The notes beneath the pieces are model-generated. The model did not search any database. It was not told the origin of the DNA and saw only the letters and a program-made list of their open reading frames with translations. The position numbers and the translations under genes were made by a program. DNA of 64,000 bases, taken from Wenzhouxiangella marina. Lineage in GTDB: Bacteria > Pseudomonadota > Gammaproteobacteria > Xanthomonadales > Wenzhouxiangellaceae. Position 1 is the first letter of the stretch. The number at the start of each line of letters is the position of its first letter. This document shows positions 1 to 64,000 of this stretch, piece by piece. The stretch spans positions 2,536,501-2,600,500 of the forward strand of contig NZ_CP012154.1 of NCBI RefSeq assembly GCF_001187785.1, written 5' to 3'.

Positions 1-2876
1 TCGAACACCATGGCGCCGAGCTCATCCCGGGCAAAGCGGGACACGGCCTGATCGGTGGTCGCCGCCACGTAGAAGCTGTTGCCATCCGGTGCCACGACGA
101 GGTCGGACACGCCATCGAGCAACCGAGCGGGCAGACTGGTGGCGCTGGTCGCCTCGAAGGTGCCCAGCAGGCCGGTGGCCGCGGTGAGGTCGAACACCAG
201 CACTCGGCTGCCGCCACCCGCGTAGAGCTCATCGCCATCCGTGCCCACGGCCAGGGCCGCGAAGGGCACCGATTCGCCGCCGACCAGCGGCGCCGTCGAG
301 GCCGTGGACAGCGGCGTCAGCGACCCGGTCGAGGCATTCACCGAAAACGCGACGATCGCATGGTCGTCCGGCGCCGCCGCGTAGAGATGGTTGCCGTTCG
401 GAGACAGTGCAAGCCGCGTCACGCCACCCAGCAACACTGGATTGGCCGCCACCGCGTCGCGGCTGACGGTCGCCACTGCAGCGATCGCACCCGAGGCTGC
501 GTCGAAGCTGTAGACGCGAATGCTGTCGGCGCCACTTTCGGCGACGTAGAGCACGTCACCTTGCGGATTGAAACGCAGGTCTTCGACCTCGTTGAGGTTG
601 CTCGCCAGCGTGGTCGCCGTGCCCAGCGCTCCCGTGCTCGGGTTGATGGTCTGGCGCAGCAGTCGGCCGCTGCTGCCCTGCTCTGCCGTGACCAGCCAGG
701 CGCCGCCGGGATGGACCGCCACGCTTCGGGGGGCCGTGGCATCCGTTGCGAAGGAGGCATAGGCCAACGCGCCGAAGGCGGCACTGCGAGCCGTGCTTCG
801 ATCGAGCACTGCCACGGCATTGTCGAACTGGCCCGCCACGAACACGAACTCGCGGGACGGGCTGACCACCAGCTGCCGGCCTCCGCCGATGCCGGTCAAG
901 GCCGCATCGTCGGAATCCAGTTCACTCAGGAAGAACGGCTGATTGGGGGATTCGCACTGCCAGCAAGGCACCGTCGCCGAGACCCCGCAGACATCCAGAC
1001 CGCCGCGCAGGTTGGCATCGAAGTCGTCACTCAGGAGCGCCCGGATATCACCGGTCAAGTCACTGGGACCGAAGTTGTCGATGGCGATCTCGTAGGTGAA
1101 GCTCTGGCCCGGCACCACGACCGCCTGGCTGGCGGTCTTGCTGATGGCCAGATCCCAGTCCGCCGCGATGGTCAGATCGAAGGGCGCATCGCTGTTGTTG
1201 GCGGCCGCGGGATCATGGGTGCTCGAGGACACGGTGGCGGTGCCGGATGCGATGTCGCCACTGGCCTGCCCCGGCGTGGGCGGGTTGCGGGGCAAGCGGG
1301 TGCTGACGGCGACGGATGCCGACGCGCCGGACGCCAGGCTGGCGCGCATGCACTCGAAGCTGCCCAGCAGCTGGTTGATCTGGCAGGTCCACCCGCTGCC
1401 ACTGACCGACTGCAGCAAGGAGCCTGCCGGAACGCTGTCGCTCAGGGTCACCGCCTGGGCCGTCGATGGGCCCGCATTGGCGATCGCCACGTTGTAGACG
1501 AAGACCGAGTCGGCATCCTGCGCGGCCACTGGTGCGGTCCGTGGCGTGACCGACAGGTCCGCGGACGGCTCCACGGTCACCTGCACCGCCCCACTGACAT
1601 TGTTGGCCGGCGTCGGCAGACTCTCGGCCGAGCTCACGGTGGCCTGGTTGCCGAGGGTGATGGCGGTTTCGACGGTCGGCGCGGTGATCTCGACGGTCAG
1701 CACCAGCGAGGTCGTGCCATTGTCCGGCGCCAGGCTCAGCGACGAGTTATAGCTGCAATCGAGCTGGCTGGAACTGGCCGGCGGCGTTGGATTCGCCGCG
1801 CAGCTCCAGTTGGGCGCGCCGGCCGTGATACTGATGCTGCCGAGCACGTTGGCGCGGTCGAAGACATCGCTGAGCTGGATGTTCGTTGCCGGCTGCGGGC
1901 CATGGTTCGTGATCGTGTAGGTGTAGCTGATCGGCTGGCCCGAATACGCGGTCGCGCTGCCCGCCGTCTTGGTGACGCGCAGATCGGCCTCGAGGAAGAC
2001 TTCGACGCTGACCGTATCACTGGCGTGCGGGAAGGCGGTGTCGTCCGCATCCGATTCGCCATTGGCGGTGTTGTTGAAATTTCCAGCCGTAGCCGGCGCG
2101 ATCACATCGATCAGCAACTCCGGTGCCGTCGCGCCCGAGGCCAGGTTGGGCGTGTAATCACAGGTCACCTGGTCCAGGCCGACATTGCTGGCGCAGCTCC
2201 AGTCCGGGCTACCGAAATCGCTTTGCGAACTGTCGAAGGTGAAGCCGGCCGGCAGCGAATCTCGCACCTGCACGTTCTGGGCGGCGCTGGGCCCGGCGTT
2301 GCTGACGGACACGGCAAAGCTCAGACCGTCACCGCCGCGAACACTGGCGGAATCGACGCGGTTCGCTCCATCGACGATGGACTTGTCGAGGTTCAGGTCG
2401 GCCACGGCCCGGATCGTGGTGTTGGCCGTATCGGTGTCTTCCTGCGTGCTGGCCACTTCCAGCGAAACCGAATTGGTGGTGGCCGTGTCGCTGATCGGCG
2501 CACCGGCGGTGGCCTGGAGGGTGAAGCTGGAGTTGCCCGTGGGCAGGGCCGCATCGGCCGCGCATTCGACCTGAACCGGCAATCCGGCCAGCTGGGTACA
2601 GGTCCAGCCCGGGGCCGTGGCGCCCGTGTAGGTGACCTGGTTCGGGAAGGTATCGATCACGACCACGTCGGCCAATGCGGCACCGGTGTTGTTGTTCACG
2701 CTGATCGAATACGAGAGACTCGCGCCGGCATCGACCTCGGTCGGCGCGGTCTTTGTGATCGTCTGAGCAGAAACCGACCCGGTCAGAGCCGCCAGAGCCA
2801 GCACCATCCAGCAGCAGCCGGAGCGTGCTGCGCGAACCACGCGAAGCGTGGCGCATCCCTCGTCGAATTGTGACAT
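1..2876 (-). CDS. Secreted DUF11-repeat protein with beta-propeller, C-terminus beyond left edge
   Basis: Read from ATG 2876, the minus-strand frame stays open to base 1, giving at least 958 residues with the C-terminus missing. A hydrophobic stretch ending in VSAQ near residue 38 looks like a signal peptide. Five Ig-like DUF11 repeats follow, seen as starts like DLRVTKTAGSATAYSGQ and N-x-G-P cores with paired cysteines. From about residue 650 the sequence becomes YVTN/lactonase-like propeller blades (LAVGTDGDELYAGG, VAPDGNSFYVAA). GAGGG a few bases before the ATG supports this start; an ATG 4 bases upstream is in another frame and gives only an arginine-rich shadow. DUF11 proteins are typically surface or extracellular; the propeller's ligand is unknown. 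The gene follows the sigma/kinase pair on the same strand after a 184-base gap, so co-regulation is possible but not shown. Confidence 0.85.
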   Translation of the reverse strand, partial: MSQFDEGCATLRVVRAARSGCCWMVLALAALTGSVSAQTITKTAPTEVDAGASLSYSISVNNNTGAALADVVVIDTFPNQVTYTGATAPGWTCTQLAGLPVQVECAADAALPTGNSSFTLQATAGAPISDTATTNSVSLEVASTQEDTDTANTTIRAVADLNLDKSIVDGANRVDSASVRGGDGLSFAVSVSNAGPSAAQNVQVRDSLPAGFTFDSSQSDFGSPDWSCASNVGLDQVTCDYTPNLASGATAPELLIDVIAPATAGNFNNTANGESDADDTAFPHASDTVSVEVFLEADLRVTKTAGSATAYSGQPISYTYTITNHGPQPATNIQLSDVFDRANVLGSISITAGAPNWSCAANPTPPASSSQLDCSYNSSLSLAPDNGTTSLVLTVEITAPTVETAITLGNQATVSSAESLPTPANNVSGAVQVTVEPSADLSVTPRTAPVAAQDADSVFVYNVAIANAGPSTAQAVTLSDSVPAGSLLQSVSGSGWTCQINQLLGSFECMRASLASGASASVAVSTRLPRNPPTPGQASGDIASGTATVSSSTHDPAAANNSDAPFDLTIAADWDLAISKTASQAVVVPGQSFTYEIAIDNFGPSDLTGDIRALLSDDFDANLRGGLDVCGVSATVPCWQCESPNQPFFLSELDSDDAALTGIGGGRQLVVSPSREFVFVAGQFDNAVAVLDRSTARSAAFGALAYASFATDATAPRSVAVHPGGAWLVTAEQGSSGRLLRQTINPSTGALGTATTLASNLNEVEDLRFNPQGDVLYVAESGADSIRVYSFDAASGAIAAVATVSRDAVAANPVLLGGVTRLALSPNGNHLYAAAPDDHAIVAFSVNASTGSLTPLSTASTAPLVGGESVPFAALAVGTDGDELYAGGGSRVLVFDLTAATGLLGTFEATSATSLPARLLDGVSDLVVAPDGNSFYVAATTDQAVSRFARDELGAMVF

Positions 2877-3023
2877 GCATCCCTCAAATATCGAACGGCC
2901 GACGAATCGGTTTCGATGTCGACCGGGTCGGAGGGTATCTGTGCATAGACCCCCCCAGGTTTCACAACCTTACATGAGGACCTAGCGTCACTGAAAGCAG
3001 AATTGTGACAAAGCCCCCAGAAC

Positions 3024-3045
3024 GAATCCCGACAATCCGGGATTC
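3024..3045 (-). terminator. Hairpin after the kinase gene, possible weak terminator
   Basis: GAATCCCG (3024-3031) pairs with CGGGATTC (3038-3045) across a 6-base loop, 16 bases past the kinase stop. No clear T-run follows on the minus strand, so termination is uncertain. Confidence 0.3.
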
Positions 3046-3060
3046 AGCACCGCCCGGGCT

Positions 3061-5775
3061 TCAGGAATCCCGCTGGAACCAGCACTCGCGCAGGACGTCG
3101 CCGCGCCGCAGGCACTGCAGCTGTCGAGCCGCATAGGAACCCGGGGCCAGATGCTCCTCGACCAGGGGCGCCAGTTCGATCAGACGCTCATCGGCAGACG
3201 CGTGTTCGCCCTGGAGCCGGTCGATGCGAACGCCTTCGAGGGCCCAGGCGGCCGCGAGGGGATGATCTTCGCCCAGGGCCCGCCCGTAGTCGCCGAGCAG
3301 GGCCTCGAGTTCGGCCCGGGCGCGAGCGAGCTCACCGAGCTCGATCCAGTTGCGAATGCGCTGACCGCGAATGGTCAGCATCCACCAGTTGGTCGGCTGA
3401 AGATGCGCCGAGAGGGCCTCATGGACTGCGTCCAGGCGCTCGGCAGCCCCTTGATAATCCCCACGAGCCCAGGCCAGGAAGCCGTACAGGCTCTGCGAGT
3501 ACAGGGTCGCCGGGTGGCCCTCGCCTCGCTGCGAAGTCCAGCCCGCCACGGCCTGATCGATCAGCGCCTCGGCCTCATCGAACCGTCCGGTCCGGATCAG
3601 CAGGCGGGCCAGGTTGTGACGCGCCCGGGCGACCGAGACGTGCTCCGGGCCCAGCGCCTGCTCGCGCAGCGCCAGGGACTGGCGGAACAGGGGTTCGGCC
3701 TGGGCCAGTTCGCCTCGATCCTCATGTGCCGAGGCGAGGTTGTTGAGGTAGCTGGCCGATTCGATCTCCGGACCGCCGCTGATGGCCTGAAGCTCGATCG
3801 CGCGACGATAGGCCCCGATCGCCTCGTCGAAGCGCCCCCGGTCATGGAACATGCTGCCTTGCTCGTTGTAATCATGATGCAGACCCGGATGATCGGCGCC
3901 GAAGATCCGTACCCGGAGATCCATGCTCGCCTGCATGCTCTGACGGGCGGCCTCGTAGTCCCCGAGCCGAACCTGAGCCTGGGCCAGCAGGGACAGGGTG
4001 ACGGCATAGCTCGGCGTATCGGCCATGCCGGTCCGCTGCTTGGCGACCAGCGAGGCGCGGAAATGAGAGGCGGCCGATTCCCAGTCACCCTTTGCGTTTT
4101 CAGCCAGCGCCAGGTTGTGGAGCATCCGCCCGGCCGCCACCTCGTCGCCGGAGCGCCGATGGACATCGACCAACTCGGCAAATACCGTGGCCGCCGATTC
4201 GGCCTGACCGACTTCGAGCAGCCAGAGCGCGTGGTGATTGCGCCCTTCGTTGATGACCGACGAAGGCAGGTCAGGATAGGCCTCGATCATTTCATCGACG
4301 CCGGCCAGCACCGGACCCGCGGCATCGATCTCCTCGCTGATGATCAGCTGATAACCAAGCAGGCTTCGTGCGCGAAGGCGCGTGGCCGGCACCTCGCTCA
4401 AGCCCGCCAGTTCGAGCAATTCCACGGCCCGCTCATGATCCTCCAGGCGCACGTAGACCTCGCCCAGGGCCAGCGCCATGCGAGCCCGAAGCTCCGGCGC
4501 CAGGTCGCTGCCGCGAGTCACCCTGGCGTAGGAGCGATCGACGATCTCGCGGACGCTCACGTCCCGCCCCCGCGACTGGCCCGGCTCGGCGGCGGCGATG
4601 GCGTCGAGGAGGAAATCGAGCACCTGCTCGCCGTGCCTGGCCTCGATCAAGGCGCGCGATTCGGCGTCCCGGGCCCGGCGGTTGTCGTCCAGCCAGCCCC
4701 AGCTGACGACGGCCATCAGCAGGCCGGCAGCGGTGGCAAGGACCGCCATCGCTCGATGCCGGCGTAGAAACCTCGAGGCCTGATAGACCGGCGTGGCCGG
4801 CCGCGCCAGCACCGGGCGGCGCTCTAGGAAGCGAAGCAGGTCCGCGCGCAAGCCCGCGGCCGACAGATAGCGACTCCCCGGGTCCTCGCGGGTTGCCATC
4901 TCCAGGATGGCGCACAGATCGCGGGGCAGGCGCGCCTCCGGTGCCTGCCCCTCCCGGGCCAGGACCTCGAACAGGCGGCCCAGGCTGTAGATGTCACTCG
5001 CGGTGGTCACGGCCTGACCGGCCAGCTGCTCCGGGCTGGCGAAGCCCGGGGTATAGCCGACCTCATCGGCGTCGGGTTCCACGTCATCCAGGGCGCGCGC
5101 GATACCGAAATCGACGAGCACCGGCTCACCCTGCTCGGTGACCAGCACGTTGCCGGGCTTGATGTCGCGGTGGATGATCAGGTGCTGGTGGGCGTGGTGG
5201 ATGGCATCGCAGAGCGCCATCATCATCCGGACCCGCGCCTCGAGTCCGGGCGACCGCTCGCGCAGCCATGCCCGCAAGGCCTGGCCATCGATGAAATCCA
5301 TCACCAGGTAGGGCTGCCCGTCCTCGATCGTCCCACCGTCGAGCAGGCGGGCGATATTGGGGTGCTGCAGTTCGGCCAGGATCTGGCGCTCCCGGCGAAA
5401 CCGCTCCATGGCGCCCTCACCGGCAAAGCCTCGAATCACCTTGATGGCAACGCGCTGGGAATACTCCTGATCATCGCGCTCGGCGAGATAGACCTCACCC
5501 ATTCCACCCTGCCCGATCCGACGCACGATGCGGTAGGGACCGAGGCGGCGATCCTCGCCCAGACCGGGGTGACTGAAATCCGCTGCCGCGCGGCTGACCA
5601 CCTGATCGATGGTGCGCGTCTCGTCGCCGGAGCAGGCAAGCAGCCGGGCGACCTCCTCGAGCAGGGCAGGATCCGTGCCGGCCTGCGCCTGCAGCCAGGC
5701 TTCACGTTGCTCCGCCGGCTGTTCGAGGGCACCGTGGAACAGGGCCTCGATGCGCGACCATCGCGTCTTGCTCAC
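3061..5775 (-). CDS. Transmembrane Ser/Thr protein kinase with TPR sensor region
   Basis: 904 residues from GTG 5775, which overlaps the TGA of the upstream sigma gene (GTGA), indicating coupled translation. An in-frame extension upstream only shadows the sigma gene. A Hanks-type kinase domain occupies about residues 80-320: glycine loop IGQGGMGEVYLAE (87-99), catalytic lysine in VAIKVI (K112), HRDIKPGN (D204), DFG (222-224). One membrane segment (about 342-361) separates it from a long tetratricopeptide region that should lie outside the cytoplasm and could bind a peptide or protein signal. Kinases of this build are commonly paired with ECF-like sigma factors, and the kinase probably controls that factor by phosphorylation, although no substrate is visible here. 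The secreted DUF11 gene just downstream is a plausible target. Confidence 0.9.
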   Translation of the reverse strand: MSKTRWSRIEALFHGALEQPAEQREAWLQAQAGTDPALLEEVARLLACSGDETRTIDQVVSRAAADFSHPGLGEDRRLGPYRIVRRIGQGGMGEVYLAERDDQEYSQRVAIKVIRGFAGEGAMERFRRERQILAELQHPNIARLLDGGTIEDGQPYLVMDFIDGQALRAWLRERSPGLEARVRMMMALCDAIHHAHQHLIIHRDIKPGNVLVTEQGEPVLVDFGIARALDDVEPDADEVGYTPGFASPEQLAGQAVTTASDIYSLGRLFEVLAREGQAPEARLPRDLCAILEMATREDPGSRYLSAAGLRADLLRFLERRPVLARPATPVYQASRFLRRHRAMAVLATAAGLLMAVVSWGWLDDNRRARDAESRALIEARHGEQVLDFLLDAIAAAEPGQSRGRDVSVREIVDRSYARVTRGSDLAPELRARMALALGEVYVRLEDHERAVELLELAGLSEVPATRLRARSLLGYQLIISEEIDAAGPVLAGVDEMIEAYPDLPSSVINEGRNHHALWLLEVGQAESAATVFAELVDVHRRSGDEVAAGRMLHNLALAENAKGDWESAASHFRASLVAKQRTGMADTPSYAVTLSLLAQAQVRLGDYEAARQSMQASMDLRVRIFGADHPGLHHDYNEQGSMFHDRGRFDEAIGAYRRAIELQAISGGPEIESASYLNNLASAHEDRGELAQAEPLFRQSLALREQALGPEHVSVARARHNLARLLIRTGRFDEAEALIDQAVAGWTSQRGEGHPATLYSQSLYGFLAWARGDYQGAAERLDAVHEALSAHLQPTNWWMLTIRGQRIRNWIELGELARARAELEALLGDYGRALGEDHPLAAAWALEGVRIDRLQGEHASADERLIELAPLVEEHLAPGSYAARQLQCLRRGDVLRECWFQRDS

Positions 5776-6347
5776 GACGCTTCCAGCTCCGCCCGGAGCC
5801 AGGCACGACCGAGCTTGAGGTCCCGGTCGACGGTGCGCCGCGAGATGTCGAGAATCCGGGCCACCGCATCCTGGGTCAGGCCCCCGAAGTAGCAGAGCTC
5901 CAGGGCACGGGCGATGCGCTCGCTGCGCTCGGCCAGGCGCGTCAGGGCCTCGTCGAGGGCCAGCAGATCCGTGCTCGGGGCGGGCGTGCTGGCGTCGCAG
6001 TCCTCGAGCTCGATCTGGATCTGACCACCGCCGCGTTTCTGGCGCGCTCTCGAGCGCGCATGATCGACCAGCAGGCGGCGCATGACCTGGGCCACGAGCG
6101 CATAGAAGTGGTCGCGGCCCTGCCACTCGATGTCGACGGAATCGAGGCTGATGAACGCCTCGTGCACCAGGGCCGTGGGTTGCAGGGTGTGATTGCCCCG
6201 CTCACGCCGGAACTGCTGATCGGCGAGCTGATGCAGACGATCATAGACCCGAGCCAGCAGCTGATCGCGCGCCCGCTCGTCGCCCTGGCTCCAGTGTCGG
6301 AGCAGCTGGGTGATTTCGCTGGAATCGGCGGGGCCGCCAAGCGTCAT
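5772..6347 (-). CDS. ECF-like RNA polymerase sigma factor
   Basis: 191 residues with a sigma-70 region 2 (VYDRLHQLADQQFRRERG, then TALVHEAFISL) and a region 4 helix-turn-helix (LCYFGGLTQDAVARILDISR). The PTALVHEAF signature is typical of the ECF-like family found next to TPR protein kinases (the TIGR02999 type, from memory). It should direct RNA polymerase to a small regulon. No anti-sigma gene is adjacent; the kinase overlapping its 3' end is the likely regulator. The ATG at 6347 gives a normal family length. It lies 57 bases after tgt on the same strand, so read-through from queA-tgt is possible. Confidence 0.9.
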   Translation of the reverse strand: MTLGGPADSSEITQLLRHWSQGDERARDQLLARVYDRLHQLADQQFRRERGNHTLQPTALVHEAFISLDSVDIEWQGRDHFYALVAQVMRRLLVDHARSRARQKRGGGQIQIELEDCDASTPAPSTDLLALDEALTRLAERSERIARALELCYFGGLTQDAVARILDISRRTVDRDLKLGRAWLRAELEAS

Positions 6348-6403
6348 TCTGGGTTCATCTGCGGCTAGCCCACATCATTCATGAGTTCGCTCGGGCGCTC
6401 GTC

Positions 6404-8582
<2,179 letters not shown>

Positions 8583-8724
8583 GCGTAGCTTCAGCCCATG
8601 GCCGATATCGAAAACGAACAGCATCTTAGTGTAAACCGAGAAGGCCGCTGAACGTCGTGAAATCGGACCTTCTCCCTCGCCGGGTCTGGCATTCGTCGCC
8701 CGCTTGCGGCAGACTTGAGCGCCC

Positions 8725-9741
8725 ATGGATCCGACCCTTCCCATCATCGATCTGCACAGCCACCTGCTCCCCGAGCAGCTGCCGGCCATGGACGCGCCCG
8801 GATTTCCGCGTCTGGAAGGCAATGGCGAGCGCCGCAACATCACCATCGATGGGAAATTCTTCCGCGCCGTCGATCGCACGGCCTGGGACATCGAGCATCG
8901 CATCGAACACTATGCGCAGGCCGGTGTCGGCATCCAGGTGGTCTGCACCGTGCCCGTGCTGTTCAGCTATCACCTGCCCGCCGGACCGGCCTCGCAGTTC
9001 GCCCGGGCGCTCAATGACCAGATCGCCGAACAGCAGCAACGCCACCCGAAGCACGTGATCGCACTGGGCACCCTGCCCCTGCAGGACACGGAACTGGCCA
9101 TCAACGAGGCCGAGCATCTGGCCCACGACCTCGGCCTGCCCGGCGTCCAGATCGGCTCGAACATCAACGACCGCAATCTCGACGATCCGGAATTGTTCGA
9201 GGTGTTCGCGGCCTGTCAGGACCTGGGCCTGTCGGTGCTGGTCCATCCCTGGAACATGATGGGCAAGGAACACATGCCCGACTACTGGCTGCCCTGGCTG
9301 GTCGGCATGCCCGCCGAGCTGTCCCGCGCCATCTGCTCGATGATCTTCGGCGGCGTGCTGGAACGACTCCCCGATCTGCGCGTCTGCTTCGCCCACGGTG
9401 GCGGATCCTTCCCGTTCACGATCGGGCGCATCGAGCACGGCTTCAATATGCGCCCGGACCTGGTGGCGACGAGGAACCCGGTCAATCCGCGCGACTACCT
9501 CGGCCGCTTCTGGGTCGATTCGGTCACCCACGACCCGAAAGCCCTGGCCTATCTGATCGAGGTCATGGGCGAGGATCGGGTGACCCTGGGCACCGACTAC
9601 CCGTTCCCCCTCGGCGAGCAGGACCCCGGCTCGACGATCCGTGCCCTGGACCCCGCCCCCGAGCTGCGCGAGAAGCTGTTCTGGCGCAACGCGCTGGAAT
9701 TTCTCGATCTGTCACCGGAACGCTTCGGGCTGGGCGAATGA
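8725..9741 (+). CDS. 2-amino-3-carboxymuconate-6-semialdehyde decarboxylase
   Basis: 338 residues of the amidohydrolase-2 family. ACMSD removes CO2 from the ring-cleavage product of 3-hydroxyanthranilate, steering carbon to catabolism rather than quinolinate/NAD. Metal ligands expected for the family are visible: H11 and H13 in DLHSHLLP, H174 in VHPWNMMG, H224 in FAHGGG and D291 in LGTDYPFPLGE. The Trp/Asn-rich HPWNMMG segment is characteristic of ACMSD. It opens the kynurenine gene run and overlaps the next gene by ATGA. No tryptophan dioxygenase or 3-hydroxyanthranilate dioxygenase gene lies in this window, so the pathway must be completed elsewhere. Confidence 0.9.
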   Translation: MDPTLPIIDLHSHLLPEQLPAMDAPGFPRLEGNGERRNITIDGKFFRAVDRTAWDIEHRIEHYAQAGVGIQVVCTVPVLFSYHLPAGPASQFARALNDQIAEQQQRHPKHVIALGTLPLQDTELAINEAEHLAHDLGLPGVQIGSNINDRNLDDPELFEVFAACQDLGLSVLVHPWNMMGKEHMPDYWLPWLVGMPAELSRAICSMIFGGVLERLPDLRVCFAHGGGSFPFTIGRIEHGFNMRPDLVATRNPVNPRDYLGRFWVDSVTHDPKALAYLIEVMGEDRVTLGTDYPFPLGEQDPGSTIRALDPAPELREKLFWRNALEFLDLSPERFGLGE

Positions 9742-10505
9742 TCGTCGAGCTCGAGATGGCCGGCCGCGCCCGCCGCGTGGACCTGTCGGCTGGCATCGCG
9801 CTGGGCATCCCGATCGGCGAGGACGGCCGCCATCCCCGCTTCTTCGTCGATGGGCCGGCGCGCTTCAGCCCGCTCGAGGTGGGAGGGTTCTGCGGCCGGG
9901 TGCAGCATGGGGGCAGCTGCAATGCCGACCGCATCGATTTCGTTCCGCACTGTCATGGCACGCACACCGAGGGCGCGGGACACGTGCTGCCCGGACGCCA
10001 GGCGGTCGACGCCGAGCTCAACCAGGCGCTGATTCCGGCAAGCCTGATCACCGTTCGTCCCGAAGCCGGCGAGACGGGCCGCTCGCCCTGCATCCGGGAC
10101 TCGGCCCTGCAGTGGCCCGCCAGCAGCCGCGCCCTGATCATCCGCACCCTGCCCAATGGCGCCGACAAGCGCGAGCGCGACTACGCCAAGGCACCGCCCT
10201 ACCCACTGCTCGAACCAGAGGCCGTGGCAAGGATGGCGGCGAGCGGCATCGACCATCTGTTGATCGACACGCCGTCGCTCGACGGCAGCGACGAGGAACA
10301 GCTGCTCCGCCATCGCCTGTTCTGGGGCCTGGACCCCGAGTCGAGTTCCCCGAGCCTACCTGAAGCTCGACGATCGGCCACCGTGACCGAAATGATCTTC
10401 GTCCCCGACCACGCCGCTGACGGTGACTACCTGCTGCACCTGGGCCTGAGCAATCTGGTCGGTGACGCGACGCCCTCCTGCCCCATCCTGTACCCGATGA
10501 CATGA
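9738..10505 (+). CDS. Cyclase-family metal hydrolase, likely kynurenine formamidase
   Basis: 255 residues of the cyclase/KynB-like fold. The metal-binding signature H-G-T-H-x-E is present (H73, H76, E78), and IDHLLIDTPSLDG resembles the IDTPSLDP block of KynB. From its position between ACMSD and kynureninase the likely reaction is hydrolysis of N-formylkynurenine to kynurenine. It belongs to a cyclase subfamily that differs from classical KynB (HGTHTE instead of HTGAHVD), so the substrate is an inference from context. Four-base ATGA overlaps join it to both neighbours, implying translational coupling. Confidence 0.78.
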   Translation: MIVELEMAGRARRVDLSAGIALGIPIGEDGRHPRFFVDGPARFSPLEVGGFCGRVQHGGSCNADRIDFVPHCHGTHTEGAGHVLPGRQAVDAELNQALIPASLITVRPEAGETGRSPCIRDSALQWPASSRALIIRTLPNGADKRERDYAKAPPYPLLEPEAVARMAASGIDHLLIDTPSLDGSDEEQLLRHRLFWGLDPESSSPSLPEARRSATVTEMIFVPDHAADGDYLLHLGLSNLVGDATPSCPILYPMT

Positions 10506-11761
10506 GCATCCACCGCACCGATACCGATTACCAAGCCGGCGACTTCCGCGAGCGCTTCCGCATCCCGCCGGGCCCCGATGGCGAGGACTGCCTGTATTTC
10601 TGCGGCAACTCCCTGGGCCTGCAGCCGCAGGCCTCGGCCGATGCCGTGACCGCCGAGCTGGAGCGCTGGGCCGGGCTGGGCGTGGCCGGGCATTTCGACG
10701 GCCCACTGGCCTGGATGCCCTACCACCGTCTGGCCACCGATCATCTGGCCCGCCTGGTCGGTGCGAAGCGTCACGAGGTCGTGGCGATGAACTCCCTGAC
10801 CGTCAACCTGCACCTGATGATGGTCAGCTTCTTCCGTCCCAGCGGCGCTCGCCGACGCATCGTGATCGAGCGCGGCGCCTTTCCCTCCGATCGCCATGCG
10901 GTGGCCTCGCAGCTCGAATTCCACGGCCTGGACCAGGACAGGGATCTGGTCGAATTGGCGCCCCGCCGCGATGGCCTGCTGCACGAAGAGGACCTGGAGG
11001 ATTATCTGGAGCGTTTCGGTGATCAGGTCGCCCTCGTGCTCTGGCCCGGCGTGCAGTACGCCACCGGCCAGGCCTTCGATATGGAGCGCATCGCCCGGGC
11101 ATGCCAGCGTGCCGGCGTGATGCTGGGTCTGGACCTGGCCCATGCCGTCGGCAACCTGCCGCTGGAACTCAACGCCTGGGGCTGTGATTTCGCGGTCTGG
11201 TGTTCCTACAAGTACCTCAATGCCGGCCCCGGCGCCGTCGCCGGCTGCTTCGTCCACGAACGCCATGCCAAGGACACCCGTCCACGCTTTGCCGGCTGGT
11301 GGGGTCACGACGAGAAGACACGATTCCGGATGGGGCCCGACTTCGAGCCGATGCGGGGCGCCGAAGGCTGGCAGTTGTCGAACCCGCCGGTGCTCGCCCT
11401 GGCCGCGCTCTGGCCTTCGCTGGAGATCTTCAGCGAAGCCGGGATTCAGAACCTGCGACAGGCTTCCCTGGCGATGACCGGGCATCTGGCGCAACGGATC
11501 AATGACGAACTCGCCGACACCCTGCAGATCCTCACGCCGATGGAGCCCCATCGGCGCGGCTGCCAGCTCAGCCTGCGCGTCCGCAGCGGTCGCCACGACG
11601 GTCGCCTGCTGTTCGAACGTCTCGAAGGGCACGGCGTGATCGCCGACTGGCGCGAACCGGACATCATCCGGGTCGCCCCCGTCCCGCTCTACAACCGCAT
11701 CGAGGACTGCGACCGCCTGATCGACATGATCAAGCAGCTGCGACCGGGAGGACGCGCATGA
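10502..11761 (+). CDS. kynU: Kynureninase
   Basis: 419 residues, the normal length for this PLP enzyme. It cleaves kynurenine or 3-hydroxykynurenine to (3-hydroxy)anthranilate and alanine. The Schiff-base lysine is K237 in CSYKYLNAGPG, preceded by the D211/H214 pair in LDLAHAVGN. The N-terminal YFCGNSLGLQP block and the C-terminal DWREPDIIRVAPVPLYN block are diagnostic. The start overlaps the preceding TGA, and its own TGA overlaps the kmo start, so the four genes form one unit. Confidence 0.96.
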   Translation: MSIHRTDTDYQAGDFRERFRIPPGPDGEDCLYFCGNSLGLQPQASADAVTAELERWAGLGVAGHFDGPLAWMPYHRLATDHLARLVGAKRHEVVAMNSLTVNLHLMMVSFFRPSGARRRIVIERGAFPSDRHAVASQLEFHGLDQDRDLVELAPRRDGLLHEEDLEDYLERFGDQVALVLWPGVQYATGQAFDMERIARACQRAGVMLGLDLAHAVGNLPLELNAWGCDFAVWCSYKYLNAGPGAVAGCFVHERHAKDTRPRFAGWWGHDEKTRFRMGPDFEPMRGAEGWQLSNPPVLALAALWPSLEIFSEAGIQNLRQASLAMTGHLAQRINDELADTLQILTPMEPHRRGCQLSLRVRSGRHDGRLLFERLEGHGVIADWREPDIIRVAPVPLYNRIEDCDRLIDMIKQLRPGGRA

Positions 11762-13104
11762 GCGGCCCGGACATCAGCATCGTCGGCGCCGGACTAGCCG
11801 GCAGCCTGCTCGCCCTCGACCTGGCCCGGCGTGGTCAGTCCGTGGAGCTGTTCGAGCGCTATCCCGATCCACGTCGCCAGCGCGTGCCCGCCGGCCGTTC
11901 CATCAACCTGGCCCTGGCCGAACGCGGTCGCATGGCCCTCAGCAAGGCCGGTCTGCTCGAAACGGTCGAAGCCTTCTCCCTGCCCATGCGCGGACGCATG
12001 CTGCACGATGTCAACGGCGAGACTCGGCTGCAGCGCTACGGTCAGCGCGCGGACGAGGTCATCTGGTCGGTCCATCGCGGCCATCTCAACCAGGCGCTCC
12101 TCGATGCCGCCGAAGGCGCGGGCGTGCGGATCCACTTCGACCACGAGCTGGCCTCCGCCGACTTCGAAAAGCGGGAGCTGCGCTTCACGAACGCCGCCGG
12201 CGGGACCCTGACCGTGGCGTTTCGACTGGCGATCGGCGCGGATGGCGCCGGTTCGGCCCTGCGTCGCGCCATGGAGCAGGTCCGACCGCTCAACGCCAGA
12301 GAGGTGCCGCTGGGGCATGGCTATCGCGAACTGAGCATCCCGCCCGGTCCGGACGGCGACTTCCAGCTCGATCCCGAGGCCCTGCACATCTGGCCCCGGG
12401 GCGGCTACATGATGATCGCCCTGCCCAATCCCGATCGCAGCTTCACCTGCACCCTGTTCCTGGCCAATGCCTCGAGCGAGGAGGACGCGCCGAGCTTCGA
12501 GCGCCTGCAGGACCCGGCCGAGATGCGACGCTTCCTGACGCGTGAATTTCCGGACGCGGTGGAGCGGATGAGCGAACTCGACCATGAGCTTCGCAACAAC
12601 CCGGTCGGCTACCTGGCCACCCTGTACACGGACCATTGGCACCTCGATGACCGGGCCGTGCTGATCGGCGATGCCGCGCACGCCATCGTGCCCTTTCACG
12701 GCCAGGGCATGAACGCCGCCTTCGAGGACGTCGTGGCCCTGTCCGACCGCCTGGTCGAACGCGGCATCAGCGAGGCCGTGCTGGAGGACTTCGTGGCCGA
12801 GCGCAAGCCAAGCGCGGATGCCATCGCCGCCATGGCACTGGACAACTACCTGGAAATGCGGGACCGGGTTCGAGACCCCCGCTTCCACCTGATCAAGCAG
12901 CTCGAATGGGCGCTCGAAGCCCGCCTCGGCGAGGCCTTCATCCCGCGCTATCAGATGGTCATGTTCCATCCGGAGATCAGCTATGCCGAGGCCCATCGGC
13001 GTGGCGAGCGGCAACGCGAGCTGCTGGAGCGGCTGACCGAAGGTCATGAATCGATCGAGGAGATCGATCTCGACCAGGCTTGCCAGGCGGCTCGCCGCCT
13101 GTAG
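11758..13104 (+). CDS. kmo: Kynurenine 3-monooxygenase
   Basis: 448 residues. This FAD- and NADPH-dependent enzyme hydroxylates kynurenine to 3-hydroxykynurenine. The N-terminal Rossmann motif is VGAGLAGSLLALDL (GxGxxG at 10-15), and the second FAD block GDAAHAIVPFHGQGMN lies near residue 304. KMO-specific features include RSINLALAERG and GYREL. The C-terminal helices expected of membrane-associated KMO are present but only weakly hydrophobic. It ends six bases before the VTT-domain gene, which is probably co-transcribed. Confidence 0.96.
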   Translation: MSGPDISIVGAGLAGSLLALDLARRGQSVELFERYPDPRRQRVPAGRSINLALAERGRMALSKAGLLETVEAFSLPMRGRMLHDVNGETRLQRYGQRADEVIWSVHRGHLNQALLDAAEGAGVRIHFDHELASADFEKRELRFTNAAGGTLTVAFRLAIGADGAGSALRRAMEQVRPLNAREVPLGHGYRELSIPPGPDGDFQLDPEALHIWPRGGYMMIALPNPDRSFTCTLFLANASSEEDAPSFERLQDPAEMRRFLTREFPDAVERMSELDHELRNNPVGYLATLYTDHWHLDDRAVLIGDAAHAIVPFHGQGMNAAFEDVVALSDRLVERGISEAVLEDFVAERKPSADAIAAMALDNYLEMRDRVRDPRFHLIKQLEWALEARLGEAFIPRYQMVMFHPEISYAEAHRRGERQRELLERLTEGHESIEEIDLDQACQAARRL

Positions 13105-13110
13105 ACGATC

Positions 13111-13866
13111 ATGGTCTCCCCCTTCCGGCGCTGGCCCCTGACCACCGGACTGGTGTTGATGCTGGTCGCGGCCGGCATCATCCTGGGCTTCAGCATCTGG
13201 GGCCTCGAGCCCGTGCTCGACCTGCTGCTGGGCATCGACACGCTCATCCAGGCCCACTACTGGCAGGCCCTGAGCATCTACGTCCTTGCCTTCATCGTAC
13301 TGGCAACCCTGGCGGTGCCCGTGGGTTCGCTGTTCTGCCTGGCCGCCGGCTACCTGTTCGGCATCGGGGTCGGCGCCCTGGCGGCCCTGCTGAGCAGCCT
13401 GGTCGCCGCCGGCCTGAGCTTTCTGATGGTGCGCCATTTCTCCAATCAGGGGCTGCGCGATCGCCTGGAGTCCGGCCGCCTGGCCGGTCTGCTGGCCATC
13501 ATGGAACGGGACGCCAACTGGTACCTGGTGCTGCTGCGGATCGTGCCGATCGCACCCTTCTTCCTGATCAACGCAGCCGCCGCGATCACCCGGATCAGCG
13601 CGCGCCGCTATCACCTGGCGACCCTCGGCGGCCTGATTCCGACCACGGTCATCTACGCATCGCTCGGCAGCGGCATCGGCTCCCTGCTGGAGGCCCACGA
13701 GCTGGCCGGACCGGAAATCCTGCTGCGCCCGGAAATCGGCGTGCCCCTGCTTGCTCTGACGGCCCTGATCGTCGTGTCCTACCTGGTCAAGCGGCGTCTG
13801 ACCCGGCGGCTTCGGGCCCGCACTCAGTCCTCCGAGGGGCTTCCTTCCAGACGAAACACCACCTGA
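13111..13866 (+). CDS. TVP38/TMEM64 (VTT-domain) membrane protein
   Basis: 251 residues with an N-terminal membrane anchor, then the VTT/SNARE-associated core: PVGSLFCLAAGYLFG, re-entrant glycine-rich helices, and LLRIVPIAPFFLINAAAA. A C-terminal hydrophobic helix ends in a basic tail. VTT proteins of this type are related to DedA and act in lipid scrambling or membrane homeostasis; the substrate here is unknown. It sits 6 bases after kmo. Its 3' end overlaps the convergent glycosyltransferase gene by 43 bases. Confidence 0.88.
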   Translation: MVSPFRRWPLTTGLVLMLVAAGIILGFSIWGLEPVLDLLLGIDTLIQAHYWQALSIYVLAFIVLATLAVPVGSLFCLAAGYLFGIGVGALAALLSSLVAAGLSFLMVRHFSNQGLRDRLESGRLAGLLAIMERDANWYLVLLRIVPIAPFFLINAAAAITRISARRYHLATLGGLIPTTVIYASLGSGIGSLLEAHELAGPEILLRPEIGVPLLALTALIVVSYLVKRRLTRRLRARTQSSEGLPSRRNTT

Positions 13867-15479
13867 TCCTCGTCTTCGAACCAGGGCGCGCCGAATCGCT
13901 CCCTGAAGCGCTCGATGCAGGGTTCGACATCGGGCAGTTCCCGAACCTGCCCGAAGGGCGTGCCACGATGGAAGACCACGAAGCGGTTCTCCGGGGCGCG
14001 CCAGTACAACAGGGACTCCAGAAAGACGAAGCGATCGAAACTGATGTCCTGATCACTGTCGGGCTCGAGTTCACCGTAGGTCCAGTCGGTGCAGAGCCCG
14101 GAGATCATGCCGATCCGGATCGGCAGCTGGTGGAAACGCTGGTATTCCGACAGCGGGCTGAAGTGGGACTCGAAATGCCAGGGCGCCTCGATCAGCGTCC
14201 ACTCCCCCGGCTCGGCGGCCATCGCGCGATAGACCTCTGGCAGTTCGGCCTCGGCCATCACCTGGGTGTAGATGCTGCGCTCGAAGTCGTAGTCGAAGTG
14301 GTAACGCATGTGACTCGTGAACTGGTTCAGCCCCCGATAGACCTGCGGCAAGGGACCGGATAGCACCAGGGCCAGCGGCAGCAGCAGCGCCGGCAGCAGC
14401 CGCAGCGGCAACCCCGAGCTCGGAGCCGCGACCACCGCAGGGCGACCGCCCAGTGCCGCAAGCCGGCGCAGCAGGTCGATCAAGCCCAGCGTGACCAGGG
14501 CCAGGATCATCGGCTGGAACACCGCCGAATAGCGCACCAGCACCAGGGCATGGTGAATCCAGGCCGGCTGCAGGGCGATGATCACGATCACGGCGACCAG
14601 GCTCATGAAGGCCCAGTAGCCGGCAAAGCCGGGATCGCGTCTGAGCAGCTTCAAGCCACCGATCAGCGCGAGCAGGGCCATGGCCAGGGATACGGGCCAG
14701 CTGGCGGTGCCGACGATCAATTCCCAGGCACGCAGGAAGGTGACCCATTGAATGCCATGGATACCGGACTTGCTCTGCATGGCCGAGGGGTCGGCGAGCA
14801 GGGGCGGCAACACCAGGGCGGCGGCGAGCACCGTCACCAGGGCGCCCACCGGCACGATCCGCCAGAACTCGTCCCAGCGACCTCTACGCGCAATGCGGTG
14901 CAGGGCCCTGGCCAGGAACCACAGCAGGGCGGAGCCGGTGAACAACAGGGTCAGCGGGTGCAGCCAGGCGCAGGCCACGGCCCCGACGATGAACACCGCC
15001 AGCCAGCCGCGCGAACCCTCGTGCCACCAGCGCCACAGCCCGACCATGGCCAGAAAGCCCAGCGGCACGGTCAGGGCGTAGGGGCGGACGTAGCGGGTGA
15101 AATGGATCAGCAGCGGCGAAATCGCGATGAAAACGGCGAACAGCCAGCGTGCTTCGCGGTCGAGCCAGGGTCGAAGCGCCCAGGGCAGCAGAACGATGGT
15201 CGCGCTCCCGAACAGCAGGGGCAGCGCACGCATCCGCCATTCACTCAGGCCGATCGTGTCGGCCAGGAACTTGAACCAGAGGGTCTGCGGAATCGTGTAG
15301 TCGGCGTGGCCGAAGCTGAGAAAGATCTCCCGATAGCTGGCCTGCATCAGGCGATGGACCGCATGCCATTCATCGTCGATGAGAATCTGCAGGTCGATCT
15401 GCCAGAAACGCAGCCACACGCCCAGGGCGATGACCAGAGCCCAGGCCAGGCCCCAGGTCCAGCCGAACTGCCGGCTCAT
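13824..15479 (-). CDS. GT-C family membrane glycosyltransferase (ArnT/PMT-like)
   Basis: 551 residues with about ten membrane segments and the acidic first-loop motif expected of dolichyl- or undecaprenyl-phosphate sugar-dependent transferases ([15 protein letters not shown], near residues 30-44). The C-terminal 150 residues form a periplasmic domain. It likely moves a sugar from a polyprenyl carrier to an envelope acceptor; donor and acceptor are unknown. The start overlaps the preceding GT2 gene by ATGA, so the pair probably makes and then uses a polyprenyl-phosphate sugar. The 3' end overlaps the convergent VTT gene. Confidence 0.8.
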
Positions 15480-16216
15480 CTGAGGAAGCGCGCCCGTGGC
15501 AGGCCCAGGCGAGCCGCGAGCACGGCCAGCGACACACCGAGGACCCCCAGGCCATAGACGACGCTGCGACGGAAGTTGATCGACGATGCGTCCTGGAAAT
15601 ATCGCGTCGGGCAGGTCACCTCACCGATCGGATGACCTGCCGCGATGATCTGGCCGAGCATCTGATTGTCGAAGATGAAGTCGTCGGAATTGGCGGCCAG
15701 GTCCAGCTCGCGGAGCAGCTCGGCGGAGAAGGCACGGTAGCCGGTGTGATATTCGGACAGCTTGGCGCCGGTACAGAGGTTCTGGAAGGCCGTCAGCGCA
15801 CGATTGGCGATGTACTTGTACAGGGGCATGCCACCGGCCAGGGCCCCGCCACCGAGGATGCGCGAGCCCAGGACCGCCGGGAACAGACCGCTGGCCACCA
15901 GGCCACCCATCGCCGGAATGAGCTTGGGCGTGTACTGGTAGTCCGGGTGCAGCATGATGACGATGTCAGCCCCCAGCTCCAGCGCCCGCGCATAGCAGGT
16001 CTTCTGGTTGCCGCCGTAGCCGCGATTGTGCTCGTGCCGGATGACGTGCTCGATGCCGAGCCGACGAGCCAGCTCGGCGGTCCGGTCCTGGCTGGCATCA
16101 TCGACCAGCACGACGTCATCGACGAGCGTGCGGTCGACTTCTTCGAGCGTGCGCTCGAGCGTGCGTTCGGCGTTGTAGGCCGGCAGCACGACGACCAGCT
16201 TCTTGCCGGCGATCAT
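15476..16216 (-). CDS. Family 2 glycosyltransferase (dolichyl-phosphate mannose synthase-like)
   Basis: 246 residues. The N-terminus [20 protein letters not shown] and [11 protein letters not shown] (DD of the nucleotide-sugar site) are typical GT2-A, and LHPDYQYTP supplies the DxD-like metal site. A hydrophobic C-terminal segment near residues 222-240 suggests membrane association. The family transfers a sugar from a nucleotide donor to polyprenyl phosphate. It is followed with ATGA overlap by a GT-C transferase that could use the product. No O-antigen or lipid A cluster surrounds it, so the final acceptor is open. Confidence 0.85.
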
Positions 16217-16271
16217 CGCGCCACCCTCGCGGCCGGACGGGCAGCCGCCGCGCGGCTGCCCGGGCTGTCGA

Positions 16272-19200
16272 TCAGGGCTGACACGGCAGGGCTTCGGACA
16301 GCTTCTCGATCGGCACTTCCAGCTGGATCGGCGTGTTCAACGGGGCACGGGACACGAAGTCGAGGGCCTCGACGCCGGTATTCGGCCCGGTGAAGGTCCG
16401 CTGGTACTCACCCACCACTTCCCAGTCGGCCGTGCCCTGCTCGCAGTTGGGGCAAAAACCGTGGAAATTCCAGACCTCGAAGCCATCGTCGAAGGGCCCG
16501 GGACCGGTCGAGACCACCGCCACCCAGCGGCCCACGCCGTCGCCATCGTAGTAGTAGCGCACGTAGAACTGACCGTTCTCGTGCACGATCACCGTGGTCC
16601 CGCCGGCCGCCTGGCCGGGCGAGAACCAGTGGCCGGTGTAGCTGACCGGTTCGCCATCCAGCTCGGGGCAGCTATCGGGCGCGTCCGGGTTCATGATGTC
16701 CGAGCCATGGGCACCGTTCAGGCGCCAGCTGAACATCATCCGGTCACTCGCGATGGTGGTCAGGCCGACCTGCCCGACCACGTCGATGTGCTGTCGATTG
16801 TTGGTCCCGCCGGTGACCCGAGTCAGATCCGCCGTCCAGGTCGAGGACTCGGGATCGATGCCGTTGATCGCGATGTAGAAGACCGGCAGACCGTTGATGT
16901 CGTAGCTGTACCAGATCATGAAGCCCAGACCGGCACGCTGCCACTCGATCCCCTGGCTGATGCCCCGGAAACGCGGGCTCCAGAGCCCGTAGCGCGGTTC
17001 GATGCGCTGGCCTTCGGTCAGCACGGCGTTGACCTCGACCGCGCGCTCGGCCGCGGAATTGTTGCTCAGATCGACGAAGTAGCGGCCCGGCGCCGGATTG
17101 ACCCGGCTCAGTGTGAAGCCGGCGGCGGAGCCGACCTCGGCGTCGAGGGCGGCACCACTGGCGTCCGGCGTGCCCGGGAAATCGTCGGACAGGGCATCGA
17201 ATTCGGCGAAGCGCAGCGTGCCGCCCACGTCCGCGTCCCCTTCGACCTGCACGTCCAGCCGCTGGGTCCCCGGCGGCACGTCGATGAACAGGCGCGGATG
17301 GCGTCCGGACGGCGGCAGCACCACCGCTCGGCTCTGACCGTTGAACAGAGCGGTATCGAGGACTTCGACATCGACCTCCCGAGTCACCGTGATCGGAATC
17401 ACGCCCACACTGGTCGGCGTTTCCGGTGAGTCACCGACACCGAAGGCCGCCCACCAGACTTCATCGCGACGGATGCCGGGCTGGTCGAGGAACAGCTGGA
17501 CTTCCAGCGGGCCACCCGAATGACGACCCGGGCCGTTGACCCCGAAGGCCGGCGTGTCGGCGATCGGCAGCACGGCGTGATCCAGCTCGATCGCATCGCT
17601 GGCCGAAGCACTCGAGGCCTGCCAGTTCTGAACGACGATCCACCAATCGCCGGCGGCCGGCTCGGTGATCACGCAGCTCTCGGAGGCATCGATGGAGATG
17701 GAGAAGCAGACCAGCTCGCTCTCCTCGGCCAGTCCGTTGCCGTTGCTGTCGCGACCGACGTAGAGGTCCGCGTCGGGCGACTCGTCGGAACGGGTCTCGG
17801 CGCGCAGAAGCAGCGTACCCGCCGGCACTGCGACCAGACGGGTGGCGACGCCGGCCCCACCGTCGAAGGGGTCGCCATCGCTCGGGTCCTGTGCCAGGTC
17901 GAAGGTCTCGCGCTCGGGACGGACCAGGGCCGTGGTCGGGAACTGCGCTTCAGGCAGCGCGGCCATGGCGCCCAGATCGATGTTCAGGCGGCCTCGGTTG
18001 GCCGAAGCCGTCAAGGCGATCGAGCCCGGGAGTTCGGCGCTGCCGAACAGAGCCCCGACGGGCAGGCGCTGGACTTCCAGGCCGGGGAAGCTCGGATCGA
18101 GCACGATGGCGCCCCGCCCCCACTGGCCGGCCGGCACGCTGCCGGCGTCGATGGCGATGTCCAGCGTGACCTCCTCACCCGGCTGCAGGGTGAAGCTGGT
18201 GGGCTCCACCGTGATGTCGAGGTCACCTTCAACGCTCACCGACCAGGCACTGAAACTCAGAGCGCGCAGGCGGCGCTGGAAGCTGCAACCTCCCGCGCAG
18301 GCCGAGCTGAAGACGCCGGGCAGGTTCAGGCTGCCCGGGTCACCGCCCAGGTTCGGATCGGCATCGAGGAACTCCTGCTCCGTCACGGGCAGGTACAGCC
18401 CGATCCGGGTGGCCTTGTCGACCTGGACCCCGCCGGCCCCACTGTCGACGATGCGAGCGTCCGAACCGTCACCATTGGTCACCAGCTCGGCCACGGCCGT
18501 GGTCTCGAGCGCCGAGATGATGGCGTCGACGGGCCAGTCCGGGAAGCCGCTCCTGAGCAGCAGGGCCGCGCCAGCCACATGTGGACTGGCCATCGAAGTG
18601 CCCGTGCTGAAGCTGATGCCGTTGGGACCGTTGGCGCTGGCACCGAGAATGCTGGTGCCCGGCGCGGTCACGTTCGGCTTCATCACATCGGGCGCGCCAT
18701 TGCCAGGGCCGCGGCCGCTGGAGTTGGCCAGACGACCGCCGAAGGCCGGGTTGACTACTCGAGTGGAAAAGGGAATGCGGGCCTGGTGGCCACTGCCCGA
18801 GGCCAGCCAGTCGCGCAGGCGATCACCGGCCGCATCACCGACGTGCAGGGTCGGCAGGCAGTGGTTTTCGGCAACGATGTCCTCGCCCTCGACGTCGGTG
18901 TTGGCCAGGATCATGCCACCGGCACCGGCGACGAGCAGATTGCGCCCCTTCTCGACCCGGCCGTAGGTGCCGCGGTCGCAGACCACGATCTCACCGTTGA
19001 AGGTGCCCGGCGGGAAGGGATTCGTGGCACCGGTGTTGCCATCGCAGGTCGGCTGCAGCTCGGCTTCCCCGGTGCCGCAGAGGGCATTGCCGAAGTCCCG
19101 CGCGTGCACGATCGGACGAACCTCGCCATCATCGTTGTAGCCGGCACCCGCGACCACGGGGGCAGGACCACTGCCGCCGGACATGGAGCTGAGCTGTCCG

Positions 19201-20420
19201 CCGATCACGCGATTGTGCGTGCCATTGGCCACGGCGACCACCCAGGGCGCGTTGGCCGGCGCGCTGACCGAGCCGTCCTGCGGGCCGTTGTTGCCAGCGG
19301 CCACGATCGGGACGATGCCCGCGGCGCGCACATTGAGGAAGGCCTCACGATCGGCGCCGAACTGGCCGAAACCGGCCCAGGGGGTCGGCGGCACCGGGCC
19401 GGTGGAGCCGATCGAGTAGTTGATCACGTCGACCTGGTCGATGATCGCCTGCTCGAGGGCAGCGACCAAATCGGTATCCCGACAGCCACCTTCGTCTTCC
19501 GGGTCGTTGGGATCGCCGCCGAAACAGGCCTTGTAGGAAATCACGCTGGCCCGCGGTGCAACCCCCGACGGAGCGAAGAAGATCGGCGAGGCCAGGCCGA
19601 AGTCGAGCGTGAAACTCTGCGGCGAGCCCACGGCCGAGGAGCCGACGTGGCTGCCGTGGCCGTTGATGTCCTTGCCCTTGGTGCCTTCGCTGGTGAAATC
19701 ATGGACGCCGATGATCTTGTTGTTGCACAGGACTTCGGGATCGTTGCAGAGCCCGTAGAACTGGCCGCGCGGATTGTCCATCGGCACGCCACCGGGTGCG
19801 TCGTTGAAGAAGTTCGACTCCCAGTTGATGCCGGAGTCGATCAGGCCCAGCACCGTGCCCTCACCCTGATTGGGCGCCGGCGTGCCGAACTGGGGCCCCC
19901 AGACCCGGTTCGCCCGGATCCATTCGTAGCCGTTGTCGTTGAGGAGCTGGTGCATGACCACCGGCTGCACGCTCTTCACGCCCGGCAGACCGGCCAGCAT
20001 TTCGGCCTCTTGCGGGCTCAGGCGGGCGGAGAAGCCGTTGAGCACGTGCCGATAGACGTGCATCGGCTCGACGCGCCGCCCCATCCAGGATTCGGCCACG
20101 CTCAGCACCGCCTCGCGTTCCAGATCGAGGTGGGCCGAATACGCCTGCACGGCCGGATCGCTGGCGTCGAAGCGCTGCAGACCTCGCAGCGCGGGAATCG
20201 TGGGCGCCATCGGCTTGGCGATGCGACGACCGGCCGAGCTCAGCTGGCTGACGGTCCCGCCTTCGAAACGAAGGCTCGGGGCGGCCTCGAGTTCGATCAG
20301 GTACTCGCCCGGAACGATGTCGGGCTGGCGAGCCTGAAGTCCGGAAGCGAGCAGCAACAGGAGGCTGGCCAGAACGCAGGAAACGGCGGATGCCCGCAAC
20401 GGGCGATGGGTCTTGGTCAT
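16272..20420 (-). CDS. Large secreted S8 subtilisin-like protease with PA insert
   Basis: 1382 residues. A signal peptide (about 1-30, ending GLQA) is followed by an inhibitor-I9-like propeptide, then the S8 catalytic domain with D195 (GLIDSG), H255 (NGHGSH) and S609 ([11 protein letters not shown]). A protease-associated domain ([15 protein letters not shown]) is inserted between His and Ser. Beta-rich modules follow, including a pre-peptidase-like region around [14 protein letters not shown]. The last 230 residues form a cysteine-containing module with [11 protein letters not shown] whose function I do not recognise. The protein should be exported. Its ATG shares one base with the gor stop codon, so it is probably transcribed with gor. 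Confidence 0.92.
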
Positions 20421-21781
20421 TACTGATCCTCGGCAATCGGCTGGCGCAGGGTCACCAGCTCTTCGGCGCTGGTCGGGTGGATACCGATGGTGCGATCAAA
20501 GTCGGCCTTGGTCAATCCGGCCCGCACCGCCACCGCGAAACCCTGCGTGATCTCCGGGGCATCGACCCCGGCCACATGTACCCCCAGAACCCGGTCGCTA
20601 TCGGCATCCACGACCAGTTTCATGACCCCTTGTTCCTCGCGCCCGGCGAGGGTGTATTTCATCGGTTTGAAGGATGAACGGAAGATGCGCAGACGATGGC
20701 CCGCGGCGCGTGCCTCTTCCTCGCTCAGCCCCACGCAGCCGACCGGCGGCTGGGAAAAGACCGCGGCCGGCACGTTGGCGTGGTCGACGGGACGGCGCAT
20801 GCCGCCGAACTCGGTGTCGGCGAAGGCGTGGCCTTCCATCAGGGCAACCGGCGTCAGGGCGATCCGATCGGTCACATCGCCGACGGCAAAGATCGAGTCG
20901 ACATTGGTCCGGCTGAATTCATCGACTTCGATGCGGTTGCCGGGCCCCAGTCGGACACCTGCCGACTCCAGACCCAGATCAGCCACGTAGGGTTCGCGTC
21001 CAGTGGCGAACATCACGCAGTCGAACTCGCGCTCGTCATTGTCGGAAAACCTGACCCGCAGAGCCTCGCCGTGCTGCTCGATGGCGGCGGGCTCGCTGTG
21101 ATAGTGGATGTCGATCCCGCGACCTTCCATGCCGTCCGACACGGCCTGACGGATGTCCCGATCGAAACCACGAAGGACGAGGTCACGGCGGTAGGCCAGC
21201 GTGACCTGGGCGCCCAGACCGTTGAAGATGCCGGCGAACTCGACCGCGATGTAGCCGGCGCCAACCACCAGGATGCGTTCCGGCAGCTGCTCGAGATGGA
21301 AGGCCTCGTCGGAGGTGATGCCCAGCTCGGCGCCGGGGATGTCCGGCACGAAGGGACGACCGCCGACCGCGATCAGGATGCGCTCGGCAGTGAACTTCCG
21401 ATCCCCGACCGCCACCGTGTGCGCATCGACGATGCGGCCGCGCCCCATGTGCAGCTCCACGCCGGCCGAATCGAGCAGGCGCAGGTAGATGCCGTTGAGA
21501 CGGTCGATCTCCCGATCCTTGGCGGCGATCAGGTCCGGCCAGGAAAAACGTGACTCGCCGACCGCCCAGCCGTAGCCGGACGCATCGGCGAAGCTCTCGG
21601 CGAACTGCGAGGCGTAGACGAGGAGCTTCTTGGGGACGCAGCCGCGAATGACGCAGGTGCCGCCCACCCGTGATTCCTCGCAGATCGCCACGCGAGCGCC
21701 GTGGCCCGCCGCGATGCGCGATGCGCGGACGCCGCCGGAACCGGCGCCGATGACGAACAGATCGTAGTCGTACTGACTCAT
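20420..21781 (-). CDS. gor: Glutathione-disulfide reductase
   Basis: 453 residues. The FAD motif GAGSGG (12-17) is followed by the redox-active disulfide in GGTCVIRGCVPKK (C43, C48). This variant is typical of the plant/cyanobacterial-type glutathione reductases also found in proteobacteria. The C-terminal IGIHPTSAEELVTLR carries the catalytic histidine. It keeps cytosolic glutathione reduced using NADPH. MSQYDYDLFVIGAG is the natural start; an upstream extension crosses into the divergent ccm control region. TAA and the next ATG share one base. Confidence 0.94.
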   Translation of the reverse strand: MSQYDYDLFVIGAGSGGVRASRIAAGHGARVAICEESRVGGTCVIRGCVPKKLLVYASQFAESFADASGYGWAVGESRFSWPDLIAAKDREIDRLNGIYLRLLDSAGVELHMGRGRIVDAHTVAVGDRKFTAERILIAVGGRPFVPDIPGAELGITSDEAFHLEQLPERILVVGAGYIAVEFAGIFNGLGAQVTLAYRRDLVLRGFDRDIRQAVSDGMEGRGIDIHYHSEPAAIEQHGEALRVRFSDNDEREFDCVMFATGREPYVADLGLESAGVRLGPGNRIEVDEFSRTNVDSIFAVGDVTDRIALTPVALMEGHAFADTEFGGMRRPVDHANVPAAVFSQPPVGCVGLSEEEARAAGHRLRIFRSSFKPMKYTLAGREEQGVMKLVVDADSDRVLGVHVAGVDAPEITQGFAVAVRAGLTKADFDRTIGIHPTSAEELVTLRQPIAEDQ

Positions 21782-21857
21782 TTGAAAAGATGCCGAAATT
21801 GCATGGGAGTGGTCGAATCGCGGGCCCGAGCAGTGGATGACGAACGCGAGATGAGAT

Positions 21858-21871
21858 TGATTCCGATCAAG
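21858..21871 (+). promoter_or_regulatory. FNR/ANR box in the ccm promoter
   Basis: TTGATTCCGATCAA is a perfect TTGAT-N4-ATCAA dyad. A -10 element TAGAAT lies at 21892-21897, predicting a start near 21904-21906, so the box is centred about 40-41 bases upstream, the class II activator position. It also lies in the gap shared with gor. The match to the consensus is seen directly; regulation is inferred. Confidence 0.7.
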
Positions 21872-21932
21872 ATGCCATGAGCAAAGCCGGTAGAATAATA
21901 CCGCACTCCTGACCACGATCCCGCCCGCGTCC

Positions 21933-22559
21933 ATGCCCAGCGAACCATCCGACCACGCCGCCTGCCTGCTCGAGGCGGACGGCCTGCGTTTCGAACGCCA
22001 TGGCGAGGCGATCTTCCAGGACGTGGGCCTGCGCATGCGCGCCGGCGGCCTGCTGCTGATCCTCGGACCGAACGGCAGCGGCAAGACGACCCTGCTGCGC
22101 TGCCTCGCCGGCGTGATCCGCCCGGTGCGCGGCACGCTGCACAGCGATGCTCGTCGTGCGTTTCTCGGTCACCGCACGGGACTGAAAGCGGACCTGAGCT
22201 GCCGGGAGAATCTCGAGTTCATTCGCCGCTTCCACGGCCCGACCGGCCTCGATCCGAATCGCGCCCTGGCCCGCGTCGGCCTGGCCGGCTTCGGCCTGCG
22301 ACTGGCCCGCACCCTGTCGGCGGGTCAGGGTCGCCGCCTCGGCCTGGCCTCCCTGCTCGTCGCCCACCGGCCGATCTGGCTGCTCGACGAGCCCTACGCC
22401 AGCCTCGATGATGCCGGCGGCCAGCTGGTCGATGAACTGATTGCCGCCCACCTCGAGGACGGCGGGAGCGTTGCCCTGTCGACCCATCAGCGCATGCCCG
22501 CGCTGCACGCGCAGGCTCGAACCCTGCGCCTGGACACGCCGCGGGGGGATGGATCATGA
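21933..22559 (+). CDS. ccmA: Heme exporter ATP-binding protein CcmA
   Basis: 208 residues. ABC ATPase with Walker A GPNGSGKT (45-52), signature LSAGQ and Walker B WLLDEP. With CcmB, CcmC and CcmD it releases heme-loaded CcmE on the periplasmic side of the inner membrane. It is first in the nine-gene ccm operon, about 29 bases after the predicted start of transcription. No convincing Shine-Dalgarno precedes the ATG. Its TGA overlaps the ccmB start. Confidence 0.95.
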   Translation: MPSEPSDHAACLLEADGLRFERHGEAIFQDVGLRMRAGGLLLILGPNGSGKTTLLRCLAGVIRPVRGTLHSDARRAFLGHRTGLKADLSCRENLEFIRRFHGPTGLDPNRALARVGLAGFGLRLARTLSAGQGRRLGLASLLVAHRPIWLLDEPYASLDDAGGQLVDELIAAHLEDGGSVALSTHQRMPALHAQARTLRLDTPRGDGS

Positions 22560-23227
22560 GCCTTCAGCCCATGCTCGCCCTGATGCAGCAGGACCTGCGC
22601 CTGGCCGTGCGCCATGGTGGCGAATCCCTGATGCCACTGATGTTCCTGTTCTCGGTCATCATCCTGGTGCCCCTCGGCGTCGGTCCGGGTCCGAACCTGC
22701 TCTCGGCCATCGCGCCCGGCATGATCTGGGTCGCCGCCCTGCTCTCCAGCCTGCTGGCCCTCGAGCGCCTGTTCCGGCCGGACTACGAGGACGGCAGCCT
22801 GGAGCAGTGGTGGCTCGGCCACCTGCCCGCCTACGGCCTGGTCATGACACGCCTGCTCTCGCACTGGCTGATCACCGGCGTGCCGATCATCGTCTTCGCG
22901 CCGGTGGCGGCCGAGATGCTCTACCTGCCCGACGCCGCCCTGGGTCCGCTGATATTGAGCCTGCTGCTCGGGACCCCCATTCTGTCCCTGGTGGGCGGAT
23001 TGGCCGCGGCGCTGACGCTGAGCACGAACCGCGGCAGCGTTCTGTTGTCCATCCTGATATTTCCGCTGATCGTGCCGGTGCTGGTGTTCGCCACGGGCGC
23101 GGTCAGCGTGGCCGCCGAGGGCTGGTCGCCGAGGACACAGCTCGGGCTGCTGGCGGCCATGTTGATTCTCGCTGTCACCCTGATTCCGCTGGCCATCACG
23201 GCCGCGCTGAGACTGAACATCGAATGA
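22556..23227 (+). CDS. ccmB: Heme exporter membrane protein CcmB
   Basis: 223 residues with six predicted membrane helices and no long soluble domain, the usual CcmB build. FRPDYEDGSLEQW, after the second helix, is the conserved cytoplasmic segment that contacts the ATPase. It is the membrane partner of CcmA. It overlaps both neighbours by 4 bases. Confidence 0.94.
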   Translation: MSLQPMLALMQQDLRLAVRHGGESLMPLMFLFSVIILVPLGVGPGPNLLSAIAPGMIWVAALLSSLLALERLFRPDYEDGSLEQWWLGHLPAYGLVMTRLLSHWLITGVPIIVFAPVAAEMLYLPDAALGPLILSLLLGTPILSLVGGLAAALTLSTNRGSVLLSILIFPLIVPVLVFATGAVSVAAEGWSPRTQLGLLAAMLILAVTLIPLAITAALRLNIE

Positions 23228-23982
23228 CATTCCATACGCTCAAGGTCGCTTTCCACCGCCTCGGCTCGCCGCCGACCTTCTACCGTCTGTGCACCCGCCT
23301 GGCGCCCTGGTTCTGGGCCGGCTTCGCGATCACGGCGGCCATCGGCCTCTATCAGGCCCTGTACGTGGTGCCACCCGACTATCAGCAGGGCGACAGCTAT
23401 CGCATCCTGTTCATCCACGTCCCCGCCGCCTGGCAGGCCCTGGCGGGCTACGTCATCATGGCCATCCTGGCCGCGATCGCCCTGATCTGGCGAATCCGCA
23501 CCACCGAGATCCTGGCCATGATGTGCGCGCCCATCGGCGCCGCCTTCTCCTTTCTCTGCCTGGCCACCGGTTCGATCTGGGGCAAGCCGATGTGGGGCAC
23601 CTGGTGGGTCTGGGATGCGCGGCTGACCTCGATGCTGGTGCTGCTTTTCATCTATCTGGGCATCATGGGCCTCTACGCCGCCTTCGAGGATCGACGCAAG
23701 GGTGCACGCGTGGCCTGTATCCTCGTACTGGTCGGCCTGGTCAACATCCCGATCATCCACTTCTCGGTGGAATGGTGGACCACCCTGCACCAGGGCTCGA
23801 CGATCAATCTGTTCGGTGAATCGACCATGGACCCGTCCATGCTGCCGCCACTGATCTGGATGACCGTGGCCGTCAAACTGATGTTCGGCGCCGTGCTGAT
23901 GCAGCGTTCCAGCCTGGAGCTGCTCGATCAGGACCGCCGCAAGCGTTGGGTCGCTGACCTGCTAGGAGATGACAAGCGATGA
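23224..23982 (+). CDS. ccmC: Heme exporter protein CcmC
   Basis: 252 residues, six membrane helices. The tryptophan-rich heme-handling signature is WGTWWVWDARLTS, flanked by the expected periplasmic histidines (FIHVPAAW and IPIIHFSVEWW). CcmC loads heme onto CcmE. The ATG overlapping the ccmB stop is the right start; the same frame continues far upstream inside ccmA/ccmB but without CcmC similarity. Confidence 0.96.
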   Translation: MTFHTLKVAFHRLGSPPTFYRLCTRLAPWFWAGFAITAAIGLYQALYVVPPDYQQGDSYRILFIHVPAAWQALAGYVIMAILAAIALIWRIRTTEILAMMCAPIGAAFSFLCLATGSIWGKPMWGTWWVWDARLTSMLVLLFIYLGIMGLYAAFEDRRKGARVACILVLVGLVNIPIIHFSVEWWTTLHQGSTINLFGESTMDPSMLPPLIWMTVAVKLMFGAVLMQRSSLELLDQDRRKRWVADLLGDDKR

Positions 23983-24137
23983 TTCCCGAATTCACCTACG
24001 CCCCTTACGTCTGGACCAGCTACGCCCTGTTCGCCGTGGTCGTGGCCTGGCAGATCGCCGTGCCGTGGCAGCGACGCCGACGCATCCTGGCCGAACTGCG
24101 TGAGGAGCGCGCACTGAACAGCGGAGCCTACGAATGA
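23979..24137 (+). CDS. ccmD: Heme exporter small protein CcmD
   Basis: 52 residues, beginning MIPEFTYAPYVWTSYA, with one membrane helix (about residues 12-30) followed by a basic cytoplasmic tail (QRRRRIL), the standard CcmD layout. CcmD stabilises the CcmABC-CcmE complex and is needed for release of holo-CcmE. It overlaps ccmC and ccmE by 4 bases each, so it is translated as part of the chain. Confidence 0.93.
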   Translation: MIPEFTYAPYVWTSYALFAVVVAWQIAVPWQRRRRILAELREERALNSGAYE

Positions 24138-24583
24138 CACCGACCCGCAAGAAACGCCTGGCCATCGTGCTGCTGATCGTGCTCGGAGTGAGCGCCGCGA
24201 CCGCCGTGGCCATCAGCGCGATGAGCGACAGCATGCTCTACTTCGTCAGCCCCAGTGATGTCGTGGCGCAGGCCGAGCCCCTGGATCGACGCATCCGCCT
24301 CGGCGGACTGGTCGCCGATGGCAGCGTCCAGCGCGCCAGCGACAGCCTGGCCGTGACCTTTGCCGTCACCGACGGTGCGAACCAGGTGCCGGTGGCCTTC
24401 ACCGGCATCCTTCCGGACCTGTTCCGCGAGGGCCAGGGCGTGATCGCCCACGGCCGCCTGGACGCCGACGGCGTGTTCCAGGCCGACGAGATCCTGGCGC
24501 GCCATGACGAAACCTACATGCCACCGGAAGTCATGCGTGCGCTGGAAGAGGCCGGTCATCCGATCGAGGCGAGCCAGCCATGA
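24134..24583 (+). CDS. ccmE: Periplasmic heme chaperone CcmE
   Basis: 149 residues: N-terminal membrane anchor (about 8-29) and a periplasmic beta-barrel. The heme is bound covalently through H124 in LARHDETYMPPE, with Y128 as the axial ligand; both residues are present. It carries heme from CcmC to the CcmF/H ligation complex. ATGA overlaps on both sides. Confidence 0.96.
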   Translation: MTPTRKKRLAIVLLIVLGVSAATAVAISAMSDSMLYFVSPSDVVAQAEPLDRRIRLGGLVADGSVQRASDSLAVTFAVTDGANQVPVAFTGILPDLFREGQGVIAHGRLDADGVFQADEILARHDETYMPPEVMRALEEAGHPIEASQP

Positions 24584-26541
24584 TCCCCGAACTTGGACAG
24601 ATCTCACTGATTCTGGCGCTGATCCTGGCCACCCTGCTGGCGACGGTGCCGCTGATCGGCGCCTGGCGGGGCGACACTCGCCTGATGCGCCTGGCCCCTT
24701 CCCTGGTGATCGGGCATTTCGTTTTCGTCGCCCTGGCCTATCTGGTCCTGAGCCTGGCCTTCGTGCAGCACGATTTCACCGTCACCTACGTGGCCATGCA
24801 CTCCAACCTGCTGCTGCCACTGGCCTATCGCCTGTCGGCGGTCTGGGGCGGTCACGAGGGCTCGCTGCTGCTCTGGATCCTGATGCTGGCGGGCTGGATG
24901 CTGGCCGTCACCGCCTTCTCCCGCTCCCTGCCCCAGGCCTACCGCACCCGCGTGCTGTCGGTGATGGGCATGATCTCGATCGGCTTCCTGCTGTTCACCC
25001 TGCTGACCTCGAACCCCTTCGAGCGGATCCTGCCGGGGCCGCCGGACGGGCGCGATCTCAACCCCCTGCTGCAGGATCCGGGCATGATCTTCCACCCGCC
25101 CCTGCTCTACATGGGCTATGTCGGCTTCGCCGTGGCCTTCGCCTTCGCCATTGCCGGGCTGATCGGCGGCCGCGTCGAACGTGAATGGGTGCGCTGGTCG
25201 CGGCCCTGGACCCTGATCGCCTGGTCCTTCCTGACCGCCGGCATCACCCTCGGCTCCTGGTGGGCCTACTACGAACTCGGCTGGGGCGGCTGGTGGTTCT
25301 GGGATCCGGTCGAGAACGCCTCCTTCATCCCCTGGCTGATCGGCACGGCGCTGATCCATTCCCAGGCCGTGACCGAAAAGCGCGGTGCCTTCCCGGCCTG
25401 GACCGTGCTGCTGGCGATCGCCGCCTTCTCCATGTCCCTGCTCGGCACCTTCCTGGTCCGATCCGGCGTGCTGACCTCGGTCCATGCCTTCGCCAACGAC
25501 CCCGAACGCGGCCTGTTCATCCTCGGCTTCATGACCGTGGTCACCGGCGGCGCGCTGCTGCTCTATGCCCTGCGCGCGCCACGCATCATGACCGGCGAGG
25601 GCTTCGACTTCGTCTCGCGCGAGTCGGCTCTGCTGATCAACAACCTGTTCTTCACCGTCTCGGCCGGCATGGTCCTGCTCGGCACGCTCTACCCGCTGGT
25701 GTCGGACTTCATGGGCTGGAGCCAGGTCTCCGTCGGCCCGCCCTACTTCAGCGCCATGTTCATCCTGCTGATGACCCCGGTCGTGCTGCTGGTTCCCCTC
25801 GGCCCGATGAGCCGCTGGAAGCAGGACCGCCTGGGCCGCATTCTCAAGCCGCTGGCCATCAGCGCCGTGGTCGCCATCGTCGGCGGCCTGGCCTGCGCGG
25901 CCTGGTTCGACGCGCTGAACTGGCGGGCGGCGACCGGCTGGATCGGCGGACTGTGGTTGATCTTCGGCACCTTCAGCTACCTGAAGACGGCCCTGCGGGG
26001 CCGACGTCGGGGGCTGCCGCGACACCAGATCGGCATGATCCTGGCTCACGCCGGAATCGGCGTCTTCGTGATCGGCGTGGCCATGGTCGGATCGAACACC
26101 CTGCAGCGCGACGTGCGCGTGGCGCCAGGGGACACGGTCGAGCTGGCCGGCTATCGCTTCGTGCTCGACGAGGTGGTTTCGGTGAAGGGCCCCAACTGGA
26201 TCGCCGACGAGGCGCGCTTCCGGGTCTTTCGGGGCGATCGCGAGCTCTACGACATGACCCCCCAGAAGCGCCGCTACCATCGCGGCGGGCAGATCATGAC
26301 CCAGGTCGCCCTGCGACCCGGAGTGACCCGTGATCTCTACATCGCGATGGGCGAGCGACTGGATGACGCCGGTGCCTGGAGCATGCGCATCCACATCAAG
26401 CCTTTCGTTCGCTGGATCTGGGGCGGCGCCCTGCTGCTGGCCATCGGTGGCCTGTTCTCGGCCGCGGACCGCCGCTACTGGCAGGCTCAGCGCGCCGAGC
26501 GCTCGGTCCCGGTGACCGAAGGGGACGAGGTGCCGGCATGA
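24580..26541 (+). CDS. ccmF: Cytochrome c heme lyase subunit CcmF
   Basis: 653 residues, a polytopic protein of usual length. The heme-handling signature WGGWWFWDPVEN and the upstream WGGHEGSLLLW block are both present, along with conserved histidines. A periplasmic beta domain lies near the C-terminus before the last helix. CcmF takes heme from CcmE and, with CcmH/CcmI, attaches it to apocytochrome CxxCH motifs. Four-base overlaps with ccmE and ccmG. Confidence 0.97.
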   Translation: MIPELGQISLILALILATLLATVPLIGAWRGDTRLMRLAPSLVIGHFVFVALAYLVLSLAFVQHDFTVTYVAMHSNLLLPLAYRLSAVWGGHEGSLLLWILMLAGWMLAVTAFSRSLPQAYRTRVLSVMGMISIGFLLFTLLTSNPFERILPGPPDGRDLNPLLQDPGMIFHPPLLYMGYVGFAVAFAFAIAGLIGGRVEREWVRWSRPWTLIAWSFLTAGITLGSWWAYYELGWGGWWFWDPVENASFIPWLIGTALIHSQAVTEKRGAFPAWTVLLAIAAFSMSLLGTFLVRSGVLTSVHAFANDPERGLFILGFMTVVTGGALLLYALRAPRIMTGEGFDFVSRESALLINNLFFTVSAGMVLLGTLYPLVSDFMGWSQVSVGPPYFSAMFILLMTPVVLLVPLGPMSRWKQDRLGRILKPLAISAVVAIVGGLACAAWFDALNWRAATGWIGGLWLIFGTFSYLKTALRGRRRGLPRHQIGMILAHAGIGVFVIGVAMVGSNTLQRDVRVAPGDTVELAGYRFVLDEVVSVKGPNWIADEARFRVFRGDRELYDMTPQKRRYHRGGQIMTQVALRPGVTRDLYIAMGERLDDAGAWSMRIHIKPFVRWIWGGALLLAIGGLFSAADRRYWQAQRAERSVPVTEGDEVPA

Positions 26542-27077
26542 TCCGGATGCTCATCCCCCTGATCGTCTTTCTCGGCCTGGTCGCCCTGATGGTGGCCGGC
26601 CTGCAGACGGCCGAGGATCGCAAACTGGTCGATTCCCCGCTGATCGGTCGACCGGTGCCGGCCTTCGATCTGCCCGGACTGCATGATCCGGATGCGCGCC
26701 TGAGCAACCGGGATTTCCTGGGCCAGCCCTGGATTCTCAACGTCTGGGGCAGCTGGTGCTGGGCCTGCCGGGTCGAACACCCCTTCGTCGAGCGACTCGG
26801 CCGCGAGGCCGGCATTCCGCTGCTTGGCTTCAACTGGAAGGACGAGCGCGCCGACGCCCTGGAATGGATCGGCCAGTACGGCGACGCCTGGACCGCCCAT
26901 GTGACCGACTTCGAGGGCCGCAGCGCGATCGACCTGGGCGTGTACGGCGCCCCGGAAACCTTCCTCATCGACCACCGGGGCATCATCCGTCACAAGCACA
27001 TCGGTCCGATCGATCAGAACGTTTACGATGATCTGATGCGCCGGATCATGGCCCTGCGTTCGGAGGCCGAGGCATGA
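26538..27077 (+). CDS. ccmG: Thiol:disulfide interchange protein DsbE/CcmG
   Basis: 179 residues: membrane anchor (about 4-21) and a periplasmic thioredoxin fold. The active site is WCWACRVEHP (C74, C77), and the cis-proline region is GAPETFLID. CcmG keeps apocytochrome c thiols reduced before heme attachment. The CWAC dipeptide differs from the CPTC of E. coli CcmG; related proteobacterial CcmG proteins vary at these positions. 4-base overlaps on both sides. Confidence 0.94.
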   Translation: MIRMLIPLIVFLGLVALMVAGLQTAEDRKLVDSPLIGRPVPAFDLPGLHDPDARLSNRDFLGQPWILNVWGSWCWACRVEHPFVERLGREAGIPLLGFNWKDERADALEWIGQYGDAWTAHVTDFEGRSAIDLGVYGAPETFLIDHRGIIRHKHIGPIDQNVYDDLMRRIMALRSEAEA

Positions 27078-27496
27078 GCTCGGGGCGCGCGAGATTGCTC
27101 GCGGGACTGAGTCCGATCCTTCTGTCCCTGCTGTGGGTCGGCCTGGCCGCGGCTTCGGCCATCGAGATCTACGAATTCGCCGACGAGGTCGAGGAGCGCC
27201 GCTTCCAGGCCCTGTCCCAGGAACTGCGCTGCACGGTCTGTCAGAACCAGTCCCTGGCCGACTCCGACGCCCCGCTGGCCCGCGACCTGCGTCGCCAGGT
27301 CTATGAAATGATTCGCGCCGGTCGCGCGGACATGGAGATTCGCCAGTTCATGGTCGACCGCTACGGCGAGTTTGTGCTCTACCGCCCGCCCATCGCCAGC
27401 CACACCCTGCTGCTCTGGGGTGGCCCATTGATTCTCCTTCTCGGCGGCCTGATCGCCGCCGGGGTCGTCATCAACCGGAGACGAAAAGCCCTGTGA
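27074..27496 (+). CDS. ccmH: Cytochrome c biogenesis thiol reductase CcmH
   Basis: 140 residues. A signal/anchor helix is followed by the diagnostic LRCTVCQNQSLADSDAPLA block (C53, C56) and a C-terminal membrane helix (about 111-133). This is the short CcmH, equivalent to the N-terminal half of the E. coli fusion; the TPR half is the separate ccmI gene. It delivers reduced apocytochrome to CcmF. Confidence 0.95.
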   Translation: MSSGRARLLAGLSPILLSLLWVGLAAASAIEIYEFADEVEERRFQALSQELRCTVCQNQSLADSDAPLARDLRRQVYEMIRAGRADMEIRQFMVDRYGEFVLYRPPIASHTLLLWGGPLILLLGGLIAAGVVINRRRKAL

Positions 27497-28665
27497 TTCC
27501 CACCGCTTTCCTGGCCCTGGCCGGCCTCGCCGTCCTGGCGGCCCTGGCCTTCGCCCTGCTGCCCCTGCTGATCGAGTCCCCGGAGCGCCGGGGGATCAAG
27601 CGCCGCCTGCATGCGCTCGACGATCTCGAAGGCGATCTGCCCGAAGACGAGCTCGATCGCCGTCGCACTCGATTGCGGGAAGAGCTGTCCAGCGGCTCCG
27701 ACCGGGAAGGCAGCGTGGCCATGATGATCGGCCTGCTGATCCTCATTCCCGCCGCCACCGTCGGCCTGTACCGGGTCGTCGGCCAGCCTGACGGCCTGTC
27801 GGAGAGCAACCATCAGGTCTACGCCATTCGCGACACCCTGACCCAGCTGGCCGGCCAGGTCGAGCGCCACCCCGAGCAGGTCGAGGCCTGGGTTCGACTG
27901 GGCCTGAGCTACAAGGAGCTCGGCGAGTTCTCCTCCGCTGAGCATGCCCTGCGCCGCGCGCTCTACATCGACAACGACAACCCCTTCATCCAGGTGGAGC
28001 TGGCCGAGACCCTGCTGTTCGGCTCCGGTGGCTCGCAGCTGCCGGACGAAGCCACCGCCCTGCTGTCCCGGGCCGCCGAACTCGATCCGGGTAACCAGAA
28101 GGCCCTTTGGCTGCTCGGCATCGACGCCTTCCAGAACCAGCGCTTCGAAGAGGCCCTCGTTCACTGGGAAGCCCTCGACACCCTGCTACCCGATGGATCC
28201 GTACGTCAATCGGTCCGCGAACAGATCGCCCGAGCCCGACAAGCCGCCAGTGGCAGCGCCATCCCCCCGGCCCTGCCGGCCGACCACCCGCCGATCGCCG
28301 ACGAAGGGCCAGCCGCCAGCGGCCCGGTGTTCCCCGTCGAAGTCAGCATCGATCCGGCCCTGGCCGAGCGGCTGGATGGCTCAGAGACCGTGTTCCTGAT
28401 CGCCCGGGCCAGCCAGGGCCCGCCGGCCCCGCTGGCGGTTCGCCGATTCAGCGTCAGCGATCTGCCGCTGCAGGTCGAGCTGTCGGACACGGATGCCATG
28501 GTCGAGGGCCTGAGCCTGTCCGCCTTTCCCGAGATCCGTCTGACCGCTCGCGTCTCGCGCAGCGGCCGCGCGGAGCCGGCGCCGGGCGATCTGGAGGGTG
28601 AAACCGGCCCCCTGTCCATTCTCGATACCCCGCGGGCCAGCGTTCTGATCGACCGGGTCCGCTGA
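27493..28665 (+). CDS. ccmI: Cytochrome c biogenesis protein CcmI (TPR)
   Basis: 390 residues from a GTG that overlaps the ccmH TGA (GTGA). Two N-terminal membrane helices (about 4-22 and 76-94) flank a charged cytoplasmic loop. A periplasmic TPR region (VEAWVRLGLSYKELGEFSSAEHALRRAL and repeats, beginning near residue 135) follows, then a beta-rich C-terminal domain. CcmI binds the C-terminus of apocytochromes for ligation. It closes the operon; the gap after it holds the pit operon promoter. Confidence 0.9.
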   Translation: MIPTAFLALAGLAVLAALAFALLPLLIESPERRGIKRRLHALDDLEGDLPEDELDRRRTRLREELSSGSDREGSVAMMIGLLILIPAATVGLYRVVGQPDGLSESNHQVYAIRDTLTQLAGQVERHPEQVEAWVRLGLSYKELGEFSSAEHALRRALYIDNDNPFIQVELAETLLFGSGGSQLPDEATALLSRAAELDPGNQKALWLLGIDAFQNQRFEEALVHWEALDTLLPDGSVRQSVREQIARARQAASGSAIPPALPADHPPIADEGPAASGPVFPVEVSIDPALAERLDGSETVFLIARASQGPPAPLAVRRFSVSDLPLQVELSDTDAMVEGLSLSAFPEIRLTARVSRSGRAEPAPGDLEGETGPLSILDTPRASVLIDRVR

Positions 28666-28697
28666 GCATCCGGGCCGTCGAAGGCCGCCCCCGGAGT

Positions 28698-28726
28698 GTT
28701 ACAATTTCGTGACACTTCGATGACAG
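28698..28726. promoter_or_regulatory. Pho-box-like repeats over the DUF47-pit promoter
   Basis: Three 7-base units, GTTACAA, GTGACAC and ATGACAG, are spaced by 4 bases. On the minus strand the last two read CTGTCAT-N4-GTGTCAC, close to the PhoB consensus CTGTCAT-N4-CTGTCAC. The unit overlaps a -10-like TACAAT (28700-28705) and ends 9 bases before the GTG of the DUF47 gene, a position that favours repression. Binding by PhoB is inferred. Confidence 0.6.
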
Positions 28727-28735
28727 CGGTGCCGA

Positions 28736-29416
28736 GTGGATCAAGTCGGCTACATTTCCAGAATCTTCGGCGCCTCACCGATCCGACCGCTGCAGCGTCA
28801 TTTCGACCAGGCGGCGAAGTGTGCGCACAAACTGCCGAAGTTCGTTCGCTCCAGCTTCGATGAGGACTGGACGCGGGCCGAAGCCGTGCGCGCCAAGATC
28901 GTTCGACTGGAACACAGCGCCGACGAGCTCAAGCGTGAGTTGCGCCTGCACCTGCCCAAGAGCCTGTTCATGCCGGTCAGCCGCTCGGACGTGCTGGAAA
29001 TGCTCTCCAGGCAGGATCGGGTCGCGAACAAGGCCAAGGACATTTCCGGCCTCATGCTCGGCCGGAAGATGGTCATGCCAGCGGCCATCCAGACCGCCTA
29101 CCTGGAATTTCTCGAGCGCAACCTCGACGCGGTCAGCCAGGCCCGCAAGGCCGTCCACGAGCTCGACCAGCTGTTCGAATCGGGTTTTCGCGGATCGGAG
29201 ATCGATCTGCTCGTCGACATGACCGAAGAACTCGGCCGGATCGAAGATCAGAGCGATGACCTCCAGATCGATCTACGAGCCCAGCTGTTCGCCATCGAAT
29301 CCGAGCTGCCACCGATCGACGCCATGTTCATCTACAGGATCATCGACTGGACCGGCGACCTGGGCGACATTGCCCAGCGGGTGGGATCGCGCCTCCACAT
29401 GATGATCGCCCGCTAG
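28736..29416 (+). CDS. DUF47/PhoU-like protein partnered with Pit transporter
   Basis: 226 residues, almost entirely helical, of the TIGR00153/DUF47 family, which is PhoU-like. Acidic-helix motifs such as EHSADELKRELRLHLPKS and the C-terminal DWTGDLGDIAQRVGSRLHMM are characteristic. These proteins are regularly encoded just upstream of Pit phosphate transporters and are thought to control them. The GTG at 28736 fits the family N-terminus (VGYISRIFG); the ATG at 28720 is in another frame. No strong Shine-Dalgarno precedes it. Confidence 0.88.
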   Translation: MDQVGYISRIFGASPIRPLQRHFDQAAKCAHKLPKFVRSSFDEDWTRAEAVRAKIVRLEHSADELKRELRLHLPKSLFMPVSRSDVLEMLSRQDRVANKAKDISGLMLGRKMVMPAAIQTAYLEFLERNLDAVSQARKAVHELDQLFESGFRGSEIDLLVDMTEELGRIEDQSDDLQIDLRAQLFAIESELPPIDAMFIYRIIDWTGDLGDIAQRVGSRLHMMIAR

Positions 29417-29440
29417 CGGCGCCAGCAACCGGAGGGGAAC

Positions 29441-30700
29441 GTGGATCTGGCCATCGTCTATATCGCTCTGGCGGCCGCCTTCGGCCTGTTCATGGCCTGG
29501 GGCATCGGCGCCAACGACGTCGCCAATGCCATGGCCCCATCGGTGGGCTCCAAGGCCATCACGATCCGCCAGGCCATCGTCATCGCCGCGATCTTCGAAT
29601 TCGCCGGCGCGGTGCTGGCCGGCGGCGGTGTGACCAGCACCATCCGCAAGGGCATCGTCGACGCCGCCCTGTTCACCGGCCAACCCGAGCTGCTGATCTA
29701 CGGCATGCTCGCATCATTGCTGGCCGCGGCGGTCTGGCTGCTGGTGGCCTCGCGCTTCGGCTGGCCGGTCTCGACCACGCACACGATCATCGGCGCGGTC
29801 GTCGGTTTTGCAGCAATCGGCATTGGCGTGGAGGCCGTGCAGTGGCCCAAGGTCGGCCAGATCGCCATGAGCTGGGTGGTCAGCCCCCTGCTCGCGGGGG
29901 CCATTGCCTGGGTCCTGTTCATGAGCGTGCAGCGCCTGGTCCTGGAACGGGAGGACCCGCTGCGCCAGGCGCGCCGCTACGTGCCCGGCTATATCTTTCT
30001 GGCCGGCCTGTTCATGACCCTGGTGACCCTGTTCAAGGGCGTCAAGCACATCGGCCTCGAGATCAGCGTGGCGCAATCCTGGGCCATCGCCGTGCTGGTG
30101 GGCCTGATCATCGCCGGCATCGGCACCCTGTTCATCCTGCGCATTCCCTATCAGGCCCCGGAAAAGCGCGAGTTCCACTACGTCACCGTCGAGCGGATCT
30201 TCGCCATCCTGATGGTCGTCACGGCCTGCAGCATGGCCTTCGCCCACGGCTCGAACGACGTCGCCAACGCCGTCGGCCCGCTGGCCGCCGTGGTCAGCAT
30301 CGCGCGCTCCGGGGATGTCGGCCAGGCGGCCATCGTGCCGATCTGGATCCTGATTCTCGGCGGCCTCGGCATCGTGATCGGTCTGGCCACCTACGGGCAC
30401 CGGGTGATTCGCACGGTCGGCGGGAACATCACGGCTCTGACGCCCAGCCGGGGCTTCGCTGCCGGCCTGGCCGCCGCCATGACCATCGTCGTGGCTTCGG
30501 GAACCGGCCTGCCGATCTCGACCACGCACACGGTGGTCGGCGCCATTCTCGGTGTCGGCATGGCGCGCGGCATCGCCGCCATCAATCTTCGCGTGGTCGG
30601 CTCGATCTTCATGTCCTGGATCATCACGATCCCGGCCGGCGCTGGCCTGTCGGTGGTGTTCTTCCTGCTCTTCAGGGCCCTGTTCCAGGGCGCCGCTTGA
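29441..30700 (+). CDS. pit: Low-affinity inorganic phosphate transporter, Pit family
   Basis: 419 residues with about ten membrane helices. The two inverted halves each carry the family signature: MAWGIGANDVANAMA near the start and FAHGSNDVANAVGPLA later, plus matching PVSTTHTIIG and PISTTHTVVG motifs. It imports metal-phosphate with protons. GTG start with a strong GGAGGGG Shine-Dalgarno at 29431-29437. It lies 24 bases after the DUF47 gene, as one operon. Confidence 0.94.
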   Translation: MDLAIVYIALAAAFGLFMAWGIGANDVANAMAPSVGSKAITIRQAIVIAAIFEFAGAVLAGGGVTSTIRKGIVDAALFTGQPELLIYGMLASLLAAAVWLLVASRFGWPVSTTHTIIGAVVGFAAIGIGVEAVQWPKVGQIAMSWVVSPLLAGAIAWVLFMSVQRLVLEREDPLRQARRYVPGYIFLAGLFMTLVTLFKGVKHIGLEISVAQSWAIAVLVGLIIAGIGTLFILRIPYQAPEKREFHYVTVERIFAILMVVTACSMAFAHGSNDVANAVGPLAAVVSIARSGDVGQAAIVPIWILILGGLGIVIGLATYGHRVIRTVGGNITALTPSRGFAAGLAAAMTIVVASGTGLPISTTHTVVGAILGVGMARGIAAINLRVVGSIFMSWIITIPAGAGLSVVFFLLFRALFQGAA

Positions 30701-30709
30701 GCCCGCAGA

Positions 30710-30985
30710 CTAAAGACTATCCGCCAGGGCCCGGAGGAAGGCGGTCACATCGGCCTCGGCGCGCGGACGGTCGACCCTGAAACGCTCGACCAGACGATCC
30801 GCCAGCTGCCCCTCGTCGCGGCAGCCAGCCTTCAGCGCCTCCACCAGCACCAGGCCGGTGGCATTGAGGCTGATCAAGGCCTCGGCATCCTGATCCAGCA
30901 GCACGCCGCTGCCGTCATCGAGCACGGTCAGCGCCAGGCGACCGGCGTCGAAGGCGTCGGCGATGGTGACAGCAGCGGTGGTCAT
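30710..30985 (-). CDS. PqqD-like peptide/protein chaperone (HPr-rel-A type)
   Basis: 91 residues with the PqqD winged-helix pattern: LDDGSGVLLDQDAEALISLN, then LNATGLVLVEAL and a helical tail with a DVTAFLRAL end. PqqD proteins present peptide substrates to modifying enzymes. The ATG 30985 (MTTAAVTIADAFD) is chosen; an in-frame ATG 60 bases upstream adds a proline-rich, unlikely start. It is divergent from the HprK-like kinase across a 141-base gap with a 9-bp dyad. The pairing matches what has been called the HPr-rel-A system. No radical SAM or precursor peptide is nearby. Confidence 0.75.
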   Translation of the reverse strand: MTTAAVTIADAFDAGRLALTVLDDGSGVLLDQDAEALISLNATGLVLVEALKAGCRDEGQLADRLVERFRVDRPRAEADVTAFLRALADSL

Positions 30986-31034
30986 GGCGTCCTCGTTCCA
31001 TTGCGGGGTCCTGGGGCCCGGATTATCCCGCAGG

Positions 31035-31068
31035 CTGGCCCGCATTGTTCATGAATACAGCGGGCCAG
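31035..31068. promoter_or_regulatory. 9-bp dyad between PqqD-like and kinase genes
   Basis: CTGGCCCGC (31035-31043) is repeated inverted as GCGGGCCAG (31060-31068) with 16 bases between. It is central in the divergent gap, so it could be an operator or an mRNA hairpin in either leader. No regulator is identified. Confidence 0.45.
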
Positions 31069-31126
31069 AGGCTTCACTCCGTGCAGCTTGATATCATGAG
31101 CCACCCCATTCGAGAGCGCCAAGCCC

Positions 31127-32107
31127 TTGCGGATTGAAGCCCTGAACCGCCGCTCGGTCTGCCTTCTCAAGACCGAGGCCTTCGATCTCACGCTGCGCAT
31201 CGAAGGCCTGGACCCGGCAGAAATGGCAGCCCTCCTGGGCGCCCCGGGGCCGCGACCGGACTGGCAGAAGATCAGCACACGCGGTCCGATCAGGATCGGG
31301 TTCGACGAGGAATTCGACGATCCCGGCGCGCTGCCGTCCTGGCCAGGGGATCCGGCCACTCGAATCCCCCTCGAAGATGGCTGGGTCGAACTGCGCAGTG
31401 ATCAGCCGGGCATCGCCGGGATCGATCCGGAGGCCGGGCGAGCGAACCGCCTGCTGCCCAGCGGCCTCCACCTGTTGCTGGCCCAGCAATGGGCGCGGCA
31501 GGGTCTGTTCCCATTGCATGCGGCTGCGCTGTCCTGGAAGGGTCAGGGTCTGCTCCTGCTCGGTGACCAGGGCGCCGGAAAATCCACCCTTGTCCTGGCC
31601 GCCATGCAACTCGGCGCCACGGTCGTCTCCGACGACTGGCTGCTGGTCGGACAGGACCGGGCGCAGGGCTGGCGTGCCGAACGCCTGCGCCAGTTTCTCA
31701 TGTTCCGCCCGGGCGCCGCCTTCGACCGGCTTGCCAGCGGCCTGGGAGAACGATGGCTCCAGAACGAAGACGGTCGCCGAGTCCTTCCCCTCCCCAGCGA
31801 TGACCCGGCCTGGCCGGCACAGCTGGGCCTGGATCGTGCCGTCTGGCTGGACGCTCCAGCGCAGGAACGTCCATTGATCAGTCACTTCGACCGCATCGAT
31901 CAGGCCCGACTGCTGGCCGCACTGGTCGGCGCCGCCATGCCGCGGCTGCTCGGTGCGGACTTCCCTCACGAACGGACGCGCTTGTTGCAGGGCTTCCAGG
32001 CCCTGGTCGCCCGGCTGCCCGCGCGCCGCGTCTGCACCGGGCAGGATTTGCTGGAACACCCTGACCGACTCTTCGACCGCCTGATCGAGGACGAGGATCG
32101 GACATGA
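31127..32107 (+). CDS. HprK-related kinase (orphan, HPr-rel-A type)
   Basis: 326 residues. A Walker A loop GDQGAGKST (146-154) is preceded by the HprK-like PLHAAAL segment (H131) and followed by TVVSDDWLL (168-170 SDD), matching the HPr kinase/phosphorylase nucleotide core. The C-terminal half is divergent, and no HPr or PTS gene is in the window. The target is unknown. The open frame has a stop at 31097 and no ATG or GTG before TTG 31127, so TTG is the likely start, with only GAGAG as a weak ribosome site. TGA overlaps the ATG of the next gene, linking it to a glycosyltransferase. Confidence 0.75.
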   Translation: MRIEALNRRSVCLLKTEAFDLTLRIEGLDPAEMAALLGAPGPRPDWQKISTRGPIRIGFDEEFDDPGALPSWPGDPATRIPLEDGWVELRSDQPGIAGIDPEAGRANRLLPSGLHLLLAQQWARQGLFPLHAAALSWKGQGLLLLGDQGAGKSTLVLAAMQLGATVVSDDWLLVGQDRAQGWRAERLRQFLMFRPGAAFDRLASGLGERWLQNEDGRRVLPLPSDDPAWPAQLGLDRAVWLDAPAQERPLISHFDRIDQARLLAALVGAAMPRLLGADFPHERTRLLQGFQALVARLPARRVCTGQDLLEHPDRLFDRLIEDEDRT

Positions 32108-33183
32108 AGCCCGTTGTCTGGCTGCTGTCAGCCTACCGCGCCGATTCACACGCCCAATGGGTCGACTGGCTGACCGGCCGGATCCAGACCGTGGACTGGC
32201 GCGTTCGCGAGCTGCCCGGCCGCCACTTCGCCTGGCGCATTCGCTCCAACCCATTGAGCTGGCTGGACGATCTTCCCGAGGGCGTTCCGGACCTGATCCT
32301 GGCCAGCTCGATGGTGGATCTCGCCACCCTCAAAGGCCTGCATCCACGCCTGGCCCGGGTGCCGAGCTGGTACTACTTCCATGAGAACCAGCTCGCCTAC
32401 CCGATCCTGCCCGGCCAGGTCGAAAGCATCGAACCGGCCATGGTCCAGCTCTACGGGGCCCTGGCCGCCCAGCGCTGCCTGTTCAACAGCCGCCACAACC
32501 GCGACAGCTTCCTGGCCGGCCTGGAGGCCCTGTCGCGGCGCCTGCCCGAGCCTTGGCCCGATCAACTGGTCGCCCGACTGCAGGCCCGATCGGAGATTCT
32601 GCCGGTGCCGGTCGAGCCCATCGCTGCCGGACCGACGCGCGATCCGGGCCTGATGCTCTGGAACCACCGCTGGGAGCACGACAAACAGCCCGATCGCTTC
32701 ACTGACGCAGTCATCGAACTCGCCGATTCGGGCCTCGATTTCCGCCTCGCCCTGCTGGGGCGGCGGACGCGGCGAACGCCCCCCGCCCTGACCCGCCTGC
32801 GCGAACGCCTCGGGAGCCGCATCGAAGTCGACGGCTTCGTCGACCGTTCGGCCTACGCGCACTGGCTGGGTCGAGCCGGACTGGTGGTCAGCACGGCCCT
32901 GCACGAATTCCAGGGCATCAGCCTGCTCGAAGCAGTCAGCGCCGGAGCCAGGCCGATCGTGCCGGACGCGCTCTGCTATCCGGAGCAGTATCCGGCCGAT
33001 TGCCGCTACGATCCGGCACGAAACGGTGCCCTGACCGAGGCCCTGGCTCGCCAGTTGGCGCAGCCGAAGCCCGCACCCGCCGTGGATGACTGGCTGGCCA
33101 GCAGCACCGGGCCGCGCTGGCAGGAGGTGCTAGGAACCCTCCTCCGAGGGCTTCAGCAGGGCCCTGGGACTCAAGCCCAGTAG
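32104..33183 (+). CDS. tRNA-queuosine alpha-mannosyltransferase-like GT-B enzyme
   Basis: 359 residues. The N-terminal half matches the DUF3524/QTMAN family: LLSAYRADSHAQWVDWL, LPGRHFAWRIRSNPLSW, ILASSMVDLATLKGLHP and YFHENQLAYP (91-100). The C-terminal half has NHRWEHDK (187-194) and the GT-B nucleotide-sugar loop HEFQGISLLEAVSAG (267-281). The animal homologue (GTDC1/QTMAN) adds mannose from GDP-mannose to queuosine in tRNA-Asp. By family, this protein would glycosylate queuosine-34; donor and product in this bacterium are inferred. The window also has queA and tgt, 24 kb away. It overlaps the kinase gene by ATGA and the convergent murJ gene by 54 bases. Confidence 0.85.
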   Translation: MKPVVWLLSAYRADSHAQWVDWLTGRIQTVDWRVRELPGRHFAWRIRSNPLSWLDDLPEGVPDLILASSMVDLATLKGLHPRLARVPSWYYFHENQLAYPILPGQVESIEPAMVQLYGALAAQRCLFNSRHNRDSFLAGLEALSRRLPEPWPDQLVARLQARSEILPVPVEPIAAGPTRDPGLMLWNHRWEHDKQPDRFTDAVIELADSGLDFRLALLGRRTRRTPPALTRLRERLGSRIEVDGFVDRSAYAHWLGRAGLVVSTALHEFQGISLLEAVSAGARPIVPDALCYPEQYPADCRYDPARNGALTEALARQLAQPKPAPAVDDWLASSTGPRWQEVLGTLLRGLQQGPGTQAQ

Positions 33184-34734
33184 CAGAAGCGTCAGGCCGT
33201 ACACCAGGCCGCCGGCGATCACACCCACCCCCAACCAGGCCAGGCGAGTCCAGAGCCCGAACTCGAGCAGGGCCTCTGCCGAGGGCATCAGCCAGGCCAC
33301 CAGGCCGCCCATGACCAGGCTGGCCAGGGCCACCCGGAGCCACTGGATGCCCGGCAGGGTCGGTGCCAGATCCAGCTTGCGCAGGCCTCGCCAGAGCAGG
33401 CCCGCATTGAGCCAGGCCGAGCTCGCCGAGGCCAGGGCCAGGCCCACGTGAACGCCGGGCTGCGCCGCCAGGGTCTCGAACAGACCGCCGGAGAAATCCC
33501 AGCCCGACAACCAGGCCGCCAGGAGCAGCACGTAGGTCACGTTGAGCAGCATATTGGTCGACAGGGCGATGATCGCGATCTTGACCGGTGTGGCCGTGTC
33601 CTGGCGGGAGAAGTAGCCGGGCGCCAGGATCTTCACGCCCATGAAGGCCGGCAAGCCGAGGCAGTAGACCATCAGGGCCAGCGCCGCCATGCGCGCGCTC
33701 TCGGGGTCGAAGGCCCCGTACTGGAACAGGGCGATGATGACCGGCTCGGCCAGCACCGCCAGGCCGACGGCGGCAGGAATCCCGACCACCACGCCGAGCA
33801 GCAGCGCCCAGTCCATCGTTCGGCGGAAGCGCCCCGACTGGCCACCCGCGTGCAGGCCGGACAGGGCCGGCAGGATGACCGTCGACAGGGCCACGCCGAA
33901 CAGGCCCAGGGGGAACTCCATCATCCGATCCGCGTAATAGAGCCAGGAGATCGAACCCGTGAAAAGCAGCGAGGCGATCAGGACGTCGAGCAGCAGGCTG
34001 ATCTGGGCGACCGAGGAGCCGAACAGGGTCGGCACCATCAGCCGCAGGATCCGGCGCACGCCCGGGTGCCGGAAATCGGGCCGGGGCCTGGGCAGCACCC
34101 CATGCCGAGCCAGGGAAGGCAGAAGGAAGCCGAGTTGCAGCAGCCCGGCCACCAGCACGCCCCAGGCCAGGGCCTTGATCGGCTCCTCGAACTGGGCGCT
34201 GAAGACCACGGCGGCAACGATCAGGGAAACGTTCAGCAGCGCTGGCGTCAGCGCCGGCAGGGCAAAGCGGCCCAGGGTGTTGAGAATGCCGCCGGCCAGG
34301 GCCGTCAGGGCGATCAGCATCAGGTACGGGAAGGTCACCCGCAGCATTTCGGTGGCCAGGGCGAACTGCGCCGGATTCTCCCGAAAGCCGGGCGCGAACA
34401 GGCTGATCACCCAGGGAGCCGCCAGCACGCCGATCGCCGTGATCACCAGGAGCACCGCCAGCAGCACGCCGGTCGTGGCGTCGATCAGGGAGCGAAGCGC
34501 TTCGTGATCGCCTCGCTCCTTGTACTCGGACAGCACCGGGACGAAGGCCAGGGAAAACGAGCCCTCGGCAAACAGGCGACGCAGGAAATTGGGAATCTTG
34601 AAGGCGGCCACGAAGGCGTCGGTCGCCGCCGAGGCCCCGAACCAGCGCGCGATGACGATGTCACGAACCAGTCCCAGCAGACGCGAAACCAGGGTCATCG
34701 AGCCGAAACTGAACACCGAGCGTAGCAGATTCAC
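33130..34734 (-). CDS. murJ: Lipid II flippase MurJ
   Basis: 534 residues with about fourteen membrane helices of the MVF/MATE-like superfamily. The N-terminus SMTLVSRLLGLVRDIVIARW and FAEGSFSLAFVPVLSEYKERG are typical MurJ, and the central SISWLYYADRMMEFPLGLFG block carries conserved arginine and acidic residues of the lipid II cavity. It flips lipid II across the inner membrane for peptidoglycan synthesis. It is divergent from rpsT, a common gammaproteobacterial arrangement. Its 3' end overlaps the queuosine transferase-like gene. Confidence 0.96.
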   Translation of the reverse strand: MNLLRSVFSFGSMTLVSRLLGLVRDIVIARWFGASAATDAFVAAFKIPNFLRRLFAEGSFSLAFVPVLSEYKERGDHEALRSLIDATTGVLLAVLLVITAIGVLAAPWVISLFAPGFRENPAQFALATEMLRVTFPYLMLIALTALAGGILNTLGRFALPALTPALLNVSLIVAAVVFSAQFEEPIKALAWGVLVAGLLQLGFLLPSLARHGVLPRPRPDFRHPGVRRILRLMVPTLFGSSVAQISLLLDVLIASLLFTGSISWLYYADRMMEFPLGLFGVALSTVILPALSGLHAGGQSGRFRRTMDWALLLGVVVGIPAAVGLAVLAEPVIIALFQYGAFDPESARMAALALMVYCLGLPAFMGVKILAPGYFSRQDTATPVKIAIIALSTNMLLNVTYVLLLAAWLSGWDFSGGLFETLAAQPGVHVGLALASASSAWLNAGLLWRGLRKLDLAPTLPGIQWLRVALASLVMGGLVAWLMPSAEALLEFGLWTRLAWLGVGVIAGGLVYGLTLLLLGLSPRALLKPSEEGS

Positions 34735-34754
34735 GCGCCAAAGCCCCGTCGCGC

Positions 34755-34783
34755 TTGACTCGGCAACCTATACAGAGGACAAT
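34755..34783 (+). promoter_or_regulatory. Sigma-70-type promoter of rpsT
   Basis: TTGACT (34755-34760), 17 bases, then GACAAT (34778-34783) gives a reasonable -35/-10 pair 41 bases before the rpsT start codon. A T-rich leader (GTTTTTTC) follows. Confidence 0.5.
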
Positions 34784-34823
34784 ACTCGGCTTGTTTTTTC
34801 ACACCAGAATCCAGGAGTAATTC

Positions 34824-35090
34824 GTGGCCAATAGCGTATCTGCCCGCAAGCGGGCCCGCCAGGCCGAACGGCATCGTCAGCACAACGCGTCGCTTCGTTC
34901 ACACGTGCGCACCAAGATCAAGAAGGTGGTCAACGCCATCGAAGCCGGCGACAAGAAGGCAGCCGAAGAAGCTTACAAGGCGGCCGTCCCGGCCATCGAC
35001 CGTTCGGTTTCGAAGGGCATTATGCATGCCAACAAGGCGTCTCGACACAAGTCTCGCCTGAACCAGCATATTCGGGGCATGAGCGCCTGA
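34824..35090 (+). CDS. rpsT: 30S ribosomal protein S20
   Basis: 88 residues, lysine/arginine-rich and helical, with the family start MANSVSARKRARQAERHR and end KSRLNQHIRGMSA. It binds 16S rRNA early in 30S assembly. The start codon is GTG with AGGAG 6 bases upstream. E. coli rpsT also uses a non-ATG start, tied to its autoregulation, so the GTG may be functional. Divergent from murJ. Confidence 0.98.
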   Translation: MANSVSARKRARQAERHRQHNASLRSHVRTKIKKVVNAIEAGDKKAAEEAYKAAVPAIDRSVSKGIMHANKASRHKSRLNQHIRGMSA

Positions 35091-35099
35091 GTCTCCTGC

Positions 35100-35128
35100 G
35101 CGTCGGTTTCGGACTCCGGAACCGACGC
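35100..35128 (+). terminator. Hairpin after rpsT
   Basis: GCGTCGGTT (35100-35108) pairs with AACCGACGC (35120-35128), with an inner CGG/CCG extension. It starts 10 bases after the rpsT stop. There is no T-run after it, so it may serve as an mRNA-end stabiliser or a weak terminator. Confidence 0.5.
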
Positions 35129-35151
35129 CACCCCTCACTCCCCCTGCTGCA

Positions 35152-35165
35152 TTGACGTCGGTCAA
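35152..35165 (+). promoter_or_regulatory. FNR/ANR-like box upstream of the universal stress gene
   Basis: TTGACGTCGGTCAA is a perfect dyad of the TTGAC-N4-GTCAA variant recognised by FNR-family regulators. A -10-like TAGCCT at 35188-35193 would set the start near 35200, placing the box at about -41. The operator identity is inferred. Confidence 0.5.
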
Positions 35166-35226
35166 ACACTCGGCGCTGGCACCCTGCTAGCCTATGAGTC
35201 GCGTCCCCATCCCGACACATTCATCG

Positions 35227-35649
35227 ATGAGCACTCGTATTCTCGTGGGCCTGGACGGCTCGCCATCTTCGCGAAAAGCACTGGACCATGCCATTGGCTT
35301 GGCCGCTGGCGCGTCAGGCCGCTTGCATCTGGTCGCCGTTGCCTGCGGCCCCGACATCGAGATGGCCGACCCGGACGAGCGCGAGATCCTGCTCGAGCGC
35401 GCCCGACAGCGTTGCGATGAACACCTGAACACAGCGCTGGAGGCAACGCGAAGCTGCGGCCTGGAGGTTGAATCGCACCTGATGGAGGGTCAACCGGCCG
35501 AGCAGCTCCTGGGACTGGCGCGAAAACTCGGCATCGAACACATCGTCCTCGGCCATCGGCGCAAGGGTCTGTTCGAGCAGATGCTGATGGGATCGGTGGC
35601 CAAGCGGGTGGTGGATTTCGCACCCTGCACCGTGACGATCGTTCGATAG
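35227..35649 (+). CDS. Universal stress protein (UspA family)
   Basis: 140 residues, one Usp domain: RILVGLDGSPSSRKALDHA at the start and LGHRRKGLFEQMLMGSVAK near the end. The usual ATP-loop pattern G-x2-G-x9-GS has arginine at the second glycine, so nucleotide binding may differ. ATG 35227 is preferred over an in-frame ATG at 35194, because the latter would lie upstream of the predicted transcription start. In pseudomonads such single-domain Usp genes are often switched on by ANR under low oxygen, consistent with the box upstream. Confidence 0.88.
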   Translation: MSTRILVGLDGSPSSRKALDHAIGLAAGASGRLHLVAVACGPDIEMADPDEREILLERARQRCDEHLNTALEATRSCGLEVESHLMEGQPAEQLLGLARKLGIEHIVLGHRRKGLFEQMLMGSVAKRVVDFAPCTVTIVR

Positions 35650-35667
35650 ACAGCGGGCAATCGCCGA

Positions 35668-36273
35668 TCAGCTGGATCCGCGGTAGCGCCGGTAGAGGAT
35701 GTTGACGCGCCGCAGGTATTCGCGGGTTTCACTATACGGCGGCACACCGCCATGGCGCTTGACCGCATTCTCGCCGGCGTTGTAGGCCGCGATGACGCGC
35801 GTCATGTCCCGATCGAATTCGTCCTGCAGCCAGGCCAGATAGGCAACACCGGCGGTGATGTTGTCGAGCGGGTCGAAGGCATCCTCGACCCCGAAGCGCT
35901 CCTGGGTTGCCGGCATCAGCTGCATCAGACCCTGGGCACCGGAGCGAGAGACGGCTTCGGGCTGGAACCAGGACTCGGCGTGCATGATGGCGCGAATCAG
36001 GGCCTGCTCGACACCGAAGATCTCGCTGGCGGCCTGGATTTCGGCCGAGTAGGCGTCATGGCGCAGCGGCGTTTGATCCCAGTCCACCCCCTGTCGACAG
36101 GTCCCGTAACAGCCGAGATTGTGCACCCGGTAACGATTTTCGTCCGGCTTGCGGTCGGTAAATACCGTAATCCCGTTCTCGTCGGTATAGGTGTAGATCT
36201 GTGCCACCGCAGCGTCGCTGAGCATCAGCAGCGCCAGCATCAGTCCTGGCAGGAACAGCTTGGACACGTTCAT
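35668..36273 (-). CDS. Lytic transglycosylase (SLT) with DUF4124 domain
   Basis: 201 residues. A signal peptide (about 1-24, ending AVAQ) is followed by a DUF4124 region (IYTYTDENGITVFTDRKP) with a CYGTC cysteine pair and a C-terminal goose-lysozyme-like SLT domain. The catalytic glutamate is E100 in IMHAESWFQPEAVSRSGAQG, followed by GLMQLMPAT and AYNAGENAVKRHGGVPPY. It cleaves peptidoglycan in the periplasm, releasing anhydromuropeptides. ATG 36273 has GAGGGG 3-5 bases away; an in-frame ATG 24 bases upstream is less likely. Confidence 0.92.
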   Translation of the reverse strand: MNVSKLFLPGLMLALLMLSDAAVAQIYTYTDENGITVFTDRKPDENRYRVHNLGCYGTCRQGVDWDQTPLRHDAYSAEIQAASEIFGVEQALIRAIMHAESWFQPEAVSRSGAQGLMQLMPATQERFGVEDAFDPLDNITAGVAYLAWLQDEFDRDMTRVIAAYNAGENAVKRHGGVPPYSETREYLRRVNILYRRYRGSS

Positions 36274-36308
36274 GAACCCCTCGAATCGCAAAACCATGCC
36301 GGATGAAA

Positions 36309-37067
36309 TCAGAAGCCGCCGGTCACCGACAGGCCGCCATCGGCGGTCAGTACCTGCCCCGACAGCCAGGCCGAATCCGGTCCGACCAGAAACGCCAGAA
36401 CGCCCGCGATATCGGCCGGCTCGGCCAGGCGCTGCAGCGGCGTCGTGGATTCAAAATAGCGCACCATGCGCTCATCGTCCAGCAGGGCCTGAGCGAAGTC
36501 GGTCTTGACCAGGCCCGGGGCCACCGCATTGACCCGGATGCCGGCCGGGCCGAGCTCCAGCGCCAGATTGCGGACCAACTGCTCCTCGGCCGCCTTGGAC
36601 ATGCCGTAGACGCCGATCATCCGATTGCCGAAGCGACCGGCGATCGAGGACACCAGGGCAATGGCGGCCTGCTCGCTGGCCTGAAGATGCGGGCGTGCCA
36701 GGTGCGCCAGGCGCATGGCCCCGAACACGTTGTTGTGCATGATGACATCGAAGGCCTCTCGGTCGACCTCGCTGGAGGGCCCGTAGACCGGATTGCTCGC
36801 GGCGTTCATGATCACGCTGTCCAGGCGACCGAAATGGGTCACGGTCTTCTCGACCAGGGCGCTCAAGGCCTCTTCATGACCGATGTGGCAGGCCACGGCC
36901 AGCGCCTGACCGCCACTCGCACGGATCTGCTCGGCCACGGCGTCACAGCTGGACTGGTTGCGACTGGACACGACCACGGCGTGACCTCGCTGGGCCAGCA
37001 GTTCGGCGGTGGCGCGGCCGATGCCTCGGCTGGATCCGGTAATGATGGTCACGGGCGTGTCGGTCAT
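36309..37067 (-). CDS. Short-chain dehydrogenase/reductase
   Basis: 252 residues, classical SDR. Cofactor motif TGSSRGIG (10-17), NAAS in place of NNAG near 88-91, catalytic S140/S141, Y154 and K158 (YGMSK), then LGPAGIRVNAVAPGLVKTDF. The pattern fits an NAD(P)H-dependent alcohol/ketone oxidoreductase; FabG-like or dehydrogenase roles cannot be told apart. It follows a histidine phosphatase gene by 35 bases and precedes the transglycosylase. Confidence 0.88.
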   Translation of the reverse strand: MTDTPVTIITGSSRGIGRATAELLAQRGHAVVVSSRNQSSCDAVAEQIRASGGQALAVACHIGHEEALSALVEKTVTHFGRLDSVIMNAASNPVYGPSSEVDREAFDVIMHNNVFGAMRLAHLARPHLQASEQAAIALVSSIAGRFGNRMIGVYGMSKAAEEQLVRNLALELGPAGIRVNAVAPGLVKTDFAQALLDDERMVRYFESTTPLQRLAEPADIAGVLAFLVGPDSAWLSGQVLTADGGLSVTGGF

Positions 37068-37102
37068 GATCGTTCGGTCCTTGCGTTGGAATTCAAACAG
37101 GC

Positions 37103-37861
37103 TCAGGCCAGGGTGATGCGCGGATCGTCGAGGTGATTGACGCAGTTGATCCTCACGGCCTGCCAGCGGCCCTGTGCGTCCAGAGCCAGCTCGGTCAGCG
37201 ATGCATTATATAAGCGGATGTTGAGGTCTCGCTGCCATGCCAGGTCGTGTCCCAGGAGCTCGGCGGTCATGGTGCTGATCACGCCCGCCGAACTGACCAC
37301 CACCAGGCTGCGACCGGCGGCCAGCTCTTCCTGCCAGTTGCTCAGCGGCGAGAGCACTCGCTTCCGAAAGCCCGACCAGTCACCGTTGCCCTCGCAGATC
37401 AGCCGACCGTTCTGCCAGACCGACAGCACCTCGGGAAACCACTCGAGGAAGGTCATCAGGTAGGCCGCTGGATCCGCAAAAGCATCCTCGCCCGGCACCC
37501 GCAGGCCCAGGGACTCGGACTGCGCGACCGCACTGCCGATGAGCTGATCGACCCTGTACTCGTCGAGGGACGCGTCGATGCGGTCCGGCTCGCCCTGCTT
37601 CATCCCGGCCACCGTCTGGCGGTGCCGCTTCAGTGACCCACACCAGGTCGGCCAGTTCGCATCGTAGTCGCGACGCAGGCGCTGCCCGAGGCGCTCGGCC
37701 TGTTCTCGCCCCAGCGGCGACAGGCGATCGTAGTCGTCGGTGCCCAACGACCCCTGACCATGGCGAAGCAGCAGCAGACGCCCCGAGGAAGCGCCCGGCA
37801 CCGTGGAGCGTCCCTCCACGCTGCGAGCGCGGTCCTCGCCGAATGTCACCTCGTTGCTCAT
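37103..37861 (-). CDS. Histidine phosphatase family protein
   Basis: 252 residues. The phosphohistidine motif LLRHGQGSLG has H34. DYDRLSPLGREQAERLGQRL and a later VVVSSAGVISTMTAEL region are consistent with the phosphoglycerate mutase/SixA fold. The C-terminal part is longer than SixA, so a small-molecule phosphatase is more likely. ATG 37861 gives the normal N-terminus; a longer in-frame version adds a low-complexity, proline-rich stretch. Probably transcribed with the SDR gene. Confidence 0.85.
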   Translation of the reverse strand: MSNEVTFGEDRARSVEGRSTVPGASSGRLLLLRHGQGSLGTDDYDRLSPLGREQAERLGQRLRRDYDANWPTWCGSLKRHRQTVAGMKQGEPDRIDASLDEYRVDQLIGSAVAQSESLGLRVPGEDAFADPAAYLMTFLEWFPEVLSVWQNGRLICEGNGDWSGFRKRVLSPLSNWQEELAAGRSLVVVSSAGVISTMTAELLGHDLAWQRDLNIRLYNASLTELALDAQGRWQAVRINCVNHLDDPRITLA

Positions 37862-38056
37862 GCGCGTCCCGATGTCAGTGCAAGCCAGCCAGAAAGGGGG
37901 CAATGGTACGCTGCTCCGGCCATGGCCGGGTGAAACGCGAGGCTCTGGATGGGAAGGGCGACGAGATCCCTCTGCCCCCGCCGGCGCCGGCTCACAGCAC
38001 ACCGAAGGGCGTCGTGGACCTGTAGGCTATAGAGAATCGGCAGATAGATCCAAGGC

Positions 38057-39490
38057 ATGACTGAATCCAGCTTTCTCTGGCACGACTTCGAAACCTTCGG
38101 CGCGGACCCGCGCCGTGACCGGCCCGTGCAGTTCGCGGCCCTGCGGACCAACGAGGCTCTGGAGCCGATCGGCGAGCCGATCGTGGTGTACTGCCAGCCC
38201 GACCCGGACCTGCTCCCCCAGCCCCAGGCCTGCCTGATCACCGGCATCACCCCACAGCTCGCCCGTGACAAGGGCCTGAGCGAGCCGGCGTTTGCCGCCG
38301 AAATCCACGCCGCCATGAGCCAGCCGGGCACCTGCAGCGTGGGCTACAACAACTTCCGCTTCGACGACGAGGTCACTCGCTACCTCTTCTGGCGCAACTT
38401 CTACGAACCCTACGCACGCGAATACAGCAACGGCAACTCGCGCTTCGATCTGATCGACCTGATGCGCATGACCCGGGCACTCCGACCCGAAGGTCTGGAA
38501 TGGGCGGATCGGGAAGACGGCATGCCAAGCTTCAGGCTGGAAGACCTGGCCGCCGCCAATGGCCTGGATACCTCCCGGGCGCATGACGCCCTGGCCGACG
38601 TCGAGGCGACCCTCGGGCTGGCCCGGGCCCTGAAGACGCAGCAACCTCGCCTCTGGCAGTGGGCTCTGAGCCTGCGTCAGAAGCACGTCGTCGCACGCCT
38701 GCTCGAGCCGCGTCAACCGCTGTTGCACAGCAGCGCTCGCTTTCCGGCCTCGCACTTCGCCACGGCGCCGATTCTGCCCCTCCTGCCCCATCCCGACTAC
38801 GCCGGGCAGTGGATCGTCTGGAACCTGCAGATCGATCCGGAACCCTTCGACGGATTGAGCGTCGACGATCTGGCAGATCGACTCTGGGTGAGCCAGCAGG
38901 ACCTGCCGCCCGGCGTCGAACGCCTGCCGGTCAAGCTCGTCCGAACCAATCGCTGTCCGATGCTCTCCCCGATCAACGTCCTGGACGAGGCGGCCAGGGA
39001 GCGCCTCGACATCGACCCCGGGCGGCTGGAACAGCACGCCCGCAAGCTCGCCGAGCGCCCCGAGCTGCTGGAGCGCATCCGCCGCTTGTTCAGCCAGAGC
39101 AAAAACGAGAGTCTGGCCGTCGACCCCGAGCAGGCGCTCTACGATGGTTTCGTCTCTCGCTCGGATCAGGCGCTCTACGCCAGCGTCCGGGAAGCCGACC
39201 CAGACACCCTGACGCGGCTGGGGCAACCCTTTCAGGACGATCGACTCAACGAACTGCTGTTCCGCTATCGAGCTCGCAAGTATCCCGACAGCCTGGATGA
39301 GGACGAGGCCACGCGGTGGCAGGAATTCCGGGCTCGACGCCTGTTCCACGACCCGGAACTGGCCTCGATCCAATGGCCCGGATTCGAGGCCGAAATGCAC
39401 GAATTGATGCGTCAGCGACCCGACCAGCGCCCGCTGCTGGAAGCGCTGGCGGAGTGGGGACAGGCGGTCAAACTTCGCAATCCGGGCTGA
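38057..39490 (+). CDS. sbcB: Exodeoxyribonuclease I
   Basis: 477 residues. The DEDDh exonuclease core begins FLWHDFETFGADPRRDRPVQ, with GYNNFRFDDEVTR and THDALADVEATLGLARAL-like HDALADVEATLGL as the later acidic motifs, followed by the ExoI SH3-like and C-terminal domains. It degrades single-stranded DNA 3' to 5' and works in recombination and mismatch repair. It lies beside an AT-rich gap with DnaA boxes and near recR and dnaX, so several DNA-metabolism genes cluster here. Confidence 0.96.
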   Translation: MTESSFLWHDFETFGADPRRDRPVQFAALRTNEALEPIGEPIVVYCQPDPDLLPQPQACLITGITPQLARDKGLSEPAFAAEIHAAMSQPGTCSVGYNNFRFDDEVTRYLFWRNFYEPYAREYSNGNSRFDLIDLMRMTRALRPEGLEWADREDGMPSFRLEDLAAANGLDTSRAHDALADVEATLGLARALKTQQPRLWQWALSLRQKHVVARLLEPRQPLLHSSARFPASHFATAPILPLLPHPDYAGQWIVWNLQIDPEPFDGLSVDDLADRLWVSQQDLPPGVERLPVKLVRTNRCPMLSPINVLDEAARERLDIDPGRLEQHARKLAERPELLERIRRLFSQSKNESLAVDPEQALYDGFVSRSDQALYASVREADPDTLTRLGQPFQDDRLNELLFRYRARKYPDSLDEDEATRWQEFRARRLFHDPELASIQWPGFEAEMHELMRQRPDQRPLLEALAEWGQAVKLRNPG

Positions 39491-39784
39491 AACAGAAATT
39501 CAAGCACTTAGCGCTACATCTTGAACTTCTGCTTGGGATTGTTATGCACAACTCCCTGATTGTCGATTTTGACATTTTCTTGACAGCCAAAGGCCGGCGG
39601 TTTTAGCCACGAACATCGTCAACTCACTGTTTTCAATGCCTTTTATAAAGTGGTCATTTTTTGACCAAAGCGCTCGATCGCCTTAACGGCAGACCTGCCG
39701 GAGCATCTACCCACAAACTTATCCACAGCTTTTGTGGATAATCAATGACAGCGCCCGGAACGCCTGGTTTTTCCGCCCGGAGCC
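39491..39784. other. AT-rich intergenic region with three perfect DnaA boxes
   Basis: This 294-base gap holds no gene. Perfect TTATNCACA boxes occur at 39542-39550 (TTATGCACA) and 39719-39727 (TTATCCACA), and an inverted copy TGTGGATAA at 39733-39741; the last two face each other across 5 bases. Between them lie T-rich tracts, TTGACA twice with an 11-base period (39569 and 39580), a CTTTTATAAAG palindrome (39640-39650) and TGGTCA/TGACCA around TTTTT (39651-39667). The base composition is strikingly AT-rich against the GC-rich surroundings. It could be an origin, a DnaA-titrating site or a DnaA-controlled promoter; no dnaA, dnaN or gyrB gene is in the window. Confidence 0.55.
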
Positions 39785-40060
39785 TCAATTCAGGCCGCTG
39801 AATCCACCGTCACCGAGGCTGAGTTGAGCGAGTTCGAACGTGGCCGGATCGGTGCCCGCCTCGGGCATCTGTTCGCTCAGGCTTCGCTTGAGCAGGCGAT
39901 CGCTGCGGGGGGACACGAACTCGACCACCTCGCCATCATCGAACTGCAGCATCAGCACGACCGGCGGCTGGCCATTGCGACCCGGGCGGGCGACCACGCC
40001 GACGATGGTCTTGCCGACGATCCGGTTGCGAAATTCTCGACTTCCGATGTTCTCTGCCAT
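39785..40060 (-). CDS. Small conserved-looking protein of unknown function
   Basis: 91 residues from ATG 40060 (MAENIGSREFRNRIVGKTI), with GGAG 8 bases upstream. Central beta strands VVLMLQFDDGEVVEFVSPR suggest a small barrel or a nucleic-acid/ligand-binding fold; I do not recognise the family. Codon usage looks like the surrounding genes. An upstream extension is possible but basic and unlikely. Its 3' end abuts the DnaA-box gap. A CTTCTCA/TGAGAAG dyad (40113-40131) lies in its leader and may be an operator. Confidence 0.6.
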   Translation of the reverse strand: MAENIGSREFRNRIVGKTIVGVVARPGRNGQPPVVLMLQFDDGEVVEFVSPRSDRLLKRSLSEQMPEAGTDPATFELAQLSLGDGGFSGLN

Positions 40061-40284
40061 GGTGCGTTCTCCAGAGTGATTGCTCATCCTGGAATGCATT
40101 TGAACAAGCCGCCTTCTCAAAAGCTGAGAAGCTCCGAGCCCGTTCCACATGAGTCGATTTCCTACGGCGCTGCAAGCAATGCGCCCGATTCGGGCGGCCG
40201 TCCACCTTCCTAGACTGGCTCCAACGCTGAGCGAAGGCTCGGCGGAACACCCGCTAATCCGAACCTGAATCAAGGAGCAAGATC

Positions 40285-40578
40285 ATGAACGCAATCTGCA
40301 AGCAACTCGTCGCCCTGATCCTCATCATCGGTCTGAACGGCCTGGCGTTGGCGCAGGACCCGCAACAGGTCGACATCAATACGGCCAGCGCCACGGAACT
40401 GGCCGAGGTCCTGGTCGGGATCGGCCCGTCCAAGGCCGAAGCCATCGTCGCCTACCGCGAGGCGAACGGCGCCTTCGAACACATCGATGAACTGATCAGC
40501 GTACGCGGCATCGGTCTGAGCACCGTCGACCGCAACCGGGACCGCATCCTGCTGGATTCGCCCGACGACGAGGGCTGA
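40285..40578 (+). CDS. ComEA-like helix-hairpin-helix protein
   Basis: 97 residues: a signal peptide (about 1-23, ending ALAQ) and a helix-hairpin-helix domain with VDINTASATELAEVLVGIG and a second ISVRGIGLSTV hairpin. Single-domain periplasmic ComEA proteins bind double-stranded DNA during uptake. AAGGAGC lies 7 bases before the ATG. No other competence gene is nearby, so a role in transformation is likely but not proven. Confidence 0.85.
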   Translation: MNAICKQLVALILIIGLNGLALAQDPQQVDINTASATELAEVLVGIGPSKAEAIVAYREANGAFEHIDELISVRGIGLSTVDRNRDRILLDSPDDEG

Positions 40579-40587
40579 GCCTCTTCG

Positions 40588-40614
40588 ACCCCGTCCGAAG
40601 CGTTCGGGCGGGGT
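40588..40614. terminator. Hairpin between convergent comEA-like and recR genes
   Basis: ACCCCGTCCGAA (40588-40599) pairs with TTCGGGCGGGGT (40603-40614) around a 3-base loop, with one U-G pair. It begins 10 bases past the comEA stop and lies between two converging genes. No long T-run is present on either side. Confidence 0.5.
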
Positions 40615-40644
40615 TCGACTTCGGGGGCAGGGGCGGATCGACGA

Positions 40645-41247
40645 TCAGCTGCCAGCCAGGGGCAGCCTCGAGGCGAAGGCGTGGGCCAGGGTCGAACGGT
40701 CCGTGTGCTCGAGCTCGCCGCCCAATGGCACACCCTGCGCCAGCCGGGAAACCCGCACGTCGTGGCGGTCCGCCATCTCCCGCAGGTAGTAGGCAGTGGC
40801 CTCCCCTTCGACCGTGGTGTTCGTGGCGATGATCAACTCTTCCACCGCCGCGTCCGACAATCGCGCCTCGAGCAGATCCAGACCGAGATCCTCGGGTCCG
40901 ATCCCATCCAGCGGCGACAGCCGTCCCAACAGCACGAAATAGCGGCCATCGAACCCGGTCGCCTGCTCGATCGCAAGCACATCGGCCGGGCTCTCCACGG
41001 CGCAGATCACTCGGTCGCTGCGCCGATCGTCACGGCAGATCCGACAGTGCTCGCTGGCGGTGAAGTTCCGGCAGGACGCGCAGCGCTGGATATCACGCAT
41101 GGCCGTTTCCAGGGCTCTTGCCAGACGCCGGCCGCCGTCGCGGTCACGCTCGAGCAACTCGAGCGCCATGCGCTGGGCCGAGCGCGCGCCGACACCGGGC
41201 AGACAACGCAGGGCCTCGAGGAGCTCGTCGAAGGGATCAGCGGCCAT
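40645..41247 (-). CDS. recR: Recombination mediator protein RecR
   Basis: 200 residues. An N-terminal helix-hairpin-helix ([20 protein letters not shown]), a four-cysteine zinc finger (C-x2-C at CASCRNF and the CRIC pair) and a Toprim domain ([15 protein letters not shown]) are present. With RecO and RecF it loads RecA onto gapped DNA. It is last in the dnaX-ybaB-recR operon, 35 bases after ybaB. Confidence 0.97.
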
Positions 41248-41282
41248 GTCTCGAATTGCCTCGGAAATCTCTGCCTCGGGTC

Positions 41283-41603
41283 TCAGGGCAGCGTGAACCC
41301 CGGAGGGAGCGGCAGCCCGCCGGTCAGGCCCTTGAGCTTTTCCTGGCTGGCCTGCTGGACGCGATTGACCGCGTCGTTGACTGCGGCGGCCACCAGGTCT
41401 TCGACCATTTCCCGGTCATCGGCCACTTCGGGGTCGATCGTCACCCGCTTCACCTCGTGGCGTCCCGTCATGACCACGCTGACCAGGCCACCGCCGGCCT
41501 GCCCCGTGACTTCCAGGTCACCCAGCTCGGCCTGGGCTTTCTTCATGTTTTCCTGAACTTTCTGCGCCTGCTGCATGAGCTGCGCGATATTGCCTTTCAT
41601 CAT
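41283..41603 (-). CDS. ybaB: YbaB/EbfC nucleoid-associated protein
   Basis: 106 residues starting [24 protein letters not shown] with a long N-terminal helix and the family core [17 protein letters not shown]. It binds DNA as a tweezer-like dimer and is regularly found between dnaX and recR, as here. One base separates it from the dnaX stop codon. An MKGN start one codon later is equally possible. Confidence 0.96.
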
Positions 41604-41604
41604 C

Positions 41605-43290
41605 TCAATGGCTCCGTGTATCGGTGGGTCGAATGGATTCGCGAAGAATCTCGGCGTCGAAACGCTCGCAGAGTCGGCGAACCACCGGATCCTGTTCGAT
41701 GGCCGCCTCTGCCTCGGTCTGGACCCGTTCGGCTTCGGTCTGTTCGATCCTGGCGGGGGTCGCGAGCTGCGTGTTCTCGGCCGCCGAAATCGTCAAGCGA
41801 ACGGAACTTCCGAGCCAGGCCTCGAGGGCATTGGCCAGGGCCGATCTGAAACGGTCGGTGATGAGCATCATGTCATCGGCGGCGGCGTTGAAACTCACGG
41901 CGGGCAGATCGACTTCACGGACGACCAACAGTCCGGCCACGGTTCGCACGGAGCCATTGACCTTGAGCGCACCCAGCACCTGATGCCAGTTCTCCGGCGT
42001 CAACCGTCTTTCCACCTGACCGCTCGCGGCCGATCGCACCGGCTCCCGGACCTCGGATCGGGCCTGGGCCGGCATGTTGGAACGCTCGGTTGCCGGCGTG
42101 GGGGCCGCCACGGACCGAGGCGCCGGCGACGCGGCGGCCCCGCCTGCCCGCGCTCCGCCACCTGCCCTGGCCCCACCGCCGGCTTCAACGCCCGCCGAGG
42201 GCTCGGCCTGCCCCGGCTGAAACGCCAGCATGCGCAGGATCGTCATTTCGCAGCCGCTGCGCTCGCTCGGGGCCAGCACCAGGTCACGACGACCGGTTAT
42301 CGCGATCTGGTAGAACAGCTGCACGTCCTCCGGATCGAAATGCCCGGCGAGCTCGACCAGCGCATCCCAGTCGCTGCGGCTGTCGTCCCGATAGTCCGGC
42401 AGTTGCTGGATCAGCGCCACCCGGTGCAAGGCCTCGGCCAGATCGAGCAACAGCACGCTCAGGTCGCGAGCCTGGGCAAAGACTTCGGCGATGACCTCCA
42501 TGGCCGCCGCACCATCGGCCCGGGCCAGGGCGGCCAGCAGATCATGCACGTGGAGACGCTCGACGCTGCCGAGCATGTCACGGACCGCCGCCTCTTCCAG
42601 GCGCCCGCCGCCGGCAAGGGCCTGATCGAGCAGACTGAGACCATCGCGCATGCTGCCGTCCGCCGCCCGAGCCAGCAGAGCGATCGCTTCGGCATCGGCC
42701 TGCACGGATTCGGCCGCCAGGATGCGCTCCATCTGCTCACCGATCTCCTGCGGCGTGAGCCGGCGCAGGTTGAACTGCAGGCAGCGCGACAGGATGGTGA
42801 CGGGGATCTTCTGGGGATCGGTCGTGGCCAGCACGAACTTGACGTGATCGGGCGGCTCTTCGAGGGTCTTCAGCAGCGCATTGAAGCTGTGCGTCGAAAG
42901 CATGTGCACCTCATCGATCAGGTACACCTTGTAGCGCCCCCGGGCCGGCGCGTACTGGACGTTGTCGAGAATCTCGCGGGTATCGTCGACCTTGGTGCGC
43001 GAAGCCGCGTCGATCTCCAGCAGATCGACGAAGCGACCTTCGTCGATCGCCACGCAATGCTCGCATTCACCACAGGGCTCGGCGCTTACACCCTCCAGAC
43101 AATTCAGCGACTTGGCGAGGATGCGGGCGATCGTGGTCTTGCCGACCCCGCGCGTACCGGTAAACAGAAAGGCGTGGTGCACGCGGTCTTCGTTGAGCGA
43201 ATTGCTCAGCACCTTCACGACGTGACTCTGCCCCACCAGCTCGGAAAACTGCTTGGGCCGCCATTTGCGGGCTAGAACCTGATAACTCAC
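41605..43290 (-). CDS. dnaX: DNA polymerase III subunit gamma/tau
   Basis: 561 residues. AAA+ clamp-loader: Walker A GTRGVGKT (45-52), four zinc cysteines C64, C73, C76 and C79, Walker B LIDEVHM (124-130) and the sensor [20 protein letters not shown] linker rich in Ala/Gly/Pro (about 360-415) leads to a tau C-terminal region ([14 protein letters not shown]) that binds the polymerase and helicase. No A-rich slippery sequence like the E. coli gamma-frameshift site is evident, so a gamma product is not supported. It is first in the dnaX-ybaB-recR operon and divergent from 4.5S RNA. Confidence 0.96.
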
Positions 43291-43404
43291 GGGTTTTTCG
43301 GACTCCTCGGCCGGGCGGCCGGATACGACGGGTCGGACCCGTCAAAGTGTACACGAAGGGCAGCTTCGGCCCGACCCCGGAGCATGGAACCAAGCAAACA
43401 GCGG

Positions 43405-43434
43405 TTGCCAGCCGGGGCCGCAGTCTGGGATAAT
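43405..43434 (+). promoter_or_regulatory. Promoter of the 4.5S RNA gene
   Basis: TTGCCA (43405-43410), 18 bases, then GATAAT (43429-43434) places the start near 43441-43442, exactly at the 5' end of the SRP RNA. Confidence 0.7.
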
Positions 43435-43441
43435 TGCGCCC

Positions 43442-43552
43442 GGCGGCTCTGCCGGTCTTCCCACACCGTTTTTTTCGTGAACCCCGTCAGGCCCGGAAGG
43501 GAGCAGCGGCAGCGAAAACGGCGGGTGCTGGGGCCGGGCTGGTGGGGCCGCC
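43442..43552 (+). ncRNA. ffs: Signal recognition particle 4.5S RNA
   Basis: About 111 bases. The SRP helix 8 core is unmistakable: GTCAGGCCCGGAAGGGAGC (43487-43505) has the conserved GTCAGG and GGAAGG/AGCAGC blocks. The ends pair as GGCGGC (43442-43447) with GCCGCC (43547-43552), and the expected long imperfect hairpin fits between them. A TTTTTT run (43557-43562) follows as terminator. It binds Ffh and targets inner-membrane proteins to the translocon. Confidence 0.93.
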
Positions 43553-43586
43553 ATCCTTTTTTAAAGACACCAGAAGCTTCATCCGA

Positions 43587-43602
43587 TGTGATCCAAATCA
43601 CA
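43587..43602 (+). promoter_or_regulatory. CRP/Clp-type operator, distal
   Basis: TGTGATCCAAATCACA has both TGTGA and TCACA arms intact with a 6-base spacer. It is about 169 bases upstream of the predicted start. Confidence 0.7.
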
Positions 43603-43683
43603 ACGGCGAGTGCGTTTTGGTCCGAAAATCACCCCCGCCGGTCCGAAAAACCCCTGTACGACCTTCGTCGTATCATCTTTTTG

Positions 43684-43699
43684 TGTGATCTCTATCACA
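43684..43699 (+). promoter_or_regulatory. CRP/Clp-type operator, proximal
   Basis: TGTGATCTCTATCACA is a second perfect TGTGA-N6-TCACA site, its centre 97 bases from the first and about -71 from the predicted start. Confidence 0.72.
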
Positions 43700-43962
43700 T
43701 TTCTGAAGCTTTTTTCTGCTGACCCCTAGAAATCCCGTGAACGTTCTGTGTATAACCCCACGGGTCGAGTTTGAGGGTCCCCTGGCGGAAGCAGGGGGAG
43801 AGATCTGGAAAAAAAGCCGTTTTTTGGGGTCGGCCATCCACGATTTCAATGCTCCGAACAGGGATTTTCACGCCCGACAACGACACCGGTTCTCGAGCCA
43901 CGTCGTGATCCAAAGATCAAGGGGACTAACTGATCCAAACGATCTAACGGGAGTAACACTTG

Positions 43963-45849
43963 ATGTCTTGGAAGACCCTTTCCTACACCCTGACGGGTGC
44001 AGCGCTGGTCGCTTGCTCGTCGATGTCTTTCGCTTACAACTATGACCAGGGCCAGCGCGCGGAATTCCGCGAAGTCGAGCGCCCGATCGCTGGTGAGTAC
44101 ATCGTGGTTCTGAGGGAGAGCGCCGCGAAACTTGCCTACGAACAGCGCACCAACGTGCCGTCCGTGGCCACCGTGGCCAGCACCATGGCCCGCCGCTATG
44201 GCGTTTCGCTCGACCACACCTTCTCGCACGTACTGCGTGGCTTCGTTGTCCGCGCCAGCGACAAGGCCCTGGTCAACATGCTGCTTGACGACCGCATCGC
44301 CTACATCGAAGAGAACGGCGAAGTCACCATTTCCCAGAGCCAGCAGAACAACGCCACCTGGGGCCTGGATCGCGTCGACCAGCGCGACCGTCCGCTCAAC
44401 GGCACCTACATCTATGACACGAGTGCTTCGAACGTCTACACCTATATCGTCGATACCGGTGTTCGCGCCTCCCACAATGACTTCGGCGGTCGCGTGATCA
44501 GCGGCTTCACCGCGATCAACGATGGCCAGGGCTCCAATGACTGCAACGGCCACGGCACGCACGTGGCAGGCACGGTCGCCGGATCGACCTGGGGTGTGGC
44601 CAAGGCCGCCCGCATCGTTCCGGTTCGCGTGCTCGGCTGTAATGGTTCCGGCACCAACGCAGGCGTCGTCGCCGGCATGGACTGGGTCGCAGCCAACCAC
44701 ATCAAGCCGGCCGTGGCCAACATGAGCCTCGGTGGCGGCGCATCCACCACCACGGACAACGCCGTGGCTGGCATGCGCAACGCCGGCGTGACCGTTGTCG
44801 TTGCCGCCGGTAACGAGAACCAGAACGCCTGCAACGTGTCTCCGGCTCGCTCCTCTGCCGCCATCACCGTCGGCTCGACCACCAGCTCGGATGCTCGCTC
44901 CAGCTTCTCCAACTGGGGCAGCTGCGTCGACATCTTCGCACCGGGCAGCAGCATCACCTCGGCCTGGTACAACAGCAACTCCGCCACCAACACGATCAGC
45001 GGCACCTCGATGGCTGCCCCGCACGTGGCTGGCGTCGCTGCCCTGTACCTGGCCAGCAACCCGAACGCCAGTCCGGCCCAGGTCGAGAACGCCATCTACA
45101 ACAATGGCAGCACCGGCAAGCTGAGCGGCCTGAACGGTTCGCCCAACCTGCTCGCCTACTCGCGCTTCGGTGGTGGCGATGATGGTGGTGGCAACCCGCC
45201 GCCGTCCGGCCCGACCGAACTCGAGAACGGCGTGGCTGAAAACGGTCTGTCCGGCGCCGCTGGCTCCGAGACCTTCTTCACCATCGACGTCCCGGCCGGC
45301 GCAAGCGATCTGAGCTTCCAGATGAGCGGCGGTAGCGGTGATGCCGACATGTACGTCCGCTTCGGTCAGGCACCGACCCAGTCGAGCTATGACTGCCGCC
45401 CGTACCGCAACGGCAACAACGAGACCTGCGACTTCGCCTCGCCGAGCACCGGCACCTACCACGTCATGCTCCGCGGCTACAGCAGCTACTCGAACACCAG
45501 CCTGGTCGCCAGCTACACCGTCGACACCGGCAACCCGGGCGCACCGTGCAGCAACTGTGACCAGTACTCCGGCTCCCTGTCGGGCAGCGGTCAGTCCCAG
45601 GCGCAGCCGAACGGCACCTACTACCAGACCGGTAGCGGCACGCACCGTGGCTGGCTGTCGGGCCCGAGCTCGGCTGACTTCGACCTCGAGTTCTACCGCT
45701 GGAACGGTTCCTGGCAGAAGGTCGACGAGTCGATCAGCTCGACCAGCGAAGAATTCATCGAGTACACGTCCAGCTCCGGCTACTTCTACTGGCGCGTCCG
45801 TTCCTACTCGGGCAGCGGTCCGTACGATCTGTGGCTGCAGACGCCTTGA
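43963..45849 (+). CDS. Secreted proteinase K-like subtilase with two pre-peptidase domains
   Basis: 628 residues from ATG 43963 with ACGGGAG upstream (a TTG one codon earlier is less likely). A signal peptide (1-24, ending SFAY, with an ACSS stretch) is followed by an I9 propeptide and the S8 domain with D164 (IVDTG), H197 (NGHGTH), N284 (AAGNE) and S349 (GTSMAAPHVAG). After a Gly/Asp/Pro linker near 403-416 come two pre-peptidase C-terminal (PPC) beta domains (GSGDADMYVRFG and ADFDLEFYRWNG). The layout is that of aqualysin-like extracellular proteases. Its control region carries two CRP-type operators, as expected for a nutrient-regulated exoenzyme. Confidence 0.95.
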   Translation: MSWKTLSYTLTGAALVACSSMSFAYNYDQGQRAEFREVERPIAGEYIVVLRESAAKLAYEQRTNVPSVATVASTMARRYGVSLDHTFSHVLRGFVVRASDKALVNMLLDDRIAYIEENGEVTISQSQQNNATWGLDRVDQRDRPLNGTYIYDTSASNVYTYIVDTGVRASHNDFGGRVISGFTAINDGQGSNDCNGHGTHVAGTVAGSTWGVAKAARIVPVRVLGCNGSGTNAGVVAGMDWVAANHIKPAVANMSLGGGASTTTDNAVAGMRNAGVTVVVAAGNENQNACNVSPARSSAAITVGSTTSSDARSSFSNWGSCVDIFAPGSSITSAWYNSNSATNTISGTSMAAPHVAGVAALYLASNPNASPAQVENAIYNNGSTGKLSGLNGSPNLLAYSRFGGGDDGGGNPPPSGPTELENGVAENGLSGAAGSETFFTIDVPAGASDLSFQMSGGSGDADMYVRFGQAPTQSSYDCRPYRNGNNETCDFASPSTGTYHVMLRGYSSYSNTSLVASYTVDTGNPGAPCSNCDQYSGSLSGSGQSQAQPNGTYYQTGSGTHRGWLSGPSSADFDLEFYRWNGSWQKVDESISSTSEEFIEYTSSSGYFYWRVRSYSGSGPYDLWLQTP

Positions 45850-45857
45850 TCCTGGTC

Positions 45858-45880
45858 GGTCAGGCCAGCACGGCCTGACC
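45858..45880 (+). terminator. First hairpin after the protease gene
   Basis: GGTCAGGCC (45858-45866) pairs with GGCCTGACC (45872-45880) over a 5-base loop, 9 bases past the stop codon. It stands directly ahead of the T-rich terminator and may protect the mRNA end. Confidence 0.5.
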
Positions 45881-45895
45881 CCTTCAGGTATCACG

Positions 45896-45928
45896 AAAAC
45901 GCCCCGGACTCCGGGGCGTTTTCCTTTT
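45896..45928 (+). terminator. Rho-independent terminator of the protease gene
   Basis: AAAACGCCCCGG (45896-45907) pairs with CCGGGGCGTTTT (45911-45922) over a 3-base loop and is followed by TTCCTTTT. The A- and T-tails make it usable in both directions, and a convergent gene ends at 45955. Confidence 0.85.
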
Positions 45929-45954
45929 CAGGGATCGAAAGGAAAGTGTGCGGT

Positions 45955-47373
45955 TCAGGCCGCCCGATCGAATTCGCGCCCGGCGTGCGCGCCCAGTACG
46001 CGGGCGACCACTTCGGTCAGGCGGCGCGCGTAGTCCAGATGCAGGAATTCGTTCGGGCCATGCGCGTTCGACTTCGGCCCCAGCACCCCGGTGATCAGGA
46101 ACTGGGACTCGGGGAAGGATTCACCGAGCATGGCCATGAAGGGGATGGTTCCGCCCTCGCCCATGTACATCGCCGCCTTGCCGAACACCGCCCGCGATGC
46201 CGCCTGGCAGGCTTGATCCAGCCAGTCGGCCACCGGCGGCGCGTTCCAGCCAGTGGCCGATTGGTCGGCGACAAAACGAACCCGCGCGCCATAGGGCGGA
46301 TCCGACTCGAGCACCTGCTTCATCAGTTCCGTCGCCCGGTCCCCATCCAGGGTCGGCGGAAGGCGCAGAGACAGCTTCAGCGCGGTGCCCGGTCGCAGCA
46401 CATTGCCCGCCGAGCCGATGTCCGGCAGGCCGGCGGCACCGGTGACCGCCAGGGCGGCGCGCCAGTTCCTGTTGAGCAATCGCTCGAGGGAATCCTGGCC
46501 AACGGGCCCGGCCCCTTCGACCCAGGGATAGGCCTGATGGATGCCCTCACCGAGGGCGTCGGCCACCGCCGCCAGCTGCGCTCGGCGCTGCTCGGGAATC
46601 TCGACGGAAAAGCCCTCGGGCAGGATGGCGCCCGTGGACTCGTCTTCGAGCCTGGAGAGCAGCTGACGGGCAATCCGGAAGCTCGACGGCACGATGCCCG
46701 AGGCATAACCGGAATGGACACCCTCTTCCAGGATGTCGACCTCGAGCGAACCCGCGGCCATTCCACGCAGCGACGTCGTGATCCAGAGCTGCTCGTAATT
46801 GCCGGCGCCCGAGTCCAGGCAGACGACCAGTGAGGGCGTTCCGATGCGCTCGTCCAGATGCTCGATGTACGCGGGCAGATCGTAGCTGCCCGATTCTTCA
46901 CAAGCCTCGATCAGGATCACGAATCGTGCATGGGGTCGACCCTCGGCCTGGAGCGCTCGAATCGCTGCCAGAGAGGCATAGGCCGCGTAGCCGTCGTCCG
47001 CCCCGCCTCGACCGTACAATCGCCCATCCCGGATGACCGGCTCCCAGGGCCCGAGGCCCTCGGCCCAACCCGTCATTTCCGGCTGCTTGTCCAGATGTCC
47101 GTAGAGCAGGACCGTATCTTCAACGGTTCCCGGGACCTCCATGAAGATCACCGGCGTGCGCTCGCCCAGGCGAAGCACCTCCACGCTCAAGCCTTCGATC
47201 GGCTGCTCCCGGCACCAGCGGGCGATGTGTTCGACCGCCTCGTCGATGTAACCGTGTCGCGCCCAGTCCGGATCGAAATGCGGCGACTTGGCGGGGATGC
47301 GAATGTAGTCGACAAGCTCCGGCGTGATGCTCTGTGCCCATTGTTCCCGGATCAGTCGTTCGGCCTTGTCCAT
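45955..47373 (-). CDS. M20 family metallopeptidase (dipeptidase)
   Basis: 472 residues. Zinc-site blocks are YGHLDKQPE (H93, D95), GRGGADDG (D126), IEACEESGS (E159/E160), VVCLDSGAG and NAHGPNEF. The order and spacing match dipeptidases of the M20/CNDP-like group, cleaving dipeptides such as Xaa-His or beta-Ala-containing ones; substrate is inferred. ATG 47373 has a strong GGAGG Shine-Dalgarno; the upstream extension lacks family similarity. It would be cytosolic. Confidence 0.92.
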   Translation of the reverse strand: MDKAERLIREQWAQSITPELVDYIRIPAKSPHFDPDWARHGYIDEAVEHIARWCREQPIEGLSVEVLRLGERTPVIFMEVPGTVEDTVLLYGHLDKQPEMTGWAEGLGPWEPVIRDGRLYGRGGADDGYAAYASLAAIRALQAEGRPHARFVILIEACEESGSYDLPAYIEHLDERIGTPSLVVCLDSGAGNYEQLWITTSLRGMAAGSLEVDILEEGVHSGYASGIVPSSFRIARQLLSRLEDESTGAILPEGFSVEIPEQRRAQLAAVADALGEGIHQAYPWVEGAGPVGQDSLERLLNRNWRAALAVTGAAGLPDIGSAGNVLRPGTALKLSLRLPPTLDGDRATELMKQVLESDPPYGARVRFVADQSATGWNAPPVADWLDQACQAASRAVFGKAAMYMGEGGTIPFMAMLGESFPESQFLITGVLGPKSNAHGPNEFLHLDYARRLTEVVARVLGAHAGREFDRAA

Positions 47374-47513
47374 GCGATTGCCTCCTGTGCGTGCAGCAGC
47401 CGTGATCTCTGCCCATGGTACTGGCGAGCCGGATTGGCCGCCATAGTCCGTTGGGCATGGGCATACGGGCACTAACGACTGGTATATTGAGCGCGGGATG
47501 AACGAGGGTCACC

Positions 47514-48071
47514 GTGCGAATGGAATGGATCATTGGACTGGCACTGGCCGCCCTGCTCGCCTGGGCGATCTGGACCTACAACCGCCTGGTCATGCGCCGC
47601 AATCGCGTCGCCACGGCCTGGTCGGACGTCGATGTGCAGCTGACCCGGCGCCATGACCTGGTGCCCAATCTGGTCAAGGTCGTGCGCGCCTACGCAGGCC
47701 ACGAGAAGGACACGCTGGAGGAAGTCACGCGCCTCCGCAGCGAAGCCGTGAGCACCGACAGCCCGGCCCGCCTCGGGCAGATCGAGAACGATCTCGAACA
47801 GCTCCTGAGCCGGCTGCTGGTATTGAAGGAGAACTATCCGGACCTGAAGGCCAGCGACAATTTCATTCAGCTCAGCGAGCAGCTGGTCGAGGTCGAGGAC
47901 CACCTGCAGTACGCGCGCCGCTACTACAACGGTGCCGTCCGCGATCTCAACACCCAGATCGCCCAGTTTCCGGACCTGATCATCGCGCGCGCCATGGGTT
48001 TCAAGGAGGCCGAGTTCTACCGAGCCGATGCAGGGCATCGGGCGTCCGTGTCGGTCGGAGCCCTGTCATGA
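47514..48071 (+). CDS. LemA family membrane protein
   Basis: 185 residues with one N-terminal membrane helix (about 5-24) and a helical cytoplasmic/periplasmic bundle. RVATAWSDVDVQLTRRHDLVPNLVKVVRAYAGHE is the family core. GTG 47514 has GAGGG at suitable spacing; ATG 47520 two codons later is an alternative. The gene overlaps the DUF2207 gene by ATGA, a frequent pairing. Function is not established for the family. Confidence 0.9.
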   Translation: MRMEWIIGLALAALLAWAIWTYNRLVMRRNRVATAWSDVDVQLTRRHDLVPNLVKVVRAYAGHEKDTLEEVTRLRSEAVSTDSPARLGQIENDLEQLLSRLLVLKENYPDLKASDNFIQLSEQLVEVEDHLQYARRYYNGAVRDLNTQIAQFPDLIIARAMGFKEAEFYRADAGHRASVSVGALS

Positions 48072-49831
48072 TGGCCCGGGCGCTCCAGAGCCTGCTTCTC
48101 GCCCTGCTCCTCGCCCTGCCCGGGACCCGGGCGCAGGCTCAGCAGGCGGACTTCGAACGCATCCTGTCCTATCACAGCGACATCGAGATCCAGGCCGACG
48201 CCAGCGTCATCGTCACGGAAGAAATCCGGGTGCGCTCGCTTCAGGATCGCATCCGACGCGGCATCTACCGGGACTTTCCGACCCGCTACCGGGACCGCTA
48301 CGGCAACCGGGTGCGCGTCGCTTTCGAGGTGCTTGAGGTGCTGCGCGACGGTCGCCCCGAGCCCTGGTTCACCGAACACCTGTCGAACGGAATTCGGGTC
48401 AACACCGGCAACGATGACTTCCTGCCCGGTTCGGGCGACTACACCTTCACCATCCGCTACCGGACCACTCGTCAGATCGGCTTCTTCGAAGACCACGACG
48501 AGCTGTACTGGAACGTGACGGGCCTGGGCTGGGCCTTCTCGATCGACAAGGCCAGCGCCCGGGTCCGCCTGCCCGCCCCCGTCCCGGCCGCCGACATGCG
48601 CCTCGACGCCTACACGGGTCCGGAGGGCTCGACTGCCTCCAACGCCACAGCCAAGGTCACTGAACCGGGTGTGGCCGAGTTCCAGACCACCCGGCTGCTG
48701 CTGAGCGGCCATGGCCTGACCATCGCAGTCGGTTTCCCCAAGGGTCTGGTCGAGGCGCCCACCGGCTGGGATCGACTGAAGTGGTTGTTGATCGACAATC
48801 GCGCCATCCTGGTCCTGCTGCTCGGCATGATCGGCATTCTGATCTTCTACTGGCGCTCCTGGCTCCAGAAGGGCCGCGGCCCGGCCGCGGGCGTCATCGT
48901 CACGCAGTACGAGCCGCCGGAAAGCTTCTCCCCGGCCGGCCTGCGCTACGTGATGAAGGAGCGCTACGACCAGAAGGCCTTCACCGCCGACCTGGTCGCC
49001 CTGGCGGTCAAGGGCCGCCTGAGCATCGAGCGCGAGAATCGCCTGCTCGGTGACCGCTGGAGCCTGATCAAGCAACAGCCCGAAACCCCGACCGAGCTGC
49101 CGCCGACCGAGGAAGCCCTGAACACGGCTCTGTTTCTGGACGGCCCGACCGTCGAACTGAAGAAGAGCAGCGAGACCGCCACCCGGATGCAGAAGGTCCT
49201 GAAAGCACACAAGCAGGCCCTGCACGCAAGGTACAAGGGCCGCTACATCGAGCCCAACACCAGCACGGTCGTCACCGGCTGGGTCGCGTCGATCGCCCTG
49301 GGCATCGTCAGCTTCATTCTGTCGGTCGGTGGCGGCGCACCCCTGGTGATGGGCGGCCTGGCCGTGCTGCTGGGAATCAACATATTGTTCAGCTTTCTGA
49401 TGCCGGCCCCGACCGAAGAAGGCCGCAAGCTTCGCGACCGCACCGAAGGCCTGAAGCGCTACCTGAGCGTCGCGGAAAAGGAGGAGCTCAGCCGCCTGGA
49501 GCACCGCAGTGGCGACGAGCCTTCATTGACCCCGGAACGCTACGAGGCCCTGCTGCCCTTCGCCATGGCCCTGGAAGTCGAATCGGCCTGGACCGACAAG
49601 TTCACTCGCGCCGTGGGCGAGTCCGTGGCCGAACAGACCCAGCAGAACCTCCGCTGGTACAGCGGTTCGGGGGCGGCCGCCGGCAGCCTGAGTGCGATGA
49701 GCCAGTCCCTGAGCAGCGGCCTGTCCTCGAGCATTTCTTCCGCTTCGACCCCACCGGGCAGCAGCTCGGGCGGAGGTGGTGGCGGATTCTCCGGCGGCGG
49801 TGGCGGCGGCGGTGGTGGCGGCGGGCGCTGA
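48068..49831 (+). CDS. DUF2207 membrane protein with Gly-rich tail
   Basis: 587 residues: signal peptide (about 1-24, ending AQAQ), a beta-rich periplasmic DUF2207 domain (ILSYHSDIEIQADASVIVTE... YWNVTGLGWAF), a membrane helix near 240-258, a cytoplasmic region and two more helices near 400-445. The C-terminus is SSGGGGGGFSGGGG-type, typical of this family. It is translationally coupled to LemA. Both are of unknown function, and a role in envelope maintenance is only a guess. Confidence 0.88.
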   Translation: MMARALQSLLLALLLALPGTRAQAQQADFERILSYHSDIEIQADASVIVTEEIRVRSLQDRIRRGIYRDFPTRYRDRYGNRVRVAFEVLEVLRDGRPEPWFTEHLSNGIRVNTGNDDFLPGSGDYTFTIRYRTTRQIGFFEDHDELYWNVTGLGWAFSIDKASARVRLPAPVPAADMRLDAYTGPEGSTASNATAKVTEPGVAEFQTTRLLLSGHGLTIAVGFPKGLVEAPTGWDRLKWLLIDNRAILVLLLGMIGILIFYWRSWLQKGRGPAAGVIVTQYEPPESFSPAGLRYVMKERYDQKAFTADLVALAVKGRLSIERENRLLGDRWSLIKQQPETPTELPPTEEALNTALFLDGPTVELKKSSETATRMQKVLKAHKQALHARYKGRYIEPNTSTVVTGWVASIALGIVSFILSVGGGAPLVMGGLAVLLGINILFSFLMPAPTEEGRKLRDRTEGLKRYLSVAEKEELSRLEHRSGDEPSLTPERYEALLPFAMALEVESAWTDKFTRAVGESVAEQTQQNLRWYSGSGAAAGSLSAMSQSLSSGLSSSISSASTPPGSSSGGGGGGFSGGGGGGGGGGGR

Positions 49832-49867
49832 GCCCGCCCCCTCTTGCCGAAGGCGAAAGCGAAGAAC

Positions 49868-51013
49868 TCAGCGTTTCATGTGCCGGGCGAGAATCTCGAC
49901 GCCCTGGAGCGTGCGTGCGGGCTCTGCGGCCGTGAAACACACGCGCACGTGGTTCGGATAGGGCCCGAAGCTCGGTCCCGGCGCCACCAGTACGCCGGCC
50001 TGGCCCAGGTCTGCCAGCAAGCCGCTCAGGCCTCGCTCATCGAGGGCCTCGGTCACGTCAACGAACAGGAAAGTGCTGCCCCTGGGCGCGTCCAGACCCA
50101 GGCGATCCGCGACCCGGCGCCCGATCTCGGCATATTTCTCACGGGCCTGCCGGACCCAGGCATCCGCCGCGCCATCGAGGGCATTCAACGCGGCCAGCTG
50201 TGAGGCGGTGCAAGCCGAGTAGTTGATATTGGTCATGATGCGCTTGACCGCGCCGATCACCTCCTCGGGCGCCACCAGGTAGCCGCAGCGGTTGCCGGCC
50301 ATGCCATAGGCCTTGGAAAAGGAATGGACCGAAATCGTGCATTCCGGCGCCAGCGCTCGGGTGTAGTGGTGCTCGCCCTCGTAGACGTAGTCTTCGTAGA
50401 CCTCGTCGGAGAAGATCCACAGCCCGTGCGAGCGCGCCCATTCGCTCAGAGCCTCGAGCCAGCTCTTCGGCAGCAAGCGGCCGGTCGGATTGTGCGGCGT
50501 GTTCCAGTAGACCGCTACCGTGCGATCGCTGCGCGCCGCCTCGAAACGAGCCACGGCCTCGTCGGCGCTCATCGTGTCGATCATCAGATCCACATCCACC
50601 GGCCGGGCGCCGAAGGCCCGGAGGGAACCCGCGATCAGGGGCCAGTAGGGCGCCGCCAGCAGAACCTCTTCCCCCGGCGCCACGAGTGCGCCCACGGTGG
50701 CCGCCAGACCGGCCGTGGCGCCGGCCGTGACCAGCACCTGCTCCGGCCCGGTCGGATACCCCGCTCTTGCACCATGCACCTCGGCGATCCGTTGGCGCAG
50801 CGCGGGTAATCCGGGCACGTCGCTGTAGCGATGCATGCCGGGATGGGCCTCGACCGTCAGGTCCTGCATGCGACAGCCGACCGCCGGTTCCATCCAGGTA
50901 TCGCCCACGTGCAGGGGCACGGGCGGCGGCGCGTCGGGATCACGTTCCAGCTTCGAATAGACCGAGCCGGACACGGCTCGGGCGGCAGCGGTGATCTCGG
51001 GGAATCGGGGCAT
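49868..51013 (-). CDS. PLP-dependent aminotransferase, class I/II
   Basis: 381 residues of fold type I. PLP contacts are seen at NTPHNPTGRL (N175), DEVYEDY (D203, Y206) and SFSKAYGMAGNRCG (K234). The sequence resembles general aspartate/aromatic-like aminotransferases; the substrate cannot be told. It converges on the DUF2207 gene, with the stops 37 bases apart, and lies 63 bases from the divergent DUF6498 gene. Confidence 0.88.
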   Translation of the reverse strand: MPRFPEITAAARAVSGSVYSKLERDPDAPPPVPLHVGDTWMEPAVGCRMQDLTVEAHPGMHRYSDVPGLPALRQRIAEVHGARAGYPTGPEQVLVTAGATAGLAATVGALVAPGEEVLLAAPYWPLIAGSLRAFGARPVDVDLMIDTMSADEAVARFEAARSDRTVAVYWNTPHNPTGRLLPKSWLEALSEWARSHGLWIFSDEVYEDYVYEGEHHYTRALAPECTISVHSFSKAYGMAGNRCGYLVAPEEVIGAVKRIMTNINYSACTASQLAALNALDGAADAWVRQAREKYAEIGRRVADRLGLDAPRGSTFLFVDVTEALDERGLSGLLADLGQAGVLVAPGPSFGPYPNHVRVCFTAAEPARTLQGVEILARHMKR

Positions 51014-51076
51014 CGGGACACTCGGATGGAAAACCGTCCATCAAGATACCACTGGCCCGATTACACTGGCCCGATC

Positions 51077-51844
51077 ATGGACCAGGAAACCTCGCCTTCC
51101 AGCCCCGCCGTCCACGCCCGGACGGGCTGGCGTTCGGCCATTCCCGATCTGATCGGCTGTGGCCTCGCCCTGGCCCTGGCCTGGACGCTTGGCTGGCGCA
51201 CCGCTGATCTGATCTGGTCCCTGTGGCTCGCCAGCCTGGTGGTCGGCTACTCGCTCATCCTTTGGAAGCTTTTCGGTAGCTCGCTGATGGTCCTCTTCCG
51301 CCACGGCGGCGAGCTGCGCCGGAGCCTGAGTGACAGCCCCAGGGGCTGGATCGGCCTGGGGCTGATCCTGTTCGGGCAGCTCTTCCTGCTGGCTTTCTTC
51401 ACGGTCCATTTCGGCGGTTTCCACTGGGGGCACTCGGTGTTCGTCTCCAGCTTCTTTCCCATCTCGCCCGAGACCGGCGCGGCCTTCGGTCTATCGATGG
51501 CGGATTTTCTGGAAGTCCTGCGACGCTATGCCTGGTTCCTGCCCCTGGCCTTCCTGGCCGAGCGCCACCTGTTCTCTCTGCCGACGACCCACTCGAAGCA
51601 CGAAAGAACGAGCGGCATCAACGCCGGCCCAGCGGACTCGGTGGCGGGCAGCAAATCGACGAAATCCCTCGACATGGGGGCGGCCTACAAAGGCGTGCTT
51701 CGTATCCACCTGCTGATCTTCTTCCTGTTCGGCGCGCACGCGGCCGGGCTGCCGGACTTCGTGTCCTACTCGGTGGTCTACCTGAGCTTCTTCTTCCCCT
51801 GGCAGAAGGTCTTCGGCGCGCCGAAGCAACCCGGGGGCGCCTGA
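51077..51844 (+). CDS. DUF6498 integral membrane protein
   Basis: 255 residues with about six hydrophobic segments and no soluble domain (LIGCGLALALAWTLGW, GLGLILFGQLFLLAFF, LLIFFLFGAHAAGL). FPISPETG and HWGHSVFVSSFFP are conserved-looking loops. The ATG 51077 is preferred over upstream starts because the earlier sequence is out of character and basic. Function unknown. It precedes the UPF0149 gene by 39 bases. Confidence 0.75.
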   Translation: MDQETSPSSPAVHARTGWRSAIPDLIGCGLALALAWTLGWRTADLIWSLWLASLVVGYSLILWKLFGSSLMVLFRHGGELRRSLSDSPRGWIGLGLILFGQLFLLAFFTVHFGGFHWGHSVFVSSFFPISPETGAAFGLSMADFLEVLRRYAWFLPLAFLAERHLFSLPTTHSKHERTSGINAGPADSVAGSKSTKSLDMGAAYKGVLRIHLLIFFLFGAHAAGLPDFVSYSVVYLSFFFPWQKVFGAPKQPGGA

Positions 51845-51883
51845 GCGGTTAGACTGCGCTCCGAGTCCATCCGAGCCCGTCGC

Positions 51884-52576
51884 TTGCCTTCCGATTCCCG
51901 CCCATCGACCGTCGATTTCGACGCCCTGACGCAGCGCCTCAACGCACCCGATTTCAAGGGCATGAACTTCGCCCGAACCGCCGGCCTGCTGTTCGCGGCG
52001 ATCTGCGCGCCCGGCGGCCTGCCCCTGCCCCGCTGGTTTGCCGAAGTGACCGGCAACCACGGGTTCAAGACCGAGGGCGAGGCCCGCGCCCTGCTGCGGG
52101 AGCTGACGGCCCTGCGCGACTGGATCGAAGCTCGCCTGTCGGCCGGCAGCCTGCCCCTGCCGCCCGGCATCGAACTGCTCGAGTCTCCGATGGACAATTT
52201 CGCCCCCGAAGCCCCGATGGCCGACTGGGCCCGAGGCTTCCGCACCGGCCATGCCATGAGCGAAGAGGCCTGGCAGAAGAGCGAAGACAGCGCCGACCTC
52301 GGCCTGGCCCTGATGAGCCTGAGCTTCTTCGGCTCACGCCGCTTCGCCGAAGACGCCAGCCAGGAACTGGTCGATGGCGGCATGCCCGTCGAACGCATGG
52401 CCGAAACCGTCTGCCGCCTGCTCCCCAACGCCTTCGAAGTCTACGCCGCCGCCGGTCGCGCCACACCCGTTGAAACCGATCTCGAAGCCCCAGGCCGCAA
52501 CGCCCCCTGCCCCTGCGGCAGCGGCAAGAAGTTCAAACGCTGTTGCGGGGAACGGGCTCGAAGATCGGTGCATTAG
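51884..52576 (+). CDS. UPF0149/YecA-type protein with SEC-C zinc motif
   Basis: 230 residues, starting at TTG 51884 (an ATG at 51962 is possible but would cut the family core MNFARTAGLLFA region). The UPF0149 helical domain is followed by a C-terminal SEC-C motif NAPCPCGSGKKFKRCCG. YecA-like proteins are linked to SecA and ribosome interactions; the role here is not certain. It is the last gene before the repeat array. Confidence 0.88.
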   Translation: MPSDSRPSTVDFDALTQRLNAPDFKGMNFARTAGLLFAAICAPGGLPLPRWFAEVTGNHGFKTEGEARALLRELTALRDWIEARLSAGSLPLPPGIELLESPMDNFAPEAPMADWARGFRTGHAMSEEAWQKSEDSADLGLALMSLSFFGSRRFAEDASQELVDGGMPVERMAETVCRLLPNAFEVYAAAGRATPVETDLEAPGRNAPCPCGSGKKFKRCCGERARRSVH

Positions 52577-52991
52577 AGGGCTCACGGTTTCCGGTTTCCG
52601 GGTTGCGCGGACCTCGATACCGAGCGAAGGCACCCCGGTTTGCCGGATGCCGTTGCCTCCCCCATGATCGACCTTGCCCGATCGGAGCCCCCCGGTAGGT
52701 CGGGGCCACGTCCCCGACGGTCCATGCCCCAGCCATCTCCATCAACCCGACTGCGAGATGCCGCAAACCCCACCGAGAACGCGACACACGGATATCGGCA
52801 CCATCATCCGAACCCGAACGGAGCCCCCGCTCGATTCGACGATCAATACCGCGTTTTCGTCAGGCACATCGTGATCGGAAACCGTCGGCCGTAGGGTAGC
52901 CGGCGATGCCTGCGATATCCGTGCGTCGGGTTCTTCGCGATGGCTGCAAGATTGCGCCGTCGGGTTTGCGGAGATGCCTGAGAGATGGACC

Positions 52992-53011
52992 GTCGGCCAC
53001 GTGGGGCCGAC
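52992..53011. repeat. REP-like palindrome (reverse orientation)
   Basis: GTCGGCC, loop ACGTGG, GGCCGAC. Its loop is the reverse complement of the CCACGT loop in the other elements, so it is in opposite orientation. The flank CCTACGG matches GTAGG in the others. Confidence 0.7.
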
Positions 53012-53073
53012 CTACGGCCGGATTCGATCCAACCCGGAAAAACCACACCCCGCCCGATCGAAGCCCCCGGTGG

Positions 53074-53093
53074 GTCGGGCCCACGCGCCCGAC
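53074..53093. repeat. REP-like palindrome
   Basis: GTCGGGC, loop CCACGC, GCCCGAC; forward orientation. It recurs 485 bases on. Confidence 0.7.
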
Positions 53094-53183
53094 GATGCTC
53101 GATACCGAACGAAGGCAACCCGGTTTGCCGGATACCGTTGCCAACCCCATGATCGACCTTGCCCGGTCGGAGCCCCCCGGTAG

Positions 53184-53203
53184 GTCGGGGCCACGTCCCC
53201 GAC
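53184..53203. repeat. REP-like palindrome
   Basis: GTCGGGG, loop CCACGT, CCCCGAC, preceded by GGTAG; forward orientation. Copies recur 485 bases upstream (52699) and downstream (53669). Confidence 0.7.
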
Positions 53204-53993
53204 GGTCCATGCCCCAGCCATCTCCATCAACCCGACTGCGAGATGCCGCAAACCCCACCGAGAACCCGACGCACGGATATCGGCACCATCATCCGAAACC
53301 GATCGGAACCCCCGTTCGATTCCACGATCAATACCGCGTTTTGATCAGGCGCATCGTGATCGGAAACCGTCGGCCGTAGGGTAGCCGGCGATGCCTGCAA
53401 TATGCGTGCGTCGGGTTCTTCGCGATGGCTGCAAGATTGCGCCGTCGGGTTTGCGGAGATGCCTGAGAGATGGACCGTCGGCCACGTGGGGCCGACCTAC
53501 GGCCGGATTCGATCCAACCCGGAAAAACCACACCCCGCCCGATCGAAGCCCCCGGTGGGTCGGGCCCACGCGCCCGACGATGCTCGATACCGAACGAAGG
53601 CAACCCGGTTTGCCGGATACCGTTGCCAACCCCATGATCGACCTTGCCGGAACGGAGCCCTGCGTAGGTCGGGGCCACGTCCCCGACGGTCCATGCCCCA
53701 GCCATCTCCATCAACCCGACTGCGAGATGCCGCAAAACCCCACCGAGAACGCGACGCACGGATATCGGCACCATCATCCGAAACCGATCGGAACCCCCGT
53801 TCGATTCGACGATCAATACCGCGTTTTGATCAGGCGCATCGTGATCGGAAACCGTCGGCCGTAGGGTAGCCGGCGATGCCTGCGATATCCGTGCGTCGGG
53901 TTCTTCGCGATGGCTGCAAGATTGCGCCGTCGGGTTTGCGGAGATGCCTGAGAGATGGACCGTCGGCCACGTGGGGCCGACCTACGGTCTTGC

Positions 53994-54010
53994 TGGTCGG
54001 GAGTTCGAAT
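53994..54010 (+). repeat. Inverted tRNA-Thr T-arm fragment, copy 1
   Basis: TGGTCGGGAGTTCGAAT matches 16 bases of the T-arm of the neighbouring tRNA-Thr but in the opposite orientation. It recurs at 54135-54151. Confidence 0.75.
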
Positions 54011-54056
54011 TGAGAATGCCGAAACATCGCGGCTTCGATCCGACTATCGAGGGAAG

Positions 54057-54082
54057 ATAAAAATGGTGCCGGTGAAGAGATT
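54057..54082 (-). repeat. Truncated copy of tRNA-Thr 3' end
   Basis: These 26 bases are identical to 54197-54222, which is the tRNA 3' end with CCA plus six flanking bases. No tRNA body follows, so this is a fragment, 140 bases downstream of the real end. Confidence 0.85.
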
Positions 54083-54134
54083 GACTCCGCTTCGCTTCGT
54101 CGATTGCGCTGCGCGCAAGTCGAACTGATTGTGA

Positions 54135-54151
54135 TGGTCGGGAGTTCGAAT
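54135..54151 (+). repeat. Inverted tRNA-Thr T-arm fragment, copy 2
   Basis: Same 17 bases as 53994-54010, 141 bases on. A CATCGCGGCTTCGAT segment follows in both copies (54025 and 54165), so the whole unit was duplicated. Confidence 0.75.
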
Positions 54152-54203
54152 GAACCAACCGAGCCATCGCGGCTTCGATGAAGCCCGAAGGGAGAAATAA
54201 AAA

Positions 54204-54279
<76 letters not shown>

Positions 54280-54316
54280 ACCGTGTGCGATCCGAGCGGA
54301 CCGTACGAGACCGCGC

Positions 54317-54322
54317 ATTATA
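54317..54322 (-). promoter_or_regulatory. -10 element of tRNA-Thr
   Basis: Minus-strand TATAAT, perfect, with a GC-rich discriminator just downstream as in stringently controlled RNA genes. It implies a 30-base leader. The -35 is not clear. Confidence 0.55.
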
Positions 54323-54337
54323 GCGGCTGTTTTCGGT

Positions 54338-54364
54338 CGGGGCCAGCGCTTTTTGCCGGCCCCG
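54338..54364 (-). terminator. Hairpin after ppc
   Basis: CGGGGCCAGC (54338-54347) pairs with GCCGGCCCCG (54355-54364) with one U-G pair, 8 bases past the ppc stop. There is no T-run, so it is a probable attenuating or 3'-protecting hairpin. Confidence 0.45.
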
Positions 54365-54372
54365 TCGAGTGG

Positions 54373-57063
54373 TCAGCCCGTGTTCTGCAGGCCCTGGGCG
54401 ATGCCGTGGACGCTGGCGATCAAGGCCTGTTCCAGTTCCCCGTCTTCGCGACCGCCGGCCCGCCAGCGGCCGAGCAGGTCGACCTGGGTGAAGCTCATCG
54501 GGTCGACGTAGGGGTTACGCAGCAGGATCGAGCGCTTCAGCGTCGGGTCTCGATCCAGCAGGGCCCGCTGGCCCTTCAGGCGACAGATCATGGCTTCCGT
54601 GCGCGCGAATTCCTCTTCGATCCGCGGGAAGTAGCGCTTGCCCAGCTCACCGGCCAGGCCGGCATACAGGCGAGCAATGCTCAGATCCGCCTTGGCCATG
54701 GCCATTTCCGCGTCTTCGAGGAGGTTCGACAGGAACAGCCAGTCCCGAGCCATGGTCTGCAGGGCCTCGGCGCCGATCTCCCCCTCCAGGCGCTCGAGCC
54801 CGCTGCCCAGACCGTACCAGCCCGGCAGGGCGTGGCGGCTCTGGCCCCAGGCAAAGACCCAGGGGATCGCGCGCAAGCCCTCGATCCCGGACTTGCTCGC
54901 TCTCGAGGCCGGTCGCGAACCGATGCGCATGCGCTCGATCACGTCGATCGGGGTGGCAGCGCGGAAGTAGTCGGCGAAGTCGTCGCGTCCGTAGACCAGA
55001 TCACGGTAGGCGTCGCGGGCGTGGCTGGCCAGACGAGCCATCGCCTCGCGCCAGTCGGAATGGCGCTCCGAGGCCATCGATGGGCGCAAGCTGGCCTGAA
55101 TGACGGCGCCGGCGGTCTGCTCCAGATTCCGGATGGCGATGGGACGGAGAGCGTACTTGCGGTGAATCACCTCGCCCTGCTCGGTCAGTCGCAGGCGCCC
55201 GGCCACCGACCCCGGCGGCGAGGCCAGCACGGCGCGGTGGGTCTTGCCACCGCCGCGACCGACGGTGCCGCCCCGGCCGTGGAAGAAGATCACGCCCACG
55301 CCGCGCTCCTGGAACAGCTGGACCAGGCGACGCTGCGCGTCCTGCAGGGACCAGCGCGAGGCCACCATGCCGCCATCCTTGTTGCTGTCGGAATAGCCGA
55401 GCATGATCGTCTGCCGATTTCCCCGTTTGGCGAGCAGCTCGCGCCAGAGCGGCAGTTCGAGCAGCCCGGACATCACGCCTTCGGCCGCCTGCAGATCCCC
55501 GACGGTCTCGAACAGTGGCACCAGGTCCAGACGCCCGTCTTCGACGCCCGCCGCCCTGGCCATCAACCAGGCCGCGAGCACGTCGTCGGCGTTGCGGCTC
55601 ATGCTCACGATCAGGGTACCGACGGCCTTGGAGCCGAAACGCTCATGCGCCGTGGCCGCGGCCTGGAGCAGACCCAGCACCGGATGATCATCCTCGCGCG
55701 CCTCGAAGCCTTCGCTCAGCAAACCGATCAGTCGTTCGATCCGCGTCTCGACCGGCAGCTCCGGCCAGTCCGCTTCACCGAGCTGTCGCGCCACGGCCTG
55801 GTGCAGATCGCCGGAATCGATGCGCAGGTCGAGGGCGGCCAGATGGAACCCGAACATGTCGACCCGACGGCGCAGGCGCTGGACCGGAAACAGGCCGGCG
55901 TGGCGGCCCCGATGCCGCTGCAGGCTCTCCGTGACCAGGCCCAGGTCCCGGACCAGTTCCTCCGGGCTTTCATAGGCCAGCTCGTCGTCGGCCAGGGTCG
56001 CTGCAAGCCGCGCATCGATGAAATAGAAGAACACGCGATAGGGCATGTCGCGGTGCCGGGCCGGGATGCTCTCCGCCACCTCTTTCAGGCGCGATCGATA
56101 CACCTCGATGCGCTCGTTCAAGGCATCCGTGATCCCGACCCTCCCGTCGGTCTGGCTGAGCAGGCGATTGAGCTTGCCGGCCTCGCGGCGATAGTTGCCG
56201 ATCACCTGTCGGCGCTGCTCGGCCAGGGTCTCGAGCACGGTGCCCGCATTGACGTTGGGGTTGCCGTCCATGTCGCCGCCCACCCAGGAGCCGAAGCGCA
56301 GCACCGTCGGCAGATCACCCGGCCAGACTTCGGCGCCGAAGGCGGTACTGGCCGCTTCGGCCAGGTGCTCGTGAAACACCGGCGCGATCCGATACAGCAC
56401 GTTGGCCAGGTAGAAATGTGCGTGCTCGGCCTCGTCGGCCACGGTGGGCCGTTCGTGCGACTGTTCGGCCGTCTGCCAGGCGATGGTCTGCTCCATGCGC
56501 ACCCGATCGAGGAGCCGCCGGACCTCGCTGGCCGGCAGACCCGGGTCGAGGCGCTGGATCAGATAGCGGGCCATGCGCTGCTCCTTCTCGAGCACCGAGC
56601 GCCGCGTGGCCTCGGTCGGATGGGCCGTGAAGACCGGCTCGATCAGCAGCTCGTCGAGCATCGCCCGCACCTCGTCCCAGGTCGTCCCGGACTCGCGCAG
56701 ACGGGTGAACACGTCTGCCAGACTCTCTGGCTGGATGCCCGCCCCTTCGGCCTGGTATTCGCGCCGGCGGCGGATGCGGTGAACCTGCTCGGCCAGGTTG
56801 ACCATCCGGAACCAGGCCGCGAATCCGCGCACGAAATCCGTGGCCGCACCGAAACGCTCGAAGCGGCAGAGCTCGCCCAGGCGGTCGCCCCCCGGCTCGC
56901 CCAGGCGGCGCTCGATGGCGGCGGCTCGGGCCCGCTCGACGCGCAGGAACAGTTCCTCGCCACACTGCTCGCGCAGCAGGTCACCGACCATCCGGCCAAG
57001 CAGGGAGACGTCCTCGCGCAGGGGTTCGTGGCGAGGCGGAAAATCGATCTGATCGCGTTTCAT
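54373..57063 (-). CDS. ppc: Phosphoenolpyruvate carboxylase
   Basis: 896 residues, the full length of the bacterial enzyme. It carboxylates PEP to oxaloacetate to refill the TCA cycle. Catalytic H148 is in [13 protein letters not shown]; the PEP/bicarbonate loops [12 protein letters not shown] and [13 protein letters not shown] are intact, and the C-terminal QNTG end is the normal terminus. It follows a small unknown gene by 75 bases on the same strand. Confidence 0.98.
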
Positions 57064-57138
57064 GATGGGAAGGACGGGTCAGGAAAGCTCAGACCCAAGG
57101 GTAGCGCAGCGACCGTCGACAGGGACGACCGATTGCGA

Positions 57139-57447
57139 TCAGACGGCAACGCCGGCGGCGCGCCGAACCTCCAGACTCAATCCGTCGAGTTCCTCGGCCT
57201 GCAGCAGGTCATGGGCCACGAGCAGGTGCAGGATCATCGTGGCCTTGGCCCGATCGGAGTCCTCGAACAGCGCCCGTCGCTCCTGGCGGCGCTGGGCCAA
57301 CAGGCGCTCCAGGCGCAGCTCCCGCTGGACCTCGCCGGCGGCCTCATCGAGCGCCAGCTGCAGGGCCTGGGCCAGGGTTTCCTCGGCGAAACGCTCGCGC
57401 GCCCGCTCGCGCAGCTCGCGGAAACCTCGCCAGTCTCGATCGGTCAT
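57139..57447 (-). CDS. Small helical protein of unknown function
   Basis: 102 residues from ATG 57447 (MTDRDWRGFRELRERARERF). It is almost entirely charged helix, with many Glu/Arg pairs and a repeated RLERLLAQRRQERR pattern, likely a coiled coil. I do not recognise a family. GTG starts 6 and 18 bases upstream fit the ribosome-binding signal about as well. It lies between a YciI-like gene and ppc on the same strand. Confidence 0.6.
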   Translation of the reverse strand: MTDRDWRGFRELRERARERFAEETLAQALQLALDEAAGEVQRELRLERLLAQRRQERRALFEDSDRAKATMILHLLVAHDLLQAEELDGLSLEVRRAAGVAV

Positions 57448-57516
57448 CTGCACGGACAGTCCCACCCTTGAATCCAGGCGCTCAAGCCTACGGCTCCCCG
57501 CTCGATCAGGCAAGCC

Positions 57517-57993
57517 TCAGGGATTGGCCCGGGCGATGGTGGAATGGATGCGACCGACTTCCATCAACGCCGCCGAGCCATACCAGGGCTTGAGTTCCAT
57601 CACCAGGCGCCCCGCCTGCACCGCCGGATCGGCCTGGGTCAGGGCCTCGGCTTCTTCCACGCTGTCCACGGCGAAGATGAAGATACCGCGCAGTTCGCCA
57701 CCGTCCATGAAGGGGCCGGCCATGACCAGTTTGCCGTCCTCGGCCATCTGCCGGATATGGGCCAGATGGGCGGCCTGGATGGCCTGGGTCTCGTCAGGAT
57801 CCTGACCGCGCTCGGGCCCGGCGCTGAGGAAGGCCATGACGTAGCGGCGCATGCCGTAATCGTCCGCACCCAGCGCTTCGGCCAATGCTGCATCGAACTC
57901 GGCATCGGCTGGGACGCCGTCGGCTTCGGCGCTCCAGACCGGACTCATCGAGCCGAGCAGAAGAAGGGTGAGGATCAATCGAAGTCGTGGCAT
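57517..57993 (-). CDS. Exported YciI-like domain protein
   Basis: 158 residues. A signal peptide (1-21, ending VWSA) precedes a YciI-related dimeric alpha/beta barrel (VMAFLSAGPERG, HLAHIRQMAEDGKLVMAGPF, GIFIFAVDSVEEAEAL, ADPAVQAGRL). The His and Asp positions of YciI are kept (HIRQM, DPAV). Periplasmic YciI-like proteins have no settled function. The strand runs away from the divergent arfB gene. Confidence 0.85.
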   Translation of the reverse strand: MPRLRLILTLLLLGSMSPVWSAEADGVPADAEFDAALAEALGADDYGMRRYVMAFLSAGPERGQDPDETQAIQAAHLAHIRQMAEDGKLVMAGPFMDGGELRGIFIFAVDSVEEAEALTQADPAVQAGRLVMELKPWYGSAALMEVGRIHSTIARANP

Positions 57994-58074
57994 GGCAAGC
58001 TCCTGTCTCGGCCGCTGGGTCGATATGAACGTTCAATCCTCGATGATACGCGCCTTGCGCTACCCTTGATCACC

Positions 58075-58509
58075 ATGAGCCATTCGATCTTCGACGAGCG
58101 ACCGAAACACCTTCCGCCCGAGTATGAGCTGGAGGAGAAGTTCATCCTGACCGGCGGCCCCGGAGGCCAGCACGTCAATCGCACGGAAACCGGTGTCCAG
58201 CTGCGTTTCGATACGCGGAAATCAGCCAGGCTGAGTCCGGAGGTGCGCGAGCGCCTGCTCGTCCTGGCCGGCTCCCGCGCCGATCAGCACGGCGTGATCA
58301 CCATCGAGGCTCGCAGCCACCGCAGCCAGCACCGCAACCGCGAGGAGGCTCGCGAGCGCCTGGCCGAGCTGATCGAGCGGGCCCATCAGCGCCCGCGAAA
58401 GCGGATTCCGACGCGTCCCAGCCGGACCGCGAAGAAGAAGCGACTGGATGCCAAGCGCCAGCGCTCGAGCACCAAGCGCCAGCGCTCCAAGCCTCGCCTG
58501 GAGGACTGA
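58075..58509 (+). CDS. arfB: Alternative ribosome-rescue factor ArfB
   Basis: 144 residues from ATG 58075. The class I release-factor loop has GGPGGQHVNRTETGVQL with GGQ at 30-32, and the C-terminus is a basic tail (KKKRLDAKRQRSSTKRQRSK) that enters the empty mRNA channel. It frees ribosomes stalled at mRNA ends by hydrolysing peptidyl-tRNA. The tail has a doubled KRQRS unit, a little longer than in some relatives. An upstream in-frame extension is a shadow of the divergent YciI gene. Confidence 0.93.
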   Translation: MSHSIFDERPKHLPPEYELEEKFILTGGPGGQHVNRTETGVQLRFDTRKSARLSPEVRERLLVLAGSRADQHGVITIEARSHRSQHRNREEARERLAELIERAHQRPRKRIPTRPSRTAKKKRLDAKRQRSSTKRQRSKPRLED

Positions 58510-58543
58510 GCCGGGCGAGTCGGGAAGCCGTCCGGCCCGTCGA

Positions 58544-61500
58544 TCAGTCGAGACGGCGCAGCATCAGCGCGCCCGGCAGCGCCAGCAGCAGAATCAACAG
58601 CCCCAAGCCGAGGCGGTCCAGCACCGGCACGGGCAGGGTCTGCAGACTGCCGCTCAGACCGATGAAGGTCGGGCTGCCGAGTCCGTCGTGCTGGACTTCG
58701 ATCACATCGTTGAACACCCCATGACTGATCGGCGCGAAGCTGATCGTCAGGCTGCAGCTGGCCGCCGCGTCCAGGGGGAACGGCAGTGAGCCGCAGGTGC
58801 TGGACTCGATGGCAAAGGGCGCACTGGGACCGATCAGATCGGAGACCGTCAGCAGCAGATTTCCGGTGTTGCTCAGCGTGACCTGGAGCAGCGAGGTCTC
58901 ACCGAGGGCCGTGACCGGGAAATCGAGGTCCGAGGCATCGAGGCTGAGAATGCCCTGCAGTCCGCGACCGGACAGATCAACGCTGGGCGCGGCCTCTCCG
59001 GAGTCGCTGTCGACCAGGAAGCTGGCGGTGAAATCACCCGGCGCCTGAGGGGCGAACTGGACCTCGAGCTCGCAGCTGGCCGTCGGGGTCAGCAGGATCG
59101 GATCCCCTGTACAGTTGCCCGGCAGCACGGTGAAGGGCGCGCCCGGATCGTCGTTCAGGCTGACATTGAGATCGATGTTGCCGTCGTTCTGCAGCGCCAG
59201 GTTCTGGCTGGCCGTCGCCCCCACCGCCGTATCCGGGAACAGCAGGGCATTGCTGCCGAGGGTCAGCAGCGCCTGCACACCGCGACCGTTCAAGGTGACG
59301 ACATCCGGGCTGGAGGGCGAGTCGCTGGCCAGCTCGAAGCTGCTGGTGAAATCACCCAGGGTCGGCGGGGCGAACTGGACATGCAGGTTGCAACTGCCCC
59401 CGGGAACGAGGGCGATCGGAACCGGGCCGCAATCCGCTCCGCCCCGGGCGCCGGTCAGTACCGTGAAGGGAGCCAGGGGATCGCTGATGGCGCTGATCGT
59501 CAGCAAACCATCGCCGGCGTTGGACAGGGTCAGGTCGATGAGGCTGGGCCCGGCCAGCAGGTTCGTGTCCGGGAAGTCGATGAGGGTCGAGCTCAGCGCA
59601 AGCGCCCCCTGGATGCCATTGCCGCTGAGATCGAAGCTGTCCACGCTACTGGGCGCATCGCTGGTGACGTTGATGGTGCTGAGGGCCGGGCCCGTCGCCG
59701 TCGGCGAGAACCGATAGTCGATGCTGCAGCTCGAGCCCACCGGCAAGGTGATCGGCAGGGTCCCGCAGTCGCTCGTGACCACGGCGAAATCACCGGCCGG
59801 CGCCGACAGATCGGTGATCAGGAGGGTTGCGGTGCCGCTGTTGCTCAGGCTGGCGCTCAGGGCCGGGCTGCTCGTGTTGATCAGCTGGTCGCCGAAGTCG
59901 ATCGCAGCCGGCGTGATCGTCAGCGCCGGTTCGATCCCCACACCCTGGAGCACGAGCGTGTCGTCGACCGTTGCCGCATTGCTGGTCACGGCCAGCGCCA
60001 GGCTGGAGGGACCCAAGGCCAGGGGCGAGAAGTCGTAGGCCAGGAAACAACTCGCACCCGGGGCCAGGTCGAAGGGCGCCGCGGGACAATCGCCGCCCGC
60101 CGCCGCGAAGGGCGCTGCCGGTCCGTCGATCGAGACCACGCTCAGCACGTCATTGCCCTGGTTTTCGATCGAGGCGGACAAGGCGGCACTGGTCGTGCCC
60201 AGGCGCTGCGGCCCGAAGTCGATCAGCGAGGGATCGATGACGAGCACCGCCGCGCCGACCAGGGTCAGATCCGCGACCGCCGGGCCGGCGACGGGAAGAC
60301 CTGCCTGGAACAGATCGCTGCTGGTGTTGGTGTAGGTGCCGCCAAGCGCTGACGCCGGGGTCAGCACTTCGGCCGAAAAGCTGCAGCTCCCGCCGGGCGG
60401 GAGGCTGGCGCCGCTCAAGCTGATGACGCTGGTCCCGCTCAGCGAAGAGCCGGCACCGCAGACATCGCCGAGCGGCAGATTGGTGGCCACCAGGCCCGAG
60501 AGCATCGCGTCCAGATCATCGCTGAAAGCCAGTCCCGTGGCCGTCTGACTACCGTTGTTGACGATCTGGAACTGCAGCGTGCTCGTGGCTGGCCCCGCAC
60601 CGATGTCGAGCGGATTGGTCAGAAAACTCTTGCTGAAGCCGAAGCTCTGGATGCCGAGCTCGGCCGAGCTGGCCGGACCAGTCACCGGCAGACCGGTGAT
60701 CGTTCCGGTCACGCCGGAGGTCTGACTCGGATAGCTGCCTGCCGGCATGCCGGCAGGAATCACCACATCGACCGGGAAGGTGCAGGAGCCGCCAGGGGGC
60801 AAGCTGCCGCCGCTCAGCGTCAGCAGGCCTACGCCGTTGATGGATGAACCGGGGCCGCAGACATCGGGCGCCGGCAGGGCAACGGCGGACAGACCGGGGA
60901 AGATGGCATTCAGATCATGAGTGAAGCTCAGCGCCGAGGCCCCATTGCTCGCGTCGAGGTTGCTCAGGGTGAACTCGAGAGTCACCGCCCCACCGGGCAT
61001 GGCCGGGTCGTTGGTGTAGTCATGCTGCAAGAACAACAGACTGGAGCTGAGGAGAAACTGATCATTGGCTGGGGGAAGCGTGATCGGGCTGCCACCCAGG
61101 GTGCCGGTCAGATTGCTCGTCACGCTGCCGTACTGTCCATCCCCGGCCCCCGCCGGCACGGCCAGCGGGATGTCGAAGACGCAGTCGGTCCCGGCCGGCA
61201 GGTTGCCACCCGTGAAGATCAGGAAACCGGTGCCGCTAAGGGCCGAACCCGCCCCGCAGGGCTCGGTCGGCAGAGCACCGGCGGGCACCAGGCCGGCCAG
61301 GCTCGCATTCAGATTGTGCGTGAAGAACAGGCCCGAGGCATCGCTGGCGCTGCTGTTGTCGATCGTGTAGCGGGCTGTCAGGGTGCCGCCGGCCAGGACC
61401 GGATCGTCGATGAACTCGAGGTCGAAGCCCAGGCCGCCCACCAAGAACCGGTCCGAGGCCGCAGGGCCGATGACCGTCAGACCCGAGATGATCCCACTGG

Positions 61501-63529
61501 CCTGGGACGTCAGATTGGAATACTCACCCGGCAGCGCGCTGGCAGGCACCTGCAGCGTCACCGAAAAGCTGCAACTCTGTCCAGGCTGCAGCGTGCCGCC
61601 GCTCAGGGTCAGAACGCTGGTTCCAGACAGGCTGGAGCCGGTGCCGCAGACGTCATTGCTGGGCAGGCCAATGGCAACCAGACCGGTCAGCATGGCATCG
61701 AGGTCATCGGTGAAGGTGATACCGGTCGCCTGCGCCGGCGCTCCCTCTTCGAGGCTGATCGTGAAATCGAGGTTCACCGTGGCGCCGGGCTGCACGACAT
61801 CCGCGCTGAACTGCTTGGCCAGGCGCGGACCGCCGATCACCGTCAGATCGGCCGTGGCCACGGGACCGAAGTTGGTCACTCCGGCCACCGTCGCGGTCAG
61901 CGGGGAAGTGATATTGGTCGCCGATCGTGTGTTGGATGACACCGGCATCAGCAGATCGACGACGAAGGTGCAGCTGGCGCCCGGGGCCAGGCTCGCCTCT
62001 ATGACGTTCAGGAACAGGGAGCCGCTGACCAGGTTCGCAAAGGCGAAGGATCCTGGACCGCAGAAGCCTGCCGCCGGCAGTGCCGTGACCACGGCGCCGT
62101 CGAAGAAGGCGGACAGATTGTCACTGAAGGCGATGGCGCTGGCGGCTTCCGTCGCGGACGGATTGGACAGGGTGAATTCCATGCTCACGGTACCGCCCGC
62201 GCCGACCGGGTCGTTCAGGAACACCTTGCCGAGTCGGGGCGACTCGCTGATGAACAGGATATCGCGCGGCGCTTCGCTCGCGACCGGGGCACCGTCGATC
62301 GTCCCCGTCAGGGCCGAGGTCACGGCCGGGTAGGCTCCCGTCGCCGCGCCGGCTGGCACCTGCAGGGTGACCGTGAAGAAGCACAGCCCCTCGGGCGGAA
62401 GATTGGCGCCGTTCAGGCTGAGCACCGCGCCACCGTCCAGGCTCGAACCCGCCCCGCAGACATCGCTGGCCGGCAAGCCAACCGCACTCAGACCGGCGAG
62501 CATCAGGTCCAGATCGAAGTCGAAGCTGCCGCCGCTCAGGGCGTGGTCCCGGTCCAGGTTCTGCACGGTGAAACGCACGTCCACCGTCTCCCCCGGGAGC
62601 ACCGGATCGGCCAGAAACTCCTGGATCAGGATCACATTGCCCGAGACCACGGGCTCCAGAGCTGCCGTGGCGAAGCCACTGGTATCGACGGGGCCCACAG
62701 TGATACTGGTCAGCTCGTCGCTGGTATTGATCACCGGCCCGAAGCCGCCAAGATTGATCGACGAGACCACGTCGACGCTGATCGAACAGACGCCCCCTGC
62801 GGCGACGCTGGCATCACCGGGGAAGGCCGGGGCATAGGAAAGGACATCACTGCCCGCCATGGCAACGATGCTGCCGCCACCACAACTGTTCGCTACGTTG
62901 GGTGGATCGGCGATGATCATGCCGAGGGGGAGTTCATCGGTAAAACGCAGGCTGAATGACTGTTGTGCATTGAGCGAGTTGTCGATGAAGAAGCTAAGGG
63001 TCGACCGACCACCGAAGGGCGCCGTGACTGGCGAAAACGACTTGGAGAAGCCGGGCCGATCGGCCTCGACGGAGAACTCGTCCGTGGCGGGCCCGCTGTT
63101 GCCCTGGCTCGAAGTCAGGTCCCCCGAAGTCGTGGTGTAGAACCCCGGCAAGTCAGCCTTGACCTGCACCGAGATCTGACAGGACTCGAACCCGGCCAGG
63201 CTGCCGCCGCTGAAGGAAATGGTGCTACCGCCATCCGGTGCCGTCACCACGCCACCCACGCAATCGGTCATGGGCGCCGCGGGCACGGCCAGCGTGGCTC
63301 CAGCCGGAAGAATCGTCGTGAAGGCCAGATCGGTTGCCGGTGCCCCGCTGCCGTTCTGGATGTCGAAGACCAGCAGGTTGCTTCCGCCGGGGCCGATCTC
63401 ATCCGGAACGTGCGTCAGATCGAAGGTCGGCTGGGCCTGCACCCCCGAAGCCGCGGCCATCAAGGCGACGGAAAACAGCACGACGGCAAGCAAGGATGGG
63501 TTCGGGCAAGAACGAATCTTGGGGGTCAT
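58544..63529 (-). CDS. Giant DUF11/ASH-repeat surface protein with IPTL-CTERM-like anchor
   Basis: 1661 residues. A signal peptide (about 1-32, ending VQAQ) precedes eight Ig-like repeats of about 140 residues (units like DDLDAMLSGLVA...VCGAGSSLSGTS...LPPGGSCSF) up to about residue 1090. Then come five ASH/choice-of-anchor-D repeats (SLIDFGPQRLGTTSAAL, TLIDFPDTNLLAGPS) to about 1625. The C-terminus LPVPVLDRLGLGLL, a hydrophobic helix and MLRRLD match the IPTL-CTERM/PEP-CTERM sorting-signal plan. It is likely an exported, processed cell-surface or matrix protein. No exosortase is in the window. The repeats are Gly/Ser/Thr rich with few charged residues. Confidence 0.9.
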   Translation of the reverse strand: MTPKIRSCPNPSLLAVVLFSVALMAAASGVQAQPTFDLTHVPDEIGPGGSNLLVFDIQNGSGAPATDLAFTTILPAGATLAVPAAPMTDCVGGVVTAPDGGSTISFSGGSLAGFESCQISVQVKADLPGFYTTTSGDLTSSQGNSGPATDEFSVEADRPGFSKSFSPVTAPFGGRSTLSFFIDNSLNAQQSFSLRFTDELPLGMIIADPPNVANSCGGGSIVAMAGSDVLSYAPAFPGDASVAAGGVCSISVDVVSSINLGGFGPVINTSDELTSITVGPVDTSGFATAALEPVVSGNVILIQEFLADPVLPGETVDVRFTVQNLDRDHALSGGSFDFDLDLMLAGLSAVGLPASDVCGAGSSLDGGAVLSLNGANLPPEGLCFFTVTLQVPAGAATGAYPAVTSALTGTIDGAPVASEAPRDILFISESPRLGKVFLNDPVGAGGTVSMEFTLSNPSATEAASAIAFSDNLSAFFDGAVVTALPAAGFCGPGSFAFANLVSGSLFLNVIEASLAPGASCTFVVDLLMPVSSNTRSATNITSPLTATVAGVTNFGPVATADLTVIGGPRLAKQFSADVVQPGATVNLDFTISLEEGAPAQATGITFTDDLDAMLTGLVAIGLPSNDVCGTGSSLSGTSVLTLSGGTLQPGQSCSFSVTLQVPASALPGEYSNLTSQASGIISGLTVIGPAASDRFLVGGLGFDLEFIDDPVLAGGTLTARYTIDNSSASDASGLFFTHNLNASLAGLVPAGALPTEPCGAGSALSGTGFLIFTGGNLPAGTDCVFDIPLAVPAGAGDGQYGSVTSNLTGTLGGSPITLPPANDQFLLSSSLLFLQHDYTNDPAMPGGAVTLEFTLSNLDASNGASALSFTHDLNAIFPGLSAVALPAPDVCGPGSSINGVGLLTLSGGSLPPGGSCTFPVDVVIPAGMPAGSYPSQTSGVTGTITGLPVTGPASSAELGIQSFGFSKSFLTNPLDIGAGPATSTLQFQIVNNGSQTATGLAFSDDLDAMLSGLVATNLPLGDVCGAGSSLSGTSVISLSGASLPPGGSCSFSAEVLTPASALGGTYTNTSSDLFQAGLPVAGPAVADLTLVGAAVLVIDPSLIDFGPQRLGTTSAALSASIENQGNDVLSVVSIDGPAAPFAAAGGDCPAAPFDLAPGASCFLAYDFSPLALGPSSLALAVTSNAATVDDTLVLQGVGIEPALTITPAAIDFGDQLINTSSPALSASLSNSGTATLLITDLSAPAGDFAVVTSDCGTLPITLPVGSSCSIDYRFSPTATGPALSTINVTSDAPSSVDSFDLSGNGIQGALALSSTLIDFPDTNLLAGPSLIDLTLSNAGDGLLTISAISDPLAPFTVLTGARGGADCGPVPIALVPGGSCNLHVQFAPPTLGDFTSSFELASDSPSSPDVVTLNGRGVQALLTLGSNALLFPDTAVGATASQNLALQNDGNIDLNVSLNDDPGAPFTVLPGNCTGDPILLTPTASCELEVQFAPQAPGDFTASFLVDSDSGEAAPSVDLSGRGLQGILSLDASDLDFPVTALGETSLLQVTLSNTGNLLLTVSDLIGPSAPFAIESSTCGSLPFPLDAAASCSLTISFAPISHGVFNDVIEVQHDGLGSPTFIGLSGSLQTLPVPVLDRLGLGLLILLLALPGALMLRRLD

Positions 63530-63725
63530 GCGTTGAGCTACTCCAGCCGGATTGCGAAGCCATGTTCATCTGGCCCGCTCGAATGACCGACCAGCCCGAC
63601 GAGCTTAGCCGAAAACCCGCTGCCTGTCGCCCGATCCCCCCTGGCCAGAGGGCCTGCAGGTGACACCCTTCGTGCACAGGGAGTATGATCGAGCCTCCTT
63701 GCCCGAACCTTCTGGAGCCTGCCCC

Positions 63726-64000
63726 ATGCGTTCCCTGCTCAATGCCCTCCTGCTCTCCGCCTGCGTCGGCAGCAGCGTCCTGCCCGGCGACAGCCAGGCC
63801 CAGATCGGCTCGGAACCGATCAACGTCGAAGCGCGGGCCAGCACCCTGGAGTTCGCCCTGACCAACCCTCGCCTGCCCCATGCGGGCGCTCGACTGATCG
63901 TCACCGGTCCGAACGGCTACCAGACGGTCAAGCGCTTCGAAGTCGGCCAGGCCATGGTCTTCAGCCCGACGCGTGAGGGCGCGCCCGCCAATGGCCACTT
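63726..64000 (+). CDS. Secreted protein of unknown function, cut by right edge
   Basis: The first 91 residues of a protein from ATG 63726. A signal peptide (about 1-26, ending SQAQ) includes a cysteine in SACVG, so a lipoprotein is possible but not supported by a full lipobox. The mature part LEFALTNPRLPHAG and VTGPNGYQTVKRFEVGQ looks like a beta-sandwich module. I do not recognise the family. It is divergent from the giant repeat protein across 196 bases. Confidence 0.6.
   Translation, partial: MRSLLNALLLSACVGSSVLPGDSQAQIGSEPINVEARASTLEFALTNPRLPHAGARLIVTGPNGYQTVKRFEVGQAMVFSPTREGAPANGH

Follow-up and report, generated by a model that had tools for sequence, protein, structure and literature searches.

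The gene at 32104..33183 (+) of the window (the whole 64,000-nucleotide stretch of Wenzhouxiangella marina DNA that was analysed) encodes a glycosyltransferase, P0001, of the family that includes the animal tRNA-queuosine mannosyltransferase QTMAN. It thus adds a member to a known family, and what is put forward for its function in bacteria is a proposal from sequence: P0001 is probably, with a likelihood that we place near 0.6, a hexosyltransferase acting on the wobble base queuosine, Q34. Mannose from GDP-mannose would be the most likely sugar and donor, and, like the acceptor and the product, these are predicted; the strict animal reaction on tRNA-Asp is less probable than hexose transfer to Q34 in general. 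To our knowledge glycosylated queuosine is known from animals only. QTMAN itself was reportedly identified in a 2023 study, and a literature search by titles and abstract openings, in journals open without subscription, found no tested bacterial QTMAN among the papers listed.

Architecture, conserved residues and fold

The reading frame runs uninterrupted from ATG to stop and specifies 359 amino acids. The first-pass annotation had called the product a queuosine mannosyltransferase look-alike, and at the level of family this is borne out by hmmscan. The N-terminal QTMAN_N domain (PF12038; residues 5-170, 32116..32613, +) covers profile positions 2-168 of 168 at 172 bits against a cut-off of 25 (1.3e-50), and is followed by a GT4 domain (residues 182-294, 32647..32985, +) matched by Glyco_trans_1_4 over residues 191-289 at 30.7 bits (cut-off 27) and by Glycos_transf_1 over residues 182-294 at 26.3 bits, slightly below its cut-off of 26.4. 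Both motifs quoted earlier, YFHENQLAYP and ILASSMVDLATLKGLHP, are present in the translation, the likeness to animal QTMAN/GTDC1 being by way of the Pfam model and its name. Because the PF12038 profile matches nothing in 14 control genomes, one of which is E. coli, a species that has GT4s of the ordinary kind, the family match is not one of chance. NCBIfam lacks a family model for P0001, its sole match being to a GT4 equivalog at 17.8 bits (cut-off 400), and a defence-gene library likewise holds no family for it. At its 3′ end the gene shares 54 bases (33130-33183) with a convergent murJ ORF (33130-34734, -; 436 bits to TIGR01695).

Alignment of 48 sequences, P0001 and 47 of the 80 best loci, leaves 25 columns invariant in all 48, including S15-H16, R40, W44-R45, Y91, H93-E94-N95-Q96, N128-S129, N132 and G271. 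The YFHENQ motif of the acceptor-side domain (residues 91-96, 32374..32391, +) is thereby fixed at Y91, H93, E94, N95 and Q96. In WNHRWEHDK (residues 186-194, 32659..32685, +), W186, H188, R189, W190, E191 and D193 are found in 48/48 and K194 in 47/48; R189 and K194 are presumably the GT4 positions that bind the donor diphosphate. EX7E, the motif of retaining GT4 enzymes, lies at E268-E276 (32905..32931, +), with position 268 being E in 36 and D in 12 of the 48, and E276 present in 45. As read from the alignment, the GT4 and family residues of P0001 are intact.

The AlphaFold2 model is a confident GT-B fold (mean pLDDT 93.7, pTM 0.91), for which Foldseek returns GT-B enzymes of the GT4/GT5 kind, 313 matches at E <= 0.001, the best being GlgM (6tvp; E 1.1e-10, TM 0.62). 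A PDB sequence search picks up meaningful similarity over the C-terminal part only, beginning at about position 154-197, and so yielded no solved structure that has a QTMAN_N-like domain.

The 130 rows of a quick maximum-likelihood tree were P0001, 124 of the 127 loci submitted (three were removed by a length and stop filter) and five E. coli K-12 GT4s. The proteins grouping with P0001 come from its own genus (support 94), and its position is within the Wenzhouxiangella/Haliea/Balneolales section of the family. Placement with other GT4 enzymes had earlier been named as a point against the look-alike proposal; the 125 family rows stand apart from the five E. coli K-12 enzymes, but the fork that separates them is drawn open and has a support of 92, and the outgroup branches are long, which makes the split a weak test.

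In the scheme that we favour, P0001 would be a bacterial QTMAN relative and a retaining enzyme of the GT-B fold (GT4). Its C-terminal domain would bind a nucleotide sugar, most likely GDP-mannose, its QTMAN_N domain would hold the anticodon loop of a Q-tRNA, and one of the cyclopentenediol hydroxyls of Q34 would receive the hexose.

Occurrence of the family and genomic setting

The distribution of the family in bacteria is patchy. Among the best 80 of 374 relatives retained, the closest named are from Wenzhouxiangella MAGs, Haliea and its kin, Spiribacter and Balneolales MAGs. Additional relatives occur in Marinicella, Microbulbifer, Myxococcota, Planctomycetota, Acidobacteriota and Krumholzibacteriota. 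In the host genus 8 of 13 genomes carry it (several of the others are incomplete), in the host order outside the genus 1 of 8, and in a sample of the host class 19 of 281. In a phylum sample built around the L061 genome, whose record is titled Planctomycetota, 56 of 214 genomes have it; in at least three of these (G409, G439, G454) the copy is fragmentary or split. One class carrier, G042 (locus L105), is alone among them in having a stop codon in its copy, which is possibly decaying. Viral sequences gave 25 pattern matches, none of them a relative, and a plasmid search gave no match. N-terminal fusions of about 300 residues in L028 and L067 were considered and rejected: the extensions have no Pfam match and resemble neither each other nor other loci, and so are read as over-long starts.

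Immediately upstream, and overlapping the glycosyltransferase gene by ATGA at 32104-32107, is an ORF (31127..32107, +) for a P-loop protein that is weakly HprK-like, scoring 23.7 bits to Hpr_kinase_C (cut-off 33.3) and at best 40.7 in NCBIfam (cut-off 200). Divergent from it is a PqqD-family ORF (30710-31045, -; 47.3 bits, cut-off 23.4), and PqqD/HprK-like divergent pairs resemble peptide-modification cassettes. The first-pass annotation had pointed to the translational overlap as giving the glycosyltransferase an unusual partner. The four-base overlap is real and is what speaks for a functional pair, but the partner role does not hold up: tblastn finds the HprK-like ORF at 0 of 127 related loci (98, then 29 more), some of which have short upstream flanks, and in the same-genus genome G286, where the segment corresponding to the window from 22441 to pqqD is syntenic, the glycosyltransferase gene directly follows pqqD with the HprK-like ORF absent. 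At five other same-genus loci the gene is found in other contexts. Given the absence from related loci and from the syntenic one, the ATGA is taken as a local arrangement, and we consider a functional pairing very improbable indeed.

Nor is there a wider setting that recurs. Comparison of the window with 98 loci shows neighbours shared within a single clade at most; a conserved operon for the family was accordingly rejected, and for the same reason there is no tie of these loci to polysaccharide clusters.

Acceptor and donor supply, GluQRS and the choice of tRNA

Two of the genes that make queuosine had been called in the window itself, and both stand: tgt (6404..7621, -; TIGR00430, 546.5 bits, cut-off 306.75) and queA (7563..8903, -, with an over-long start as listed; NF001140, 470.6 bits, cut-off 324). 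Elsewhere in the genome is QueG (515.9 bits, cut-off 200), and in terms of genes the late Q pathway is complete in the host. A gene of the GDP-mannose synthesis family TIGR01479 (1.1e-163) is a possible source of the donor. From its gene content, then, the host appears able to make both the presumed acceptor, Q-tRNA, and the presumed donor, GDP-mannose.

How far the family as a whole keeps company with these genes is another matter. A tgt match is present in 19/19 class carriers and 56/56 carriers of the Planctomycetota sample, but with tgt nearly universal in both samples (273/281 and 211/214 genomes) its co-occurrence carries no weight; the genomes that lack it (8 and 3, respectively) are all without the family and are too few to count. 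QueG is above cut-off in 168 of the 214 genomes of the Planctomycetota sample, the QueH search having covered 47 genomes with QueG below cut-off where the tally implies 46. Ten of the 56 carriers have no QueG above cut-off and eight of these ten have QueH, while among non-carriers QueH is found in 30 of 37 QueG-poor genomes. Both are absent from 2/56 carriers vs 7/158 non-carriers (Fisher p 1.0), and there is no association of QueG/QueH with the family in these counts, which, like the other co-occurrence statistics here, are raw genome counts uncorrected for relatedness or genome size. A match to TIGR01479 is seen in 19/19 class carriers vs 207/262 other genomes (p 0.03), and one above cut-off in 17/19 vs 191/262 (p 0.17), 13 of the 17 by listed score and four inferred from E-values.

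A hand-picked set of 39 carriers, made up of all class carriers but G042 (18 of 19), four relatives and 17 of the 80 loci, has QueG above cut-off in 32. Of the seven that lack it, one has QueH, and in two the QueG match is partial, at about 180 bits; these two apart, most are MAGs. G059, G286, G301 and G312 have the family with neither QueG nor QueH, and count against a strict need for queuosine unless the genomes are incomplete or another reductase is at work. G301 (locus L027) is a MAG record of a single contig, with QueG at 27 bits and no recognisable QueH.

The host also encodes a stand-alone GluQRS of 302 residues, adjoining accA (NF004314, 365.4 bits, cut-off 256; TIGR03838, 338.3 bits, cut-off 276.7). 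GluQRS modifies Q34 of tRNA-Asp. The tRNA-Asp reading of the first-pass annotation, taken over from the animal enzyme, is weakened by the presence of an enzyme for the same base of the same tRNA, and 17 of the 19 class carriers share it. Were Q34 of tRNA-Asp the target of both enzymes, mutual exclusion would be expected; it was looked for and not seen. GluQRS is above cut-off in 17/19 class carriers vs 163/262 other genomes (p 0.023), 15 of the 17 by listed score and G125 and G213 (about 1e-92) inferred from E-values; in G059 and G123 it falls slightly below cut-off. This excess is not read as attraction, since the class carriers all have genomes of at least 2.3 Mb and GluQRS loss is reported to accompany small genomes (PMC11332805).

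With mutual exclusion set aside, the two enzymes would share tRNA-Asp, or act on different hydroxyls, or the bacterial enzyme would prefer another Q-tRNA. Animals offer a precedent for a change of acceptor: in Aedes aegypti the tRNA to which manQ was mapped is tRNA-Tyr (PMC11705514), whereas in other animals the Q that carries mannose, at its allylic 3-OH, is that of tRNA-Asp (PMC12518689, PMC8654956).

One gene arrangement is suggestive in the other direction. At 15 of 99 loci (L031, L048, L051, L054, L055, L057, L059, L065, L069, L072, L073, L075, L076, L079 and L081) the gene comes after a Ser/Thr protein kinase gene, with a gap of -37 to 242 bases, and is divergent from aspS, which encodes aspartyl-tRNA synthetase. 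This would point to tRNA-Asp; being confined to one clade, mostly Marinicella, it is to be scored as one evolutionary event.

Other substrates, consequences and comparison with known systems

A glycosyltransferase that keeps just the fold and motifs of the family while acting on a polysaccharide, a lipid or a small molecule would also account for a catalytic half that is that of an ordinary GT4, for nearest solved structures whose substrates are maltose-1-phosphate/glycogen (GlgM), selenium sugars (SenB) or LPS, for the many Q-making genomes that do without the family (it is missing from 262 of the 281 in the class sample), and for those carriers with no recognisable QueG or QueH. Such a substrate is nevertheless unlikely in our estimation, given an N-terminal domain whose HENQ is fully conserved and which is absent from the 14 control genomes, and given that no polysaccharide-cluster context is conserved. 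Another departure from the animal reaction would retain tRNA as the substrate and change the rest, the target being epoxyqueuosine, glutamyl-Q or another base, or the sugar being other than a hexose. Carriers without QueG and QueH would make epoxyqueuosine only, and the co-residence of GluQRS in 17 of 19 class carriers also speaks for such a departure; yet QueG or QueH is present in 54 of the 56 carriers of the Planctomycetota sample, and genes absent from MAGs may reflect gaps in assembly, so that we hold this departure to be distinctly improbable.

Hexose transfer to Q34 is the preferred reading of P0001. The domain architecture, the motifs and the host genes for Q-pathway enzymes and for an enzyme of GDP-mannose synthesis are observed, as is the predicted fold; Q-tRNA as acceptor, mannose as sugar, the particular tRNA and a role in decoding are what we infer from them. 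A broader picture is offered tentatively, at somewhat short of even confidence: scattered bacteria (Gammaproteobacteria, Myxococcota, Planctomycetota, Balneolota and others) would bear glycosylated wobble queuosine and, where GluQRS is also present, the decorations would be divided among the four Q-tRNAs or between two hydroxyls. Were this so, wobble-base identity in bacteria would gain a second layer. If the proposal for P0001 is correct, sugar-decorated queuosine is made by bacteria, manQ is no longer to be seen as an animal modification, and the origin of the animal QTMAN gene becomes a question. There would also be a simple genetic system for the effect of a wobble-base sugar on decoding, and for how QTMAN and GluQRS share one base within a cell.

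Of the systems with which P0001 may be compared, animal QTMAN (GTDC1), the tRNA-queuosine alpha-mannosyltransferase, is like it in having a QTMAN_N domain and then a GT4 domain. P0001 differs in being bacterial, in its length of 359 aa, in a host that makes Q de novo and has GluQRS, and in that its activity is a predicted one. GluQRS (YadB), also encoded in the host genome, is predicted to meet P0001 at the same base, Q34, but is a glutamyl-tRNA synthetase paralogue of unrelated fold that adds glutamate. The GT4 enzymes WaaG, GlgM and SenB have in common with P0001 the GT-B fold, the EX7E motif and the C-terminal domain; they are without QTMAN_N, and the sequence similarity of P0001 to solved structures is in the C-terminal part only.
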